DNA of 64,000 bases from positions 452,522 through 516,521 of the forward strand of contig NZ_JABEKX010000001.1 in NCBI RefSeq assembly GCF_013407595.1, written 5' to 3'. Positions 1 through 64,000 of this stretch are shown piece by piece. Numbering within the stretch: the stretch's first letter is position 1; every line of letters begins with the position of its first letter. The notes under the pieces were generated by a model that made no database searches, was not told where the DNA came from, and worked only from the letters and a program-made list of their open reading frames with translations. The stretch is from Lacticaseibacillus absianus. Its GTDB lineage: Bacteria; Bacillota; Bacilli; Lactobacillales; Lactobacillaceae. A program made the position numbers and the translations under genes.

Positions 1-1
1 G

Positions 2-592
2 GTCTTGGTGCCGTTCATCGTGTGGTTGGTGTTCCACCAACGCCCAGAGCGCAAGAGCTTCTTGGCGATCCTGATTTGTATGGTCGGGATGGGCTTTTTG
101 ACCAACGTCTTCACTCAGGGGTTCGCCTTGCACATCGGGGACGCGCTGACCATCGTCTCGGCGGTGTTCTACGCCGGCCAGATCGTCTACTTCGGGATGG
201 CAGACGGCACGCCGCCGTGGACGCTCGCCTTCATGCTGGGCGTGACGCAGGGCGTGTTCGGCGCGCTGTGGTCACTGCTGTTCGAGCGCGGCGCGTACGC
301 GGCGATCGACTGGTCCGCCGGGCTGCCACCGGTGATCATCCTCGGGGTGGTCTCATCGTTTGGCGCCCAGACGCTGCAGCTGGTCGGCCAGCGGTTCACC
401 GACCCCACGCCGGCGGGGCTGATCCTGATGACCGAGTCGATGTTCGGGACGCTGTTCTCCGTCGTGCTCGGCTTCGAGCCGTTCACGGCGAGCCTGCTGA
501 TCGGCGGCTCACTGATCGTTTTGGCCCTGCTGACGATGCAGGTGGGGCTGCGCCGCCTGTGGCCGTTTCGACAGCGCGTCCGTGACCACTGA
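2..592 (+). CDS. EamA/DMT-family transporter, C-terminal part
   Basis: The frame is open from the left edge, so the start lies outside the window; about 196 residues remain, ending at a TGA. What is visible is a run of about five to six hydrophobic segments with short loops, with the pattern of the second half of a drug/metabolite transporter: GLILMTES followed by GGSLIVLALL near the end is typical of the second EamA repeat. Complete members have ten membrane helices. Such proteins export small metabolites or amino acids; the substrate cannot be told here. No linked gene follows, because the next stretch is a palindromic repeat. Confidence 0.8.
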   Translation, partial: VLVPFIVWLVFHQRPERKSFLAILICMVGMGFLTNVFTQGFALHIGDALTIVSAVFYAGQIVYFGMADGTPPWTLAFMLGVTQGVFGALWSLLFERGAYAAIDWSAGLPPVIILGVVSSFGAQTLQLVGQRFTDPTPAGLILMTESMFGTLFSVVLGFEPFTASLLIGGSLIVLALLTMQVGLRRLWPFRQRVRDH

Positions 593-603
593 CTTGACGC
601 TTA

Positions 604-772
604 CAAGGGGCTGTGCCATAACGCGGTTTTAGCCCAGAGTATAAGAGCGATCCCCTGAAAAACCCGAACTTAGGTTTTGCAGGGGATCGCTCTTATACGG
701 CTAGGGCGTTGCGTTATGGCACGTAACGTTCTGGAATAGTCGTGCCACCAGAGGTTATGGCACAGCCCCTTG
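604..772. repeat. Palindromic MITE-like element
   Basis: Outer arms 604-622 and 754-772 are perfect 19-nt inverted repeats (CAAGGGGCTGTGCCATAAC and its complement). Nested inside, 640-657 and 680-697 form a perfect 18-bp inverted repeat around a loop that itself contains AAAACC/GGTTTT. A further partial copy of the arm (GTTATGGCAC) lies at 713-722. No coding frame fits it. The ends beginning GGGGCTGTGCCATAA resemble insertion-sequence terminal repeats, so a miniature inverted-repeat transposable element is the best guess. No clear target duplication is seen. Confidence 0.7.
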
Positions 773-880
773 TCGTCTCGTGATGGGCGCTGTCCGCGTG
801 ATAGGGGCGTGGTTGGGGGGCAAAAAGGGCGTCGATCAGCCGGAGTTTGTGACGTTCTCATGAACGTCTCATCAAATTGC

Positions 881-908
881 TTGACATTATGCCACAGTCT
901 TGTAAGCT
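881..908 (+). promoter_or_regulatory. Promoter of the epimerase operon
   Basis: TTGACA at 881-886 is a perfect -35; TAAGCT at 903-908 is a moderate -10 with 16-bp spacing. It lies about 36 bp before the TTG start at 945. The stretch 773-880 between the repeat and this promoter shows nothing I can recognise. Confidence 0.6.
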
Positions 909-944
909 GAGTTAAATTTGACTTTCAGGATCGGAGGGATCGCT

Positions 945-2033
945 TTGCAGATCACCACAGTTACGGCTCACCAGATGACCCTTCAGTTGCGCCAGCCCGC
1001 CACGGTCACCTTTGCCACGTTTTCCACCATCCCTAGCCTGCTCGTACGGGTCGAGACGGACACCGGATTGGTCGGTTACGGGGAGGCCAATCCCGTCGAG
1101 CAAGTCACCGGCGAGACTTGCGCCACTGAGCGCGCCGCCTTGGCGGTGTTGGCCCCGGTACTAGTCGGGCAGGACCCGCTGGCGATCGAACGGGCGCACC
1201 GCTTGATGGACGCTGCCTTGATCGGACACACGGCGTTGAAGGCCGGGATCGATCTGGCGCTATACGATCTGTTGGGCAAACAGGCCCAGCTCCCGCTCTA
1301 CCGGCTGCTGGGCGGCAACACCGACCGGGTGACGACAGACATCACGGTGATGCTCAACGCCGTCGACGTGATGGTGGCCGAGGCCGAGCAGCGTGTTGCC
1401 GAAGGGTTCACGCAGTTGAAGATCAAGACAGGCGTGGATGAGGCACACGACGTCGCGGTCGTCACCGGGATCCTGGCCGCCGTGCCCTCAACGGTGTCGC
1501 TCAAGCTGGACGCGAATCAGGGGTGGACCCCGAAGCAGACGATCCGCTTCATGAACCGCTTCGATGCGCCGAACCTGACGATCATCGAGCAGCCGTTGCC
1601 GGCCGCTGACCACGTCGGGAACCAGCTGATCCGGCCGCAGATCAGCCAGACGCTGATGCTGGATGAGCAGGTCCACAGCCCCGCGGACGCCGCAGCGGCG
1701 GTGGCCGCGGGCGAATGCGATGCGATCAACATCAAGCTGATGAAGTCGGCCGGGTTGTACGGGGCTGAGGGGATCAACCGGGTCGCAGAAGCAGCGGGGC
1801 GCCCCTGCATGATCGGCTGCATGGCCGAGAGCCGCATCGGGATCACGGCGGCGGTGCATTTTGCCGCGGCCCACGCCAACGTGCGCCACTGCGACCTAGA
1901 CGCCGTCTTATTGTTGGAAGAGACACCGTGGCTGAGCGGTGGCTTCACTCAGGTGGGCGAGCAGATGATCCTCAGTGACGCCCCCGGGTTGGGGCTGACG
2001 GTGGATGAGGAGGCGTTCCATGACGACCTTTGA
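945..2033 (+). CDS. Dipeptide epimerase (enolase superfamily)
   Basis: Predicted L-Ala-D/L-Glu-type or other dipeptide epimerase, 362 residues, cytoplasmic. It has an N-terminal lid domain and a (beta/alpha)7-beta barrel. The superfamily's catalytic set is visible: K159-x-K161 (LKIKTG), metal ligands D189 (LDANQGW), E215 (IIEQP) and D240 (LDEQ), and K264 (INIKLMKSAG). The TTG start at 945 is chosen because GGAGGG at 933-938 lies six bases upstream; a TTG at 918 has no ribosome site. The gene overlaps the start of the next gene, so the two are translationally coupled. Known family members interconvert murein-derived or other dipeptides; the exact dipeptide is unknown. Confidence 0.85.
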   Translation: MQITTVTAHQMTLQLRQPATVTFATFSTIPSLLVRVETDTGLVGYGEANPVEQVTGETCATERAALAVLAPVLVGQDPLAIERAHRLMDAALIGHTALKAGIDLALYDLLGKQAQLPLYRLLGGNTDRVTTDITVMLNAVDVMVAEAEQRVAEGFTQLKIKTGVDEAHDVAVVTGILAAVPSTVSLKLDANQGWTPKQTIRFMNRFDAPNLTIIEQPLPAADHVGNQLIRPQISQTLMLDEQVHSPADAAAAVAAGECDAINIKLMKSAGLYGAEGINRVAEAAGRPCMIGCMAESRIGITAAVHFAAAHANVRHCDLDAVLLLEETPWLSGGFTQVGEQMILSDAPGLGLTVDEEAFHDDL

Positions 2034-4047
2034 GTTCTACCAAAGCGGGATCCGCGAGGCGACGTTCACCGTTGAGGCGGCGCACACAGCCGTCAACGGG
2101 CGGCCGCTGACCGATGCCGACTGGCGCTTCTGGGCAAGCTGGGCTCACTTTGATTTGGCACGCTGGTTCGCCGACTGGGCGGACCAGCCGCTGCCCCCGG
2201 CCGTTGACGGCGTGATCACCGCCCATGGCCAACGGTACGTTGCGACCGACGACCCGCACTGTTGGCAGCAGCGGGCCGCACGGCCGGCGGTGAACCTGAT
2301 CGTGGCCGCCGGGCGCGTGGTCGGATGCGAGACGACGAGCAATTCGCTGACTAGCGTCGTGATCCAGCCGGCCCATGTGGCGCTGTCGAGCTTGCGCCAC
2401 TGGCAGCAAGCCGGGTTGTTACTGCAGACGCCGGCTCCGTTGCCGGCCCCGCAAGAAGCGCGCGTGCCGATGACTGACGGGGTCGAGCTGGCGACGACCG
2501 TTCAGCTACCGGCGACGCCGGGCCCGGTGGGCACGGTGTTCATGCGCACGCCGTACGGGCGCCAACTGTACGCGCAGGGATTGACGCATTTTGCCCAGCG
2601 CGGCTTTGCGGTGGTGATCCAAGACGTGCGCGGGCGCAACGACTCCGACGGGGTGTGGCAGCCGATGGTGCACGAAGAGGCCGATGGCGCAGATGCGCTG
2701 GCGTGGATCGCCGCCCAGCCTTGGAGCAGCGGCAAGGTCGGGATGTTCGGGGGGTCGTACTCCGGTGGGGTGCAATGGGCCGCGGCGGCTAGTCGCAGCC
2801 CGCACCTGACGGCGATGATCAGCCAGGTCACCTCAGGCGGGCCGTTCGATGACATGTTTTACCGCAACGGAGCCCCGCTGTCGGCGGTGGCCTCGTGGCT
2901 GTTCGCGACGGACGAGCGGTATTTTGACCCGGCCAAGATGCAGCGCACCGATTGGGATGAGCTGCTAAAAGTCCGGCCGTTGCGCGATATCCCGGTCGCG
3001 GGGCTTGGCCACGAGATCCCGGGGTACTCGCAGATCACGGCGCATCAGGATTATGACGCCTGGCATCAGGCGATGGACTGGCCGACCCGTGTTACCGGGA
3101 TGACAGTGCCGGTGTTGATCCAAAGCGGCTGGTACGATGACGACGGCATCGGCACCACCGATGCACTGCAAGCCACCGCGGGCTACCCGGCGGGGCGCCA
3201 ACGCGTGATCCTCGGCCCCTGGCTGCATGGCGGCAATGCCCAGTACGATCTCGGCCCGATCCACCTCGGCCCGCACGCCCTGCGCTTCGACCTCGACTTG
3301 ATCCATCAGCAGTGGTTCGACCACTGGCTCAACGGGTTCGATAACGGCGTCGAGCAGGGGCCGACCGTCGAGTACTACGTGGTCCACGCCGACCGCTGGA
3401 TGACGGCCGCCACCTTCCCGCCGTCGGGGACCCCGCGGACCTGGCACCTCGATGCGACGACTGCGGCCCTGACGCCGAGCCAGCCACAACAGGCCGCCAG
3501 CTTGCAGTTCGACTATGATCCGAGCGACCCGACCCCGCAGCTGCTGGACGTCAGCGCCAACGAGTTCGAGTACCCCAACGATTACGCGGCGGTCGAAGCA
3601 CGGCCAGATGTGGTCAGCTTCACCTCGACGCCGTTGGCGGCGCCGCTAGTGATCGCCGGTTGGTTCGACGTCGAGTTCGACGCGGCCTCCAGCGCGGTCA
3701 ACACCGATTGGGTGGTGCGCCTGACCGACGTGACCCCGAGCGGTGAGAGCCTGAGCATCGCCGATCAGGTGATGAACGCGCGCTTCCGCGCCGGGTTGGC
3801 GCACCCGAGCCTGCTGACGCCGGGGCAGGTCGAGCACTACCACCTGCAGACGCAAAAAACGGCGTACCAACTGGCCGCCGGACACCGGCTGCGGCTGGAC
3901 ATTGCCAGTGCGGCCGATCACCTGATCTTTCCGAACAGCAATACCGCCGCGGGGGTCGAAGGCCTGACGTCGGTGGTCGCGCACCAGACCATCGTGACCG
4001 GCCCGGCCGCTCACAGCGCGGTGCACTTCACTGAGATCAGCCTGTGA
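2020..4047 (+). CDS. CocE/NonD-family hydrolase (X-Pro peptidase-like)
   Basis: 675-residue alpha/beta hydrolase of the CocE/peptidase S15 group. The N-terminal 150 residues are not typical of the catalytic fold and may be a family-specific cap; the hydrolase part begins near the MTDGVELATTV segment. The nucleophile elbow GGSYSGG places Ser at residue 246; YDDDGIG and the later LHGG fit the Asp and His of the triad; the C-terminal beta-rich domain matches the PepX C-terminal jelly roll. The ATG at 2020 has GAGGAGG upstream and overlaps the end of the epimerase gene by 14 bases. Members cleave esters, acylated amino acids or X-prolyl peptides. The coupling to a dipeptide epimerase suggests a peptide-like substrate (inference). 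Confidence 0.8.
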   Translation: MTTFEFYQSGIREATFTVEAAHTAVNGRPLTDADWRFWASWAHFDLARWFADWADQPLPPAVDGVITAHGQRYVATDDPHCWQQRAARPAVNLIVAAGRVVGCETTSNSLTSVVIQPAHVALSSLRHWQQAGLLLQTPAPLPAPQEARVPMTDGVELATTVQLPATPGPVGTVFMRTPYGRQLYAQGLTHFAQRGFAVVIQDVRGRNDSDGVWQPMVHEEADGADALAWIAAQPWSSGKVGMFGGSYSGGVQWAAAASRSPHLTAMISQVTSGGPFDDMFYRNGAPLSAVASWLFATDERYFDPAKMQRTDWDELLKVRPLRDIPVAGLGHEIPGYSQITAHQDYDAWHQAMDWPTRVTGMTVPVLIQSGWYDDDGIGTTDALQATAGYPAGRQRVILGPWLHGGNAQYDLGPIHLGPHALRFDLDLIHQQWFDHWLNGFDNGVEQGPTVEYYVVHADRWMTAATFPPSGTPRTWHLDATTAALTPSQPQQAASLQFDYDPSDPTPQLLDVSANEFEYPNDYAAVEARPDVVSFTSTPLAAPLVIAGWFDVEFDAASSAVNTDWVVRLTDVTPSGESLSIADQVMNARFRAGLAHPSLLTPGQVEHYHLQTQKTAYQLAAGHRLRLDIASAADHLIFPNSNTAAGVEGLTSVVAHQTIVTGPAAHSAVHFTEISL

Positions 4048-4283
4048 GGCGCTCGGTGCTGCTATTTCCCGCGCTGACGAGTGCACCGGCGATCACGGCG
4101 GTGCGGGCGCAGCATGATCCGCTGGCGGCACCCCACTGACGCTCGACTTTGCCGGCCCCGGTGCTGGCGGCCAGCCTCGATTGGTCGGCGCTGGCTGGCC
4201 GGGCCCGGATCGACCGGGTCGCGATCGCCCACATCCTGCCCAATAACGATTCGGCGGTCTTCGCCGAGTTGCCGCTGGGCTGA
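4044..4283 (+). pseudogene. Decayed 2'-5' RNA ligase-family gene
   Basis: A GTG overlapping the previous stop opens a frame starting RRSVLLFPAL and reaching AQHDPLAAPH, then stopping at TGA 4137-4139. The same frame resumes and ends IDRVAIAHILPNNDSAVFAELPLG before TGA 4281-4283. These two pieces look like the N- and C-terminal ends of small LigT/2'-5' RNA ligase-like proteins of lactobacilli (normally about 170-190 residues), with most of the middle, including the HxT motifs, deleted. It was probably the third gene of the operon. The family assignment rests on sequence feel, not on a search. Confidence 0.55.
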
Positions 4284-4291
4284 CGCAACAC

Positions 4292-4333
4292 CCCAAAAAC
4301 GGGATCAGCGCTGTGGCTGGTCCCGTTTTTGGG
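4292..4333. terminator. Bidirectional terminator
   Basis: CCCAAAAACGGGA at 4292-4304 pairs perfectly with 4321-4333, giving A-rich and T-rich flanks on either strand. It separates the epimerase operon from the convergent membrane-protein gene. Confidence 0.7.
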
Positions 4334-4342
4334 TCCGATCGG

Positions 4343-5167
4343 TCATTGGTCGGCGTCGTGCTTGCGCCGCTTCCGCAGCAGATCGGCCAGTGCGGCGATC
4401 TCGGCGGCGCTGGTGCGCGTGTCATTCAGGTGCAGGTGGGGAAAGCTGCGGAGCAACCGGCGCTGGACGTAGCTCAGGCGCGGCAGCTTCTCTCGGCGCG
4501 CCGCGCTCGTGCGGTACTGGTCGAGCCACGGGTACTCCTGCTCGAGCTTGGCCCCGGTTGCCGCTGCCTTGGCCCGCAGCTCCTGCTTGGTCGCCTCGAT
4601 CGTGTCGCCGATCCGCTTGGTCGCGGCACCGAATGCCAGCAAGTTGGCCAGGGTGAAGCCGAAGTCGAACATCAAGCCGGCGATCAAGGCGAAGGCGGCA
4701 AACATCCCGTAGGTCGTGTCAATGTGGCCGACGACCTGGGCGACCAGGGGGTGCAACCACTTGATCAACGCGACGACGCCCAGCCCCCAGAAGGCGGAGA
4801 TCGGCAGGGCGACGCGCCCGTTGAGGTTCAGTGGCACGTTGCTGTAATCCCACCAGCGCGCGTGAAACAGCCGCTCCATCAGCCAGGACGTCACGTATTC
4901 GATCACGGTGATCACCAGCGCCGAGCCGAGGTACAGCGCAAGCAGGTTATCCCGCCACGGCGCCAACAGGGTGAGGACTGCGGTCATCGAGAAGCCGTAG
5001 ACGGGGATCACCGGGCCGGTGAGGAAGCCGGAGTTGACCCACCGGCGTTTTTGGACGCTGACATAGGCACTTTCCCAGAGCCAGCCGACGAACCCGTAGG
5101 CAAAAAAGTACAGCACCCAGGTCGTGAACCCTTGTTCAAGTTGAAGCAGTTGCGCGGCGTGTGACAT
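4343..5167 (-). CDS. CmpB-type putative ABC transporter permease family membrane protein
   Basis: 274-residue integral membrane protein. The first half carries several hydrophobic helices with conserved pieces FVGWLWES, GPVIPVYG and WWDYSNVPLNLNGRV, which characterise the ABC_trans_CmpB (PF06541) group; the C-terminal 80 residues are basic and soluble. These proteins are called putative permeases, but no transport function is established that I know of. The start at 5167 is preceded by AAGGAGG on the minus strand and gives MSHAAQLLQL. The gene is divergent from the alkylation-repair gene. Confidence 0.75.
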   Translation of the reverse strand: MSHAAQLLQLEQGFTTWVLYFFAYGFVGWLWESAYVSVQKRRWVNSGFLTGPVIPVYGFSMTAVLTLLAPWRDNLLALYLGSALVITVIEYVTSWLMERLFHARWWDYSNVPLNLNGRVALPISAFWGLGVVALIKWLHPLVAQVVGHIDTTYGMFAAFALIAGLMFDFGFTLANLLAFGAATKRIGDTIEATKQELRAKAAATGAKLEQEYPWLDQYRTSAARREKLPRLSYVQRRLLRSFPHLHLNDTRTSAAEIAALADLLRKRRKHDADQ

Positions 5168-5224
5168 GGTGATCCCTCCTTGCCGCCAGTGTAGCACGCC
5201 CGCACACACGCCGCCAAGCCCGTC

Positions 5225-5233
5225 TGGTATGAT
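5225..5233 (+). promoter_or_regulatory. Extended -10 promoter element
   Basis: TGG-TATGAT, an extended -10 element 28 bp before the start of the alkylation-repair gene; no good -35 is visible 17 bp upstream. Confidence 0.5.
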
Positions 5234-5261
5234 GAGACATAACGATCAGGAGGTAGACGAG

Positions 5262-5897
5262 ATGCAATTCGAATTACATGGTGAGCCCGGCAAGGTGATC
5301 CCGATGGCCCAGTATATGAAGGGTCAGTTCCCGTTCGTCGGCGTACAGACGGTGGCCCGCCGTCAGCAGAGCAAGCCGTTGCTGCTGGCGGCCCGCACGG
5401 CACCGGTGTCTGAGGTGCTGGACTGGGTGCGCGCCTTGTCTGCCCGCACCGAGCGGGAGTACCAGTACGTCGCGTACGACCTGGCGAGCAGCGTCGTTCG
5501 GCGGCTGAGCTGGCCGGAGCTACGATCATTGGTCCCACTGATCACGGTACGGCCGTGGTGGGATACCGTCGACGGCTGGCGGGCGGTGTACGGCGAGTAC
5601 ATCCGGGCACACCCATTGCGTAAGCGCGACGTGTTCGCCCAGTTTGCCGGTCAGCCGGACTTTTGGCTGCGCCGCGTGGCGATCACCCTGCAGCTGATGG
5701 AGAAGGGGAACACAGACCGGCACCTGCTGACGACGGCGATCGTCGCCGACGCCGAGACGGATGAATTCTTCATCCAAAAAGCGATCGGGTGGGCGCTGCG
5801 CCAATACAGCAAGACGGACCCCGCCTGGGTGCGCGCCTTCCTAGCGACGCACGCCCTCAGCCGGCTGGCGGTCCGCGAGGCCAGCAAGTTCTTATGA
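5262..5897 (+). CDS. DNA alkylation repair protein (AlkD-like, HEAT-like repeats)
   Basis: 211-residue soluble all-helical protein. The pattern YQYVAYDLASSVVRRL, WWDTVDGWRAVYG and WLRRVAITLQL, followed by FFIQKAIGWALRQYSK and HALSRLAVREASK, matches the DNA_alkylation (PF08713) family of HEAT-like glycosylases that remove N3- and N7-alkylated purines. The Trp-Asp of WWDTVD and the Arg of WALRQY are in the positions of the DNA-lesion pocket. The ATG at 5262 has CAGGAGGT seven bases upstream. It is a single gene, followed after 63 bases by an MFS gene. Confidence 0.85.
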   Translation: MQFELHGEPGKVIPMAQYMKGQFPFVGVQTVARRQQSKPLLLAARTAPVSEVLDWVRALSARTEREYQYVAYDLASSVVRRLSWPELRSLVPLITVRPWWDTVDGWRAVYGEYIRAHPLRKRDVFAQFAGQPDFWLRRVAITLQLMEKGNTDRHLLTTAIVADAETDEFFIQKAIGWALRQYSKTDPAWVRAFLATHALSRLAVREASKFL

Positions 5898-5960
5898 CCT
5901 TGCGCCGCGTGACGATTAGGTGTTGAATGGAAGACGCACACTTGAAAGAAGGGCTTCCTG

Positions 5961-7430
5961 TTGTCTAAGCGTCAGATCACGATCGTCACCCTTGCCTTAC
6001 TGCTATCCAACGCAATGAGCGGCCTCGATGCCACCATCGTCAACACCGCCTTGCCGGCGATCATCGCCGATCTGCACGGCCTGCGGTGGATGGCGTGGAT
6101 CGTCGCGGTGTTCCTGCTGGGGACCGCGGTGTCGACGCTGCTGTGGAGCAAACTCGGCGAGCGCATCGGCAACAAGGCCAGCTACCAGCTCGCCGCGGTG
6201 TTCTTCGTGGTCGGATCGCTTCTGCAGGGGCTCGCACCGAACATGTTGACGCTGATCCTCGCCCGCGGTCTGGCCGGCCTCGGCAACGGCGGCATGGTGT
6301 CACTCCCGTACATTATCTATGCTGACCTCTACGCGCGGCCGCGTCAGCGCATGCAGGTGCTCGGCTTCGTCAGCGCCAGCTACAGCGCGGCGACGATCAT
6401 CGGCCCACTCGTCGGTGGAGCGATCGTCGATACGCTGTCGTGGCACTGGGTATTCTACTTGAATGTCCCGATCGGGCTGCTGTCGGCGGTGCTGGTCCAG
6501 GTTTTTTACCGCCAGCCACGGCGGCCACGGCCGAGTGGCCCGACGGACACGCTGGGCGCTGGCTTGATGGTGCTCGGGTTGATCAGCCTGCTGGGTGGGA
6601 TCGAGCTGATCGGGACCGCCAGTGCGCTGGCGGTGGCCGGTTGTCTGGTCGTCGCGCTAGGGGCCTTCGGCGGCTTGGTGCACGTCGAGCGGCGGGCCAG
6701 CGACCCGATCATCCCCGGCCGGCTGTTTCACGACCGGGCGCTGGTCGTGGATTTTGCCTTGTTCACCCTGATCTGGGGCGCCTTCGTCGGCTTCTTGACC
6801 TACAGTCCAATGTGGGCGCAGGGGTTGATCGGCACTACGGCGCTGATCGGCGGGGCGACGCAGATCCCGAGCTCGATCACGGATTTTTTCGGTTCTGAAG
6901 CGGTGCCTGAGCTGCGCCGGCGCTTCTCGCCCCACCAGGTGGTCGGGCTGGGGATCATCACCTTGATCATTGCCTTCGTGCTGATGGTCGGCGCAGGGGT
7001 GCACGCGCCGTACTGGCTGCTGTTGGTCGCCGGGGCCTTCGAGGGCTTCGGCAACGGGGCTTGCTTCAATGAGTTGCAGGTCAAAGTGCAACAAGACGCT
7101 GCGCCGGCGGATGTGCCGGTGGCGACGAGCTTCTCGTTTCTTATTCGGATGCTCAGCCAGACGTTCACCACGGCGATCTTCGGTCTGCTGATGAACCGCG
7201 CGCTGGCGCGGGGCATCGCGCACGCTAAGGACCACATCACGATGGCGATGATGAACAAGCTGTCCGATGCGGCCAGCCGCAGCGCCTTACCGCAGCACCT
7301 GCTGCCGCAGATGCGGGCGATCCTGCACGGTGGCTTGCACCAGATCATGGGCCTGTCGCTCGCGCTGATGCTGGTCGCCGGGGCGATCAACTGGTGGGCG
7401 CAGCGGCAGGCGCGCCTGGGCCAGGCTTGA
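5961..7430 (+). CDS. MFS drug exporter, DHA2 (EmrB/QacA) type
   Basis: 489-residue membrane protein with about 14 predicted helices, the number expected of the DHA2 family. Helix 1 carries SGLDATIVNTALPAI, the loop after helix 2 has a motif-A-like WSKLGERIGNKASYQ, and helix 5 has the antiporter motif-C-like GPLVGGAIVD. These proteins expel toxic organic compounds in exchange for protons; the substrate is unknown. The TTG start at 5961 follows GAAAGAAGG. The spacing of 63 bases after the alkylation gene allows co-transcription. Confidence 0.85.
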   Translation: MSKRQITIVTLALLLSNAMSGLDATIVNTALPAIIADLHGLRWMAWIVAVFLLGTAVSTLLWSKLGERIGNKASYQLAAVFFVVGSLLQGLAPNMLTLILARGLAGLGNGGMVSLPYIIYADLYARPRQRMQVLGFVSASYSAATIIGPLVGGAIVDTLSWHWVFYLNVPIGLLSAVLVQVFYRQPRRPRPSGPTDTLGAGLMVLGLISLLGGIELIGTASALAVAGCLVVALGAFGGLVHVERRASDPIIPGRLFHDRALVVDFALFTLIWGAFVGFLTYSPMWAQGLIGTTALIGGATQIPSSITDFFGSEAVPELRRRFSPHQVVGLGIITLIIAFVLMVGAGVHAPYWLLLVAGAFEGFGNGACFNELQVKVQQDAAPADVPVATSFSFLIRMLSQTFTTAIFGLLMNRALARGIAHAKDHITMAMMNKLSDAASRSALPQHLLPQMRAILHGGLHQIMGLSLALMLVAGAINWWAQRQARLGQA

Positions 7431-7433
7431 CCG

Positions 7434-7485
7434 CCCAAAAAAGCTCGTGGACGCAGCGTTAGCCGTGTTCACGAGCTTTTTTGGG
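7434..7485. terminator. Bidirectional terminator
   Basis: CCCAAAAAAGCTCGTG (7434-7449) pairs with 7470-7485. It serves both the MFS gene on the plus strand and pepT on the minus strand. Confidence 0.85.
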
Positions 7486-7499
7486 GTCAAAGCGCGGCG

Positions 7500-8732
7500 T
7501 CAGTTCACCGCGAGTTGTGCAAGGTGTACGAGGGTCTCTGCCAACTTGCCCATCGCCTCGGTCGAGACGCACTCATAGGGGCCGTGGAAGTTGATCCCGC
7601 CGTTGAACAGGTTCGGCGTCGGGATGCCAAGGTAGGTGATCTTCGAGCCGTCCGTGCCACCGCGAAAGGGCAGGTAGTGCGGCGTCAGCCCGGCGGCTTC
7701 GATCGCGCGCTCCGCCAGGGTGAGGGGCGTGCGGTCTCGGTCGATGATGTCAGCCATGTTGTAGTATTGGTCCTTCATCGTCACCGCGTAGCGTGGGGTA
7801 TCGCCTGCAGCGTTGAGGGTATCGATGACTTTCGCGAACGCGGCCTTGCGCGCGTCGAACTCGGCGCGATCGAACGCGCGGATGATATACGTCAGGGTCG
7901 CGGTCTGGATCGTCCCGCTGAAGTCATGCAGCAGGTAGAACCCTTCCCGCCCCGCGGTGTACTCGGGTCGCTCGAAGCGCGGCAGGGCAGCGTCGAGCTG
8001 CTCGGCCAACGTGATCGCATTGACCATCAGATCCTTGGCTTCACCGGGGTGGACCGAGGTCCTGGTGACGGTCACGACCGCCTGCGCCGCGTTGAAGGTC
8101 TCGTACTCGATCTGGCCGAGGTCACCGTTATCCAGGGTGTAGGCCCAGTCGGTGGCGAATCCCTTGGCGTCGAACCGGTCGGCGCCGGCCCCGATCTCTT
8201 CGTCGGGCCCGAACGCGAGCTTGATCTCGCCGTGGGCGACTGCCGGATGCGCCTGTAAGTAGCGGACGGCAGCGATGGCGGCGGCGATGCCCGCCTTATC
8301 GTCAACACCCAGCAGCGTGGTCCCGTCGCCGGTGATCAGGGTCTGGCCGAAGTACTGGCGCAAGGCGGGGAACGCCGTGGTGTCGAGGCGTAGGCCGTTG
8401 GCGAACACGATCGGCTCGCCGGTGTAATTGGGGTGCAGCTGTGGCCGCACCTGGTCGGCCGGGTAATCGGCGGTGTCCAAGTGGGCGATCCAGCCAATGC
8501 TGGGCGCTGGCGCGTCGGTCGTGGCTGGCAGCGTGGCGGTGACATAGCCGTTGGCGGGATCGAGGCGGACATCCACCAGGGCCATCGCGGTCAGCTGGGC
8601 GACCAGCGCCGAGGCGAGCTCGGTCTGGCCGGGCGTCGACGGCACGCGGTCGGCATGGCGCTCATCCGAGCGTGTGTTGATCTGAACATAGCGGAGAAAG
8701 TCTGCCTGCAGGGTCGAGAGGTCTAATTCCAT
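7500..8732 (-). CDS. pepT: Peptidase T (tripeptide aminopeptidase)
   Basis: 410-residue cytosolic zinc peptidase of family M20B, which removes the N-terminal residue of tripeptides. Visible motifs in order: GWIAHLDTAD with the metal-binding HxD, TTLLGVDDKAG with the bridging Asp, GPDEEIGAG with the catalytic Glu pair, and the C-terminal FRGGTDGSKITYLGIPTPN with the last metal ligand regions. Length equals the family norm (about 410). The ATG at 8732 is preceded by GAAGAAGTG; longer upstream frames lack homology. The neighbour upstream is an aminotransferase gene in the same direction, 31 bases away, so amino-acid metabolism may be coordinated. Confidence 0.93.
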   Translation of the reverse strand: MELDLSTLQADFLRYVQINTRSDERHADRVPSTPGQTELASALVAQLTAMALVDVRLDPANGYVTATLPATTDAPAPSIGWIAHLDTADYPADQVRPQLHPNYTGEPIVFANGLRLDTTAFPALRQYFGQTLITGDGTTLLGVDDKAGIAAAIAAVRYLQAHPAVAHGEIKLAFGPDEEIGAGADRFDAKGFATDWAYTLDNGDLGQIEYETFNAAQAVVTVTRTSVHPGEAKDLMVNAITLAEQLDAALPRFERPEYTAGREGFYLLHDFSGTIQTATLTYIIRAFDRAEFDARKAAFAKVIDTLNAAGDTPRYAVTMKDQYYNMADIIDRDRTPLTLAERAIEAAGLTPHYLPFRGGTDGSKITYLGIPTPNLFNGGINFHGPYECVSTEAMGKLAETLVHLAQLAVN

Positions 8733-8763
8733 TCTAATCACTTCTTCATCATTGATACCGTGA

Positions 8764-9951
8764 TTATAGCCGTTGCACCTGCGCAGCGCCACCCACCTGC
8801 GCCAAGACGCGGCCGAGGGCTGCACAACCGGCGTCGATCTGCGCCGACGTGACGCCGGTGAAGCTCAGGCGCGCACTGTCGCGGTAGTGCCCCATCGGGC
8901 TCAGTGTTGCCCCCGGCACGATCGACACATGCGCCTGCGGCAGCAGGACGTCGCGCACCAAGGCGGTCAGGTCGACGCCAGGCACGGTCAGCCAGAGGAA
9001 AAAGCCGCCGGCCGGCTGCGTCAGGGTGGCGCCAGCCGGTAGAAGCGGGGCCAGGGCCGCGCGCATCCGGGCCATTTTGGCCGCGTAGACCTGGCGCAAG
9101 TGCGCGATGTGGGCATCGAGGTCGCTGTGCTGCAGGTAACTCGCGACCGCGTGGGTGACCACGCTGCTGGTCTCGAGGTCCGCGCCGCCTTTGAGCGCTA
9201 GCAGCGGCGCCAGGAGCGCAGGATCGGCGTTCACCCAGCCCAGGCGCAGGCTTGGGGCGAGGATCTTGCTGAAGCTCGAGAGGAAGATCACGCGCCCTTC
9301 GGTGTCAAAATGCCGCAGGGGCGGCAGCTGCACGCCGCTGTACCGCAGTTCGCGGTACGGCGCGTCTTCGAGGATCACGCAGTCGTAGCGGTTCGCCAAG
9401 GCGACCAGCGCCTTGCGCTTGGCCAGCGACATCACGGCCCCGGTGGGGTTGTGGAAGTCCGGCACGGTGTAGATCAGCTTGACCTGGTGCTTGCGCAACA
9501 CGCGCTGCAAGGCGTGCAGGTCCATCCCGTCGGCTTCCATCGGCACCTCGTAGTAGTGCGGCTGGTAGCTGTCGAATGCGGACAGTGCGCCGATGTAAGT
9601 CGGGCCTTCGACGACCAGGCCGTCACCGGGATCCAGCAGCAGGCGGGCGACCAGGTCGATGCCTTGCTGCGCGCCTTGGGTCAGCATCACGTCTTCGGCG
9701 GTGCCGGGGATGCCATCGCGCTGCATCCGGACCGCGAGTTGCTGGCGCAAGGCGGCGGCGCCAGCGGGGGTGCTGTACTGCAGGGTCGTCGCCGTCGTGT
9801 TGGCCGCCAGCGCCGCGCCGAGCTCGGCTTGTGGGAACAAGGCGGGATCTGGATACCCCCCGGCAAAGGCGATCAAGTCTGGATCGTTGCCTGCAAACAA
9901 AGCATCCATCCCGTTGTTCTGATACGCGGCTAACCGTGCTGCAAATTTCAT
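8764..9951 (-). CDS. PLP-dependent aminotransferase (class I/II, aminoadipate/aromatic type)
   Basis: 395-residue fold-type I aminotransferase. Seen: AFAGGYPDPALFP near the N-terminus, TQGAQQGIDL, the YTVPDFHNPTGAVMS segment, the ILEDAPYRELRY Asp-Ala-Tyr region, and SSFSKILAPSLRLGW with the Schiff-base lysine. These are signatures of the LysN/AraT-like group that also forms the C-terminal part of MocR regulators. No DNA-binding domain is present. Substrates in the family include 2-aminoadipate, branched-chain and aromatic amino acids. The gene is divergent from a LysR regulator, which probably controls it. Confidence 0.85.
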   Translation of the reverse strand: MKFAARLAAYQNNGMDALFAGNDPDLIAFAGGYPDPALFPQAELGAALAANTTATTLQYSTPAGAAALRQQLAVRMQRDGIPGTAEDVMLTQGAQQGIDLVARLLLDPGDGLVVEGPTYIGALSAFDSYQPHYYEVPMEADGMDLHALQRVLRKHQVKLIYTVPDFHNPTGAVMSLAKRKALVALANRYDCVILEDAPYRELRYSGVQLPPLRHFDTEGRVIFLSSFSKILAPSLRLGWVNADPALLAPLLALKGGADLETSSVVTHAVASYLQHSDLDAHIAHLRQVYAAKMARMRAALAPLLPAGATLTQPAGGFFLWLTVPGVDLTALVRDVLLPQAHVSIVPGATLSPMGHYRDSARLSFTGVTSAQIDAGCAALGRVLAQVGGAAQVQRL

Positions 9952-9978
9952 CTGACCCCACTCCGTTCGTTTTTATCG

Positions 9979-10007
9979 TTGACTTTAGGATAGGGCCCGC
10001 CTAAGAT
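9979..10007 (+). promoter_or_regulatory. Promoter of the LysR gene
   Basis: TTGACT (9979-9984), 17-bp spacer, TAAGAT (10002-10007). On the opposite strand TTTACC-N17-TATCCT can serve the aminotransferase gene, so the two promoters overlap. Confidence 0.6.
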
Positions 10008-10017
10008 GAGGTAAAGC

Positions 10018-10040
10018 TCAACTTGTTCATACGAAGTTGA
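10018..10040. promoter_or_regulatory. Candidate LysR operator
   Basis: TCAACTT-N9-AAGTTGA, a 7-bp perfect inverted repeat in the divergent aminotransferase/LysR intergenic space, just downstream of the predicted LysR transcription start. Symmetric T-rich/A-rich half-sites are typical of LysR regulators. Confidence 0.5.
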
Positions 10041-10065
10041 AATTAATTCACCTTTGGAGGTCGCG

Positions 10066-10962
10066 ATGAGTAATTTTAGCTATGAAGTCTTTCGGGCGGT
10101 GGTCGAACAGGGCACCTTCATTCAGGCGGCCAGCCGCCTGAATGTCACGCCCAGCGCCGTCAGCCACAGCATCGCGCAGTTGGAGACGGACCTCGGGTTC
10201 CCGCTGTTCATTCGCAACCGCACCGGCGTCGAACTGACGCCAGACGGGGCGAAGATCCTGCCGACGGTGCAGTCGATCCTCAACCTGGAAGAGCAGCTGA
10301 CGCAGATCGCTGACAACATTAATGGGCTCAACACCGGGCGGGTGCGGCTCGGCGCCTTCTCGTCCGTGTCGACGAACTGGCTGCCGCCGATCATCCTGAA
10401 CTTCAAGCGCCGCTACCCCGAGATCGATGTCTCTGTGATGCAAGGCAGCTTCAATGAGATCGTGGCGCAGGTGCGGACTGGTGCGATCGACATCGGTTTT
10501 TCCCTGCTGCCGGCCGATCGGTCACTGGTCGTGCTGCCCCTGGTCAAGGACCCGATCTTCTGCCTGACGGCGACCAGCGATCACCCGCACAACGGACACG
10601 ACATGACCGACGCCGACATGGCGGACAAGACCTTCATCCTGCAGCGCGGCGACTACGACCGCGACACCAAGGCGGCGCTGGATCGCTATAACGTGTCGAC
10701 GAACTCGTTGTCGTATTCGATCGACGACCAGTCGATCCTGTCGATGGTCGAGGCGGGCCTTGGCTGGGGCGTGCTGCCCGAGCTGGCGCTGCAGAAGCTG
10801 ACCGGTGCGGTCAACGTCTTCCCGTTCTCCGAACCCTTCGCCCGCACCTTGTGTCTGGTGATGAACCCGACGACGCAAAAATCACCGTCAGTCGCGCACA
10901 TGCTGACGGTGATCCAAGCCTACTTGCAGGCCGAGTACGGCGAGCGGTGCCTGTTCGATTAA
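10066..10962 (+). CDS. LysR-family transcriptional regulator
   Basis: 298 residues, the normal length. The N-terminal winged helix covers about residues 1-60: FRAVVEQGTFIQAASRLNVTPSAVSHSI with the recognition helix, then LETDLGFPLFIRNRTG. The rest is the periplasmic-binding-protein-like effector domain (RVRLGAFSSVST onward). The ATG at 10066 follows TTTGGAGGT. It most likely regulates the divergent aminotransferase and itself; the effector is unknown. Confidence 0.88.
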   Translation: MSNFSYEVFRAVVEQGTFIQAASRLNVTPSAVSHSIAQLETDLGFPLFIRNRTGVELTPDGAKILPTVQSILNLEEQLTQIADNINGLNTGRVRLGAFSSVSTNWLPPIILNFKRRYPEIDVSVMQGSFNEIVAQVRTGAIDIGFSLLPADRSLVVLPLVKDPIFCLTATSDHPHNGHDMTDADMADKTFILQRGDYDRDTKAALDRYNVSTNSLSYSIDDQSILSMVEAGLGWGVLPELALQKLTGAVNVFPFSEPFARTLCLVMNPTTQKSPSVAHMLTVIQAYLQAEYGERCLFD

Positions 10963-11053
10963 GCGGCAGCCTGTCGTGCGCGCAGCGCGGGGACGCGGGT
11001 GCAGTGCCACCTGACAGACCGGCACCGATGGCGCGTCGTCACGCTGGTCCCGT

Positions 11054-11077
11054 GTGACGTCCCGCTACGGGCGTCAC
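11054..11077. terminator. Hairpin at the 3' end of rnhA
   Basis: GTGACG (11054-11059) with CGTCAC (11072-11077) and inner CCC/GGG pairing. There is no T-run on either strand, so terminator function is uncertain. Confidence 0.3.
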
Positions 11078-11541
11078 AGCTGATCCATGGTGCGGTTCAG
11101 CGCGGCATCGACTTCATTGTTATGCTTGTTTGTCGCGTGGCCTTTGACCTTCTGGAACGTGAGCTGGTCGAAGCGGTCGACCTGGGCGAGCAGCTGCTGC
11201 CAGAGCGCTGCGTTTTTGACCGGCTGGCCCCCCTTGACCCAGTGGTTCTGGCGCCACTTGACGTACCACTTCTGCTGCATCGTGTTGATCACGTAGGCAG
11301 AGTCGGAGAACACGGTGACCGGGATGTCGGTGCGCTTGATCGCCGACAGGCCCTGGATCACCGCCATGATCTCCATGTAGTTGTTCGTGCGCCCGAGCTC
11401 GCCGCCGCTTAGCATCTTCTGGTGGTCACCGTACAGCAGGAGTGCGGCCCACGCGCTTTTGTCAGTGGGGCGGACCGACCCGCCGGCGACGTTGCCGGTA
11501 TTGCGGTTGCCGCCGTCGGTATAGAGGTGGATCTCAGTCAT
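11074..11541 (-). CDS. rnhA: Ribonuclease HI
   Basis: 155-residue nuclease that cleaves the RNA strand of RNA-DNA hybrids. The four acidic metal ligands are in place: YTDGG, NNYMEIMAV, SDSAYVINT and HNNEVD near the C-terminus. The KWRQNHW segment fits the basic substrate-binding protrusion, and VKGHATNKHNNEVD carries the catalytic His loop. Of two near ATGs, the second (11541) is eight bases from AAAGGA and is preferred; the other is at 11547. The gene is divergent from a HAD phosphatase gene. Confidence 0.93.
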   Translation of the reverse strand: MTEIHLYTDGGNRNTGNVAGGSVRPTDKSAWAALLLYGDHQKMLSGGELGRTNNYMEIMAVIQGLSAIKRTDIPVTVFSDSAYVINTMQQKWYVKWRQNHWVKGGQPVKNAALWQQLLAQVDRFDQLTFQKVKGHATNKHNNEVDAALNRTMDQL

Positions 11542-11590
11542 GTGCATCGTCCTTTCGTGAACGTCCTATATTGTACGGTGAATCACGAAT

Positions 11591-11619
11591 TTGGGCAAAC
11601 GGACGATGTCTGGTAAGAT
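11591..11619 (+). promoter_or_regulatory. Promoter of HAD gene
   Basis: TTGGGC (11591-11596), 17-bp spacer, TGG-TAAGAT (-10 at 11614-11619, extended). Confidence 0.55.
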
Positions 11620-11647
11620 AACCGGAAGAGTGAACGGAGGGACGGAA

Positions 11648-12457
11648 ATGAAGCAAAAATTGATCGCGTTGGACCTCGACGGCACGACGCTGAACGATGA
11701 TGGGCAGCTCAGCGCCACCACGGTGCAGGTGCTGCAAGCGGCGACGGCGGCGGGGCACCTTGTGGTGATCGCCACCGGCCGGCCGGACGGGATCTCCGAG
11801 CCGTTCTACGACCAGCTTGGCCTGACGAGCCCGCTGATCAACTTCAACGGGGCGCTGATCCACAAGCCGCACCAGGCCTGGGCGGCGGAGCGCGCGGTGA
11901 CGATCCCCGTGCCGGTCGCACTGGGGCTGCGGCGCTTCAAGGCGGATTACCCGGTGCGGGTGATGGTCGCGGAAGGCAAGCGGATGCTGCTCGCCGACCA
12001 CGGGTACACCGGAGTCCCGTTTTTGCCGGACATGCCGGCCCCAGCGACGCTGTTCGATGAGGCCGGCTTGGACCGGGCGCCGATCTCGGTGACGATGTTC
12101 ATCGATGAGCCGACGTTGGCCCCGCTGAGCGCCGCAATCCACACCCAGTACCCGCAACTAGTGGGGAAGACCTGGGGGGCTTGGAGCGGCGAGCACACCG
12201 CGCTAGAGGTGACGACCGGCAACGCGTCGAAGTCGCGGGGGCTGGCCTATGTGGCTGGGGCGTATGGCATCGATCAAGCCGACATCATCGCGTTTGGCGA
12301 CGACATGAACGACTTAGACATGATCGAATACGCCGGCGTCGGCGTGGCGATGGCCAACGCCCGCCCGGCGATCTTGGCCGCGGCCGACGCGGTGACCCCG
12401 ACGACGAATGACCAAGACGGCGTCGCCAATTACCTGGCGACCGCCTTGGCGCTATAG
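11648..12457 (+). CDS. Cof-type HAD-IIB phosphatase
   Basis: 269-residue haloacid-dehalogenase phosphatase. Motif I is DLDGTTLN near residue 10, motif II is the Thr of ATGRP, and motif III/IV are the conserved Lys (NASKSRGL) and FGDDMNDLDM. The large cap between motifs II and III is the type IIB cap. Such enzymes dephosphorylate sugar phosphates, PLP or FMN precursors with broad specificity. The ATG at 11648 has GGAGGGA upstream. It is followed after 14 bases by a histidine phosphatase gene, so two phosphatases and BrnQ form an apparent operon. Confidence 0.88.
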   Translation: MKQKLIALDLDGTTLNDDGQLSATTVQVLQAATAAGHLVVIATGRPDGISEPFYDQLGLTSPLINFNGALIHKPHQAWAAERAVTIPVPVALGLRRFKADYPVRVMVAEGKRMLLADHGYTGVPFLPDMPAPATLFDEAGLDRAPISVTMFIDEPTLAPLSAAIHTQYPQLVGKTWGAWSGEHTALEVTTGNASKSRGLAYVAGAYGIDQADIIAFGDDMNDLDMIEYAGVGVAMANARPAILAAADAVTPTTNDQDGVANYLATALAL

Positions 12458-12471
12458 CAAAGGAGCGACTC

Positions 12472-13146
12472 GTGACAGAACTGTGGATCGTACGGCACGG
12501 CCAGACCGTGTTCAATGTTGAAGACCGGGTGCAGGGAATGGCGAATTCCGCGCTGACGGCGCAAGGCGTGGCGGAGGCCACCGCACTTGGTCGTGGGCTC
12601 GGGCAAGCGGGGGTCCGCTTTGACGCGGCGTACAGCTCAGACCTCAGCCGCGCGCTGGACACGGCGCGGCACGTCTTGGTCAACGCCGGGCAGGCAGATC
12701 TGCCCCTGACGCTCGACGCGGGCCTGCGTGAGGAAAACTACGGCCGCTTCGAAGGGCAGTTGACCAACGACTTTGCCCAAACCCTGTTCGGTCTGCCGGA
12801 CTTTGCGGCGGCGCTGCGCACGCACCAGATCAGCCTAGCGCAGATCGCCGACGCGACCCGCGCGGCCAACGCGGACCAGACCCCGAACCGGGCGGAGGAC
12901 AACGCGATGGTCACCCAGCGCTTCGACGCGGCGCTCCGGCAGCTCGCCGGTGACCAGGCGGGGCGGCTCCTGGTGGTGACGCACGGCACGGTCGTGTTGA
13001 TGTGGCTGCGTCGTCTCGGCTTCGACACGCGCGGCCAGGACATGCTGCACAACGCCAGCGTGACGCGGGTCCGCTTCGACGGGCAGACGTTCACGGTCAC
13101 CGACTTCGACGATCTGACCTACGTCAACACCGGCAAGGAGGCCTGA
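12472..13146 (+). CDS. Histidine phosphatase family protein (phosphoglycerate mutase-like)
   Basis: 224 residues. The active-site RHGQT lies at residues 8-12, the second catalytic His is in VVTHGTV, and the conserved Glu lies in LREENYGRFEG. This is the two-histidine phosphatase fold; true phosphoglycerate mutases are longer and share more, so a phosphatase role is likelier. The GTG start at 12472 follows AAAGGAG. The stop is one base before the brnQ start. Confidence 0.85.
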   Translation: MTELWIVRHGQTVFNVEDRVQGMANSALTAQGVAEATALGRGLGQAGVRFDAAYSSDLSRALDTARHVLVNAGQADLPLTLDAGLREENYGRFEGQLTNDFAQTLFGLPDFAAALRTHQISLAQIADATRAANADQTPNRAEDNAMVTQRFDAALRQLAGDQAGRLLVVTHGTVVLMWLRRLGFDTRGQDMLHNASVTRVRFDGQTFTVTDFDDLTYVNTGKEA

Positions 13147-13147
13147 G

Positions 13148-14476
13148 ATGGATCACCGACTGACGAGACGCGAGCTGTTTTTTATCGGCGCGATGCTGTT
13201 CGGCCTGTTTTTCGGGGCCGGCAACCTGATCTTCCCCGTCTTTGTCGGCCAAGAAGCCGGCGTCCAGTTGTGGCCGGCCTTGATCGGCTTCCTCGTCTCC
13301 GGGGTCGGCTTGCCGTTGCTCGGGGTCGCGGCGATCGGCCTGACCAAGTCTGCCGGGGTCTTCGGCTTGGCCCAAAAAGTCAGCCGACCGTATGCCTATG
13401 GCTTCACCGTGCTCCTGTACCTGTGCATCGGCCCGGCCTTCGCCCTGCCGCGGTTGGCGTCGATCTCCTATGAGGTCGGCTTGACGCCCTTCGTCCCGCG
13501 CGCGCACGGCACGGTGGGGCTTTTGGCTTATTCGATCGCGTTCTTTGCGGTCGCTTGGTGGCTGGCGCGCAAGCCGAGCAAGATCATGACCACCGTCGGA
13601 AAGGTGCTGACGCCAGCGTTCTTGATCAGCCTCGGCGTGCTGCTGATCGCCGTTGTGGTGCACCCGCTGGGGTCAGGTCAGGCGGCTGCGGGCGCGTACC
13701 AGACCCAGCCGCTGCTGACCGGGTTCACCGCCGGCTACTCGACGATGGATGCGCTGGCGGCTTTGGCCTTCGGGATCATCGTCGTCGACGCGCTGCGTGA
13801 GCTTGGCGTGACGGCACCAGCGGCGATCGCCAAGGATACCATTCGGGCCGGGGCGTTATCGGTCGGGATGATGGCGGTGCTTTACGCCTTGCTGGCTCTG
13901 CTGGGCCGCAACGCCTTGGGGGCGTTCCCCCGGGCAGCTAACGGCGGCCCGATCCTCGCTAACGTCGCCCACGCCTACTTCGGACCGCTGGGGAACGCCT
14001 TACTGGCGGTGATCGTGATCCTAGCCTGCCTCAAGACGGCGATCGGATTGATCACGGCGTTCGGGGACACCTTCAAGACACTGTTCCCCAAGCTGCCGTA
14101 TCCGCTGCTGATCGCCGTAGCGACAGTCGTACCGCTGATCTTTGCCAACGTCGGGCTGGACCGACTGCTCGCCGTGTCGACGCCGGTGCTGGTGGCGATC
14201 TACCCCTTGGCGATCACGTTGATCCTGCTGGGGTTGCTGTCACCGGTGCTGGGGGAGTCCAAGTGGCTCTTCGGCACGGTCACGGCCTTCACCGCGCTGC
14301 CGGCCCTGCTGGATGGGCTCAACGCCTTGCCGCCGGCGGCCCACACCGGCTGGATCGCGCAGCTCTTGCAGCTCGGCGCGTGGCTGCCGGGATTCGCTTA
14401 CGGGCTGGGCTGGAGCGTGCCGGCGGTCGTCGGCCTGATCATCGGGCTGGTGGGCCAACATTATTCCGCCAAATAA
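13148..14476 (+). CDS. brnQ: Branched-chain amino acid carrier (LIVCS family)
   Basis: 442-residue membrane protein with about twelve hydrophobic helices. The N-terminal FFIGAMLFGLFFGAGNLIFP is diagnostic of BrnQ, a sodium- or proton-coupled importer of leucine, isoleucine and valine. Length matches the family. AAGGAGG lies just before the ATG at 13148, and the gene directly follows the phosphatase gene. Confidence 0.93.
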   Translation: MDHRLTRRELFFIGAMLFGLFFGAGNLIFPVFVGQEAGVQLWPALIGFLVSGVGLPLLGVAAIGLTKSAGVFGLAQKVSRPYAYGFTVLLYLCIGPAFALPRLASISYEVGLTPFVPRAHGTVGLLAYSIAFFAVAWWLARKPSKIMTTVGKVLTPAFLISLGVLLIAVVVHPLGSGQAAAGAYQTQPLLTGFTAGYSTMDALAALAFGIIVVDALRELGVTAPAAIAKDTIRAGALSVGMMAVLYALLALLGRNALGAFPRAANGGPILANVAHAYFGPLGNALLAVIVILACLKTAIGLITAFGDTFKTLFPKLPYPLLIAVATVVPLIFANVGLDRLLAVSTPVLVAIYPLAITLILLGLLSPVLGESKWLFGTVTAFTALPALLDGLNALPPAAHTGWIAQLLQLGAWLPGFAYGLGWSVPAVVGLIIGLVGQHYSAK

Positions 14477-14520
14477 AAAAATGGCTTTTTCGTCCTTTTT
14501 GGGATGAAAAAGCCATTTTT
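14477..14520. terminator. Bidirectional terminator
   Basis: AAAAATGGCTTTTTC (14477-14491) pairs with GAAAAAGCCATTTTT (14506-14520), ending brnQ and the convergent small gene. Confidence 0.9.
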
Positions 14521-14522
14521 GA

Positions 14523-14777
14523 TCAATTTTCTTCTTCAGGGGCGGGTTCGGGGTCGATGACCCCGCCGCCCAGGTTTTTCGTGATCGCCTTGAAGTTGAT
14601 CACGATCTTAAAGTTCAGCTCAGCGGCGTTCTGGCGGTCGCCGGCTGCGTAGTCTGTGATGGTGAGCAGCGCGGAATTTTCGTAGACTTTTTGGACGGTG
14701 CCGGTGAACGGCGCTTCCATGTCCTCTTTCACCTTTGCTGTCACCGTATCGCCGAGGTGGATGTCTTCCTTCTTCAA
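14523..14777 (-). CDS. DUF2187-family small protein (KOW-like)
   Basis: 84-residue soluble protein. The core IHLGDTVTAKV, APFTGTVQKVYENSALLTI and FKIVINFKAITK is the short SH3-like barrel of DUF2187/YkvS proteins of Firmicutes, whose function is not established. The C-terminus is acidic and Pro-rich. The TTG at 14777 is chosen because AAAGGA lies nine to ten bases upstream; an ATG at 14785 is too close to that site and one at 14798 has none, but either could be used. Confidence 0.7.
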   Translation of the reverse strand: MKKEDIHLGDTVTAKVKEDMEAPFTGTVQKVYENSALLTITDYAAGDRQNAAELNFKIVINFKAITKNLGGGVIDPEPAPEEEN

Positions 14778-14940
14778 CAGAACCATTTCCTTTCGCATGA
14801 TCAACCGGTCCAGCCGATTGATAGGTTGCATGGTATAACAAGCGATTAGATAAATCAAGCCATTTTGCGCAATAATTTACTTTCTATATCATTTCTTGCA
14901 TAATCCGGGGGTTTTGCCCTATCCTAGTAAGGAACTTAAG

Positions 14941-15306
14941 ATGAAAGGGTGGCTGTCGACCATGACAGAAGCAGCATTGACCATTGACGACCTGACCCCC
15001 GACGCCCAGCGCGCCGCGGTGAGTGGGTTCGCCAAGTTTTATTTGAACAAGTACACGCATGAGGGGTTGGACGTCCTCGCCCAGCGCAATAGTAGTGGGC
15101 ACATCGCCGACATCAACCAGTGGCTGGTCGACAATGTCAACTTCTCGAGCGAGGAGAAACTGACCGGGTTGATCACCAGTCGCTACGACAACCTCGTCGC
15201 GCTCCTGAAGGCGCTGAAGACGCCGTTCAACAACCAAGGCATTCCGGCTGAGCCTTGGGCGGACTGGTTTGACCAGCAGCTGGCGCGGGTGGTCCAGGGC
15301 CGCTGA
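14941..15306 (+). CDS. Hypothetical protein, 121 residues
   Basis: I do not recognise this protein. It is soluble, mostly helical in appearance, with no signal peptide or membrane segment; notable pieces are SGFAKFYLNKYTHEGLDVL and PAEPWADWFDQQLARVV. The ATG at 14941 is six bases after TAAGGAA; a second ATG at 14962 is possible. It stands alone, divergent from the DUF2187 gene and followed by a terminator. Confidence 0.6.
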   Translation: MKGWLSTMTEAALTIDDLTPDAQRAAVSGFAKFYLNKYTHEGLDVLAQRNSSGHIADINQWLVDNVNFSSEEKLTGLITSRYDNLVALLKALKTPFNNQGIPAEPWADWFDQQLARVVQGR

Positions 15307-15319
15307 GCGATCGACGTGG

Positions 15320-15341
15320 GCGGGGGTGACCCCGCTTTTTT
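15320..15341 (+). terminator. Rho-independent terminator
   Basis: GCGGGG/CCCCGC stem with a tetraloop followed by six T residues. Confidence 0.85.
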
Positions 15342-15392
15342 GATCCGCGCGGGTGTGCTGACGGTGGCGCCGGTGAATCCCGGTCCGGCGTC

Positions 15393-15401
15393 TGGTACAA
15401 T
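15393..15401 (+). promoter_or_regulatory. Extended -10 promoter element
   Basis: TGG-TACAAT 19 bases before the HAD start; no clear -35. Confidence 0.5.
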
Positions 15402-15419
15402 AACGGCAGGAGGATGCTT

Positions 15420-16220
15420 ATGGACAACTACTTGATCGTCAGCGATGTCGATGGCACGCTGGCGTATGATGAACAGCACATCACGGCCCGGACCAGCCGG
15501 GTGCTCAACCAGCTGATGGACGCCGGCCATGAATTCTACTTAGCGACCGGCCGCATGTACGCCCTCGCGGCTTCGATGGCGACGCAGGTCGGCCCGCGCG
15601 CTGAGATTATCGCTGCGAACGGCGCCGTGTACGATTTTGCTGGTGCACGGGTCCACCATCGCCTCGGCGAGGTGGGGCTCGCGGCGATCGAGCAGGCCGT
15701 GGCGGCCAACGACTTGGCTGCGCTGTACTTCAGCGATGACACCGTCTACTACACCCGGGAGCCAGTGGCGACCGTGCAGGCGATGCTGACCGCGTTCACC
15801 CCGGCCACGTCGCCGGTGCAGGTGTGTCAGGTCGCAGATCTTGCGGCGCACGCGGCGCAGATCAATAACGGGATCGTGTTCGCGCCCCACGCCCCCGTGG
15901 CGTTGGCGGCCACGCTGGCTGAGCTGAAGCAGTCCCCCGCGTTGGCCGTCTCGGCCAGCGATCCCACGAATCTGGAGCTGATCGCGAACGGTGTCGATAA
16001 GGCGGTGGCGATCGCCGAGCTCCAGGCCCGGACCGGGATCCCAGCCGAGCGGACCATCGTGTTCGGTGACGGGATGAATGATCTGGGGATGCTGCAGGCG
16101 GCGGGGATCAGCGTGGCGATGGGCAACGCGATGCCGGCGGTCAAGGCGGTCGCGCGCTACGAGACCGCGTCCAACAAGGAAGATGGCCTCGCCCAGTTCT
16201 TGGAACGATACTTCGACTGA
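15420..16220 (+). CDS. Cof-type HAD-IIB phosphatase
   Basis: 266 residues with the motifs SDVDGTLAYD (motif I), ATGRMYA (motif II) and FGDGMNDLGML (motif IV); GVDKAVAIAEL supplies the motif III lysine. It is a second member of the group found at 11648. The ATG at 15420 is six bases after CAGGAGG; an ATG at 15414 overlaps that site. The product is a probable sugar-phosphate phosphatase of unknown substrate. The next gene begins 37 bases later and may be co-transcribed. Confidence 0.87.
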   Translation: MDNYLIVSDVDGTLAYDEQHITARTSRVLNQLMDAGHEFYLATGRMYALAASMATQVGPRAEIIAANGAVYDFAGARVHHRLGEVGLAAIEQAVAANDLAALYFSDDTVYYTREPVATVQAMLTAFTPATSPVQVCQVADLAAHAAQINNGIVFAPHAPVALAATLAELKQSPALAVSASDPTNLELIANGVDKAVAIAELQARTGIPAERTIVFGDGMNDLGMLQAAGISVAMGNAMPAVKAVARYETASNKEDGLAQFLERYFD

Positions 16221-16256
16221 TGCTTGTGTTACCGTTGTCTCATGGAGGGATGTCTA

Positions 16257-17252
16257 ATGTACGACGCAAAAACTGATCGATATGACCATGTGCCTGTGCG
16301 CCACGCCGGCACGAGCGGATTGATGCTCCCGGTGATCTCACTGGGGCTGTGGCAACACTTTGGTAGCGGCGATCCACTGGCTGCGCGGCGCGACGTGATC
16401 CTGGCGGCGTTCGACCGCGGCGTTTTTCACTTCGATTGCGCGAATCACTATGGCGACGGCGACTTCGGCTCCAGCGAAGCGTTGCTCGGCCAGGTGCTCG
16501 GCAACGAGCTTCGCCCGTACCGCGACGAGCTCGTGGTCTCGACGAAGGTCGGCTACGAGATCCACCCCGGACCGTATGGGACCGGCACGAGTCGCAAGGC
16601 GGTGATGCAGGGCATCGATAGCTCCTTGCGCCGCCTGCAGCTGGATTACGTGGACTTGTTCTACGCGCACCGGTTCGATGAGACCGTCGATGTCGCCGAG
16701 ACCGTGCGCGCGCTGGACGACGTGGTGCGCGCAGGCAAGGCCCTCTACATTGGGGTCTCGAACTTCGAGACGCCCCAGGCCCAGCAGGCGATCACGCTGT
16801 TCAAGCAACTGGGGACGCCGTTCGTGGCCAACCAGATGAGCTACAACATGTTCAACCGCAACGTCGAGACCAGCAACTTGCTGGATCTCCTGCGGCGCAA
16901 CGGGGCAGGGCTGGTCGCCTACGGACCGCTGTCGGAAGGGCTGCTGTCCGATCGCTACTTGGACGGGATCCCGGAGACCTTCAAGATCCACCCGACCAAC
17001 CAGGCGACCTTCGCGCAGGGCAAAGCCCCAGTCGTTCACTGCTTGAACCAGTTGAACGACCTCGCCGCTCAGCGCGGGCAGACCCTGGCGCAGATGGCGC
17101 TGGCCTGGCTGCTGCGCGACCCGGTCGTGACCAGTGTGATCATCGGCACGACAAGCGTTGCGCACCTCGAGGACAACCTGGCGGCCGTCACCAACCTCGA
17201 CTTTTCCGAAGCGGAACTGACCGCGATCGACCGACTGACCACGTTGGCCTGA
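16257..17252 (+). CDS. Aldo/keto reductase (YghZ/Gpr-like)
   Basis: 331-residue NADPH-dependent oxidoreductase with a TIM barrel. The N-terminal VRHAGTSGLMLPVISLGLWQ and FHFDCANHYGDG are typical of the YghZ subgroup (L-glyceraldehyde-3-phosphate/methylglyoxal reductases). Catalytic residues in view are Asp of FDCA, Tyr of HYGDG, Lys of VSTKVGY and His of FYAHRFD. The ATG at 16257 has GGAGGG seven bases upstream. Role is probably carbonyl detoxification. Confidence 0.87.
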   Translation: MYDAKTDRYDHVPVRHAGTSGLMLPVISLGLWQHFGSGDPLAARRDVILAAFDRGVFHFDCANHYGDGDFGSSEALLGQVLGNELRPYRDELVVSTKVGYEIHPGPYGTGTSRKAVMQGIDSSLRRLQLDYVDLFYAHRFDETVDVAETVRALDDVVRAGKALYIGVSNFETPQAQQAITLFKQLGTPFVANQMSYNMFNRNVETSNLLDLLRRNGAGLVAYGPLSEGLLSDRYLDGIPETFKIHPTNQATFAQGKAPVVHCLNQLNDLAAQRGQTLAQMALAWLLRDPVVTSVIIGTTSVAHLEDNLAAVTNLDFSEAELTAIDRLTTLA

Positions 17253-17269
17253 TCGAGTTTTGAGATAAC

Positions 17270-17296
17270 GGCGCGTCTCTTATGAGGCGCGCTATT
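17270..17296 (+). terminator. Probable terminator
   Basis: GGCGCGTCTC and GAGGCGCGCT form an imperfect stem with a short loop, followed by a weak T-containing tail. Confidence 0.45.
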
Positions 17297-17314
17297 TGTG
17301 TGCTTTCGGGGCAT

Positions 17315-17363
17315 ATCAGAACAGCGTTTACAAATTTTTTTGTGTAATAACGAGCGTTCTGAT
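17315..17363. promoter_or_regulatory. Inverted repeat upstream of the pilus operon
   Basis: ATCAGAAC (17315-17322) and GTTCTGAT (17356-17363) are 8-bp inverted repeats 33 bases apart, in an AT-rich stretch that includes TTTACA. It is a plausible regulator site for the pilus genes; no convincing promoter could be fixed in 17253-17451. Confidence 0.35.
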
Positions 17364-17451
17364 TGTGGCGGATCGCACGAACTTGTTACGTTTAGTGTGG
17401 GACTGTTGACTAATGGTAACGATTAACGGATAGGAAAGGCTGGGTGACGAA

Positions 17452-20400
17452 TTGAAGGCAAAAAAAAGAGTATGGTCAGTAGCGCTGCTCTGTGCGCTAC
17501 TGATCCCATATCTGGTCACGCTGTGGACCAGTTGGCCGCGACATGTTCAAGCGGTCGACACGACGCAGCAGACCCTCGTCAGCAATGACAAAGTTCAAGT
17601 CAAGACTGCTTATGAGGTGAAGGGTGATGCGATCAACTGGACCATCACTTATGCGAAAAACCTCACAGACGGCCGGACTGGCCGGCTTAAATTCAAGAGT
17701 GAGGCCACGGATCAAGTGGCGGGCAAGGATTGGCTCAAGGTCAATGACTGGGTCGTGGAGAAGGACTTCACGGCCAAGAACCAAGGCCAACTGCAAGTCA
17801 CCGTCCCGAAAACGACCCCCACAGTCCGGGTGACGGTGCAGTTGGATGAACAGGAACAAGTTGTCGCAACGGCGGAAGACACTGAAGACGATGGAGAGGC
17901 ACCCATATCAGCAACCACTGAATTGATGACCTATCCGGACCAGTTGTCAACAGCTGAAGCAGGACCACATACGCTCACTGCAGAGATCCCGGCTGACAAG
18001 CCAACGACTGAGGCCCCTAAAGTCGAGGCGGCGGCCGATGACGCGACCGACGAGAAGACGTCGGCTGCGCAACCGGTGGTGGATGTGGCAGAAGAACTTG
18101 CCAATGCAGGGGTGACACAGGCACAGATCCGCGCCCCACGGATCAGTACCGACACAGAGGAAACCGAATTGTATCCGCTCAGTGCAACAGATCCGTATGT
18201 TTATACCGATCTGGCGAGTGCGGATGGCCAATACCCGAAGCACTATTACGAGGGAGAAGCCTCAAGTAACGTCCGTAACTATGACTACTCCAAAGCTGAG
18301 GATGCCGAGGACCCCGAGGCATCCAAGGCGCGGGCGATGGCCAGATTGCCATTTATCTGGTCGGAAAAAGCTGGTGGCCAGACCTTCGCGGACGGGTTCC
18401 TTGATTACAATAGTGCAGGATTGCGTAAGTGGGCGACCGCTGATGAAACCGACCCGAACAAGTTCAACATCACGCTCGAGGCGATCGGGAACGAACACAA
18501 TCCGATGCCAGAAGTTGATATCGTGCTGGTTATGGATAAGTCGCCGAGTATGTCGGGAAGTAACAATGATCAGTTGATTGAGGCCGTGAACGCTTTTATT
18601 GATACGGTGATGGAGCGCAAGGAAAAAATCAGCGTTCGAATCGGGATGGTTGCATTCCGAGAAAATCACAATACGGTCGTCACTGAGTTCAGCGATGATG
18701 AAGAGACGCTCAGGGGCTCTGACGCGTTGAATGCTACCCCAGGTGGTGCAACTGGGATGACTTTCGGGTTAAAGTCGGCGACGGATCTATTTGCCACCTC
18801 CGCGCGTCAGGATGCGACGAAGTATCTGATCTTCTTTGGCGACGGTGGGGCCAATCGCTGGCATACGCCAACATATGGCGCGACGAAGTATCCCAATACA
18901 GGTGGCCTACTGATGCAGAATTTTGGCACGGTACCTTCGGGCGCTACTGCGATCACAGCGAGTGATGGTTACTATACGGATTATTCGAATGCTGTGAGCT
19001 CGGGCGGTGGTGCGTATGGTAATTCGGATTCGATGATCGCGACCACTGGGTACGTGCATTACTTGCGTGCTGAATATGAGGGGGGAAGTTGGACCGATCA
19101 GGGGATCACCCCATATGCTGTCGGCTACAAATTGGGTAACGAAGGGGCGGTCACCAGTTGGTACGCGGCCAACACGCTCACCAATATCGCGGGTGATCCA
19201 GATCGATATATGCAGACCGCTGACGCAGGCGAGTTGAAGGGACTGTTTGAGAAGTTGGCGGCAAAGGTGACCAAGACGGTCATGGACGCAACGATCGTCG
19301 ATCCGCTGTCTCAGTACGTCGACCTGATCGGCACTGATGTCGACAGTTTCAAAATCAGTAGCTTCAAGTTGACAGAGGATGGATATGCGGATGCGGCAAC
19401 CGCACACGTTAAGCCAGAATTTGACGCAAAAACGCAGACTTTCACGCTGAGTCAAGTTGATCTTGGCACGAACGAGGGGATCCGGATCGAGTACTCGGTG
19501 TCTCTGAAGGCGGACTACCGCAACAGTAAGTTCTATCCTGCCAACGAGGCAACCTATTTGGTCAATGGCGGCGGTGATGCTGAGAAGGAGCGTGCACACT
19601 TTGCCGTCCCATCACTGCGGGCTGCACCGGATACAGTCGACTTCACACTGACCAAAGAAATTGCTAAGACCAATATCGCCCTTGGCGGCGTGACGTTCCA
19701 GCTCGCCAGGGATAAAGACGGGCAAGATCTGGTCGGGGCACCGGTGACGTCTTCTGAAGATGAGGACGATAAGGGGACGTTGCAATTCACCGGTGTTGAA
19801 CCGGGTGATTACTGGCTACACGAAACGGACACGCCGGATGGGTTCCAAAAAATCGACCCGATCCAGATCAGTGTCAGCGCTGACGGCGCAGTGACAGGCC
19901 TTGAAGGCGACGAGCATGTGATCGAGAACGCCCTCAAGCCGATCGACCTCAAGCTGATCAAGACCGATGGTCAAGCGCCACTCGGTGGTGCGACGTTCGT
20001 CTTGCAACAAGACGGCAAGATCATCAAGACATTCGATGATGCTAACGGGGTCCAGACCCTGACAGACGTGCAACCGGGGACTTACCAGGTGGTCGAGACC
20101 GTTGGGCCAGAAGGTTATGACGTGCTCGGCGAGATCGGCACGCTTGAGATCGGTGAAGACGGCCAGGTGACGTACACGATCAAAGGGCAAGCGGCTGCGG
20201 TCACGGTCAACAAGAAGGGCGCGCGGATCAAGGTCAAGCTCCCGGAAGTTGCCAACACCCTCAAAGACTACCAGCTGCAGCTGAAGAAGATGGATCTGGA
20301 AGACAACGCACCGCTTAAAGGCGCCCAGTTTGCGCTGTACGAAGTGGACCCAAGCGCTTACCCCACGGCTGTACCGGTGGCCACGGCGACGTCAGAAGAG

Positions 20401-20781
20401 AATGGCCTAGGCGTCTTTGTCACCGAAGCGGAAACTGCATATGGACTCAAAGTCGGCCAGACCTACTACGTGAAGGAGACTCACGCGCCAGACGGTTACG
20501 ATGACCTGGCCGGAGTGATCCAGATCACCGTCACCGGCCCGACGACCGCGACGCTGAACTTCTCCGGTGAAGCGGGCATGGTCAAGCTGGGGAGCGTCGC
20601 CACGACGACCGCCGGCCTGAACACCATCAGCTTCAAGGCTTATAACCGGCCGGCGCCGGCGATCCTGCCAGTCACCGGCGGGCCTGGCCTGCAAGGCCTG
20701 ATGGCGATCGCGATGACGATCATGATGATCGCAGGTGGCGCCTGGCTATGGATGCGGCGCCCAGGAATGGAGGTGCGTTAG
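17452..20781 (+). CDS. VWA-domain tip pilin/adhesin, LPVTG-anchored
   Basis: 1109-residue secreted wall-anchored protein. The order is: basic N-terminus and signal peptide (to about residue 36); a Thr/Glu-rich linker; a von Willebrand A domain whose MIDAS motif begins at D362 (DKSPS) and runs to about residue 630; then Cna-B/SpaA-type isopeptide domains (for example TFQLARDKDG, then EGYDVLGEIGTLEIG and APDGYDDLAGVIQ), and an LPVTG signal at 1072-1076 with hydrophobic helix and Arg tail. This is the layout of SpaC-type tip adhesins, which bind mucus or matrix. It starts at TTG 17452 after AGGAAAGG. The N-terminal two-thirds is richer in A/T than neighbouring genes. First gene of the pilus operon. 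Confidence 0.88.
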   Translation: MKAKKRVWSVALLCALLIPYLVTLWTSWPRHVQAVDTTQQTLVSNDKVQVKTAYEVKGDAINWTITYAKNLTDGRTGRLKFKSEATDQVAGKDWLKVNDWVVEKDFTAKNQGQLQVTVPKTTPTVRVTVQLDEQEQVVATAEDTEDDGEAPISATTELMTYPDQLSTAEAGPHTLTAEIPADKPTTEAPKVEAAADDATDEKTSAAQPVVDVAEELANAGVTQAQIRAPRISTDTEETELYPLSATDPYVYTDLASADGQYPKHYYEGEASSNVRNYDYSKAEDAEDPEASKARAMARLPFIWSEKAGGQTFADGFLDYNSAGLRKWATADETDPNKFNITLEAIGNEHNPMPEVDIVLVMDKSPSMSGSNNDQLIEAVNAFIDTVMERKEKISVRIGMVAFRENHNTVVTEFSDDEETLRGSDALNATPGGATGMTFGLKSATDLFATSARQDATKYLIFFGDGGANRWHTPTYGATKYPNTGGLLMQNFGTVPSGATAITASDGYYTDYSNAVSSGGGAYGNSDSMIATTGYVHYLRAEYEGGSWTDQGITPYAVGYKLGNEGAVTSWYAANTLTNIAGDPDRYMQTADAGELKGLFEKLAAKVTKTVMDATIVDPLSQYVDLIGTDVDSFKISSFKLTEDGYADAATAHVKPEFDAKTQTFTLSQVDLGTNEGIRIEYSVSLKADYRNSKFYPANEATYLVNGGGDAEKERAHFAVPSLRAAPDTVDFTLTKEIAKTNIALGGVTFQLARDKDGQDLVGAPVTSSEDEDDKGTLQFTGVEPGDYWLHETDTPDGFQKIDPIQISVSADGAVTGLEGDEHVIENALKPIDLKLIKTDGQAPLGGATFVLQQDGKIIKTFDDANGVQTLTDVQPGTYQVVETVGPEGYDVLGEIGTLEIGEDGQVTYTIKGQAAAVTVNKKGARIKVKLPEVANTLKDYQLQLKKMDLEDNAPLKGAQFALYEVDPSAYPTAVPVATATSEENGLGVFVTEAETAYGLKVGQTYYVKETHAPDGYDDLAGVIQITVTGPTTATLNFSGEAGMVKLGSVATTTAGLNTISFKAYNRPAPAILPVTGGPGLQGLMAIAMTIMMIAGGAWLWMRRPGMEVR

Positions 20782-20782
20782 G

Positions 20783-22042
20783 ATGCTGAAGCGACTTTTG
20801 CTATTCTTCGCTGCGCTGGCCTGCGCGCTGCCGTTCATCGGCAACCGCCCAGCCCAAGCAGCCGACGGTGAAGTCACGATCACGCTGCACAAGCGCGTGT
20901 TCCGTGATGTGCGCGTTGACTGGGACAATTTTTACTACCAAAACGACGGGTTGGTGATCGACCCGAACAATCTGATCCCCGAAGAACAGGCGTTGCTGGA
21001 CGGCTCATACGGGCTGAACGGCGTCCACTTCCGGGTCTATGACGCCACTGATCTGTTCCAGACGGCTAAGGACAGCGGCCAGAACGCGACGGAATTCGTG
21101 GCGAAATTCAACCAGATGACGCGGCGTGAGGCGATGAAATTCGTGCAAGACGAAGGCCTGACGGAGATCGACCACGTCGTGACCCGGACGGTCGACAACG
21201 AAGACGGGATCGCGCGCGGGACCGTCCCGTCGCGTATCGACGGCAAGTCCGCGGCGTACCTGATCCTTGAAACCGAGATCGACCCGGACAAGCTGTTGAA
21301 CATCGACATCAACATGCACTCCAGCCCGATGATGATCGCCTTGCCGGTCGCGCATCCGCGCAACGAAGGCGAGATGCTGACGGACATTCACCTCTACCCG
21401 AAGAACGTTGGGTATATTCGTGATCCGTACTTCTTCAAATTCGGGAAGACCGTGGCTGGTGACGACGTGCGGCTGCAAGGTGCGATCTTCGCCTTGTTCC
21501 AGTACGACGACAACGGCAATAAGATCTACCTCAGTATGATGGAGAACGACTTGAAGAACCGCTGGGTGACCTCGACTGATCCGCTCAACGACACCGAAGT
21601 GAACAAGTTCATCTCGGACAAAGACGGGTTGGTCAACACCGGGGAGCGGTTCCTGCCGAGTGGGACCTACTACTTCGAGGAGTTACGCTCGGTGCCTGGC
21701 TACATCAACGATCTGACTGAGACGAGCGTCAAAGTCGAGATCCCGACAAGCTGGACGGACGACGACGGCAACTTCAACCCCGTACTCGTTAATGGCGAGG
21801 CCATGGACGAATGTATCTCCGGGGTCGTGCGGCCGGAGACGATCGTCAAGGGGCGCCCGCGCGTGTACAACCACCAAGACCCATCGAGCAGTAACCAAGG
21901 CAGCACCACACAAGATGATGACACAACGAGCACTGGCAACTTGCCGCAAACAGGCGCAACGATGAGTATCGCGCTGGTCGTGTTGGGGTTGCTAGTCATG
22001 ACTTTCGCCGGGACGGCAGCGCGCCGCCGCCGGCATCAATAG
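20783..22042 (+). CDS. Minor/basal pilin, LPQTG-anchored
   Basis: 419-residue secreted protein: signal peptide ending near PAQAAD, a beta-rich body with IHLYPKN (pilin-motif-like lysine) and EELRSVPGYI (E-box-like) in a Cna-B-type domain, and an LPQTG signal at 387-391 followed by a hydrophobic helix and RRRR tail. Second place in a tip-basal-backbone-sortase order matches SpaB, the basal subunit that ends pilus growth on the wall. The ATG at 20783 lies one base after the tip gene's stop and has GGAGG upstream inside it. Confidence 0.82.
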   Translation: MLKRLLLFFAALACALPFIGNRPAQAADGEVTITLHKRVFRDVRVDWDNFYYQNDGLVIDPNNLIPEEQALLDGSYGLNGVHFRVYDATDLFQTAKDSGQNATEFVAKFNQMTRREAMKFVQDEGLTEIDHVVTRTVDNEDGIARGTVPSRIDGKSAAYLILETEIDPDKLLNIDINMHSSPMMIALPVAHPRNEGEMLTDIHLYPKNVGYIRDPYFFKFGKTVAGDDVRLQGAIFALFQYDDNGNKIYLSMMENDLKNRWVTSTDPLNDTEVNKFISDKDGLVNTGERFLPSGTYYFEELRSVPGYINDLTETSVKVEIPTSWTDDDGNFNPVLVNGEAMDECISGVVRPETIVKGRPRVYNHQDPSSSNQGSTTQDDDTTSTGNLPQTGATMSIALVVLGLLVMTFAGTAARRRRHQ

Positions 22043-22052
22043 GAGGACATTG

Positions 22053-23654
22053 ATGAAAGCCACCAAACTGACACGCCTAGCACTGGCTAGCATGATGACG
22101 TGCACCATGGCACTGACGACGCTCAGCACGATGACGACGACCATAGTCGGCGCGACAGATACTGAGATCGTGCATGGGAATCAGGACAAGTTGCCGGAAA
22201 GCGTCACGATGAAGATCCACAAGATGAAGTTCCTGAAAAACTCGACGGCGGCGCAGCAGAACACTGGCCAAGTCCTGACGGGTTACAACGCCGACGCGGG
22301 ACTGGGCAATGTCGATTTTCAGAGCTACGAGATCCGCGCGCTGTACGATGCACTCTTGGCGAACAGCGGGCAAGCAGGCTGGCCAACCGTCACGAAGGAG
22401 ACCATTGCCGACTACATTTCGCTCAACTGGAACGCGTTGAAGGGTACGTACGGTGAGCTGATTGCGTCTAAAGGGATCCAGACGACGAGCAACTGGGATA
22501 CTAGCAAAGGGATCGCCACGTTCACCGGGATGGAGACCAAGACGGGAACGGGTAAGTATGCCATTTACCTGTTCGAAGAATTAGAGAGTGAAGGCAACAA
22601 GAACATGCTGCAATCCTTGCCGATCATTGCGGGGTTCCCGATCAAGAAGGGGAAGACGCATTTGGATACGGTGCATCTGTACGTCAAGAACTCAGGGATC
22701 TCCAAGGCGTTGGATAAAAAGGGCGGGATCACCGAAGACCACAAAGCGTACAACTTTGAGGTCGGTGAGATCATCAACTATACGGCAACGGCACACATTC
22801 CAGTCGACCTGAGCAAGTATACGACCCTGAAGATCCAAGATACGATGACCCACGTTGGGACGGATCTCAAAACACTGACCGTATTTGCGGGGAGCGAGGA
22901 TATCACGCAGCTACTGTTAGACGCCCAAGTGTTGACTCGGCAGAGCGACCCCGCGGGCTTTACGCTGGAGATCGATCTGACCAATTCAAAGATGAGCGAC
23001 TTGGTGAAGAAGCTGGCTGGTAAGTCGCTGTCTTTCAAGTATGAGATGGTGATCAATGACCAGGCGGCGCCATCGCAGGACTACCAGAACAAGTTCACCG
23101 TGGCGCTGGATGACCAGCTCCTGGAGACGAACGCGCCGAAGATCGAGACCGGTGGCTACAAGTTCAAGAAGGTCGACTCTGAAGACGGTGCGGCGCTCAG
23201 CGGCGCGAAATTCGTGATCAAGCGTAAACTTAACAATCGGCCGACCGAGTATGCTCAGTTCACGGCTAACGGGAGCGTCCAGGAAGACTGGGTCGTTGAA
23301 AGCGGCCTCTACACGCCGTCAGACATCGAGTGGGTCACGGACAAGAAGGACGCCACGCAGATCACCTCCGGGACCGATGGCCTGCTTCAAATCAACGGGC
23401 TGAAGTCGGGTGACTACCAGCTGGAAGAAACCGCTGCACCGAATGGCTACGTGATGATGACGGGGACCACTAAGTTCACCGTTGCGAAGGGTAAAGCGGG
23501 TGAATCCTTCATCAAGACCAAGAAGACGGAAGTCAAGAACACCCCAGAAGACGGGCTGCTCCCGATCACTGGGTCGACCGGCATCGCCGCGTTCCTGATC
23601 ATGGGGACCGCCGCGATGGGGACCGCAGTCGTGATCAAGAAGCGTCGCGCTTGA
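22053..23654 (+). CDS. Major backbone pilin, LPITG-anchored
   Basis: 533-residue secreted pilin. After the signal peptide (to about residue 36) there is VHLYVKNSG, a pilin-like motif whose lysine would be the sortase C cross-link site, then two isopeptide-type domains, the last with LEETAAPNGYVM, a clear E-box. LPITG at 503-507 precedes a hydrophobic segment and KKRRA tail. It fits SpaA, the repeated shaft subunit. The ATG at 22053 is six bases after AGGAGG; the gene follows the basal pilin by ten bases. Confidence 0.85.
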   Translation: MKATKLTRLALASMMTCTMALTTLSTMTTTIVGATDTEIVHGNQDKLPESVTMKIHKMKFLKNSTAAQQNTGQVLTGYNADAGLGNVDFQSYEIRALYDALLANSGQAGWPTVTKETIADYISLNWNALKGTYGELIASKGIQTTSNWDTSKGIATFTGMETKTGTGKYAIYLFEELESEGNKNMLQSLPIIAGFPIKKGKTHLDTVHLYVKNSGISKALDKKGGITEDHKAYNFEVGEIINYTATAHIPVDLSKYTTLKIQDTMTHVGTDLKTLTVFAGSEDITQLLLDAQVLTRQSDPAGFTLEIDLTNSKMSDLVKKLAGKSLSFKYEMVINDQAAPSQDYQNKFTVALDDQLLETNAPKIETGGYKFKKVDSEDGAALSGAKFVIKRKLNNRPTEYAQFTANGSVQEDWVVESGLYTPSDIEWVTDKKDATQITSGTDGLLQINGLKSGDYQLEETAAPNGYVMMTGTTKFTVAKGKAGESFIKTKKTEVKNTPEDGLLPITGSTGIAAFLIMGTAAMGTAVVIKKRRA

Positions 23655-23795
23655 TCTGAACGGTCGCAATAACGTGATGCGCTGACCAGCAGACTGCCAT
23701 GTGACGGCGGTCTGCTTCAGTGCATCTTGTCTCGTCGTAGCAAGCCGCGCCCAGTCGCGTGACCGTCATGCCGCATCTAGAAAGGAGCCATCCCT

Positions 23796-24629
23796 ATGGG
23801 TCGACCACGACCAGCTAAGCGCAAGCCGCGCAAAATGACCGATATCCTCGTGCTTTTGATCTTCGCTGCCGGGCTGGCCGTGTTCGCCTACCCATTCGTC
23901 GCCCAGGCAGTCAACCGGGTGACGGTCGCCATCCGCGTGCAGCGTGACGAGAAGTTGGCCGCAGAGAATGCGGCCAAGCTTGAGGCGGCGCAAGAAGCGT
24001 ACAACAAGGAGCTGGCGAAGTACGGGATGCGCCCGACAGCTGATGCGTTCACCGAGCCCGGGCAGGGGATCCAGCAGGTCCAAGCGCTGGACGACCACTT
24101 GATCGGCGCAGTGACCATCCCGAAGCTGTTCGTCAACCTGCCACTCTATGACACCGTGTCGGAGACCCTGCTGCAGGCAGGGGCGGTCGTACTGCCCGGT
24201 ACGAGCTATCCCCGCGGCGGCAAGAGCACTCACACGGTCGTCTCGGCGCACAGCGGGGTGCCGAGCAAGACGCTGTTTTCGACGCTGCACAAGCTCAAGA
24301 AGGGGCAGCTGTTCATCTTCACGGTGGGGGAGCAGAACCTCGCCTACAAGGTGGACAAGATCCAGACGATCGAGCCGGATGACACCCGCGCCTTGACGAT
24401 CACCAAGGGGGAGGACCGTGCGACGCTGATGACGTGCACGCCGATCGGGATCAACTCGCACCGCCTGCTGGTCTCCGGTCACCGCGTTCCCTACACGGCG
24501 GGCACTGCCGAGTCAGTCAAGGCAAGCCAGCAGCGTGCTTGGTGGCAAAGTGGCGGGGTGATCGCTGCTGCGGTCGCGGCGCTCGGCGTGCTCGGGTGGC
24601 TGCTGGTGCGGACCCTGCGGCGCCACTGA
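23796..24629 (+). CDS. srtC: Class C pilin sortase
   Basis: 277-residue membrane-anchored transpeptidase that links pilins. It has an N-terminal helix (about 17-36), a coiled segment, a lid region around FTEPGQG, then the beta-barrel: catalytic His at 152 (SAHSG), Cys at 214 (LMTCTPIGINSHRLLV) with the Arg a few residues on, and a C-terminal membrane helix. Two membrane segments and the TCTPxGxNxHRLLV motif define class C. It lies 141 bases after the backbone pilin and ends at a strong terminator. AAAGGAG precedes the ATG. Confidence 0.9.
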   Translation: MGRPRPAKRKPRKMTDILVLLIFAAGLAVFAYPFVAQAVNRVTVAIRVQRDEKLAAENAAKLEAAQEAYNKELAKYGMRPTADAFTEPGQGIQQVQALDDHLIGAVTIPKLFVNLPLYDTVSETLLQAGAVVLPGTSYPRGGKSTHTVVSAHSGVPSKTLFSTLHKLKKGQLFIFTVGEQNLAYKVDKIQTIEPDDTRALTITKGEDRATLMTCTPIGINSHRLLVSGHRVPYTAGTAESVKASQQRAWWQSGGVIAAAVAALGVLGWLLVRTLRRH

Positions 24630-24638
24630 AGACAGACG

Positions 24639-24695
24639 AAAGCGCTAGATCGAGGCGGCCCCGTCAAGGACGGCGATTGCACGATCTAGCGCTTT
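24639..24695. terminator. Bidirectional terminator
   Basis: AAAGCGCTAGATCG (24639-24652) pairs with 24682-24695, with T residues on both strands; it ends the pilus operon and the convergent uvrA-type gene. Confidence 0.85.
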
Positions 24696-24704
24696 TTGGT
24701 GTGT

Positions 24705-27224
24705 CTAGGCGTTGAAGCGGGCGAGGTGTTCCGCCAGGTAACGACCGGTGTGGCCCGCGCTTGCCGCCACCTCTGTTGGTGTGCCCTGGGCGACGATCTG
24801 GCCGCCGCGGCTACCGCCTTCCGGGCCAAGGTCCAGGATGTTGTCCGCGTTGGCGAGCACGTCGAGGTCGTGTTCGATCGCAAGCACGGTGCCGCCAGCG
24901 TCGATCAGGCGTTGGCAAACTTGTAGCAGGGTGCGCACGTCCAGTGGGTGCAACCCGACGCTTGGCTCATCGAAGACGAACAGCGTCCCTTTGAGCTGGC
25001 GGCCCATGTGTGCGGAAAGCTTGAGGCGCTGGGCCTCGCCTCCAGACAGCTCTGGGGTGCGCTCACCGAGGTGGAGGTAGCCCAGCCCCATGTCGTGCAG
25101 GGTCTGCAAGCTGCCCGCAATGGCCGGCTGATCGCTGAAGACCGGCAGCGCGTCGTCGACAGACAGCGCCAGCAGGTCGGCGATGTTGTCGCCGTGCCAG
25201 CGGATCTCGAGGATGGCGGGGGCGTACCGGCGGCCACCGCAGGTCGGGCAGACTTGTTGCATGTCTGGCAAGTACTGAATGTCGAGGCTGATCTGGCCTG
25301 TTCCGCCGCAGGTCGGGCACGCCCCGGCGGCGACGTTATAGCTGAAGTGGCTGGCGGTGTAGCCGCGCGCCTGGCTGGCGGGCAAGGCAGCGAACAGGAC
25401 GCGCAGCCGGTCGAGGATCTTGGTGTAGGTCGCGACCGTCGAGCGGGCGTTCTTGCCGACGGGTGCGGCATCGATCGCCACGACCCGCCGCAGGCCGCCG
25501 CGCACTAGGTCGCGGACGAACGCCGGCGCCGGGGCGGCCTTGGTCGCAGTCAAGGCCGGGACTAAGGCGTCAAAGACCAGGGTCGATTTGCCGGCGCCGG
25601 AGAAGCCGCTGACGACTGACAGCTGGTTGACCGGAAAGCGGACTGACAGCCCATGCAGGTTGAACCGGTCGGTGACGGTCAGCCCGAAAGTCTGGTCGGC
25701 GGTGACATGCGCCCGCCGTGCGGTCGGCCGCACGACGAGCTCGGCGCGGCCGCTGAGGTAAGGGCCGATCAGCGAGTCATCGGCGGCCGCCAGCGCCGCC
25801 GGGGGCCCCTGATTGATCAACTGGCCCCCGGCGGCACCGGCACTGGGGCCGATCTCCAACACCTCATCGGCGGCCTCGATGATCGCCGTATCATGATCGA
25901 CCACGATCACGGAGTTGCCCTGTGTGACCAGGCCGCGCATCACGGTCAGGAGGCCCTGCACATTGGCGGGGTGCAGGCCGATGGATGGCTCGTCGAGGAC
26001 GTACAGCACGCCGGTCGTCTGCGTGCGGAGCGTGCGGGCCAGCTGGATCCGTTGCAACTCACCGGTGGACAGGCTCGCGCCTGCGCGATCGAGGCTCAGG
26101 TAATTCAACCCGAGGTCGATCAGGGGGGTGAGGATCTGCGTCAGCTCACGGGTGAGGTCTTGCCCCAGCGCCTGCATGTCTGCGGGCAACCAGGTCAACA
26201 CGCGCGGAATGAAGGCCTGCAGGGCGGCTAGGGACATCGCGGACACTTGGGCGATGTTCTGGTCTCGAAGCAGCTGGCCGAGTAGCTCGGGGGCGAACCG
26301 GGTCCCGTGGCAGGTCGGGCAGACATCGAAGCGGTAGAAGCGCTCCAGGCGGGCGATCGCACGCTCGTTGGTCGTGGTCGCCATCGAATCGAGGACCGCG
26401 TTGAAGGCGTTCTCGTAGACCGCGTTGTCCATGTGAAACACTTTGCCGGTCTTGGCCGGGATGTTGATCGCATAGTGCTCACGGGGCCCGTGCCAGACGA
26501 ATTCCTGCTGGGCCGGTGGCAGTTGAGCGAACGGCGTGTCGATGTCGATCCCGGCGTACTGCGCCACGATCGGCATGAAGTTGCGCCCCGGGAGCCGCCA
26601 CGACGCGACCGCCCCGTCGCGGATCGTCAGCTGCGGATCTGGGATCAGCCGATCGACGGCGAGCGTCTTCGCTTGGCCGGTGCCGTCGCAGGTCGGACAC
26701 GCCCCGACGGAGTTGAAGGCGAACGACTCCGCCCCGAGCAGTGGAAACTCAACGCCGCAGACGGGGCAGGTGAGGGTCGCGTCTTTGCCGGCCGTGTCCA
26801 TCTGGTGGGCGATCGCCAGCGTCGGTGGGAGCTGGTGACCGTTGGGACAGCGCGGCGAGCCGAGGCGCGAGAACATCAACCGGAGCACGTTCAGCGCCTC
26901 GGTGGTGGTCCCGACGGTCGAGCGGATGCCGGGGACCGTTGGCCGCTGGCGTAAGGCGATCGCGCTGGGGATGTGTTCGATGTGGTCGACCGCCGCGTGG
27001 CCGACTTGGCCGAGGCGACGGCGCGTGTAGGTGGACAGCGCCGAGACATAGCGGCGCATCCCTTCGGCGTAGAGCACGCCCATGGCCAGCGAGGATTTGC
27101 CAGAGCCGCTGCGGCCGGTGATCGCGACCAGTTGGTGCAAGGGGATGTCGACGTCGAGGTGGCGCAAGTTGTTCACATGGGCACCGCGGACTTTTATTTT
27201 GGTGGGAATCGTGGCATCATTCAT
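24705..27224 (-). CDS. Short UvrA paralog (excinuclease ABC subunit A-like ATPase)
   Basis: 839-residue tandem ABC ATPase. Walker A motifs are GRSGSGKSS near the N-terminus and GFSGAGKST in the second half; signatures are LSTGELQRIQLAR and LSGGEAQRLKLS; zinc-binding CxxC pairs include CPVC, CPTC and CPTCGG. It is about 100 residues shorter than housekeeping UvrA (about 940-950), as in class II UvrA proteins, which often lack the UvrB-binding domain and are linked to resistance to DNA-binding drugs. The ATG at 27224 follows AAGGAAGG. It probably is not the sole UvrA of the cell (inference). Confidence 0.85.
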   Translation of the reverse strand: MNDATIPTKIKVRGAHVNNLRHLDVDIPLHQLVAITGRSGSGKSSLAMGVLYAEGMRRYVSALSTYTRRRLGQVGHAAVDHIEHIPSAIALRQRPTVPGIRSTVGTTTEALNVLRLMFSRLGSPRCPNGHQLPPTLAIAHQMDTAGKDATLTCPVCGVEFPLLGAESFAFNSVGACPTCDGTGQAKTLAVDRLIPDPQLTIRDGAVASWRLPGRNFMPIVAQYAGIDIDTPFAQLPPAQQEFVWHGPREHYAINIPAKTGKVFHMDNAVYENAFNAVLDSMATTTNERAIARLERFYRFDVCPTCHGTRFAPELLGQLLRDQNIAQVSAMSLAALQAFIPRVLTWLPADMQALGQDLTRELTQILTPLIDLGLNYLSLDRAGASLSTGELQRIQLARTLRTQTTGVLYVLDEPSIGLHPANVQGLLTVMRGLVTQGNSVIVVDHDTAIIEAADEVLEIGPSAGAAGGQLINQGPPAALAAADDSLIGPYLSGRAELVVRPTARRAHVTADQTFGLTVTDRFNLHGLSVRFPVNQLSVVSGFSGAGKSTLVFDALVPALTATKAAPAPAFVRDLVRGGLRRVVAIDAAPVGKNARSTVATYTKILDRLRVLFAALPASQARGYTASHFSYNVAAGACPTCGGTGQISLDIQYLPDMQQVCPTCGGRRYAPAILEIRWHGDNIADLLALSVDDALPVFSDQPAIAGSLQTLHDMGLGYLHLGERTPELSGGEAQRLKLSAHMGRQLKGTLFVFDEPSVGLHPLDVRTLLQVCQRLIDAGGTVLAIEHDLDVLANADNILDLGPEGGSRGGQIVAQGTPTEVAASAGHTGRYLAEHLARFNA

Positions 27225-27287
27225 TGAGAAGCCTTCCTTCAGTCAAGATCGATCAGACGCCCTTATGATAACACGCGGGCGCGCCAC

Positions 27288-27325
27288 GCCAAAAAAACCG
27301 CCGCCGACAAGCGGCGACGGCTAGC
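27288..27325 (-). terminator. Terminator of the marR gene
   Basis: On the minus strand GCCGC-TTGT-CGGCGGC forms a stem followed by seven T residues. Confidence 0.7.
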
Positions 27326-27332
27326 GGTGTGA

Positions 27333-27812
27333 TCAGGGGATCCTGACGTTGGCGCGCGCGGTGGTGCGGCAGTGATCGCAGTCGTCCGGATCGATCGACT
27401 CACCCATCAGGACCCGGTTGGCCTGCTCGAGCAGGCCGATCAGCTGGTCGAACTTGTGCGCGCCGAGCCCGTCGCGCAGCGCGCGCATCGGTTTGAAGTA
27501 GGTATCCGCCAGGTCGCGGACCTCCTGCTTGCCCGCTTCGGTCAGATCTAGCGTGAAGCTGCGGTTGTCCAGTGGGTCGGGTGTTTTGGTCACCAGGTGC
27601 TCGTCGACCAGCGGATTGATCATCTTAGTGATCGCGGCTTTGGTCAGATCCATCGCCTCGGCCAGCGCTGTGGGCGTCTGGGGGGTCTCTTCAGCGGCCA
27701 GCCAGAACAGCAGATTTTGCTGTGACAAGGCGCGGCTAGCATCGGCCGACGGTTGACTGAGTCGGTTGAACTGGTTGAGCGTCTGGTTCATCTGCAAATG
27801 TTTGAATTTCAT
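27333..27812 (-). CDS. MarR-family transcriptional regulator
   Basis: 159 residues with a winged helix-turn-helix: PTALAEAMDLTKAAITKMINPLVDEHLVTKTPDPLDNRS is the recognition-wing stretch (residues about 48-86), flanked by dimerisation helices. It ends with a DDCDHC pair of cysteines that might sense metal or redox state (speculation). The start is preceded by AAGGAGG. It is divergent from an HD-domain gene and upstream of the UvrA-like gene on the same strand. Confidence 0.85.
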   Translation of the reverse strand: MKFKHLQMNQTLNQFNRLSQPSADASRALSQQNLLFWLAAEETPQTPTALAEAMDLTKAAITKMINPLVDEHLVTKTPDPLDNRSFTLDLTEAGKQEVRDLADTYFKPMRALRDGLGAHKFDQLIGLLEQANRVLMGESIDPDDCDHCRTTARANVRIP

Positions 27813-27905
27813 CGCGGGCCTCCTTGGTTTGTGTCTCTAGTCAAATTGTATCGAGTCGACCCGCGTCGGCACAAGGAATATGCCCGGTGGGCAGGGAGTG
27901 AACAC

Positions 27906-28550
27906 ATGACGGAAGAAACGATCTTGATGGCGCACGTTCAGCGCGTGCTGGCGGCCGACGCGAGCGGCCACAGTCTGGACCACATCCAGCGCGTCGTGGC
28001 GACGACGCGGACCCTCTTGGCGCAGACGCCAGAAGCGGATGCGCGCGTCGCGGTCGCTGCCGCGATGCTCCATGACACTTATGACGATAAGCTCGTCGCC
28101 GACGTTCCGGCCGCCAAGGCGGCGACCCAGGCGGCGATGACAGCGGCGGGGTTGCGTGCGACCGAGCAGACGGCGATCCTGACCATCATCGACCACATGA
28201 GCTTCAAGCACAGCCTGGCCGGCCATCAGGTCCTGAGCCTTGAAGGCCAGCTGGTGCAAGACGCCGATCGCCTCGATGCGATCGGGGCGATCGGCATCGC
28301 CCGGACGATGATGTACGGCGGGGCTCACGCCAGCAAGCTCTACGACCCGGCGCTGCCGCCGCGGACCGCGTTGACCGCTGCGACTTACCGCAACGAGGAG
28401 AGCACGATCATCAACCACTTTCACGAGAAGCTCCTGACGCTTGCCGCGCAGATGAACACGCCAGCCGCCAAGCGCATCGCGGCACATCGCCAGCAGGTGA
28501 TGCTGGATTTTCTTGCGGAATTCACGGCCGAATGGCAGGGCCAAAGTTAA
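27906..28550 (+). CDS. HD-domain phosphohydrolase
   Basis: 214 residues. The metal-binding histidines are in GHSLDHIQRV and the HD doublet is in AAMLHDTYDD; a later QDADRLDAIGAIGIAR is the conserved C-terminal Asp region. It matches the YedJ/YpgQ-like nucleotide hydrolase group. ATG at 27906 follows CAGGGAG; the in-frame codons upstream lack a ribosome site. It is followed by a tRNA gene with its own promoter. Confidence 0.85.
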   Translation: MTEETILMAHVQRVLAADASGHSLDHIQRVVATTRTLLAQTPEADARVAVAAAMLHDTYDDKLVADVPAAKAATQAAMTAAGLRATEQTAILTIIDHMSFKHSLAGHQVLSLEGQLVQDADRLDAIGAIGIARTMMYGGAHASKLYDPALPPRTALTAATYRNEESTIINHFHEKLLTLAAQMNTPAAKRIAAHRQQVMLDFLAEFTAEWQGQS

Positions 28551-28579
28551 GCAGGCGGGAACTTTTTTGGCCCGAAGGG

Positions 28580-28608
28580 TTGCACGATATGCGGAAATAT
28601 TGTATATT
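28580..28608 (+). promoter_or_regulatory. tRNA-Thr promoter
   Basis: TTGCAC (28580-28585), 17-bp spacer, TATATT (28603-28608), about 38 bases before the mature tRNA. Confidence 0.7.
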
Positions 28609-28645
28609 GATTGGGCAGTTGTTTTTGGTTAAACAACCACGGAAT

Positions 28646-28718
28646 GCCGTCTTAGCTCAGTAGGTAGAGCGCATCCATGGTAAGGATGAGGTCGCTGGTT
28701 CGAATCCAGTAGACGGCA
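28646..28718 (+). tRNA. tRNA-Thr(GGT)
   Basis: 73 nt folding as a full cloverleaf: acceptor GCCGTCT with AGACGGC, D-stem GCTC/GAGC, anticodon stem CATCC/GGATG with loop ATGGTAA and anticodon GGT, T-arm GCTGG-TTCGAAT-CCAGT, discriminator A at 28718. CCA is not encoded. Confidence 0.97.
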
Positions 28719-28723
28719 TCGAC

Positions 28724-28747
28724 GAGGCCTTGAGGGCCTCTTTTTTT
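28724..28747 (+). terminator. Terminator of tRNA-Thr
   Basis: GAGGCC/GGCCTC stem followed by seven T residues. Confidence 0.9.
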
Positions 28748-28793
28748 GTGTATTTTTCGCAAGATTAGTGATTATGCCCGGCGCCAAGGAACG

Positions 28794-28802
28794 TGGTATC
28801 AT
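28794..28802 (+). promoter_or_regulatory. Extended -10 element
   Basis: TGG-TATCAT upstream of the CPBP gene, without a clear -35. Confidence 0.45.
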
Positions 28803-28834
28803 GGGCGTATTGGATAGACAAAGGACGTGACACC

Positions 28835-29503
28835 GTGAATTTCAAACGCTTCTTAGGGCGCGGGCTGATCGTGGCTGCGATCTTCTTCGCTTACCAGCTC
28901 ATCACCGCGATCGTGCTCGTGCCGAGCATGATTGGGCCGCAGTCGACGCTATTCAACGCGCTGCTGTTCACCGTGGCGTTCGGCGGCCTGATCTGGTTCG
29001 TCAGCATTGTGTATCAGCGCTGGCTCCAGGCCGACCAGTCGCAACACTTCGGTATCCGGCGCTTCACCAGGCGCACCGCCTGGATCCTGCTGGCGGCGGT
29101 CGGCGCCTTGATCGCCTTGCAGTGGCTGTCGACCCTGATGATCCAGTGGCACTGGACCCCGGAGGCCGAGAACCAGACGGATCTGATCGCACTGATGCGT
29201 CAGGCGCCGCTACCGATGGTGCTGATCACGGTGGTCGGCGCGCCGCCGGTGGAGGAGCTGACCTTCCGGGGGCTCCTGATGCATAGCTTCCCGCACCAGG
29301 ATCAGCCACGCTGGCGTTGGCTCAGCGGGGCGATCGGCGCGCTGCTGTTCGGCCTCGCGCATACCGGGTTCACCGACCCGCTGAACCTGTTGATCTACAC
29401 GGGGCTGGGGGCGGTGTTCACCGCGGTGTACGCGGTGACAGGGGACCTGCGGTACTCGATCGGACTCCACTTCTTGAATAATCTGGCCGCCTTGTTCCTG
29501 TGA
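28835..29503 (+). CDS. CPBP-family intramembrane metalloprotease
   Basis: 222-residue membrane protein with about six hydrophobic helices. The three family motifs are present: PVEELTFRGLL (the EExxxR motif 1), FGLAHTG (motif 2 histidine) and LHFLNN (motif 3). These intramembrane glutamic/metallo-endopeptidases process prenylated or bacteriocin-related peptides and often give self-immunity. No bacteriocin gene is adjacent. GTG start at 28835, nine bases after AAAGGA. Confidence 0.87.
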   Translation: MNFKRFLGRGLIVAAIFFAYQLITAIVLVPSMIGPQSTLFNALLFTVAFGGLIWFVSIVYQRWLQADQSQHFGIRRFTRRTAWILLAAVGALIALQWLSTLMIQWHWTPEAENQTDLIALMRQAPLPMVLITVVGAPPVEELTFRGLLMHSFPHQDQPRWRWLSGAIGALLFGLAHTGFTDPLNLLIYTGLGAVFTAVYAVTGDLRYSIGLHFLNNLAALFL

Positions 29504-29512
29504 GGCGCCGGG

Positions 29513-29573
29513 CGCAAACGCGCCGGCCACGTCAGCATTCGATGAGGAATGCGACGCGGCCGGCGCGTTTGCG
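29513..29573. terminator. Long hairpin between convergent genes
   Basis: CGCAAACGCGCCGGCC (29513-29528) pairs perfectly with 29558-29573, with a second inner GCATTC/GAATGC stem. There is no long T-run, but its place suggests bidirectional termination. Confidence 0.6.
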
Positions 29574-29587
29574 GTCATGCGGTGGGG

Positions 29588-30373
29588 TCAGTCGGGCAGC
29601 TGTGGGCGCCGGTTGGTCAGGTCCTTGAAAAACAGGCTCAGGTAGGTCTCGATCAGCAGGTCGGCTTGCACCATGATGAAGGAGCGCGAGGTGATGTCGT
29701 AGTTCTCATAGACATTCGTCGGGATGTCGGAGCTGAGGCTGATGTCCATCATCTTCGCGAGGCTGCTCTGCCCGTTGTTGGTGATCGCGAATAAGGCGAC
29801 GTTGTCGATGTAGCGCATCTTGCGCGCTGCTTGGATGATCGTGTGCGTTTCCCCACTCATCGACAGGAACAAGATGATGTCGTTGGGCTTGGTGAAGGTG
29901 GGGATGAGCTCGATGATGTGGTATTCATAGGTGTACAGCGTCGATTTGTTGAGCTGCAAGAAGCGTTTGGCGATGTACTCCGCGATCGGCTTGGTCAGAC
30001 CGACGCCCACGATGTACACCGTCGGGGCGAGCCGGATCTTCTTGGCCATCTGCTCCAATTTTTCGAGGTTCACGCTGTCGAACAGACGCTCGAAGTAGAA
30101 CCGAAACTGAGCGAGCAAGTCTTGTTGCGGGATGAACTGCGTGCGGCTGGTGATCCGCTCGGCCATGTACTTGAACTCGGAGTAGCCGGACAAGCCCAGC
30201 TTCTTGGTCATGCGGATGACGGTCGTGTTGGAGGTCGACAGCTTCGTCGCCAACTCCGACAGCGTCATTTCGCGCACGGTCGAGGGGTGCTCGTCGATGT
30301 AGTAGAAGACATATTTCTCGGTCTCGGACAACTGTGCGATGTGTGAAGCGAACGATTCTTCGATGGCGCCCAT
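29588..30373 (-). CDS. RpiR/MurR-family regulator
   Basis: 261 residues: an N-terminal HTH_6 domain (MTLSELATKLSTSNTTVIRMTKKLGLSGYSEFK, about residues 36-70) and a SIS sugar-phosphate-binding domain (VYIVGVGLTKPIAEY, LFLSMSGETHTII). It is divergent from the glycosylglycerate operon and very probably its regulator, sensing a phosphosugar such as mannose-6-phosphate or a phosphorylated substrate (inference). The start follows AAGGAGG. Confidence 0.88.
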   Translation of the reverse strand: MGAIEESFASHIAQLSETEKYVFYYIDEHPSTVREMTLSELATKLSTSNTTVIRMTKKLGLSGYSEFKYMAERITSRTQFIPQQDLLAQFRFYFERLFDSVNLEKLEQMAKKIRLAPTVYIVGVGLTKPIAEYIAKRFLQLNKSTLYTYEYHIIELIPTFTKPNDIILFLSMSGETHTIIQAARKMRYIDNVALFAITNNGQSSLAKMMDISLSSDIPTNVYENYDITSRSFIMVQADLLIETYLSLFFKDLTNRRPQLPD

Positions 30374-30386
30374 GGCGGCCTCCTTG

Positions 30387-30400
30387 CGTATAATTATACG
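30387..30400. promoter_or_regulatory. Perfect 14-bp palindrome, candidate RpiR operator
   Basis: CGTATAATTATACG; its minus-strand half contains TATAAT, a perfect -10 for the regulator gene, so binding would give autoregulation. Confidence 0.5.
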
Positions 30401-30414
30401 GATTATGAACTACA

Positions 30415-30428
30415 TGCAACCGTTTTAA
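30415..30428. promoter_or_regulatory. Candidate cre (CcpA) site
   Basis: TGCAACCGTTTTAA matches the TGWAANCGNTNWCA consensus at all but two positions; it sits just upstream of the catabolic operon. Confidence 0.45.
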
Positions 30429-30491
30429 ATGCTATAAATAGTCTGTTCATATATGGATAGTTAATTTTAAAGGGTAGCGAGGTGAGTGCCG

Positions 30492-32174
30492 GTGCTTGAT
30501 AAATCAGTAGCGGAGCACTTAGAAAGAATATACCACGACGCGGCGACGCGGGCACAGGCAGAGACGTATTTTGATACGTTGTTGGCGGATTACCGCCCGG
30601 CGGATTTTGAACCCGTCGCCCCGTTGACCGCCCAGAACGTTTATCTGATCACGTATGGTGATGCGTTTCAGACCCCCGGCCAGCACCCGCTGGCGACCCT
30701 GGACCACGTGCTCCAGCAGACTTTGGCGGGGCTGATCACAGACGTGCACATCCTGCCGATGTTCCCCTACACGTCTGACGATGGCTTCGCGGTCACGGAT
30801 TATACGACGATCGATCCCCACTTAGGGGATTGGCAGGACATCGCGACCTTGCGCCGGCATTACCGGCTGATGTTCGATTTTGTGGCCAACCATGTCTCCG
30901 CGTCTCATCCCTGGTTCCAGCAGTTCTTAGCCAATGTGCCCGCATTTCGCCACGCGTTCATCGAAGCGACCCCCGAGTTTGATGTCAGCCACGTGACGCG
31001 CCCCCGCACCACGCCATTATTTCATGAGTTTTCAGATGCGAGCGGGGCGGCGCGCAAGGTGTGGACGACGTTCAGCCGAGATCAGATCGATGTGAACGTG
31101 CAGGATCCGCAGATGCTGGTGCGGCTCACGCAGGTCCTCTTGGACTTCGCGCAGCGCGGCGCTGCCTCGATCCGCCTCGACGCGATCGGATTTTTGTGGA
31201 AGACGTCAGGGACCACGTGTATGCACCAGCCCGAGACGCATGAGATCGTGCGGCTCTGGCACACGTTGTTGCAACGGTACGCGCCGCACACCCAGATCAT
31301 CACTGAGACGAATGTCCCGTACCTTGAGAATATCAGTTACTTCGGCCACGGGGATGACGAGGCGGATCAAGTCTACCAGTTCCCACTGCCACCACTATTG
31401 CTACACACGTTCCTGAGCGGCGATGCAACCGTCTTCAAGGACTGGGCCAAGACCCTGACGCTGCCGAGTGACCGGGCGACCTACTTCAACTTCCTGGCGT
31501 CCCATGACGGGATCGGGATGCGGCCGGTCGAAACACTGCTCACCGATGCGCAACGCGAGGCGCTTGCGGCGAATACCCTGGCACAAGGCGGGCGCGTCTC
31601 GTACAAGACGAACCCAGACGGGAGCCGCTCAGTCTACGAACTCAACATCAACTACGGCGATGCCCTGCGCCAGCCGGGTGACTCGGATTCACTCGCGGCA
31701 CAGCGCTTGATCGCTGCGCACCACATTCAGCTATCGCTTGTCGGGGTCCCGGCGATCTATTACCACTCGCTGTTCGGCTCCCGCGGCGATCAAGCCGCGG
31801 TGGCGCGCACGGGTGACAACCGGCAGATCAACCGTGAACGCCTGCAAGCTGAGCCGCTGCTGGCCGCGATCCGCCAGCCTGGGTTCCGTCAGCGCGTGTT
31901 TGACGGGCTGACCCAGCTGATCCGGATCCGCCAGCAGGAGCCTGCGTTTTCACCGTACGGCACCCAGACGGTGCAGCCGAGCCCGGCGGCGGTCGTTCGC
32001 CTCGAACGGACCGCGGCAGGGGCCGCGCCGATCGTCTGCTTGACCAATATCACTGCCACACCACAGACTGTCGACGTCCCGACCGGACGCGAACTGATCC
32101 AGGACCGTGCCGTTACCGGCACGCTCACCTTGCCACCGTACGGGTGCGCCTGGGTCAAAGTCGATCACCACTAA
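30492..32174 (+). CDS. GH13_18 sugar phosphorylase (probable glucosylglycerate phosphorylase)
   Basis: 560-residue cytoplasmic alpha-amylase-fold phosphorylase. Catalytic residues by position: nucleophile D230 (RLDAIGF), acid/base E272 (ITETN), transition-state Asp D339 (SHDGIG). The segment after the nucleophile, FLWKTSGTTCMHQPETHEIV, resembles YcjM/glucosylglycerate phosphorylases and sucrose-6-phosphate phosphorylases rather than plain sucrose phosphorylase, and the length fits (about 560). With glycerate kinase in the same operon, cleavage of a glucosyl- or phosphoglucosyl-glycerate by phosphate is the likely reaction (inference). GTG at 30492 is preferred: GAGGTGA ends six bases upstream; GTG 30486 abuts it. 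Confidence 0.8.
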   Translation: MLDKSVAEHLERIYHDAATRAQAETYFDTLLADYRPADFEPVAPLTAQNVYLITYGDAFQTPGQHPLATLDHVLQQTLAGLITDVHILPMFPYTSDDGFAVTDYTTIDPHLGDWQDIATLRRHYRLMFDFVANHVSASHPWFQQFLANVPAFRHAFIEATPEFDVSHVTRPRTTPLFHEFSDASGAARKVWTTFSRDQIDVNVQDPQMLVRLTQVLLDFAQRGAASIRLDAIGFLWKTSGTTCMHQPETHEIVRLWHTLLQRYAPHTQIITETNVPYLENISYFGHGDDEADQVYQFPLPPLLLHTFLSGDATVFKDWAKTLTLPSDRATYFNFLASHDGIGMRPVETLLTDAQREALAANTLAQGGRVSYKTNPDGSRSVYELNINYGDALRQPGDSDSLAAQRLIAAHHIQLSLVGVPAIYYHSLFGSRGDQAAVARTGDNRQINRERLQAEPLLAAIRQPGFRQRVFDGLTQLIRIRQQEPAFSPYGTQTVQPSPAAVVRLERTAAGAAPIVCLTNITATPQTVDVPTGRELIQDRAVTGTLTLPPYGCAWVKVDHH

Positions 32175-32190
32175 TACTGGAGGAAAAACT

Positions 32191-34164
32191 ATGGATCTTA
32201 GTCAGATCACGAGCCAAGCACTGATCTTTGTCGATCAGCCTTGGACGACGCAAACAGAAATCTTGGATCACCTGATCACCGCGTTTGCCGATCAGGGGGT
32301 CATCACTGATGCCGCCGCTTTTCGGCGCGCCGTCGAGGCCCGCGAGCAGATCTCGCAGACCGGGATGGATAACGGCTTTGCGATCCCGCACGGCAAGTCC
32401 GCGACCGTCAAGACGCCACAGCTGGCGATCGCCACGCTGAAGACACCGTTGCAGCCTAACGACTGGCCGTCGATCGATGAGGCCAACCGGGTCGAAGCGG
32501 TCTTCTTGATCGCCGTACCGGAAGATCAGGCGGGGGACAGCCACCTGAAGATCTTGTCCCAGTTGAGCACACAACTGATGGATCCGGCCTTCGTGGACGC
32601 GATCAAGGCGGCGCAATCCCCGGCCGCTGTGCTGGCCGCGCTGCAGCAGGTGAAGCAGACCGCGACGCCGCAGCTCGCGACGTCGGGCAAGCACCTGCTG
32701 GCGATCACCGCATGCGCGACTGGGATCGCGCACACCTACATGGCGGCCGAGGCGCTCCAAAAAGCCGCCGCGACCCTGGGTGTCGAGATGAAGGTCGAGA
32801 AGCAAGGGGCTAACGGGATCGAAGATGCGATCACCCCAGCGGAGATCAAGGCCGCTGACGGGATCATCTTCGCCACGGATATCGCCGCCAAGGAGAAGGG
32901 GCGCTTCGAGGGCATGCCATTCGTCCAGGTCAAAGTCGCCGCACCACTGAAGGACGCGGCTGGCTTGATCGACCGCGTGTTGACCAACCCAGACGGGGAG
33001 GTCGAAGCCGACGGGGCGACGACCGTGCCTGTCGACGTGGAGAAAAAGCAGTCCGTCGGGAGCACCTTGATGCAGGCGGTCATGACCGGGATCTCCTACA
33101 TGATCCCCGTGCTGGTCGCAGCCGGGATCATGATCGGGATCGGTCAGATCGGCGCAAGTGCCTTCGGGTTGAGCAAGACGATCTCCGATGCCGCGATGGC
33201 GACGAACCCGAACCAGATCGTGCGGATCCTGCACTTCATCGCACTGACCGGGTCGTTCACGATGACCTTCATGTACCCCGTTTTCACCGCCTTCATGGCG
33301 TATTCGATCGCGGATCGACCAGGCTTAGCCGCTGGGTTCGTCGGTGGGGCCTTTGCCGCCGGCTTGCACAACACGCTTTGGGGCATCACGACCGGGGTCC
33401 CATCCGGGTTCTTCGGTGCCTTGATCCTCGGCGCTGTGGTCGGCTATGTCTGCAAGTTCCTGCGCGATAAGATCCACCTGCCCAAGAACCTGTCTGCGAT
33501 GAAGCCGATGCTGATCATTTCTGGCCTCTCGATCCTGGCGGTCTTCTTCGTCAACTACTTCCTGGTCGATCCCGTGTTCGGTGGGCTGAACCAGTGGCTC
33601 CAGCAGACGGTGGTCAAGTATCAGGATTCCGGTAATGTCGTCTTGTCTGTGATCATCTCCTGCCTGACTGCGTTTGACCTCGGTGGGCCGGTGAATAAAG
33701 CGGCCGGTGCCGTCGCGATCGGGATGGCGGCAGATAAGGTCTTCCCGCTGACGCCGCGCGTTTTGGCGATCGTGATCCCACCGATCGGGGTTGGTCTGGC
33801 GACGATCATCGACAAGTACGTCGTTGGGCGCCGGGTCTTCGATGAAAACCTGCGGGTGACCGGGCGGACCTCACTGCTGCTCGGGTTCCTGGCGATCGGT
33901 GAAGGCGCGATCCCATTCGCGCTCCAGAACCCGCTGATCACGATCCCGATCAACATGATCGGGGCGTCGCTGGGTTCCGTCACCGCCGTCCTGCTAGGCG
34001 CCGTTCAGTGGCTGCCACTGCCGGCGATCTGGGGCTGGCCGCTGGTCGAGAACTTCCCGGCCTACCTGCTCGGGATCATCGTCGGGGTCGGGTTCATCGC
34101 ATTAGCTAACGTTTTTGTCCGCTTCGCGCTGATCAAGCGTAAGGAAGCCAAGCAAGGTAAGTAG
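32191..34164 (+). CDS. mngA: PTS fructose-family EIIABC, mannosylglycerate type
   Basis: 657 residues, almost the length of E. coli MngA. EIIA domain at about 1-150 with phosphorylated H67 (IPHGKS); EIIB at about 165-265 with C175 (ITACATGIAHTYMAA); EIIC with about eight to ten helices from residue 290 on. It imports and phosphorylates its sugar at the membrane. The neighbouring GH38 mannosidase and glycerate kinase point to 2-O-alpha-mannosyl-D-glycerate, perhaps also the glucosyl analogue. ATG at 32191 has TGGAGG upstream, 16 bases after the phosphorylase stop. Confidence 0.82.
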   Translation: MDLSQITSQALIFVDQPWTTQTEILDHLITAFADQGVITDAAAFRRAVEAREQISQTGMDNGFAIPHGKSATVKTPQLAIATLKTPLQPNDWPSIDEANRVEAVFLIAVPEDQAGDSHLKILSQLSTQLMDPAFVDAIKAAQSPAAVLAALQQVKQTATPQLATSGKHLLAITACATGIAHTYMAAEALQKAAATLGVEMKVEKQGANGIEDAITPAEIKAADGIIFATDIAAKEKGRFEGMPFVQVKVAAPLKDAAGLIDRVLTNPDGEVEADGATTVPVDVEKKQSVGSTLMQAVMTGISYMIPVLVAAGIMIGIGQIGASAFGLSKTISDAAMATNPNQIVRILHFIALTGSFTMTFMYPVFTAFMAYSIADRPGLAAGFVGGAFAAGLHNTLWGITTGVPSGFFGALILGAVVGYVCKFLRDKIHLPKNLSAMKPMLIISGLSILAVFFVNYFLVDPVFGGLNQWLQQTVVKYQDSGNVVLSVIISCLTAFDLGGPVNKAAGAVAIGMAADKVFPLTPRVLAIVIPPIGVGLATIIDKYVVGRRVFDENLRVTGRTSLLLGFLAIGEGAIPFALQNPLITIPINMIGASLGSVTAVLLGAVQWLPLPAIWGWPLVENFPAYLLGIIVGVGFIALANVFVRFALIKRKEAKQGK

Positions 34165-34178
34165 GGAGTTAGTCAATT

Positions 34179-36827
34179 ATGTCTAAAGAAGTCTATGCCG
34201 TTGCACATTCACACTGGGACCATGAGTGGTATTTTACCCATGAAGATGCAGATATCATCCTGGTGGAGAACCTGGATTATCTGATCAACACTCTGGAGCA
34301 GCGTCCGGACTTCACGTGTTACACCTTCGACGGCCAGTCATCGGTGATCGATCGTTACTTGAGCATCCGGCCAGAGAACCGCGGCCGGGTGGCAGCGCTG
34401 GTCGCGGCACGCCGGTTGTTCATCGGCCCGTGGTACACACAGGCCGATGCGCTGCTGGGCACGACGGAATCGCTGATCCGCAACCTCGCTTACGGGATCC
34501 GCTCGGCGCGGGCGCTCGGTCATGTCATGAACATCGGCTACGCGCCAGATATCTTCGGCCAACACGCGTATCTGCCGTCGATCTACCGCCGCTTCGGGTT
34601 GGATTACTCGGTGTTTCAGCGCGGCGTGTATAATGACCAGGTCCAAGCGCAGCTGAACTTCACCTGGGTCGCGCCTAACGGGGAGTCGATCCCGACGAAC
34701 AATATCTTCTTTGGCTACGGCCCCGGCAAGTTCCTCAGCACGGAACCGGACTACGTCAAGGAGCGGCTAGCGCCGATCCTGGCGGCCCTGAGCGCGCGCA
34801 ACCAGGCGACGACCAGCATCCTACTGCCTTCGGGCGGCGATCAGGTCCTGATCAATACGGCCTTCCCGGAGACGGTGGCCGCGCTGAATCAGACGTTGCC
34901 GGATTACCATTTTCAGCTGAGCGACTATGAGACCTTCATGGCTGCTGCCTGGACAGAGCACCAGGACTATCCGACCATCGAAGGCGAGCTGATCGCCGGG
35001 CAAAAGTCTCGGATCCACAACACCTGCCGCTCGGAGCGCTACGACATCAAGCAGTTGAATGCGCAGGTCGAAGACCAGCTGCTCCATGTGCTCGAACCGA
35101 TGATCGCCATCGGTCGGCGCTTCGGCGTCACGGTGCCCGCCAAGTGGATGGATGAGATCTGGCTCAAGGTCTTCAAGAGTCAGGCGCACAACGGGATCGG
35201 GGCGTCGAACTCAGATCCCGTCAACCAAGATATCATCGATCGCCTGACCAGTGCGTCACGCCAAATCCTGGATCTGATCAACCTGATCGAGCGCAAGATC
35301 GGCTCAGGCAGTCAGGTGCCGGCACCGCTGCTAGTGTTCAATACTAGCGCGCGGGAACGTCACGAAGCTGTCACCGCGGTGGTGTTCACCGCGACCCCTG
35401 CATTCACGCTGCTGGGCCAAGACGGCCAAGTTGTGCCGTACACGCTGACCCAGCAAGCGGAGCTGAACGGTGGCCGCAAGGTGATCGTGACCGCGGCGGG
35501 TGAACAAGAGGTCGATGTGCCGAATTACTACCGCAGCGAGCTGCTGATCGCGCCGCTGACGCTGCCCGCACTGGGCTACGTCACGCTTCAGGTACAGGCA
35601 GGCACGGCGGTGCAGCGCGACCAGGTGACAGACACGCCAGACACCGAGATCGTCAATGACGCTTACCGGATCGCGTTCATTGACGGGCGGATCGACGTGA
35701 CGACCGCGGCTGGTCGGCTGATCCCTGCTGCCTTCACGTTCAACGATACGGCCGATTATGGCGACTCCTTCGACTATTCGCCGCTTCCGGGGGATCAGCC
35801 GCTGACGCTCGACGCCGCGCGGCTGGTATCGGTGACGCGCAGCGCGACCGAGCAGACGATGACGGTGGCCCATACGACCACGTTACCCGCAGGGCTGGAT
35901 GGCCAGGCACGCGGGGCGACCCAAGTCCCGTTCACGGTCTCGACCACCCTGACCCTGCGGCTGGGGGAGGACTTCATCCGGGTCCACCACGCGATCGATA
36001 ACCACGTCAAGGATCACCGGGTGGTCGTTGACTGGCAGACCGACGTCGCGGATTGCACGACGAACTTCGGCGATCAAGGGTACAGCCTGATGCAACGGGC
36101 GAGTGAGAACCCTCACCTGGCCACTTGGCGGGAAGAAGGGTTCGTCGAGAAGCCGATGGCGATCTACCCGTTCGAATCAGTCGCCGGCACCGCAGATGCG
36201 ACCCGGACGTTCAGCCTGCACACCGGGATGCTCAAGGAATATCAGGTGCTCCCGGCGACGCACACGTTCGAGCTGACGCTGTTTCGGAGCAACGGCCTGC
36301 TGGGCCGCGATGACCTTGCGTGGCGGCCAGGGCGGGCGTCGGGCATCAACAACAAGGTCGTGACGACCCCGGACGGGCAGATGCAACAGGCGATGACCTT
36401 CGATTACTTCGTGGCGTACACCGCCGGCCCGGCGGATCCGCAACGCTTGTTCGCGCGCTCAGAGGCATTCGAGACGCATGTGGTCGCCTACCAGGTGCAG
36501 GGCTTGAATTCGTTCGAGCACCGGATCGACCGGTTCCAAGTCCCAGCCCTTGGGACCGCGACCCCGGCCGTCAGCACCGGCTTGACACTGCGCAACTCGG
36601 CACTGTTCGTCAGTGCCATCAAGCCCGCCTTCGCGGGCGGCACGGTCGTGCGTGTCTTCAACCCGACTGATCAGCCGCAGCCACTCGCGTTGACTGGTGT
36701 CGCCCGCACCGCGCTCAAAGTCGTGGACCTGAATGAAGCGGTGATCGCAGACGACGTCCCGGCAGAATTAGCCGCCAAGGATTACATCTCGCTGTTAGTT
36801 GCGACGAACAAGGAGGAACTTCAATGA
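34179..36827 (+). CDS. mngB: GH38 alpha-mannosidase, MngB type
   Basis: 882-residue cytoplasmic retaining mannosidase. The zinc-binding HSHWDHEW lies at residues 10-17, the nucleophile is D124 (YAPDIFGQ), and a central QAHNGIGASNSDPVN carries the other zinc histidine; the C-terminal half is beta-rich as in the family. No signal peptide, so it acts on an imported, phosphorylated substrate. MngB splits phosphomannosyl-glycerate to mannose-6-phosphate and glycerate. Spacing is 14 bases after the PTS gene; its stop overlaps the next start by four bases. Confidence 0.87.
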   Translation: MSKEVYAVAHSHWDHEWYFTHEDADIILVENLDYLINTLEQRPDFTCYTFDGQSSVIDRYLSIRPENRGRVAALVAARRLFIGPWYTQADALLGTTESLIRNLAYGIRSARALGHVMNIGYAPDIFGQHAYLPSIYRRFGLDYSVFQRGVYNDQVQAQLNFTWVAPNGESIPTNNIFFGYGPGKFLSTEPDYVKERLAPILAALSARNQATTSILLPSGGDQVLINTAFPETVAALNQTLPDYHFQLSDYETFMAAAWTEHQDYPTIEGELIAGQKSRIHNTCRSERYDIKQLNAQVEDQLLHVLEPMIAIGRRFGVTVPAKWMDEIWLKVFKSQAHNGIGASNSDPVNQDIIDRLTSASRQILDLINLIERKIGSGSQVPAPLLVFNTSARERHEAVTAVVFTATPAFTLLGQDGQVVPYTLTQQAELNGGRKVIVTAAGEQEVDVPNYYRSELLIAPLTLPALGYVTLQVQAGTAVQRDQVTDTPDTEIVNDAYRIAFIDGRIDVTTAAGRLIPAAFTFNDTADYGDSFDYSPLPGDQPLTLDAARLVSVTRSATEQTMTVAHTTTLPAGLDGQARGATQVPFTVSTTLTLRLGEDFIRVHHAIDNHVKDHRVVVDWQTDVADCTTNFGDQGYSLMQRASENPHLATWREEGFVEKPMAIYPFESVAGTADATRTFSLHTGMLKEYQVLPATHTFELTLFRSNGLLGRDDLAWRPGRASGINNKVVTTPDGQMQQAMTFDYFVAYTAGPADPQRLFARSEAFETHVVAYQVQGLNSFEHRIDRFQVPALGTATPAVSTGLTLRNSALFVSAIKPAFAGGTVVRVFNPTDQPQPLALTGVARTALKVVDLNEAVIADDVPAELAAKDYISLLVATNKEELQ

Positions 36828-38536
36828 CTTACGAGCTTCACCCGGTCATCGCGGTGAAGCAGGAAACGGCCACAGTCGGTGACGACATGTGGCCGCTTCT
36901 CGCTCACCAGCTTGGCCCAGATCAGATCTTATGTCTCGAGTGTTACCCCGGAGTCGACCTCGCCCGCCTGCGTCAGCAGGTCGAGGACCAGTTGCACCCA
37001 GCACTGCTGATCGATGCGGCCGAGTGTACGCTGGCCCCGGCGGTCGTCTCGGCCGCGCTGGCCCCCACATTGACGGATGACCGCGTGTTCGGCCTGATGA
37101 CGCACGCCAAGATGGCGGACTATTTTGATCAGGCCGCCATTGCCGCTGCCCGTCAGGCGATCGCGGCGGCCGAGGGCCTGGTCGTCGTCTACGGCGTCGG
37201 GGCGAGTCTGGTCGCGCCACGGTGGGACTGTCTGGTGTATGTCAACATCACGCGCTGGGAGATCCAGAAGCGGTTTCGCAAGGGGTTGAACAACTGGTTA
37301 GCGGCCGCGCCCGAGCCAGATCAGCTCAAGAAGGTCAAGCGCGGTTACTTCTTCGAGTGGCGCATCGCCGACCGGCAAAAATCTGCGCTGCAAGCGCAGA
37401 TCGATTACCAGATCGACGCGACGACGAACGAACGCTGGGTCATGGTCGCACAGGCGACCTGTGAACGCCTTAAAACAGCGGCGGTCACCCGTCCATTTCG
37501 CCTGGTCCCGTACTTTGATCAGAGCCCATGGGGCGGCCAGTGGATGAAGACGCACTTCGGGCTAGACCCACAGACCCCGAACTACGGCTGGGCCTTCGAT
37601 GGCGTGCCTGAGGAGAACAGCGTGCTGTTCGAATTGGCCAATGCGCGCTTCGAGCTACCGGCGATCGACTTGGTCCACGAGCGGCCACTGGCGCTGCTTG
37701 GGGAGCGAGTCTACGCCCGCTTCGGCGCCGAATTCCCCATCCGCTTCGACTATCTGGACACGATGGGCGGGGGCAACCTCAGCCTGCAGGTGCACCCCAA
37801 AGTCGGCTATATTCAGTCCGAGTTCGGGATGGCGTACACCCAAAACGAGAGCTACTACATCATGGCCGCCGGGCCCGATGCGTCGATCTACCTGGGCGTC
37901 AAAGATGGCGTCGACAAGGCCGCGCTGTTCGAGGCGCTGACGCAGGCGCAGGCGGATCCGCAGGCCGGGTTCGACGATACCCAGTTCGTCAACCGCTTCC
38001 CGGTCAAAGCCCATGATCACTATTCCATCCCGGCTGGCACGATCCACTGCGGCGGGCGCGATGCCGTCGTCTTGGAGATCAGTGCGACGCCGTACCTCTT
38101 CACCTTCAAGCTGTGGGATTGGGGTCGACTGGGGCTGGACGGTCGACCGCGCCCGATCCACCTGGCGCACGGCCGCCAGAATGTCGACACGCGCTTCAAC
38201 ACGAGCTACGCCCAGGCGCACCTGTTTTCACCTGAGACCGCACTCCCGACGACGCAAGCGGAACACGTTGAGCGCACCGGCCTAAGCGACTTAGAGTTCA
38301 TCGAGACTCGGCGGCATACGTTCGCTGAGCAGATCACGCTGCCGCACACCGGGACCGTGAACATGTTGAACCTCGTCGAAGGCACTGCAATCACGCTCCA
38401 GGCGGTCGATCAGGCGTTTCCGCCGGTCACGATCCACTACGGCGAGACCTTCATCATTCCGGCTGCGTGCGGGGATGTGCGCGTGATCAACGCCGGGTCG
38501 GCCCCCGCCAAAGTCCTGCAAGCATTCGTCAGATAG
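36824..38536 (+). CDS. manA: Mannose-6-phosphate isomerase, class I, with N-terminal extension
   Basis: 570 residues. The C-terminal 350 are a type I phosphomannose isomerase: PYFDQSPWGGQWMK at the domain start, LSLQVHPK with the zinc Gln-His pair, QNESYYIM with the Glu, and PAGTIHCGG with the last His. It converts mannose-6-phosphate to fructose-6-phosphate. The N-terminal 220 residues (LCLECYPGVDL, VVVYGVGASLVAP, YVNITRWEIQKRF) are extra: usual enzymes are 310-420 residues long. They look like a nucleotide-kinase-like fold without an obvious P-loop; function unknown. ATGA overlap with mngB shows coupling. Confidence 0.83.
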   Translation: MTYELHPVIAVKQETATVGDDMWPLLAHQLGPDQILCLECYPGVDLARLRQQVEDQLHPALLIDAAECTLAPAVVSAALAPTLTDDRVFGLMTHAKMADYFDQAAIAAARQAIAAAEGLVVVYGVGASLVAPRWDCLVYVNITRWEIQKRFRKGLNNWLAAAPEPDQLKKVKRGYFFEWRIADRQKSALQAQIDYQIDATTNERWVMVAQATCERLKTAAVTRPFRLVPYFDQSPWGGQWMKTHFGLDPQTPNYGWAFDGVPEENSVLFELANARFELPAIDLVHERPLALLGERVYARFGAEFPIRFDYLDTMGGGNLSLQVHPKVGYIQSEFGMAYTQNESYYIMAAGPDASIYLGVKDGVDKAALFEALTQAQADPQAGFDDTQFVNRFPVKAHDHYSIPAGTIHCGGRDAVVLEISATPYLFTFKLWDWGRLGLDGRPRPIHLAHGRQNVDTRFNTSYAQAHLFSPETALPTTQAEHVERTGLSDLEFIETRRHTFAEQITLPHTGTVNMLNLVEGTAITLQAVDQAFPPVTIHYGETFIIPAACGDVRVINAGSAPAKVLQAFVR

Positions 38537-38547
38537 GAGAAGCAAAC

Positions 38548-39708
38548 GTGAAAGTTGTGATTGCGCCGGATTCATTCAAAGGGAGCTTGAGCGCGCCAGA
38601 CGTGGCGGCGGCGATCAGCCGCGGTGTCCGTCAGGTCCTGCCTGCACTCACGCCAGTCTGCGTGCCAATGGCGGACGGTGGGGAAGGGACTGTTGATGCG
38701 CTGGTGACCGCGCGGCAGGGTCAGCGGGTGACTTGCCAAGTCCACTCGCCGTACGGGCCGCAGACGGCTGCGAGCTACGGGCTGCTCGAAGGCGGTCAAG
38801 TCGCCGTGATCGAGGTCGCCGCCGCCAGTGGGATCCAGTTCATGACGCCGACCAGTGATGTGCGGTTAGCGTCAAGCCTGGGGACCGGTGAGCTGATCGA
38901 AGACGCCTTGGCCCGCGGGGCCAAGACGATCATTGTCGGGCTGGGGGGCAGTGGCACGAACGACGGCGGCGCCGGGATCGCGCAGGCGCTTGGGGTGCGC
39001 TTTTACGACGCACAGGGTCAGCTGTTACCGCTTGGCGGGGCCGCGCTGCGGCATCTGGCGACGATCGACTGCACCGCCCTAGATCCGCGGGTCGGCCAGG
39101 CGACCTTCATCCTCGCCAGCGATGTGACGAACCCCTTAGTCGGACCGAATGGGGCCTCTGCCGTGTTTGGCCCGCAAAAAGGCGCGACGCCGGCGATGGT
39201 CGCGGAGCTGGATGAGGCCTTGGCGCAATACGCGGCCGTCGTCACCGCGACGCTGGGGCGCCCGATCGCCGCGCGGCCGGGTGCCGGGGCGGCTGGTGGG
39301 TGTGGCGCCGGGTTACTGGCGTTCACGAACGCAACGCTGCGCCCTGGCGTCGAGATGGTCCTGAACGCGAGCCACTTTGAGTCACTAGCGGCCGACGCGG
39401 ACCTGGTCTTTACCGGCGAAGGGGCGCTCGATTTTCAGACGCGCTTCGGCAAAACGCCGTACGGGGTGGCTCAGGCGGTCCGCCGGGTCGCACCGCAGGC
39501 CACCGTGGTGGGGCTCGCCGGCAAGGTGGGCGATGAGATCGAGGCGCTCTACGCACCTGTGGGCCCGTTCGATGCGATCGTGGCGATCGCGTCCGGGGCC
39601 AAGACGCTCGAGGCCGCCGTTCGCGATACGGCCGCTGATCTGACCACGACCGCTGCTAACTTGACGCGGTTGTACCTGGCGGGTCGCGCGCGCGGCGCCA
39701 CCAGCTGA
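38548..39708 (+). CDS. Glycerate kinase (GarK/GlxK family)
   Basis: 386 residues. The N-terminal VVIAPDSFKGSLSAPDVAAAI is diagnostic; later PMADGGEGT, GLGGSGTNDGGAG and FTGEGALDFQT are the conserved active-site loops. It phosphorylates D-glycerate to 2-phosphoglycerate (or 3-, by class), feeding glycolysis. It is the last gene of the operon, and takes the aglycone released by the mannosidase or phosphorylase. GTG start at 38548, eight bases after TAGGAGA. Confidence 0.92.
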   Translation: MKVVIAPDSFKGSLSAPDVAAAISRGVRQVLPALTPVCVPMADGGEGTVDALVTARQGQRVTCQVHSPYGPQTAASYGLLEGGQVAVIEVAAASGIQFMTPTSDVRLASSLGTGELIEDALARGAKTIIVGLGGSGTNDGGAGIAQALGVRFYDAQGQLLPLGGAALRHLATIDCTALDPRVGQATFILASDVTNPLVGPNGASAVFGPQKGATPAMVAELDEALAQYAAVVTATLGRPIAARPGAGAAGGCGAGLLAFTNATLRPGVEMVLNASHFESLAADADLVFTGEGALDFQTRFGKTPYGVAQAVRRVAPQATVVGLAGKVGDEIEALYAPVGPFDAIVAIASGAKTLEAAVRDTAADLTTTAANLTRLYLAGRARGATS

Positions 39709-39774
39709 CCGTGGGCACATAAACAGGGCTTCAGGACACGGCGCGTGCCGTTGCGATAATCCCTTCATGGTTAT

Positions 39775-39803
39775 CGGATGAAATGTCATAATTCATCTGA
39801 TAG
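39775..39803. repeat. Inverted repeat before the orfA remnant
   Basis: ATCGGATGAA and TTCATCTGAT pair in nine of ten positions around a nine-base loop, just upstream of the transposase fragment, where IS3-type elements carry their promoter. Confidence 0.4.
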
Positions 39804-39821
39804 TCATGGAGGGATATTTGT

Positions 39822-40142
39822 ATGCCCAGATCTAAGTACTCGGCAGCTGAGAAGCTCGCATTTTTAGAAGCGTTTCATCAGTCCAATTTGCCTCGAACAA
39901 CTTTTGCACGGCAACATGGGATTGGCAAAGCTACCTTTGCGACATGGTCGGTCCGCTATGCGCGTGACGGCATCGGAGGTCTTGAGGAGACACGGCGTAA
40001 CCAACACTACACAAAAGAGTTGAAGCTTACAGTCGTTCATGCGTACCGCGCTGGCGAGGGAGCGTATGCTTTGTGGGTCAGCTGGTTCAGGTTCGTGCCC
40101 GGTCGGCGCAGAGCGAGGTTTTCCTGCACGCCGGTTTCGTGA
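39822..40142 (+). pseudogene. Truncated IS3-family OrfA (helix-turn-helix)
   Basis: The first about 83 codons, MPRSKYSAAEKLAFLEAFHQ and onward to LKLTVVHAYRAGEG, are the tandem HTH domain of IS150-group OrfA proteins. Homology stops near 40070, where the frame runs into mobC DNA read backwards; the remaining tail to 40142 is meaningless. The left inverted repeat begins 101 bases upstream, the right distance for an IS3 element. No OrfB is left in the window. Confidence 0.7.
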
Positions 40143-40306
40143 TCAAACTTGGGTTGCACCAATCGCGACTTCGCGGCAAGAGATTTGGCGTAGGCGCTTA
40201 AGGTCATGCCCAGGGTTGAAGAGGACGCCGAAAGTTTCTTAAACTCGGCTTCTGAGAGCCGGAAATTGATTTGCTTTTTACTGACGTTTTTTCGGTCTTC
40301 CGTCAT
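40080..40306 (-). pseudogene. mobC: Truncated mobC (relaxosome accessory protein)
   Basis: The protein reads MTEDRKNVSKKQINFRLSEA, then LGMTLSAYAKSLA, SRLVQPKFDH and GTNLNQL, the ribbon-helix-helix and signature of MobC, which helps a MobA relaxase nick at oriT. After GTNLNQL the frame enters foreign DNA and stops at 40037; normal MobC proteins run on for another 40-50 residues. The relaxase gene is absent. Thus mobC was cut by the junction with the IS fragment. Confidence 0.75.
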
Positions 40307-40600
40307 GGTGAAACCACCTCGTTGTATAGCGTCAGCGCTCCCTATTCGGTCGCCCTGGCACCAAGGATATGTAAGCCTAATTGCTCGCTTCGCTCACAAC
40401 CGATCTAACATATCCCACTATGATGGCAGGCAGTGCGAGTGCTAGACAAATGCTTCGCATTGTCTGCCCTCGCCGCTTGCCAAAAGGGGGCTCCGCCGCC
40501 TCTTTGGATTCCCCCAAAATCAAGATCAAGGGCAGCCCGATTCCGCTTCGCGAAACGATCTTAAAAGCATTGCCACTCGCTAGCGAATGGCAATAAAGAA
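40307..40600. other. oriT-like noncoding region
   Basis: 294 bases upstream of mobC with no gene. It has several inverted repeats: AGACAAATGC/GCATTGTCT (40444-40465), ATTGCCA/TGGCAAT (40569-40594), and GGGGG/CCCCC around 40486-40515, next to GCTTGCCAAAAGGGGG. A position directly before mobC and clustered hairpins are what an origin of transfer looks like; the nick site cannot be assigned. Confidence 0.45.
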
Positions 40601-40627
40601 CCCCCGCGCCATCTGCGGGCGCGGGGG
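40601..40627 (-). terminator. Terminator of the small-peptide operon
   Basis: CCCCCGCGCC (40601-40610) pairs with 40618-40627; on the minus strand a short T-containing tail follows. Confidence 0.6.
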
Positions 40628-40631
40628 CGGA

Positions 40632-40778
40632 TCAGTATGAGTCATCTTCATGGCGACGTTTAGAAGATTTCCTTTTTCTTTCCGAATCGAGAGGAAGGAA
40701 GGGCGCATTTAGATTCCGGGCGAGTAGTGTCAAGAAGCTGGAAACACCTCTAACCAAGGACTGAAAAATTTTTTTCAT
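40632..40778 (-). CDS. Small basic protein, 48 residues
   Basis: MKKIFQSLVRGVSSFLTLLA is an amphipathic or hydrophobic start, followed by a charged tail (SERKRKSSKRRHEDDSY). AGGAAGGTGTGAGC precedes the ATG. Third of three small minus-strand frames ahead of a terminator. No family recognised; it could be a peptide toxin, bacteriocin accessory or a chance frame. Confidence 0.45.
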   Translation of the reverse strand: MKKIFQSLVRGVSSFLTLLARNLNAPFLPLDSERKRKSSKRRHEDDSY

Positions 40779-40810
40779 GCTCACACCTTCCTAAGCCAGT
40801 AACACTAGCT

Positions 40811-40960
40811 CTACTTGACGGGTCTTGGAACTTGCACTTGTAGAGAAATACTATGAATTCCCGGCATACCATAGACATGTGATGTCCCCCAAGACCAACG
40901 GTTTGCGTAGCCGCCAGAGGCAATGCTACCGCCACTAGAGCGACAACGACGATTCGTCAT
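40811..40960 (-). CDS. Small frame of 49 residues, possibly frameshifted
   Basis: The ATG frame reads MTNRRCRSSGGSIASGGYAN and on to VPRPVK. A second frame over the same bases reads IVVVALVAVALPLAATQTVG, a near-perfect signal peptide, but has a stop directly before it. Two compensating frameshifts could have split an exported peptide gene. The ribosome site (AAGGGGGA) is weak. It lies three bases after the stop of the 57-residue gene. Function unknown. Confidence 0.35.
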   Translation of the reverse strand: MTNRRCRSSGGSIASGGYANRWSWGTSHVYGMPGIHSISLQVQVPRPVK

Positions 40961-40962
40961 AA

Positions 40963-41136
40963 TCAGTCCCCCTTATATTTGACAGTTGCGACCGCTGCCC
41001 CTACTAGCCCTGCAGTGCTGAGGAGTGCGGTCCAAGGTAGAGAAATAACACGTAACACGCCAAGACACATTGCTCCAGCAAAGATAGCCATTGAGACCCA
41101 CCCCCACACGGAGCGCCCTAGAAATTTATACGACAT
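40963..41136 (-). CDS. Small two-helix membrane protein, 57 residues
   Basis: MSYKFLGRSVWGWVSMAIFA begins a first hydrophobic segment and WTALLSTAGLVGAAVATV a second, ending in KYKGD. AAAGGAGG lies seven to eight bases before the ATG, a strong ribosome site. First gene of the small operon; no family recognised. Size and layout would suit a holin-like, immunity or bacteriocin-type peptide. Confidence 0.6.
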   Translation of the reverse strand: MSYKFLGRSVWGWVSMAIFAGAMCLGVLRVISLPWTALLSTAGLVGAAVATVKYKGD

Positions 41137-41238
41137 CGCATTTCCTCCTTTGTCTTAGCTTTTTAAGAGTATAAAACTAAATTGCCAAAAAGGGAATCAG
41201 TAAGCCGCGTGCATACTGGCGCTAGTGCCACAGGCCGT

Positions 41239-41727
41239 TTATGCCATTAAGAAATTCCCACCGTTTACTATCGTGTAGTGGATTTTTAGTTGTTCTAGGT
41301 TGGCGGCGTAAATGGCCCTCATGCGCGCCAGTGTCTTTTTTTCGTCAACGGTGAGTTTCTGACCTTGAGATACCAGCTGGTCAACGCGGGCAATCTTGGC
41401 ATTGATCTCTTCCAGATGTTCAGCCTCTTCTGGCATCAGCACCGTTTCGGCCTGAACCCTTTCGGCCTTCAACCAGTCGGGCAGCCCTTCGAAGAGGCTG
41501 AGTATGCGACGCACAGTTTGTTCCTTCTCGTCAGTGATCAGGTTGTTGTAGTGCACTTTGTCGAGCTTTTTGGCGCGGTCGGCATCTGACCCCCTTGAGA
41601 AGTCGTCAGATTTTTTGGCTTTTGGTTTCCACGTGAACGTGTAGCCGACTACAGGTTTGCCATGTCCCCTGCCGTGACGCTTAGTGATTTTGAGGCCTGG
41701 AAAAAGAGGCGCCAGCTCTTCCTTGGG
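41239..41727 (-). pseudogene. C-terminal fragment of a plasmid replication initiator
   Basis: The open frame of 162 codons begins after a TAG at 41728-41730. It reads PKEELAPLFPGL, KPVVGYTFTWKP, then the helical LPDWLKAERVQAE and ARVDQLVSQGQKL. The GYTFTWKP strand followed by a charged helical tail is like the end of Rep_3/RepB initiators of lactobacillus plasmids. The N-terminal DNA-binding winged helices are missing. The call is by recognition only. Confidence 0.5.
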
Positions 41728-41765
41728 CTATACGCCTGCTTGTCTACCTAAGTAGGAGTATAGCC
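41726..41765. repeat. Inverted repeat at the broken end of the rep fragment
   Basis: GGCTATAC (41726-41733) and GTATAGCC (41758-41765) flank a short spacer, exactly where the rep frame is interrupted. The remaining 41766-41919 shows no gene; it holds TTCAGGACAC and the right 14-bp island repeat. Confidence 0.45.
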
Positions 41766-41919
41766 GGGACTCCTTTCAGGACACTTTTATTATGGCACAA
41801 GTATCCTTAGAAGCAGACAAAGTGTATCCTATAACGCGCTGCGATACTATTCCTTCAAGGGTTGCAGCCACTCTAAGAGAGGTCTAAATGCACTGAAGCC
41901 CTGTTTGACGTCAGCTAGA

Positions 41920-44208
41920 TCAGGTCGAGGCGTTGGTCGTTAAGCGCGTCTGCTCGAACAGCCCCGCCGGCAGGGCGGTCAAGAGTGGGCTCGGTGCATC
42001 TAGCGCCAGCAATACTAGCGTGTGCAAGGCACGTGAGGCCAGCGTATAGAGGATGTCGCGGTCTGAGTCGCGTGCGTAGGTCGACGCGGAGACGTCGTAG
42101 CCGATCACCGCGTCGAATTCAAGGCCCTTGGCGAGGTAGACCGGCAGGATCACACAGCCGGTGTGCATCTGATGGTCCTGCGGCGAGAGCAACGTGATCG
42201 GTACATCCAGCTGGAGCGTGGCGAACAGTTGGGTGGCCGTCGCCATATCTTTGGTCAGGATCGCTACGGTGTGGTGCGCCTGCAGCAGCTGGTTGACTTG
42301 ACGGATCAGCCCCAGGCGCGCGGCGGCGCGCGGCAAGACCAGCAACTGAGGCAGCGCACCGTCACGGTTGAATGCCAGGATGTGCGCATGCGCCGGCAAC
42401 AGGTGCTTGGCCAATCGTGTGATCGGGGCCGTCGAGCGGTAGCTGCGGTTGAGTTCGATCGACCGGATGCGGGCACCGGCGAACACCGCGCCGATCTCAT
42501 GGATAAAGTCGCTGGGCTGGTAGTCACTGGTGAACACGTCTTGTTTGGCGTCGCCGAGTAGCGTCATCTTGGCCTTGGGAAACGCGTGGTGCAGGTAGCG
42601 CAGCTGCGCCATGCTGTAATCCTGCATTTCGTCGACGAACACGTACTGGATCAGGTGGTTCTGCCCGGTGCCGGTCAGGGTGTCGCGCAGATACAGGATG
42701 GGGGCAGCGTCGGCCAGCCGGAGCACGTGCTGCTCGAGGTCCTGCTGGTAGGCGTCGCACATGGCTTGCCAGGTCTCAGGCGCGACCGGGGCCGGGACTT
42801 GCGCCAAGAAGCGGCCGTAGTCCTCGTAGCAGTCGAGGAAGTAATCGTTGTACAGCGCATCATATACGGGGGCGAAGGCGCGCTCGACGAGCTTGGTGGC
42901 TAAGAAGCGCTGCTCGGCGTCGCCGCTCGCGAACTGCCGGCCCCCGGCCAGGGTGCGCGCTTGATCTGCGCTCAGGTCGCCCAGGGCGTCTTGGACCCAG
43001 TCGTCGTAGACCGCGAGTTTGATGCGGACCTTCAGCCGGCGGATCAGGGTGTTCTTGGTGTCGAGGAACTTGTTGGCCGCTGTGGCGCGCTCGGGTTGGC
43101 TGGCGTAGATCTTCGCGATCGTCTTGGCGGCGAAGAAGACTTCTCCGTTCAGGGTGATATCCACGAAGTTTGGGATGTAATCGGCGCGCTCGGTGTAGGC
43201 GCGCACCGTGTCGAGGTAATCGGCGCGTTCCTTGAAACGCCGGATCACTTTGGCCGCGTCCGGCAGGCTGGCCAAGTCGCGCTCGTAGCGCTCGAACAGG
43301 GTCTCGACGTGCAGGCCGTCGAAGCGCTTGGCGAAAAACTCATAGAGCGTGGCCTGACGCATATTTTTCTCTCCCAGGCTTGGCAGGACCGCGGAGATGT
43401 AGTTCGCGAACAGTTGGTTGGGGGAGAACAGGACCATCTGGTCGGCGTCGAGCGCCTGGCGGTTGTGGTAGAGCAGGTAGGCGACGCGCTGCAACACGGC
43501 CGAGGTCTTCCCGGAGCCGGCGACGCCTTGGACCACCAGCAGGTCGGATTGGGTGTCGCGGATGATGTCGTTTTGCTCCTGCTGGATTGTCGCCACGATA
43601 TTTTGCATCTGCGCATCCGTCTGGGCCCCGAGCACTTGCTGGAGGATCGCGTCACCGACGGTTTCATCAGTATCGAACATCGTCGTGATCTGGCCCGCTT
43701 CGATCATGAACTGACGCTTGTTCTCCAGGTCGGCGGTCGCGGGGCCCATCGGCGTCTCGTAGGTGACGGGGCCGAGGGTCCCGTTGTAGTACACCGAGGC
43801 GATCGGTGCGCGCCAGTCGTAGACCAGGAATTGGTCATCCTGGTCGATGAAGGTGCCGGTCCCGATGTACAGGGTCTCAGCCGTGCCGTCTTGGGTGATG
43901 TCGATGCGCCCGAAGTACGGCTCGTCCTTCAGCCGGTCCAAGCGCTCGGCCTCGTGGCGCAGAATGGCCTCGTTCTCAACGGCCCGGGCGACCATCATTT
44001 TCTGTTGCTGGACGGCCGCGTTCGTCTCCATGCGGTCGTCGACTTCGGTGACGTTGACGCGAGTCGCATCACCGTAAGACTGCTCGACGCGAGTCGTCTC
44101 TTGGTGTGCGGTGGTCAACTGGGTGTTGACCGTGGTCTGGCGCGCCTGGATCTTGGCTCGCACGGCGTCGACGCGGGCTTGTTCTTCGGCTTGCGTAGCG
44201 TTTTGCAT
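41920..44208 (-). CDS. helD: RNA polymerase recycling motor ATPase HelD
   Basis: 762-residue UvrD-like superfamily 1 protein. An N-terminal coiled coil (about 1-110) is followed by a divided helicase core: YDWRAPIASVYY, Walker A VQGVAGSGKTSAVLQR, VFVDEMQDYSMAQ (Walker B), LNRSYRST, and LAKGLEFDAVIGYD. The arrangement and length are those of Firmicutes HelD, which pulls stalled RNA polymerase off DNA. It is divergent from a flavoprotein gene. Confidence 0.9.
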   Translation of the reverse strand: MQNATQAEEQARVDAVRAKIQARQTTVNTQLTTAHQETTRVEQSYGDATRVNVTEVDDRMETNAAVQQQKMMVARAVENEAILRHEAERLDRLKDEPYFGRIDITQDGTAETLYIGTGTFIDQDDQFLVYDWRAPIASVYYNGTLGPVTYETPMGPATADLENKRQFMIEAGQITTMFDTDETVGDAILQQVLGAQTDAQMQNIVATIQQEQNDIIRDTQSDLLVVQGVAGSGKTSAVLQRVAYLLYHNRQALDADQMVLFSPNQLFANYISAVLPSLGEKNMRQATLYEFFAKRFDGLHVETLFERYERDLASLPDAAKVIRRFKERADYLDTVRAYTERADYIPNFVDITLNGEVFFAAKTIAKIYASQPERATAANKFLDTKNTLIRRLKVRIKLAVYDDWVQDALGDLSADQARTLAGGRQFASGDAEQRFLATKLVERAFAPVYDALYNDYFLDCYEDYGRFLAQVPAPVAPETWQAMCDAYQQDLEQHVLRLADAAPILYLRDTLTGTGQNHLIQYVFVDEMQDYSMAQLRYLHHAFPKAKMTLLGDAKQDVFTSDYQPSDFIHEIGAVFAGARIRSIELNRSYRSTAPITRLAKHLLPAHAHILAFNRDGALPQLLVLPRAAARLGLIRQVNQLLQAHHTVAILTKDMATATQLFATLQLDVPITLLSPQDHQMHTGCVILPVYLAKGLEFDAVIGYDVSASTYARDSDRDILYTLASRALHTLVLLALDAPSPLLTALPAGLFEQTRLTTNAST

Positions 44209-44279
44209 CTCCGTTGCCTCCTATAAGATTGAGTCCATCTAGTTTAGGCGTGTTTGGCGCAGGCGTCAAGGCAGGAAAT

Positions 44280-44308
44280 TTTACCCCGCCTTGCCAAGTC
44301 GGTATACT
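44280..44308 (+). promoter_or_regulatory. Promoter of the disulfide oxidoreductase gene
   Basis: TTTACC (44280-44285), 17-bp spacer, TATACT (44303-44308). Confidence 0.55.
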
Positions 44309-44375
44309 GGCGGTGAAGGCCTTGCGCCACTGCACGGCCTGGTCAGAAGAACGACGCGCGATAGGAGGCATTCGG

Positions 44376-45698
44376 ATGGAAAAATACGATGTGATCGTGA
44401 TCGGTGCGGGTCCCGGCGGCTTGGCCGCAGCCTTTGCCCTCGCCCCCACGAAGCGGGTGCTGGTGGTCGAACGTGACCGGTGGGGCGGGACCTGCCCCAA
44501 TTACGGTTGCGACCCGAAGAAGATGCTCTACAGCGCGGTTCAAGCCAAGGAGCAGGCCGCCCGGATGACCAAGGCCGGGTTGGAGGGGGTGCCGGACATC
44601 AACTGGCCGCGCTTAATGGCGTTCAAGCGGCGCTACACGGACACCGTGCCGGAACGCACGTTGACGGGACTGGGCGAGGCCGGGATCACGACTGTGGCAG
44701 GTGAAGCGAAGTTCATCGATCCCCAGACGATTGCAGTCGGCGATGCGGTCTACCGCGGGGAGCAACTCGTCATTGCCACCGGCCTACAGCCGGCGCCGGG
44801 CCCGATGCTCGGCCATGCGTTGCTGGGGACAAGCCGTGATTTTTTGGCCATGGCGCAGCTGCCGCAGCGCTTGGCCTCCATCGGTGCGGGCTATGTCAGC
44901 TTAGAGCTCGCCAACATCGCGGCGAGCGCCGGCGCGACGGTTCACATCCTGAACCGCAGTGACCGGGCATTACGCGCGTTCCCGCCGGCGGTGGTGGGCA
45001 AGCTGCGCGACGCGATGGTGGCGAAGCGGATCATCTGGCACGATCAGGTGACCGTTGATGAAGTGCGGGCCGTGGCGACCGGGGTCCGACTACTGGGGGC
45101 GGGCCTGGATATCACCGTTGCGCGCGCGTTCACCGCAATGGGGCGGATCCCGGATCGGGCACTGCACCTGTCACGCGGCGAGATCGACGCGACGACTGGT
45201 GGGATCACCGTCGATGACCACTTGCGCACGACGAATCCGGCCGTGTATGCCGTCGGGGACATCGTTGCCAAGACCCAGCCGAAGTTGACCCCCGTCGCCA
45301 GCTTTGAGGGCCGGTACGTGGCTGCGCAGATCCTGGGCGACACGCGGCCGATCGCTTATCCCGCGATCCCGGTCGTGGTGTACGGCGCGACCGAGCTGGC
45401 CAAGGTTGGCGTCAGCCTGGAAGCCGCGCAGGCCGATCCGGCCCGCTACACGGTGACGACCAACGACGCGCGGACCTGGTATACCTACAACCGGATCCAG
45501 GCGACGGTGGCTGATCTGACGATGATCACCGACCGGACGACAGGCGCTGTGGTCGGGGCGGTGGTGCTGGCCGATACCGCAGAGGCGCTGATCAACCTAG
45601 TGACGGTGTTCATCAACCGCGGGGTCAGCGCCGCGCAGGCCAAGGCGCTGATCTGGGCGTATCCGAGCGCCGCGAGCGACCTGCCGTACCTATTCTGA
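44376..45698 (+). CDS. Pyridine nucleotide-disulfide oxidoreductase (class I)
   Basis: 440-residue FAD/NAD(P) flavoprotein. FAD-binding GAGPGGLAAA is near residue 10; the redox pair is in WGGTCPNYGCDPKK; the NAD(P)-binding SIGAGYVSLELANIA follows; the second FAD motif is VYAVGDI. The C-terminal dimerisation domain ends WAYPSAASDLPYLF and lacks the usual HPxxxE, so classical dihydrolipoamide dehydrogenase or glutathione reductase activity is not assured. ATG at 44376 has AGGAGG upstream. Confidence 0.85.
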   Translation: MEKYDVIVIGAGPGGLAAAFALAPTKRVLVVERDRWGGTCPNYGCDPKKMLYSAVQAKEQAARMTKAGLEGVPDINWPRLMAFKRRYTDTVPERTLTGLGEAGITTVAGEAKFIDPQTIAVGDAVYRGEQLVIATGLQPAPGPMLGHALLGTSRDFLAMAQLPQRLASIGAGYVSLELANIAASAGATVHILNRSDRALRAFPPAVVGKLRDAMVAKRIIWHDQVTVDEVRAVATGVRLLGAGLDITVARAFTAMGRIPDRALHLSRGEIDATTGGITVDDHLRTTNPAVYAVGDIVAKTQPKLTPVASFEGRYVAAQILGDTRPIAYPAIPVVVYGATELAKVGVSLEAAQADPARYTVTTNDARTWYTYNRIQATVADLTMITDRTTGAVVGAVVLADTAEALINLVTVFINRGVSAAQAKALIWAYPSAASDLPYLF

Positions 45699-45711
45699 GG
45701 GGGGTGAGCCC

Positions 45712-45945
45712 ATGGCCCAGATCGACCGGAAGACCGCGCGCCAGATCGCCGCAAAATACGCCAAGGCGCACCGTTACACGGACACACGCTTATTGACCGG
45801 ACTGCATCAGGGCGCGTTCCAAAACGCGAGCTATGTCTTCGAGCTGATCCGCCCGCACCGTGCGGCCGGCCAAGCGTGGCCGCTGTACCTCTACATCGAC
45901 ACCGAGACCGGTGCGACGATGACGCAGCAGGGGCCGTGGGTGTGA
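45712..45945 (+). CDS. Hypothetical protein, 77 residues
   Basis: Not recognised. Soluble; it looks like a small alpha/beta protein, with ARQIAAKYAKAHRYTD at the start and WPLYLYIDTETGATMTQQG near the end. GAGGGGGGTGAGCCC precedes the ATG, 13 bases after the oxidoreductase stop, so they share a transcript. Confidence 0.65.
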   Translation: MAQIDRKTARQIAAKYAKAHRYTDTRLLTGLHQGAFQNASYVFELIRPHRAAGQAWPLYLYIDTETGATMTQQGPWV

Positions 45946-45965
45946 CGCCCTTGACCGGATAGCCG

Positions 45966-45994
45966 TTGACAGTCGGCACGCGGTTCCTTAAGAT
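45966..45994 (+). promoter_or_regulatory. Promoter of trpS
   Basis: TTGACA (45966-45971), 17-bp spacer, TAAGAT (45989-45994), directly upstream of the T-box leader. Confidence 0.8.
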
Positions 45995-45999
45995 GAACG

Positions 46000-47259
<1,260 letters not shown>

Positions 47260-47280
47260 CCCTGGCGCCGACCGGGGATT

Positions 47281-47328
47281 GAACGGGGCTGGGGCGGCTA
47301 GCGAAACGCTGGCGCCCTAGCCCCGTTC
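47281..47328. terminator. Hairpin after trpS
   Basis: GAACGGGGCT (47281-47290) pairs with AGCCCCGTTC (47319-47328), with extra pairing inside. No T-run follows. Confidence 0.5.
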
Positions 47329-47376
47329 GTCGTGCCGACGCCTACGCCTCCGGACTGATGCTCACAGCGACAGTCA

Positions 47377-47385
47377 TGGTAAAAT
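47377..47385 (+). promoter_or_regulatory. Extended -10 element of lemA
   Basis: TGG-TAAAAT, 36 bases before the lemA ATG; no clear -35. Confidence 0.5.
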
Positions 47386-47421
47386 GGAGGGGTAGATGAC
47401 GCATAAAAGGAGTTAACGAAG

Positions 47422-48009
47422 ATGAAGCAAAAAAAATTGAGCCCGGTGGCCATCACCGGCATCGTGATCGGGGTCGTCGCGCTGTTCGTCGCGATCTTTG
47501 GCATCAGCACGTACAATTCGCTGGCCAAGCAGAACCAGACAGTCGAAGCGCAGTGGAGCCAGGTCGAAAACGTGATGCAGCGCCGGGCAGACCTAGTACC
47601 GAACTTGGTGAGCGCCGTCAAGGGCTCGATGGCCCACGAGACCAAAGTGTTCGGCAGCATCGCCAAGGCACGCGCGAACTATAACGGTGCCAGTGGTACG
47701 AAGGCCAAGGCGAACGCTGATGCCGAGTTGAATCAGAGCGTCGGCACACTGCTCAACGTGATCAGCGAGGATTACCCAGACCTCAAGAGTAACTCGGAAG
47801 TCAGCACGCTGATGACGCAGCTGGAAGGAAGCGAGAACCGCATCTCGGTCGAGCGCAAGCGGTATATCGAGGCGGTGCGCGATTACAACGCCAGCGTGGT
47901 GACGTTCCCGAAGAACCTCTTGGCCAACATGATGGGCTTGGGTCAAAAAGCCACCTTCAAGGCGGACCCGAGTGCCTATAAGGTCCCATCCGTCGACCTT
48001 GGCGAGTAG
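47422..48009 (+). CDS. lemA: LemA family protein
   Basis: 195 residues: one N-terminal membrane helix (about 8-28), then the LemA helical domain with SLAKQNQTVEAQWSQVENVM and QRRADLVPNLVSAVKG. Most is predicted outside the membrane. Function is not settled in the family; LemA and TPM-domain genes often travel together, as here (next start 12 bases on). Confidence 0.9.
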   Translation: MKQKKLSPVAITGIVIGVVALFVAIFGISTYNSLAKQNQTVEAQWSQVENVMQRRADLVPNLVSAVKGSMAHETKVFGSIAKARANYNGASGTKAKANADAELNQSVGTLLNVISEDYPDLKSNSEVSTLMTQLEGSENRISVERKRYIEAVRDYNASVVTFPKNLLANMMGLGQKATFKADPSAYKVPSVDLGE

Positions 48010-48021
48010 CGGGGTGAGGCG

Positions 48022-48912
48022 ATGAGAAAAGGTGCTTGGTGGTGGCTGTTGTTGCCGCTGGTCCTGATGGGTTGGTCCGCCACACCGGTCTCGGCGGCCA
48101 GTTTACCGAGTGCCCCCACGGCGCACTACTACTATGACGGACTAGACTTGCTCACCAGCCAGACTCGCGAGCGGATCGACGCCAAGAATCAGTATTATCA
48201 GACCACCAAGCCCCAACCGCAGATCGCCGTGGCGGTGGTCGACTCCACCGGTGGCGACGCGATCGGCGCCTACGCCCCTGACCTGTTCCAGAAGTGGGGC
48301 GTGGGAGCCAAGGGTGAAGATAACGGGGTCATGATTGTCTACGCCGACAACGATGGGGCGCACAACATGCGCATCGAGGTCGGCTACGGCCTTGAAGACG
48401 TGCTGACTGATGCCTTGGCGGGGCGGATCCTGCAGCAACACCTGGCAGACATCAAGGCCAAGGATCCCGCTCGGGTCGACCGGGCGATGCGGGCGGTGTT
48501 CAACGCCGTCGCAACGGTGATCGATCAGCGCTACAAGTTCCCGAAGGACTCAGGAACTGTCTCGGACGCGACGATGCGGCAGTACCAGCGTGACGACACG
48601 ACCGACCGCAGTCGCAATACAGGCGGCGGGATCCTGCGCCTGATCGTCGGCGGCTTCTTCGTGTTGATCATCGCCGTGCTCTTGATGGGCGGTGGTGGCG
48701 GACGCGGTGGCCGTGGGGGTCGGCGCGGCAGCGGCGACTGGTGGCTCTGGTGGCTGTTGGGCAGCCTGATGAGTAGCGGCCGGCGGCGCGGTCCATGGGG
48801 CGGCGGTGGCTTCGGTGGCGGTAATAATTCCGGCTTCGGCGGTGGCGGCGGCTTCGGCGGCGGCTCCAGCTGGGGCGGTGGCTCTAGCGGTGGCGGCGGG
48901 GCTGACGTCTGA
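48022..48912 (+). CDS. TPM-domain (YgcG family) membrane protein
   Basis: 296 residues: signal peptide to about residue 27, TPM domain about 30-180 (YYDGLDLLTSQTRERI, IAVAVVDSTGG, RIEVGYGLEDVLTD), one membrane helix about 205-225, and a Gly/Ser/Trp-rich tail ending in GGGGADV. TPM domains are phosphatase-like or photosystem-repair-related; the role in Firmicutes is unknown. It is coupled with lemA. Confidence 0.87.
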   Translation: MRKGAWWWLLLPLVLMGWSATPVSAASLPSAPTAHYYYDGLDLLTSQTRERIDAKNQYYQTTKPQPQIAVAVVDSTGGDAIGAYAPDLFQKWGVGAKGEDNGVMIVYADNDGAHNMRIEVGYGLEDVLTDALAGRILQQHLADIKAKDPARVDRAMRAVFNAVATVIDQRYKFPKDSGTVSDATMRQYQRDDTTDRSRNTGGGILRLIVGGFFVLIIAVLLMGGGGGRGGRGGRRGSGDWWLWWLLGSLMSSGRRRGPWGGGGFGGGNNSGFGGGGGFGGGSSWGGGSSGGGGADV

Positions 48913-49012
48913 TCTGAATACGATGGATCGAGGAACCGGCGGGACAGCGATGTGCCGCCGGTTTTTACGGTTTGATGACACCAGCCAAATAAATCACTTT
49001 GGGTCTCGCCGC

Positions 49013-49041
49013 TTGTCAACAAGTGTGATAAGGTGTATCGA
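49013..49041 (+). promoter_or_regulatory. Possible promoter of the MATE gene
   Basis: TTGTCA (49013-49018), 17-bp spacer, TATCGA (49036-49041). Confidence 0.4.
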
Positions 49042-49109
49042 GATTGTAAATTTTGGGGTCTGCCCGGCTGATTGGTATGGGTCGGCCACGTCGCCAAGGA
49101 GGACTCGTA

Positions 49110-50483
49110 TTGCGCACGTTGACGAAGGGGAATCCCCTCAAGCTGGTTTTTTTCTTCACGATCCCGTTGTTGATCGGGAACGTGTTCCAGCAGTTGTACA
49201 GCTTCATGGATGCCCTGATCGTCGGCCGCACGATCGGTAAGGACGCGTTGGCGGCGGTCGGGGCGACCGGGAGTCTCAACTTCCTGATCATCGGCTTCGC
49301 CCAGGGGCTGACGGCGGGGCTATCGGTCCTGACCGCGCAGGCTTACGGGGCACGCGACGCCAAGAAGGTCCGACGTAGCTTCGGGGCGAGTATCTGGATC
49401 AGCCTTGGCGTGGTCTTGATCCTGACGGTGGTGGCGGTGAGCCTGACGCGCCCAATGCTAGAGCTGATGCAGACGCCATCAGAGATCCTCGATGATTCCG
49501 TCGCCTTCATCCGGGTCATCTTCATGGGCATCTTCGCCTCGATGGCCTTCAACCTGCTGTCGAACATGATGCGCGCACTTGGGGATTCGCGCACGCCGCT
49601 GTTCTTCTTGATCATCGCCACGCTGATCAACATCGCGCTGGAGTTCACGTTCATCCTCGGCTTCCACTGGGGCGTGGCCGGCGCTGGTTGGGCGACGGTG
49701 ACTGCACAGGTGATCTCGGCGCTGCTCTGCTGGCTGTACATCCGGCGGAAGATCCCGATGCTGAACATCCGGCGAGAAGACCTTGCGTTCGACTGGGCGA
49801 ACATCCGGCACCACATCGTTGTCGGGATGCCGATGGGCTTCTCGATGTCCATCATCGCGATCGGCTCGGTCATCTTACAGGTGATGCTGAACACGCTGGG
49901 GACCGATGCGGTCGCGGCCTACACGGCAGCTGGGCGGATCGATCAGCTCGCGACGCTACCCGCCTCGTCCTTCGGGGTCGCGATGGCGACCTACGCGGCG
50001 CAGAATCTCGGCGCCCGCGAGTACGGCCGCATTCGCCAAGGCGTGCACCAGACGCTGCTGATGAACGTCGGGATCTCCGCGGCGTTGGGGGTGTTGATCA
50101 TCGCGTTCGGGCGGCCATTAGTCAACCTGTTCCTCGGCCCGAACCAGCCGGCGGTCACCGCGCTGGCGCAGACGTATTTTCACTATAATGCCAGCATGTA
50201 CTGGCTGTTAGCGATCCTGTTCACGATGCGCAACCTCTTGCAGGGGCTGGGCCACACACTCGTGCCGACAGTCGCAGGGTTCTTCGAACTAGGGATGCGC
50301 GCGTTCGCTGGGATCGTCTTGGTCACGCAGTTCGGGTTTGCGGGGGCCTCGATGGCGAACCCGCTGGCCTGGGCCGGTTCAGTCTTCGTTCTGGTCAACA
50401 TGTACATCCGGACGATGCGTAAGATCCGGCAGAAGGAAGACGCGCAACGCAACGGTGAGGAACTTGGGGGCCCCGGCGTATGA
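49110..50483 (+). CDS. MATE-family efflux transporter
   Basis: 457-residue membrane protein with about twelve helices in two repeats. FTIPLLIGNVFQQLYSFMDA and TIGKDALAAVGATGSL at the N-terminus are typical of Na+ or H+ coupled MATE (DinF/NorM) exporters. The TTG at 49110 is seven bases after AAGGAGG; longer starts lack a site. Its stop overlaps the lepB start by four bases. Confidence 0.9.
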   Translation: MRTLTKGNPLKLVFFFTIPLLIGNVFQQLYSFMDALIVGRTIGKDALAAVGATGSLNFLIIGFAQGLTAGLSVLTAQAYGARDAKKVRRSFGASIWISLGVVLILTVVAVSLTRPMLELMQTPSEILDDSVAFIRVIFMGIFASMAFNLLSNMMRALGDSRTPLFFLIIATLINIALEFTFILGFHWGVAGAGWATVTAQVISALLCWLYIRRKIPMLNIRREDLAFDWANIRHHIVVGMPMGFSMSIIAIGSVILQVMLNTLGTDAVAAYTAAGRIDQLATLPASSFGVAMATYAAQNLGAREYGRIRQGVHQTLLMNVGISAALGVLIIAFGRPLVNLFLGPNQPAVTALAQTYFHYNASMYWLLAILFTMRNLLQGLGHTLVPTVAGFFELGMRAFAGIVLVTQFGFAGASMANPLAWAGSVFVLVNMYIRTMRKIRQKEDAQRNGEELGGPGV

Positions 50484-51091
50484 CCGGCCGCAAGCAGTGG
50501 CAGCAGCTGCGCCAGCTCTTGGCGCTGATGGGGACTGTGGTCCTCGTGATCGGTGTGATCTTCGGCGTGCGCGTGGTCCTGGGGTTGTTTCTTGAAAACA
50601 ACAGTATCTCGGGTAACTCGATGGCGCCGACGCTCGAACCCGGGGAACGGATCGTCTCCCGGCGAGACCAGCCGGTCCACCGCAACGATATCGTCATCCT
50701 CGATAGTCCGGACGGCACGGATCACCTCTACATCAAACGAGTGATCGGCATGCCGGGGGATACCGTCGCGGTCCGCAACGAGCAACTCTACCTCAACGGG
50801 CGCAAGACGGCCCAGCCGTACCTCAAGCGGGCATTCATGGCGGATGCGGTTCGGCTGTGGGCGCGGCGCAACAAGCGCACGGCGGAAGGCGGGCAGTTCA
50901 CCGATGACTTCGACCTGACCACGCTCAAGGCGACCGCGACGCTTCGAGTGCCAAAGGGCGAATACTTCGTGATGGGCGATAACCGGCGGGTCTCCTATGA
51001 CAGTCGGAACTTCGGCTTCGTGAAGGCCAGCGCGATCCAGGCCACGGTCGTCTGGCGCTACTGGCCGCTGGATCAGATGAAGACGTTTTGA
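50480..51091 (+). CDS. lepB: Signal peptidase I
   Basis: 203 residues with one N-terminal membrane anchor (about 14-38). Catalytic Ser47 lies in SGNSMAPTL and the general-base Lys86 in LYIKRVIGMPGD; the conserved MGDNRRVSYDSRNFG follows. It removes signal peptides from secreted proteins outside the membrane, such as the pilins and WxL proteins here. ATGA overlap with the MATE gene indicates coupling. Confidence 0.93.
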   Translation: MTGRKQWQQLRQLLALMGTVVLVIGVIFGVRVVLGLFLENNSISGNSMAPTLEPGERIVSRRDQPVHRNDIVILDSPDGTDHLYIKRVIGMPGDTVAVRNEQLYLNGRKTAQPYLKRAFMADAVRLWARRNKRTAEGGQFTDDFDLTTLKATATLRVPKGEYFVMGDNRRVSYDSRNFGFVKASAIQATVVWRYWPLDQMKTF

Positions 51092-51124
51092 GCGGTGCCG
51101 GGGTGAACTCGGGCCGCTTTTTTG
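51090..51124 (+). terminator. Probable terminator of the MATE-lepB operon
   Basis: AGCGG and CCGCT with inner pairing GCCGGG/CGGGCC-like bases, followed by T residues. A further CCCCCACCG/CGGTGGGGG hairpin (51154-51182) lies in the rest of 51092-51385, which has no gene. Confidence 0.55.
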
Positions 51125-51347
51125 GATCTGACGCGCGGGGCGACTCAAAAACCCCCACCGCAGCTGGCAACAACGGTGGGGGCGCGGTCCGCTCCCGAGG
51201 GGCGGATCTGAGTAAGAGATTGAAGAAAAGTGGTTGGGTAAGAAGCAAGCAGTGCTTGTTTCTATGCAGTTCACTATACGGGGCAAATGTGACGATTGTT
51301 TGCCCAAAGCGCGAGAACTTTTGGTTCACCCCGGCAATGATCGGGTA

Positions 51348-51356
51348 TGGTATGCT
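51348..51356 (+). promoter_or_regulatory. Extended -10 element
   Basis: TGG-TATGCT 29 bases before the HAD start. Confidence 0.45.
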
Positions 51357-51385
51357 ATCGGTATTCCAAGAAATGAGGCCCAGTA

Positions 51386-52213
51386 ATGTACAAAATGATC
51401 GTCAGTGACCTAGATGAAAGCTTGCTGCGAACGGATGGCAGTGTGTCGCCGCGCGACATCGCGACCATCCACCGACTCAAGCAAGAAGGCGTGAAGTTCG
51501 TGCCCAACACCGGGCGTGGGTTCGCCTCGGTGCAACCGCTATTGCAGGCACTGGGGACGGCCGGGGAGGCTGGACAGTACGTGATCTCGTATAACGGTGG
51601 TGCGATCGTCGACAACGCCCACAACGAGATCCTGATCGCCCACGCCTTGCCGTTCGAGGTCGCCGACCAGATCTACCGCATGGCGATGGCCAGCGGGCAG
51701 TTCTGCGCGCATGTCTACACCTTCCACCATGTCTACATCGCCAATCCGAACCCGGACGAGCTGGCGTACATGGCCAACCGAGGGGTCGCGTACGAGCCGT
51801 TGACGGCCGGTGACTTGAGCAGCCTGGTCGGGCGGCCGATTGCCAAGGTCATCTTCCAGAACCTTGACCTCGCGGTGCGACGCACCTTGCGCGAGCAGGT
51901 CGAGGCCACGATCGAGACCCCACTGAACGTGACGTACTCGTCGAACCGTTACGTGGAGTTCAATCCGGCGACGGTCGACAAGGGGGATGCGGCGATCGCG
52001 CTGGGCGAGCGGATCGGGATCGCACCCGAGGAGATCATCGCGCTTGGCGATAACGCCAACGACCTGAGCATGCTGACCAAGGTCGGCCTCGGCGTCTCGG
52101 TCGCCAACGGGATCCCTGCCGTGAAGGCCGCCGCGGGGCTGGTCTTACCTGTGACGAACGACGAAGACCCGGTCACGGCCCTCTATGCGGCCGTGTTTGG
52201 ACCAACTGAATAG
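51386..52213 (+). CDS. Cof-type HAD-IIB phosphatase
   Basis: 275 residues. Motif I is SDLDESLLRTD (Glu in place of the usual Gly of DxDGT), motif II the Thr of NTGRGF, and motif IV LGDNANDLSML; VDKGDAAIAL gives the lysine. Third Cof-type member in the window. The ribosome site (GAGG) is modest. Substrate unknown. The variant DLDES motif keeps both catalytic aspartates. Confidence 0.85.
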   Translation: MYKMIVSDLDESLLRTDGSVSPRDIATIHRLKQEGVKFVPNTGRGFASVQPLLQALGTAGEAGQYVISYNGGAIVDNAHNEILIAHALPFEVADQIYRMAMASGQFCAHVYTFHHVYIANPNPDELAYMANRGVAYEPLTAGDLSSLVGRPIAKVIFQNLDLAVRRTLREQVEATIETPLNVTYSSNRYVEFNPATVDKGDAAIALGERIGIAPEEIIALGDNANDLSMLTKVGLGVSVANGIPAVKAAAGLVLPVTNDEDPVTALYAAVFGPTE

Positions 52214-52227
52214 GGCCGATCTGTTAG

Positions 52228-52266
52228 TGGCGCGTTCACGGCTCACCTGTGGACGCGCCACTTTTT
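52228..52266 (+). terminator. Rho-independent terminator
   Basis: AGTGGCGCGT pairs with the ACGCGCCACT region and is followed by TTTTT. The remaining 52267-52569 holds no gene; it contains AT-rich stretches such as GGAATTTTTTTAGC and GCCGGTGTACCGGC. Confidence 0.75.
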
Positions 52267-52569
52267 GCGTGCAGCTGTACTACATCGTGTACTAGTTCAC
52301 AACCGCAGGGGAGACGAGGAGCCGCGCGCAAACTCATTGAATTCTTAGAAAAATCGGCAATTTTGTCGATTTTCGGAATTTTTTTAGCCGGTGTACCGGC
52401 CGGCTAGCACAGGGGATACCACAGGGGCTAGGCCTGCTTCAAAAGCGGGTCAAAACCCCGAGAGCCACCGTCGCTAGTGAAAGTAAGAAAATGAAAGCGT
52501 GCCAACCAATTTCACTAGGCCAATCCGGTAAGCGGCTACAAATGCCGGTAAATCAACAGATTGGTTCGG

Positions 52570-52598
52570 TTGACATCGTTTTGACAAGCGGTTACACT
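52570..52598 (+). promoter_or_regulatory. Promoter of the GntR gene
   Basis: TTGACA (52570-52575), 17-bp spacer, TACACT (52593-52598). A second TTGACA sits at 52581. Confidence 0.75.
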
Positions 52599-52606
52599 GT
52601 CGGTGG

Positions 52607-52616
52607 TTGGTACCAA
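52607..52616. promoter_or_regulatory. Candidate GntR (AgaR-type) operator
   Basis: TTGGTACCAA, a perfect palindrome just after the predicted transcription start; a close copy (GCGGTACCAA) is at 54804-54813 before the PTS genes. Confidence 0.55.
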
Positions 52617-52631
52617 TTAGGAGGCGCGCGT

Positions 52632-53366
52632 ATGGCAATTGAAGATCAGCCACTGCATGATCGCCTGGTCGACTTGCTTCGCGAGCAGATCAGGTCCAGC
52701 ATGGCCCCGCACAGCAAATTACCATCGGAACGCGCACTGGCTGAGCGTTACGGCGTCAGTCGCAACACGGTCCGAGCGGCGCTGTCGAAGCTGGAGATGA
52801 CCGGCGTGATCTACCGCAGCCGCGGGCGCGGGACCTTCGTGGCCAACCCGGTGGCCGAGCCGACTGACCTCGCGGAGACGTATAGCTTCTCCGAGCAGAT
52901 GTCCGATCAAGGTCGGACGCCTGAGAGCCAGGTGCTCTACCTACAGGAGTTCCCGGCAAACGACTACATCGTCACGCACCTGCACGTACCACTGGGGACT
53001 CCGACCTATAAGCTCAAGCGCTTGCGCTGTGCGGACGGGATCCCGCTGATGGTCGAGCGAACGTTCCTGCCGGCGGATCGCTTTCCGAAGCTTTCTGCCA
53101 AGGATATTGAGCGTGACGGGTTGTACCAAGTGATGCGGACCAAGTACGGTTGCGCGGTCTCCGATGCAATCGAAGCCTTCTTCGCCAGTCTGACCGGCGC
53201 GCACGACGCGAAGCTGCTCAAGGTGCCTAACGGTTCCCCGAGCCTGAGCGTTCAGCGCACGACCACGGCGACGAACGGCGAGATCGTCGAGTTCACGCTC
53301 AGCATCACCCGGGCTGACCAGTTCGTCTATCGTTACCACCACAGTCAAAAAGGGACGACCACCTGA
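52632..53366 (+). CDS. GntR/HutC-family regulator (UTRA domain)
   Basis: 244 residues: winged helix in the first 75 (KLPSERALAERYGVSRNTVRAALSKLE, then GRGTFVA), and a UTRA ligand domain (YKLKRLRCADGIPLMVERTFLP). The family senses sugar phosphates; adjacent amino-sugar genes suggest GalNAc or GlcNAc metabolites. ATG at 52632 follows AGGAGG. Likely autoregulated through TTGGTACCAA. Confidence 0.88.
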   Translation: MAIEDQPLHDRLVDLLREQIRSSMAPHSKLPSERALAERYGVSRNTVRAALSKLEMTGVIYRSRGRGTFVANPVAEPTDLAETYSFSEQMSDQGRTPESQVLYLQEFPANDYIVTHLHVPLGTPTYKLKRLRCADGIPLMVERTFLPADRFPKLSAKDIERDGLYQVMRTKYGCAVSDAIEAFFASLTGAHDAKLLKVPNGSPSLSVQRTTTATNGEIVEFTLSITRADQFVYRYHHSQKGTTT

Positions 53367-53496
53367 GGCCATCGACCAAAACTTGGCGTCCTGGCAGCTA
53401 ACCTGCCAAGATCGCTCGCATCTGCCCCGCCGACCCGTTATGGTAGGGGACAGAGGCCTGCGAGCATTATCGGAATCGATTCGAGGAGGAATCAAC

Positions 53497-54672
53497 GTGT
53501 TTGAGAAATCAGTAGAAGAACTCACTAAGATGGGCGCTCAGATCACGACCCAGGAGATCAAGCAGCAGCCGGAACTCTGGCAAGAAGCGTTCACGACTTA
53601 CACCGCCAAGAAGGCAGACATCGACGCATTCTTGGCCCGCGTGATCGCGGACGCCAACGGCCAGGTGGTCCGGGTGATCTTCACCGGCGCTGGCACCAGC
53701 GCCTACACCGGTGACACGGTCACCCCGTACTTGCAAAAGCACGGTGACCGCGCACACTTCCGCTTCGAATCCATCGCGACGACAGACATTGTCTCTGCGC
53801 CGTACGACTACCTCGAGGCAGAGACCCCGACCGTGCTCGTCTCCTTCGCCCGCTCAGGGAACTCGCCAGAGTCTGTGAAGACCGTTGAGCTGGCCGAACA
53901 GGTCATCAAGCACCTGCACCAGATCACGATCACCTGTGCGCCGGACGGCAAGCTCGCGCTCAAGGCACAAGGCGAAGCCGACAACCTGCTGCTGATGCAG
54001 CCGGCCGGGTCCAACGATAAGGGCTTTGCGATGACCGGCAGCTTCTCCTGCATGGCGCTGACGGCGATGCTGACCTTCGACCAGACGGATGAAGCCAAGA
54101 AGGCGGATTACCTGAAGACGATCGTCAACATGGGCCACGAGGTGATCAGCCGCGAAGCCGAGATCCAAGACCTGGTCAATGAAGACTTCGATCGAATCAC
54201 CTACCTGGGCTCCGGCTCACTGGGTGGGCTGACCCGCGAGGCTCAGCTCAAGGTGCTTGAGCTGACCGCGGGCAAGCTTGCGACGATCTTTGACACCTCG
54301 ATGGGCTTCCGTCACGGTCCGAAGTCCTTCGTCAACGACCGCACACTGGTCTTCGACTTCCTGTCGAACGACGCGTACACGCGCCAGTACGATGTGGACG
54401 TGATGGAAGAGATCAACGGCGATCATATCGCCAAGCGGATCGTTGCGATCGGCACTAGCCAGGCCAACGACTTCTCTGGTGAGAACTTCCTGTTCGCCGC
54501 TGGCGATCAGGCCCTGCCCGAAGGCTACCAGGCGCTGCCTGACGTGATGTTCGCCCAGACCCTGGCGTTGCTCGCCTCGATCAAGGTCAACAACCTGCCA
54601 GACACACCGAGCCCGACCGGGACCGTCAACCGTGTGGTCAAAGGGGTCATCCTGCACGACTACCAAGGCTGA
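53497..54672 (+). CDS. agaS: AgaS-type SIS sugar isomerase/deaminase
   Basis: 391 residues with tandem SIS domains: FTGAGTSAYTGD, SFARSGNSPES, and YLGSGSLGGLTREAQLKVLELTAG in the second, then GFRHGPKSFV. This is the AgaS family, galactosamine-6-phosphate deaminase/isomerase yielding tagatose-6-phosphate. Length is normal (about 385-390). GTG at 53497 follows AGGAGGA. It is upstream of the PTS genes, from which an IS30 now separates it. Confidence 0.85.
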   Translation: MFEKSVEELTKMGAQITTQEIKQQPELWQEAFTTYTAKKADIDAFLARVIADANGQVVRVIFTGAGTSAYTGDTVTPYLQKHGDRAHFRFESIATTDIVSAPYDYLEAETPTVLVSFARSGNSPESVKTVELAEQVIKHLHQITITCAPDGKLALKAQGEADNLLLMQPAGSNDKGFAMTGSFSCMALTAMLTFDQTDEAKKADYLKTIVNMGHEVISREAEIQDLVNEDFDRITYLGSGSLGGLTREAQLKVLELTAGKLATIFDTSMGFRHGPKSFVNDRTLVFDFLSNDAYTRQYDVDVMEEINGDHIAKRIVAIGTSQANDFSGENFLFAAGDQALPEGYQALPDVMFAQTLALLASIKVNNLPDTPSPTGTVNRVVKGVILHDYQG

Positions 54673-54679
54673 TGTGAGC

Positions 54680-54745
54680 GGCGCCGCCGCTTTCCAGATG
54701 AGCACACTTCCGCTGAAGCGTGCTGTTTTGGGGGGCGGCGGCGCC
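54680..54745 (+). terminator. Large GC-rich hairpin after agaS
   Basis: GGCGCCGCCGC (54680-54690) pairs with 54735-54745; an inner AGCAC/GTGCT hairpin is followed by GTTTTGG. It may end or weaken transcription from agaS. Confidence 0.5.
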
Positions 54746-54796
54746 ACCCAGCGAGTCGTCGCCACTGGGGCTACGGCTAATTGTAAGCAGTCACAT

Positions 54797-54825
54797 TTTT
54801 AACGCGGTACCAATGCCATTATTAT
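54797..54825 (+). promoter_or_regulatory. Probable original promoter/operator of the PTS operon
   Basis: TTTTAA (54797-54802), 17-bp spacer, TATTAT (54820-54825). The spacer contains GGTACCAAT (54806-54814), matching the operator at the regulator gene. The native leader ran on to the 13-bp site now duplicated by IS30. Confidence 0.45.
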
Positions 54826-54837
54826 CGGCGAGTTTGA

Positions 54838-54850
54838 ATACACTTAGGGG
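54838..54850. repeat. Left 13-bp direct repeat of the IS30 insertion
   Basis: ATACACTTAGGGG, repeated at 56044-56056 on the other side of the element. Confidence 0.8.
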
Positions 54851-56043
54851 CCCTGATTTAAACTTGAAGTGCAACACCTAGCCAGTCTCGAATTGACTAG
54901 ACCAAAAAGGCCATGATGACCTATTCTTATAAGCAACCAAGCAAGTAAGAAAGGAATCGTCATGACCCAAACTCAGCCTACCATGCCTCGCCACTACCGA
55001 CAACTATCGCTTATTGAACGTGGCCAGATTGAGGCCCTCTATGTCACCGGGAACACCATTACTGCCATCGCTGAAGTACTTCATCGCAGTAAGTCTACGG
55101 TGAGCCGTGAAATCAGACGCGGAACCACTGATCAGATTCGTGGTCGTGGTGAACACTTCCAACGCTACTTTGCCGAAACTGGGGCTGCTGTGTATGCCAA
55201 TCACCGTGCTCACTGCCGCCCGCAAACGCGCTTTGAACAGTGTCCTGACTTCTATGAACAGCTAGTCGTCGTACTTCGCCAGCGGCCTCGGATACATAGC
55301 GTTGATAGCTTCGTTCACGCGTATCGGCTCGATCATCCAGACGAGTTATGTCCTTCCACGCCGACGGTTTACCGCGATATCGATAAGGGTCTCCTAGCAG
55401 TACGCAACGGCGATCTGCCAATGAAGCCGCGGCGTCGAATCAAGAGCGATGCTCACAAGCACTCACGAACGAATAAGCGGGTCTATGGTCAGTCCATTGA
55501 AGAACGACCAGAGGAGGTCCAGGACCGTCAGATTATTGGCCATTGGGAGGGTGATCTGGTCAAAGGCACTCGCGTTGAGGACGAACCAGCACTGATGACA
55601 ATGACGGAACGTGTCACCCACTTTGAGATCATCCTTAAGCTGCCAAACTACCACGCCGAGACCTGCTTACAGGGCCTTCAATCGATTCTTGATGACTATG
55701 GCGCTGAGCACTTCAAGACGGTCACCTTTGACAACGGCAGTGAGTTCTCAAAGCTCTCTGAAGTCACGGGTACCTCCGTTTTCTATGCTCACCCATACTC
55801 GCCCTGGGAGCGTGGGACCAACGAACGTGCTAATAGCTTGATTAGGGAGTTCATACCCAAAGGACGATCTTTGCATGACTACGACATCACAGATATCCAA
55901 AGCTTCCAAGACGCACTCAACCAGCGTCCAAGACGGTCCTTGGATTACCACTGTGCAGCAGAACTGATGCCAGATCTATAGCATCACCTAGACCAATTAT
56001 TTGAATTGATCATCTAGTGTTGCACTTGAGTTGACAATCGGGG
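54851..56043 (+). mobile_element. IS30-family insertion sequence, 1193 bp
   Basis: Terminal inverted repeats of about 27 bp agree in 21 positions: CCCTGATTTAAACTTGAAGT on the left and CCCCGATTGTCAACTCAAGT read inward from the right, both continuing GCAACAC. The interior is one intact transposase gene. The flanking 13-bp repeats mark the insertion. Confidence 0.88.
54962..55981 (+). CDS. IS30-family transposase
   Basis: 339 residues. N-terminal HTH: LSLIERGQIEALYVTGNT and HRSKSTVSREIRRGT. The DDE catalytic residues sit in HWEGDLVKG, TFDNGSEF and ERGTNERANSLIREF. It appears complete, so the element may still move. AAAGGA precedes the ATG. Codon use is more A/T-tolerant than in neighbours. Confidence 0.93.
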   Translation: MTQTQPTMPRHYRQLSLIERGQIEALYVTGNTITAIAEVLHRSKSTVSREIRRGTTDQIRGRGEHFQRYFAETGAAVYANHRAHCRPQTRFEQCPDFYEQLVVVLRQRPRIHSVDSFVHAYRLDHPDELCPSTPTVYRDIDKGLLAVRNGDLPMKPRRRIKSDAHKHSRTNKRVYGQSIEERPEEVQDRQIIGHWEGDLVKGTRVEDEPALMTMTERVTHFEIILKLPNYHAETCLQGLQSILDDYGAEHFKTVTFDNGSEFSKLSEVTGTSVFYAHPYSPWERGTNERANSLIREFIPKGRSLHDYDITDIQSFQDALNQRPRRSLDYHCAAELMPDL

Positions 56044-56056
56044 ATACACTTAGGGG
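56044..56056. repeat. Right 13-bp direct repeat of the IS30 insertion
   Basis: ATACACTTAGGGG; the AGGGG part is also the ribosome site of the PTS EIIB gene. Confidence 0.8.
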
Positions 56057-56065
56057 GTATGAACT

Positions 56066-56548
56066 ATGGCAATTATTGCATCACGCATCGATGGCCGTCT
56101 GGTACACGGTCAAGTTGCAAACCTTTGGACCACTAAGCTGCAAGCGACCCGCATCATGGTCGTCGACAACGAAGTCTCCCAGTCGAAGATCGAGAAGAGC
56201 GGCCTGCGTATGGCCGCACCGGCCAGCGTCAAGCTGTCCGTGCTCGATATCGATACGGCAGCAGACCACATCCTGGCCGGCAAGTACGATTCTCAACGCG
56301 TCTTCGTGGTGGCGAAGAAGCCGGAGACGTTCCTCGCGCTGGTTCAAAAAGGGGTGCCGATCAAGTCTCTGAACGTCGGGAACATGTCCCAGACGCCTGA
56401 GACCCGCTCCATCACCAAGTCGATCAACGTGGTCGACGCGGACGTTGACGCCTTCAAGAAGCTCAATGACCTCGGCGTGAAGCTGACGGCCCAGATGGTG
56501 CCTGCTGACGACGCGAAGGACTTCATGAGCCTTCTGAACAAGGGATAG
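56066..56548 (+). CDS. PTS mannose-family EIIB
   Basis: 160-residue cytoplasmic phosphocarrier; the phosphorylated His14 is in RIDGRLVHGQV. It passes phosphate from EIIA to the sugar bound by IIC/IID. Best fit is the AgaB/AgaV (N-acetylgalactosamine) subgroup by context. The ribosome site TAGGGGG survives the IS30 insertion. Confidence 0.9.
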   Translation: MAIIASRIDGRLVHGQVANLWTTKLQATRIMVVDNEVSQSKIEKSGLRMAAPASVKLSVLDIDTAADHILAGKYDSQRVFVVAKKPETFLALVQKGVPIKSLNVGNMSQTPETRSITKSINVVDADVDAFKKLNDLGVKLTAQMVPADDAKDFMSLLNKG

Positions 56549-56560
56549 GAGGAATAAAGA

Positions 56561-57466
56561 ATGATTGCATGGTGGCAAATTCTTCTTTTGACGCTGTACG
56601 CTGGGTATCAGATCCTCGATGAATTGCAGATCTACTCTTCCATGTCTGCACCAGTCTTTGCCGGCTTCTTCGCCGGTCTGGTGATGGGCGACATGAAGGT
56701 CGGTCTGACCATCGGGGCAGCGATGCAGCTGACGGTTTTAGGGGTCGGGACCTTCGGGGGCGCGTCCAAGATCGACGCGAACTCTGGGACCCTGCTGGCG
56801 GTCGCCTTCTCTGTTGCGACCGGCATGAAGCCTGAACAGGCGATCACCGCACTGGCGGTCCCTGTTGCAGCCTTGATGATCTACACGGATATCTTGGCCC
56901 GCTTCTCCAACACGTACTTCGCACACCGGATCGACAAGCTGGTCGAAGAGGACAACTACAAGGGCATCGAGCGCTACTTCCTGGCTGGGGCCCTGCCATG
57001 GGCACTGTCCCGGATGATCCCTGTTGGTCTGGGCCTGGCACTTGGTGGTTCCGTCGTCAACAAGATCGTTGAATTCATCAACGGCCCGCTGAAGTGGTTG
57101 GGTGATGGGCTCACCGTTGCCGGTGCGGTCCTGCCTGCCGTCGGGTTCTCCATCTTGCTCCGTTACCTGCCAGTTAAGAAGCACATCGCTTACCTGCTGC
57201 TCGGCTTTACGATCACCAGCCTGATGACCACGCTGTTCGGTTCTATCCAAAACATCGGGACTGCGCTTGGCGCAGCGCCAAAAGTGGCGGCGAACCTGGG
57301 GAGCTTCAACGGCCTGTCCATGCTGGCGATCGCGCTGATCGGGCTGGCACTGGCACTCATCTCTTACAACCACAGCGCGGAGCTTCTGAACCTTAAGCCG
57401 ACTGCCGCTGCTGCAACGCAAGCGAACACTTCAGATGAGGGGGAGATCACAGATGACGAACTATAA
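56561..57466 (+). CDS. PTS mannose-family EIIC
   Basis: 301-residue membrane subunit; about six to eight hydrophobic helices, with GLVMGDMKVGLTIGAAMQL and FGGASKIDANSGT typical of the family. Forms the sugar channel with EIID. AGGAGG precedes the ATG. The stop lies inside the IID start region (14-bp overlap). Confidence 0.9.
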   Translation: MIAWWQILLLTLYAGYQILDELQIYSSMSAPVFAGFFAGLVMGDMKVGLTIGAAMQLTVLGVGTFGGASKIDANSGTLLAVAFSVATGMKPEQAITALAVPVAALMIYTDILARFSNTYFAHRIDKLVEEDNYKGIERYFLAGALPWALSRMIPVGLGLALGGSVVNKIVEFINGPLKWLGDGLTVAGAVLPAVGFSILLRYLPVKKHIAYLLLGFTITSLMTTLFGSIQNIGTALGAAPKVAANLGSFNGLSMLAIALIGLALALISYNHSAELLNLKPTAAAATQANTSDEGEITDDEL

Positions 57467-58259
57467 GCTGAATGACAAAGACTTCAAGCAGATCAACCAA
57501 CGCTCCCTGTTCGGCTTCCAACTGGGTTGGAACTACGAACGGATGCAGGGCTCAGGTTACCTGTATCACATCCTGCCGCAGTTGCGGAAGATCTACGGGG
57601 ACAACACCCCTGAGTTGAAGGAAATGATGCGGACGCACACCCAGTTCTTCAACACGTCCAACTTCTTCAACACCATCATCACCGGGATCGACCTGGCGAT
57701 CGAAGAAGAGCAAGGGATCAAGGGTAAGGAAACCGTTGCCGGGATCAAGGCCGGCTTGATGGGCTCCTTCGCCGCGATCGGGGACTCGATCTTCGCCGCG
57801 CTGGTGCCTGCGATCTTCGGGGCCATTGCCGCCAACATGGCCGCGAACGGCAACCCGGTCGGGATCTTCATCTGGATCGCCGCACAAGTCGTCGTCGACG
57901 TCTTCCGTTGGGTTCAGCTGAAGTTCGCCTACAAAGAAGGGGTCAACTTGGTCACCAACATGCAGCACACGCTGAATGCGTTGACCGACGCTGCTTCCCT
58001 GATGGGTGTGTTCATGGTCGGCGCTCTGGTCGCGACCATGATCAACGTCAAGTTCGCTTGGGCCCCTGTGATCGGCTCCGTGCCGACCAACATTCAAAAC
58101 AACTTGGACATGATCCTGCCACGTCTGTTCCCGGCCCTGATCTGCGGGTTCGTCTACTGGATGCTGGGTAAAAAGGGCATGACCTCGACCAAGGCGATCT
58201 TCATCGTGTTGTTCCTGGCGATCGCGCTGGGCGCACTTGGGATCATCGCGAAGGGTTAA
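57453..58259 (+). CDS. PTS mannose-family EIID
   Basis: 268 residues. A cytoplasmic N-terminal part (QRSLFGFQLGWNYERMQGSGY) and MGSFAAIGDSIFAALVPAI are hallmarks; the C-terminus is hydrophobic. ATG at 57453 is preceded by GGGGGAG and overlaps the IIC gene, so the two are translated together. Confidence 0.9.
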   Translation: MTNYKLNDKDFKQINQRSLFGFQLGWNYERMQGSGYLYHILPQLRKIYGDNTPELKEMMRTHTQFFNTSNFFNTIITGIDLAIEEEQGIKGKETVAGIKAGLMGSFAAIGDSIFAALVPAIFGAIAANMAANGNPVGIFIWIAAQVVVDVFRWVQLKFAYKEGVNLVTNMQHTLNALTDAASLMGVFMVGALVATMINVKFAWAPVIGSVPTNIQNNLDMILPRLFPALICGFVYWMLGKKGMTSTKAIFIVLFLAIALGALGIIAKG

Positions 58260-58286
58260 TTTTCAACAAGTAAAGGACGGATTATT

Positions 58287-58667
58287 ATGAGTGAATTGGT
58301 ACTGGTTAGTCACGGTCAGTTCTGCACGGAACTGAAGAAGAGCGCTGAAATGATCATGGGCCCGCAGGACAACATCCACACGGTGGAACTGCTGCCAAGT
58401 GACGGCCCGGATGATTTTCGGGGCAAGTTCGAGCAGATCACGGCGGGTCTGAGCGACTTCACCGTCTTCGCAGACTTGATGGGCGGCACGCCTTGCAACG
58501 TGGTCGCACGCATCTTGATGGAAGGCAAGGGGTCCTTCGACCTGTACGCCGGCATGAACTTGCCAATGATCATCAGCTTCATCAACGGTGAGATGGTCGG
58601 CATGGCGCCGAACATCCTGGACGACGCGAAAGCCGGTATCGTGCACGTCAACGATATGCTGTCCTGA
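58287..58667 (+). CDS. PTS mannose-family EIIA
   Basis: 126-residue cytoplasmic EIIA with the phosphorylated His9 in VLVSHGQF, and FADLMGGTPCNVVAR as the conserved loop. Gene order IIB-IIC-IID-IIA. AAAGGA lies upstream of the ATG. Confidence 0.9.
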   Translation: MSELVLVSHGQFCTELKKSAEMIMGPQDNIHTVELLPSDGPDDFRGKFEQITAGLSDFTVFADLMGGTPCNVVARILMEGKGSFDLYAGMNLPMIISFINGEMVGMAPNILDDAKAGIVHVNDMLS

Positions 58668-58680
58668 TGACAAACGAGTT

Positions 58681-58706
58681 GGCCCGGGCGAGAGTCCGGG
58701 CCTTCT
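58681..58706 (+). terminator. Probable terminator after EIIA
   Basis: GGCCCGG (58681-58687) pairs with CCGGGCC (58696-58702), followed by TTCTT. Confidence 0.6.
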
Positions 58707-58751
58707 TGCGTCGATGGCCCCGCTTCTGGCCTAGACCAATGGCGTAACTCG

Positions 58752-58760
58752 TGGTACACT
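58752..58760 (+). promoter_or_regulatory. Extended -10 element of the deacetylase gene
   Basis: TGG-TACACT 44 bases before the start; GTGGTACAC is also a degenerate form of the GGTACC operator core. Confidence 0.4.
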
Positions 58761-58803
58761 GTAAGATGAAAACGGATAACCTAGACGATAAGGAGATCAT
58801 GTA

Positions 58804-59964
58804 ATGAGCTACTACATTCATGCTGCGAAGTTTTTCCTGAAGAACACGACCGAAAACGGGGGCTGGCTCGAAGTCACCGATGACGGCAAGTTCGGCGACT
58901 TTACCCCGTCTTACGGGCAGAAGCCGGCAGGCGAGATCAAGGATTACGGCGAGCAGTGGATCGCCCCGGGCCTCGTGGACACGCACATCCACGGCTCACT
59001 TGGCCATGATGTCATGGACAACGACTGGGCGGGCATTAACGAGATGTCTGAAGGGCTGCTGAAGACTGGGGTCACCAGCTGGCTGCCGACGACGCTGACC
59101 GGTCCGTTCGAGCAGCTCAACGACGTCTGCAAGACCATCGGGGCACACGCCGGCGAAGAGACTGGGGCTAAGATCCAGGGGATCTACTTCGAAGGGCCAT
59201 TCTTCACCGAGGAGCACAAGGGCGCGCAGAACCCGAAGTACTTCCGCGATCCGTCGATCGAAGAATACGATGAATGGCAGAAGAGCGCGAAGGGCTTGCT
59301 GCAGAAGATGGCGCTGGCGCCAGAGCGTGACGGGGCCGTTGCATTCACCAAGCACATGAGCCAAGACGGCAAGGCGGTTGCCTTGGGCCACAGTAGCGCG
59401 ACTTACGAACAGGCGAAGGCCTGTGTTGAAGCCGGGGCGACCGTGTTCTGCCACACCTTCAACGGGATGTCGGGGCTGAACCACCGCGAGCCCGGGATGG
59501 TCGGCGCTGCGATGTACATGCAGATCGTCGACGACGAGCTGATCTGTGACGGCCACCACGTGCGCCCAGAGGTCGTCGGGTCCCTGATCCGTGAAAAGAC
59601 GCCGGAGCACATCGCCTTGATCACCGACTGCATGGCCGCTGGGATGATGCCAGATGGTGACTACATGTTGGGTGAATTCCCTGTCGTCGTGGCGAACGGG
59701 ACGGCCCGGCTCAAGGACGGTGCGCACAGCCTGGCTGGCTCCATCCTCAAGCTCAACGACGCGATCAAGAACGTGGTGGACTGGAACGACGTGACGCCAG
59801 AAGCCGCTGTGATGATGGGCGCCTATGTGCCAGCGAAGTCCGCGAAGATCGAAGACAAGTGCGGGTCGATCCTGCCGGGTCGCGATGCCGACTTCATCGT
59901 TTTGAACAGCGACATGTCGCTGGCAGAGACCTACCTCGATGGTGTCTCCCGTTACCAAGCTTAG
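58804..59964 (+). CDS. nagA: N-acetylhexosamine-6-phosphate deacetylase (NagA/AgaA)
   Basis: 386 residues of the amidohydrolase fold. Metal and catalytic residues: DTHIHG, YFEGPF, ALGHSSAT, FCHTFNGMSGL, and the catalytic Asp of ITDCMAAG. It removes acetate from GlcNAc-6-P or GalNAc-6-P. In this locus it works between the PTS and AgaS. It could also be the cell's general NagA. AAGGAG precedes the ATG. Confidence 0.92.
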   Translation: MSYYIHAAKFFLKNTTENGGWLEVTDDGKFGDFTPSYGQKPAGEIKDYGEQWIAPGLVDTHIHGSLGHDVMDNDWAGINEMSEGLLKTGVTSWLPTTLTGPFEQLNDVCKTIGAHAGEETGAKIQGIYFEGPFFTEEHKGAQNPKYFRDPSIEEYDEWQKSAKGLLQKMALAPERDGAVAFTKHMSQDGKAVALGHSSATYEQAKACVEAGATVFCHTFNGMSGLNHREPGMVGAAMYMQIVDDELICDGHHVRPEVVGSLIREKTPEHIALITDCMAAGMMPDGDYMLGEFPVVVANGTARLKDGAHSLAGSILKLNDAIKNVVDWNDVTPEAAVMMGAYVPAKSAKIEDKCGSILPGRDADFIVLNSDMSLAETYLDGVSRYQA

Positions 59965-59985
59965 TTAACCCGTTGTACTACCTGA

Positions 59986-60021
59986 ACGACCGGACGCTTT
60001 TAGGCGCCTGGTCGTTTTTTG
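59986..60021 (+). terminator. Rho-independent terminator
   Basis: ACGACCGGACGC pairs with GCGCCTGGTCGT, followed by six T residues. In 60022-60178 I see nothing further. Confidence 0.85.
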
Positions 60022-60178
60022 GTGCGCAAGATCTGACGAAATAATTCGCGGTTATTGCGCCAAAAAATGGCTGAATGGTACACCGGCGCCACGATCGGTC
60101 GGGTGGTGATCGTATGTAAACCCTGGTACTCCAGCGATCAAGGCGCACGATGGACAGATGTTGACCCGCTTGATTAAA

Positions 60179-60207
60179 TTGGTAATTTACCTCGTATATA
60201 ATAAGAT
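60179..60207 (+). promoter_or_regulatory. Promoter of the WxL locus with overlapping palindrome
   Basis: TTGGTA (60179-60184), 17-bp spacer, TAAGAT (60202-60207). GGTAATTTACC (60181-60191) is a palindrome over the -35 end. Downstream, AGCAGACGTT occurs twice (60276 and 60290 region) in the leader. Confidence 0.5.
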
Positions 60208-60322
60208 TATGTACAATTATTTAATTTCATGCTAATATTAAGGCGTAGGGATAGGTTATCACTCGTGGGCGTCAGCAGACGTTGATGAGCAGACGTTCAC
60301 TGTCAGATGAAAGGAGAAACGT

Positions 60323-61072
60323 ATGAAAACAGTTAAACTTGCCGCCATTACTTTTGCGAGTGTCCTCGCATTGAGTGGTGTGCTGGCGGGGGGCGCTTCC
60401 GTTTCTGCGGCGACCGTGGATGAACCATCGACCCAAACGGGGACAGCGTACGTCACATTCACCAAGACCACCCCGACCGCACCGTTAGACCCGAATGACC
60501 CGACCGGGACCCCGGATCACGGCGACGACAACTCGACTGGAGAGGTCGGGGCGCTGACGCTTGACGCGATCCCGGCACGCCTGAACTTCGGGACGCACGA
60601 AGCGACGACGGGCGCGGTCGATCTGACCTTGAACAACTCGGCCGCACCGGCCACACCGAACTCCCAAGGGGATGGTCTAGAGACGACGGATGAAGACGGC
60701 TTGATCTACACCCAAGTCACGAACTTGATGTCGCCAGACGTGACCTGGAGCTTGGCCGCACAGCTGAGTGAGTTCAGCACGGCCGACGGCGCGGCCTCAC
60801 TGCCGCAAGCGGTGATCACGTTAGGCAGTGGGCAGAACCAGCTCCTAAGCGCAGACGGGACCGCCTGGGAACCACAGGCCGCGCTGACCAACGCCGCCAT
60901 CGCGCTGACGGCCGGTGGTGCGTCGGTGACCTACCTGGAATCCAACCAGGCAGGGACCACCCAGCAGTACTGGAACACCGATGATGTGAGCTTGGCCGTT
61001 CCGGCTGGGGCCCAGACGATCGGTGACTCGACCGCAACGATGACCTGGACGCTGAGCGCAGTGGTGAACTAA
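60323..61072 (+). CDS. WxL-domain surface protein
   Basis: 249-residue secreted protein: signal peptide to about 30 (ending SVSAAT), a Thr/Pro/Asp-rich linker, and a C-terminal WxL domain with DVTWSLAAQLSEF and the final ATMTWTLSAVVN. WxL domains bind peptidoglycan non-covalently. AAAGGAG lies before the ATG. First gene of a csc-type cluster. Confidence 0.9.
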   Translation: MKTVKLAAITFASVLALSGVLAGGASVSAATVDEPSTQTGTAYVTFTKTTPTAPLDPNDPTGTPDHGDDNSTGEVGALTLDAIPARLNFGTHEATTGAVDLTLNNSAAPATPNSQGDGLETTDEDGLIYTQVTNLMSPDVTWSLAAQLSEFSTADGAASLPQAVITLGSGQNQLLSADGTAWEPQAALTNAAIALTAGGASVTYLESNQAGTTQQYWNTDDVSLAVPAGAQTIGDSTATMTWTLSAVVN

Positions 61073-61133
61073 TTCAACTGACCGGACGCGAAGACCTAAA
61101 GAGGTGAACACAACTAATAAACGATAAGGTGGG

Positions 61134-62267
61134 ATGATCGTGAGAAGACACCGAGTGGGATGGTTGCTCGCACTGCTGTTGTTGCTCGCGCCGCTGAGCG
61201 ATCAAGGCCGAACCGCGCACGCTGACGGGACCAAAGGCGTCCAGTCGGTGCCGTTATCGGTGATCCCGGTGACCAATACGTATCAGATCGGGCGTAACAA
61301 GGGCTATTTTGACCTCAAGATGGCCCCGGGGCAGTCCACGGAGCTCCAAGTCAAACTGGCCAATAGCGGACGCGATCCGCTGGTGGTCCGAGTTGACGCC
61401 ACAGCGGCGAGCACGAACGATAGCGCGCAGGTGGACTATACCAACACGAAGACGACTTACGATGCGACGATGAAGTACCCGCTGCCAACGTTGATCAAGA
61501 TCCCGAAGTCGTATCAGCGGCTGACCATCCCTGCACGCACCACGGCGACATACCATCTGCCGCTGACGATGCCAAGCAAGGCCTTCGACGGGGTGATCCT
61601 TGGCGGTCTCCGGGTCCGTCCGGTGACGGCAACGACGAAGCAGTCGGGGATCTCGAATCAGTACGCCTACGTGATGGCGGTGCAGCTGTCGAACGGCACG
61701 GCCGCACGACCAGACCTGACCTTGAAGTCTGTGGAAGTCGCACGTGTGGCGAACCAGACGACGGTGAACGCGACCTTGCAGAACCCCGAGGCAGCGCTTC
61801 TGCTGAAGGGCAAGATCGAGGCCCGGGTAACGAAGCAGGGGCAAAACCGCACCCTGAAATCGCTGGTGATGAATGAGGCCTCGACCGCGCCGAACTCGCG
61901 GTTCACGGTCAAAGTGCCTTGGGGTGGCGCGATCGCACCGGGTGCGTACACGCTGCACCTGACCTACCGTTCGACGGATAAGCAGTTTTTCAGCCCGCGG
62001 ACCTGGACATTCACTAAGAACTTCCAAGTCACCACGCTCCAAGCGATGCAGTACACGCTGGCGGAGCTGCACATCCCGTGGTGGGCATACGCGCTGCTCG
62101 TCTTGATCCTGCTCCTATTGGTGATCGTGATCATCCTGCTCCTCAAACGCAGAAAGGGGGGAAAGCAACGTGACAAAGATTCCCTGGATGAAAGCCATTT
62201 TGATCGGGCTGATCCTGGGCTTGGGCATGCTGCAGGCGAGCGTGGCCCGCGCCGCATCGACGGCTGA
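61134..62267 (+). CDS. DUF916/DUF3324 cell-surface protein
   Basis: 377 residues: signal peptide (about 1-31), DUF916 (SVIPVTNTYQIGRNKGYFDL, PGQSTELQVKLAN), DUF3324 after about residue 160, then a C-terminal membrane helix and a KRRKGGK tail. These proteins bind WxL partners and peptidoglycan at the surface. The gene's end overlaps the next gene by 98 bases in another frame. Confidence 0.88.
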   Translation: MIVRRHRVGWLLALLLLLAPLSDQGRTAHADGTKGVQSVPLSVIPVTNTYQIGRNKGYFDLKMAPGQSTELQVKLANSGRDPLVVRVDATAASTNDSAQVDYTNTKTTYDATMKYPLPTLIKIPKSYQRLTIPARTTATYHLPLTMPSKAFDGVILGGLRVRPVTATTKQSGISNQYAYVMAVQLSNGTAARPDLTLKSVEVARVANQTTVNATLQNPEAALLLKGKIEARVTKQGQNRTLKSLVMNEASTAPNSRFTVKVPWGGAIAPGAYTLHLTYRSTDKQFFSPRTWTFTKNFQVTTLQAMQYTLAELHIPWWAYALLVLILLLLVIVIILLLKRRKGGKQRDKDSLDESHFDRADPGLGHAAGERGPRRIDG

Positions 62268-62571
62268 CGGGACCGGCTTAGTGACCTTCACCCAAAAGGC
62301 ACTGAACCCGCGTGACCCGTCGCTACCGATCACCAATGGTGGCGGTGGCGGGACCACGACTGCCAAGCCACGCACACCGGCTGTCGTGGTGAACACCGAG
62401 CCAGAGGCCACGAAGGTCACGGCTCGTCAATCGACCGGCGCGCATCAGGCGCGGTTGCCCCAGACGAGTGGCGCGTCACTGCCGCTGTTCGCGGTGCTGA
62501 TGATCGCACTGGCGGGGTTGGGACTCGCGGGCGGGACGCTATGGCGCCCCCTCCGCGCACGCGTGAGGTGA
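62170..62571 (+). CDS. Small LPQTS-anchored surface protein
   Basis: 133 residues: signal peptide to about 30, a Gly/Thr-rich stretch, then LPQTS, a hydrophobic segment and an Arg-rich end. It corresponds to the small LPxTG-like (CscD-type) protein of WxL loci, but the motif ends in Ser instead of Gly. GTG at 62170, with GGGGGGAAAG before it; it begins inside the DUF916 gene. Confidence 0.75.
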   Translation: MTKIPWMKAILIGLILGLGMLQASVARAASTADGTGLVTFTQKALNPRDPSLPITNGGGGGTTTAKPRTPAVVVNTEPEATKVTARQSTGAHQARLPQTSGASLPLFAVLMIALAGLGLAGGTLWRPLRARVR

Positions 62572-62643
62572 ACGAGGGAGCGCTGGCGTATTCGACGCGC
62601 AGCGCTTCTTTTGCCCTCGACCTGAGAAAGGAGGTGACGACCG

Positions 62644-63195
62644 ATGCGACGGTGGCGACGTGTGAACCAAGGTCTGGCGCTCATTGTGCTCGTGCTTGCA
62701 CTGGCGGCGCTGGTCCGAGTCGGCTTCACGCTGTACAGTGACCACGCGATCCAGCCGGAACGTACCGTGACCCGCACCGCCGCGCTGTCTGCGCGGCCCA
62801 GCGACGACTTGCGCTTGACGCTGAAGCACTACCGCACCGGTCACGACTTTCTCGACCGACCTGCGCTTGTGGTGACTTACGAGTTGCGTAACCGGGCGGG
62901 GCAAGCGGCACTGCCGAGCTACGTATTCGACCGGCAGGTGCAGCTGCAGCAACAGACGCAGACCGGGCTGACCGGAGAGCTTGCCGGGACCCGCTTAGCG
63001 GCTGGACAGCTCAGTCCGCTCGAGGTGAACTATGTTGAAAATGGCCAGATCCGGCTGCTCGCAGGGCAGACGGTGCAGGCGATCGCGGTGTACCGGCTGG
63101 GGAGCCTGAACCTGCCGGTCACCGTCCAGATCGCCGGCCAGAAGTCGCGGGTCCTGCAGCCATGGACCCTGAAGGCGGTGACGCAAGATGGCTAA
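62644..63195 (+). CDS. Membrane-anchored protein, DUF4352/DUF5067-like
   Basis: 183 residues with one N-terminal membrane helix (about 10-30) and an extracytoplasmic beta-rich domain (ALVVTYELRNRAGQAALPSY, GTRLAAGQLSPLEVNYV). The domain resembles telokin-like DUF4352 proteins; assignment is tentative. AAAGGAGGTGA precedes the ATG. Overlaps the sortase start by eight bases. Confidence 0.65.
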   Translation: MRRWRRVNQGLALIVLVLALAALVRVGFTLYSDHAIQPERTVTRTAALSARPSDDLRLTLKHYRTGHDFLDRPALVVTYELRNRAGQAALPSYVFDRQVQLQQQTQTGLTGELAGTRLAAGQLSPLEVNYVENGQIRLLAGQTVQAIAVYRLGSLNLPVTVQIAGQKSRVLQPWTLKAVTQDG

Positions 63196-63871
63196 ACGAT
63201 GGGGCGCGGTCATCCTGACCGTTGGCCTGCTGGTGAGCGGGCTCGCGCTGAGCCTGTACCTCCTGCAAGACCAATTAGCGGCGCGCTTGATCGCGAGCCG
63301 GCCGGTGACCGTGACGGTGACCACTGCCGCGCAGAGGCATCAGGCCAAACAGGCGGCGAACTATGATTTTGCCTCCGTTCGGCCGCTGACGCTGGCGCAG
63401 CTCAGCCAGGCCGCCTTGGCGCGGCATGCGGTCCCCGCTGTCGGCAAACTGCTGGTGCCGGATGTGGCGGTGGCTTTGCCGGTCGCGGAAGGCGTCAGCC
63501 AGCGTGTCTTGGCCTTTGCCGCGGGGACGCTCAGCGCTGATCAGACCATGGGCCAGGGCAACTACGCCTTGGCAGGACACCACATGCACACGGATGAGTC
63601 GCTACTTTTTGGCCCGCTGGTGCGGACGCGTGTCGGGATGGCCGCTTACCTGACGGACATGTCGACGCTGTACACCTATGAGATCTACGGTCGACGTTAC
63701 ATCGCGGCCACGGAGACCGCCGTTTTGGCCGCGACGGGGCGAGCGGAGCTGACCTTGATCACCTGTGATGACGACGGCCAGGGCCGCTTGCTCATCCAGG
63801 CGCGCTTGGTGGACCAGCGGCCGGTCACCAAGGCGTCAGCGGCGCTGCAGCGGCTGATCAACGCAGACTGA
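63188..63871 (+). CDS. srtA: Class A sortase
   Basis: 227 residues: an N-terminal signal-anchor helix (about 7-27), then the barrel with His131 (LAGHHMH) and Cys193 (TLITCDDDGQGRLLI), with the Arg after it. Only one membrane segment, as in class A. Its place in the WxL locus suggests it anchors the LPQTS protein, though it may serve as the housekeeping enzyme. Confidence 0.88.
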   Translation: MAKRWGAVILTVGLLVSGLALSLYLLQDQLAARLIASRPVTVTVTTAAQRHQAKQAANYDFASVRPLTLAQLSQAALARHAVPAVGKLLVPDVAVALPVAEGVSQRVLAFAAGTLSADQTMGQGNYALAGHHMHTDESLLFGPLVRTRVGMAAYLTDMSTLYTYEIYGRRYIAATETAVLAATGRAELTLITCDDDGQGRLLIQARLVDQRPVTKASAALQRLINAD

Positions 63872-63899
63872 TAGACAACAGGCAGACTGGAGGAAGGTT

Positions 63900-64000
63900 A
63901 TGAGCACACATTCGACGACCGCAACCCCCTGGCGGATCAGGCTGGGCCCACTTCTGGCGACGCTGTTGATCCTGGTCGGCCAATTGTTCGCCGCGTGGCC
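63900..64000 (+). CDS. Start of an exported protein (partial)
   Basis: An ATG at 63900 after GGAGGAAGG opens a frame running off the right edge. The first 33 residues contain a basic stretch (WRIRLGP) and a hydrophobic helix (LLATLLILVGQLFAAW), i.e. a signal peptide or anchor. Probably another WxL or DUF916 protein of this locus, by position only. Confidence 0.6.
   Translation, partial: MSTHSTTATPWRIRLGPLLATLLILVGQLFAAW

Follow-up and report, generated by a model that had tools for sequence, protein, structure and literature searches.

Gene cluster and inserted element

The window analysed is a stretch of 64,000 nucleotides from Lacticaseibacillus absianus (contig NZ_JABEKX010000001.1, positions 452,522 to 516,521), a species represented here by a single genome. 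Table 1 summarizes the features around one intergenic region of this window. A regulator gene (gntR) and an agaS gene are followed by consecutive open frames for the EIIB, EIIC, EIID and EIIA components of a mannose-class PTS, as recognised by Pfam, and then by nagA. For gntR and agaS, the start codons given were chosen over those of the longest open reading frames, which begin at 52491 and 53383, respectively; the agaS start chosen is GTG. AgaS scores 416.8 bits against TIGR02815, which is under the curated cut-off of 529.2, yet this profile is its best match by far. Seven EIID-type loci were matched in the genome, namely this PTS and six others.

Table 1. Features of the agaS-PTS region (window coordinates).
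Feature	Position	Strand	Remarks
gntR promoter TTGACA-17-TACACT	52570-52598	+	10/12 consensus matches
Putative GntR operator TGGTTGGTACCA(AT)	52604-52617	+	between -10 and gntR start
GntR/HutC-type regulator (GntR + UTRA)	52629-53366	+	Pfam PF00392, PF07702
AgaS-family enzyme (gnbE-like)	53497-54672	+	TIGR02815, Pfam SIS
Hairpin following agaS; may be a terminator or a processing stem	54675-54750	+	inverted repeat, 75% complementary
Cre-like site TGTAAGCAGTCACA (weak)	54782-54795	+	1 mismatch to cre consensus; also in L052
Candidate native PTS promoter	54796-54825	+	-10 TATTAT at 54820-54825, poor -35
GGTACC in conserved leader element GGTACCAATGCCATTATT	54806-54811	+	candidate GntR half-site
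Target duplication, left copy	54838-54850	+	ATACACTTAGGGG, exact 13/13
IS30-family insertion sequence	54851-56043	+	1193 bp, intact, between agaS and EIIB
Left terminal inverted repeat	54851-54877	+	27 nt
IS30 transposase	54962-55981	+	339 aa, complete frame; NCBIfam NF033563, HTH_38
Right terminal inverted repeat	56017-56043	+	27 nt; outward -35-like TTGACA at 56031-56036
Target duplication, right copy	56044-56056	+	ATACACTTAGGGG, exact; overlaps EIIB ribosome-binding site
PTS EIIB, mannose/sorbose class	56066-56548	+	PF03830
PTS EIIC	56561-57466	+	PF03609
PTS EIID	57435-58259	+	PF03613; start taken from the frame list, the real one may lie further in
PTS EIIA	58287-58667	+	PF03610
Putative GntR operator TGGCCTAGACCA and nagA promoter TAGACC-17-TACACT	58727-58760	+	
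NagA-type amino-sugar-6-phosphate deacetylase	58804-59964	+	TIGR00221, 279.6 bits, cut-off 225.65

The agaS-EIIB gap is occupied by the insertion sequence. Its two terminal inverted repeats are imperfect, with 20 of 27 positions alike, and its transposase gene has the same orientation as the PTS genes. The 339-aa frame scores 241.3 bits against NF033563 (transpos_IS30; cut-off 80); HTH_38 is also matched, while the rve match falls under its own cut-off. The first-pass annotation had placed an IS30 element between an upstream leader and the PTS genes, and this is borne out by the terminal repeats, the NF033563 match and the uninterrupted leader of Lacticaseibacillus daqingensis. The range it gave (54797-56068) contains the element, the element proper being shorter (Table 1). 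The 13-bp duplication that it described is exact; rather than lying directly before the EIIB ribosome site, the right copy overlaps it and contains its AGGGG. The ribosome-binding site, AGGGGGT-ATGAACT-ATG with AGGGGG 8 nt 5' of the ATG, is intact on the PTS side. As the same annotation held, the native leader is split: the insertion parts the conserved leader GGTACCAATGCCATTATTATCGG, which is shared with L. daqingensis and may contain a -10, from the PTS start codon, and the distance from GGTACC to the EIIB start codon grew from 54 bp to 1,260 bp.

Empty site and related elements

Among the named relatives, the nearest is L. daqingensis (L052), with the same gene order, an EIIB 96% identical to that of the source strain, and an uninterrupted agaS-EIIB leader. 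When the element and one repeat copy are removed, the gap of the source strain becomes 187 bp, and it aligns to that of L. daqingensis, which measures 203 bp. Both leaders share the runs GGTACCAATGCCATTATTATCGGCGAG and ATACACTTAGGGGGTATGAACT without a difference, despite a synonymous divergence of 0.8 in agaS and 0.5 in EIIB. The PTS genes are intact, with dN/dS of 0.03-0.11 against L. daqingensis, a value that also covers the history before the insertion. This transposase was found at none of the 100 EIIB loci examined, within the sequence covered around each; they comprise 20 same-genus loci (with 1.5-kb flanks) and 80 loci of named genomes, some species being in both sets. The list of 13 agaS-EIIB gaps took only matches on the + strand; same-genus loci in the other orientation are absent from it and were kept in the transposase search. 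In the leader common to four relatives, the alignment has a mean column identity of 50%. The EIIB leaders of L060 and L087 (about 4800-5003), and also those of L053 and L058, are long and hold TTGGATTCCACGCCATTAAGGC-like elements; inverted stretches seen by eye in L060 and L087 may form a hairpin.

In the source genome, a 2.84-Mb draft in 11 contigs, the element has one match. Among 100 genomes, for each of which at most four first-look candidates were scored, near-identical full copies were listed in two, the source genome included. The second copy, in a genome of the same genus (L023), shows a single difference in 1,193 bases, located 5' of the transposase start, and is bounded by the same terminal repeats. 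No flanking duplication was found for it, which neither strengthens nor weakens the reading of the present locus. Judging from the perfect 13-bp repeat and from the near-identity of the L023 copy, the transposition into this site appears to be recent.

Twenty-nine loci with related elements from the same bacterial family were scanned, and both ends were recognised in 14. Exact target duplications of 13-16 bp were seen in six of these (L026, L034, L036, L037, L048 and L051), all produced by elements of this IS30 branch; two others had shorter ones that may be due to chance (5 bp in L033, 2 bp in L049), and six, L023 included, had none. Therefore, a long duplication is usual in this branch. Inspected by eye, the duplication in L036 seems to extend across the start of a gene. 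In a plasmid search, 17 records matched over short stretches (80-90% identity), but no record covered 80% of the element, and a phage search gave no match. Among the titles listed from the mostly non-subscription literature searched, none reports this insertion.

Candidate GntR operators

We compared the leaders of gntR, EIIB and nagA in nine loci, consisting of the source strain, L052, L053, L054, L055, L057, L058, L060 and L087. Those left out of the 17 mapped loci had a differing order around EIIB (L056, L059, L061, L062, L063, L069 and L073) or no agaS match beside the PTS (L064 and L068). The scan covered 150 bases before each start, the start codons of the relatives being set from tblastn ends, and significance was assessed with 200 first-order resamplings for each motif test.

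Before gntR, TTGGTACCAA is exact in all nine Lacticaseibacillus leaders, 22-26 nt from the start, which makes it a strong candidate for an autoregulatory operator. TGGTTGGTACCA has one exact match in the 2.84-Mb genome. The first-pass annotation had also taken the GGTACC before the PTS for the GntR operator. The perfect conservation of TTGGTACCAA before gntR agrees with such a regulator site, but before EIIB the motif is exact in only one of the nine leaders; four, the source strain among them, have 2 mismatches, and another four have at least 3. The match in the source strain was equalled in 7 of the 200 shuffles, and by eye only the right half of TGGTTGGTACCA is kept there. The leader 18-mer holding GGTACC occurs once in the genome, even with up to 3 mismatches allowed, and is identical in L052. 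GGTACC as a self-sufficient signal was rejected, because it is rarer in the window than expected (5 against 8.5); its weight comes only from context and conservation. Genome-wide, TGGTNTAGACCA with at most 1 mismatch gave 72 strand matches against 38 for the reversed control, palindromes being counted twice. It is plausible, on this comparison of leaders, that the GGTACC of the EIIB leader is part of a GntR operator.

For nagA, a site resembling TGGTCTAGACCA with at most 2 mismatches was found in seven of the nine leaders. Since the scan was confined to 150 bases and to starts set by tblastn, the misses in L060 and L087 may be sites that lie further off. Together with the TAGACC-17-TACACT candidate, the TGGCCTAGACCA site suggests that nagA is a separate GntR-controlled unit. 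The HutC-type motif TGGTCTAGACCA was also tried before EIIB and was discarded there, as its best match had at least 4 mismatches in the nine leaders.

A further resemblance lies within the element. Its own leader (54893-54927) holds TTGACTAGACCA, and the TAGACC in this motif doubles as the -35 in the best candidate for a transposase promoter, an arrangement much like that at nagA. The site at 54893 has 2 mismatches, and seven such sites were counted in the window against 1.3 expected, so that the count as a whole is above chance. Acquired GntR control of the element was considered and set aside, since the stretch belongs to the element's own leader: at least 28 of its 38 positions were matched in 23 of the 29 related loci. 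The likeness to the GntR operator is therefore probably due to chance.

Native promoter and other leader signals

The native PTS promoter at 54796-54825 is a weak prediction, TTTAAC-16-TATTAT or variants of it, with 8/12 matches at spacers of 16-18 (3/6 in the -35 and 5/6 in the -10). Its region is conserved with L. daqingensis. The cre-like sites of the window are not above chance (3 against 2.2 expected). The hairpin after agaS was not called as a terminator by the terminator scan, and an Rfam search of 52200-60100 gave no match at gathering scores.

Proposed effect of the insertion on expression

The explanation we favour, with moderate confidence, is that an intact element of the IS30 family recently entered the 5' untranslated leader of a gnb/aga-type amino-sugar PTS operon, after which the PTS would be expressed at a reduced level by read-through, with residual native control, and the transporter would be uncoupled from the enzymes. 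To reach EIIB, transcripts from the native promoter would have to run through 1.2 kb in which the transposase gene has the same orientation, and PTS output would therefore be lowered and not abolished. What remains would be mostly read-through under native GntR control, since the native promoter and operator region is intact upstream, and the transposase promoter may add some weak transcription. Both gntR-agaS and nagA would retain their own GntR-type promoters. Given the putative operator and promoter of nagA, and likewise those of gntR-agaS, transporter and partner enzymes have probably been uncoupled and are no longer co-regulated. If most PTS transcription began at the gntR promoter and passed through agaS, the element would still be polar and the local GGTACC would be less important.

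The first-pass annotation had raised two outcomes, a silent PTS or one released from its GntR repressor, and neither is preferred here. An insertion between a promoter and the first gene is usually polar, and transcription might halt in the element altogether, leaving the strain without sugar uptake by this system. The six further EIID-type loci mean that such a loss could be tolerated. A complete silencing is nevertheless rather unlikely in our judgement: transposase and PTS genes point the same way, the ribosome site is intact and the PTS frames are open, and the + strand scan of the element for terminators gave only a 5-pair stem, none being convincing (matches in the region were at chance level, 8 against 6.2 +/- 3.0). 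An additional 1.2 kb of upstream RNA usually lowers the expression of the first gene. This argues against the limiting case of the favoured explanation, in which read-through is so strong that the expression and control of the PTS are practically unchanged; the intact native leader, the co-oriented genes and the same terminator scan speak for it, and we regard it as improbable.

The insertion might also have freed the PTS, which would then be expressed constitutively and outside GntR control from a promoter lying either within the element or at the right junction. The right end does carry a perfect outward TTGACA; in PMC9330008, ISAba125, of the IS30 family, is described as providing genes next to it with a -35, and IS18 is named among the activating elements. 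Within the element, a relaxed scan gave three + strand candidates at 8/12 each, namely TAGACC-18-TATTCT (54898), TCGTCA-16-TACCAT (54957) and TTGAGG-16-GACAAT (55575), but none at 9/12 or above. The right junction offers two at 7/12, TTGCAC-19-TACACT and TGCACT-18-TACACT, which are weak and whose RNA start, judging from the spacing, would fall at about the ribosome site. A hybrid promoter using the outward TTGACA was rejected on spacing, because no -10 was found in the PTS flank at 16-18 nt from it. We consider release from native control distinctly unlikely. Taken together, the co-oriented transposase, the lack of a convincing terminator and a TTGACA without a -10 are the reasons why reduced read-through is favoured over silencing or release.

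A quite different role for the element, to which we give only a very slight chance, is that of a switch. PTS expression would be low with the element as inserted, and in a tandem dimer the predicted promoter TTGACA-17-TAAACT would read toward the PTS across the second copy. If this were true, cells would differ in PTS expression according to the state that the element is in, and the native leader would be bypassed.

With reduced read-through as the preferred reading, a natural insertion may have split a sugar regulon, so that the transporter and the enzymes respond separately. Since every gene is intact, annotation gene by gene would miss the split. The event itself is ordinary insertion-sequence biology, a routine example of polarity with a plausible regulatory effect.

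Comparison with known systems

The element shares with the IS30 family a transposase profile above cut-off, HTH_38, a length of about 1.2 kb and imperfect terminal repeats. When its ends are abutted with a 2-nt spacer, they would form a junction promoter, TTGACA-17-TAAACT (10/12 consensus matches), which is a further predicted likeness to the family. IS30 itself makes target duplications of 2-3 bp, in contrast to the 13 bp of the present element. As at our locus, ISAba125 and IS18 are IS30-family elements situated directly upstream of a gene, according to PMC9330008. ISAba125 activates genes through an outward -35 in its end; the present element also has an outward -35, whereas its flank has no -10 at the required spacing.

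For the regulator, PMC4494728 reports GT-N4-AC spacing for most sites of the HutC subfamily, and TGGTTGGTACCA at gntR fits this spacing. The closest counterpart of the cluster is the gnb cluster of Lacticaseibacillus casei, which, as described in PMC6109692, likewise brings together an AgaS-type gnbE, a deacetylase gnbF and a mannose-class PTS; PTS-Gnb is required there for growth on GalNAc. From this likeness we infer that GalNAc would be the substrate of the present PTS. The L. casei regulator is named GnbR, and the motif of streptococcal AgaR2 is reported to be similar to that of GnbR (PMC4694137). The two clusters differ in that the L. casei cluster includes a phospho-beta-galactosidase, GnbG (GH35), whereas the cluster here, on contig C1, has no GH35 gene. 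Contig C4 carries the genome's single GH35 match (77569-78528, L139), which is divergent from a gene that we labelled, by eye from its translation, as an AraC-like regulator. The gene order also differs from that of the L. zeae locus (L059), in which both agaS and nagA stand before the PTS, whereas here nagA follows it.
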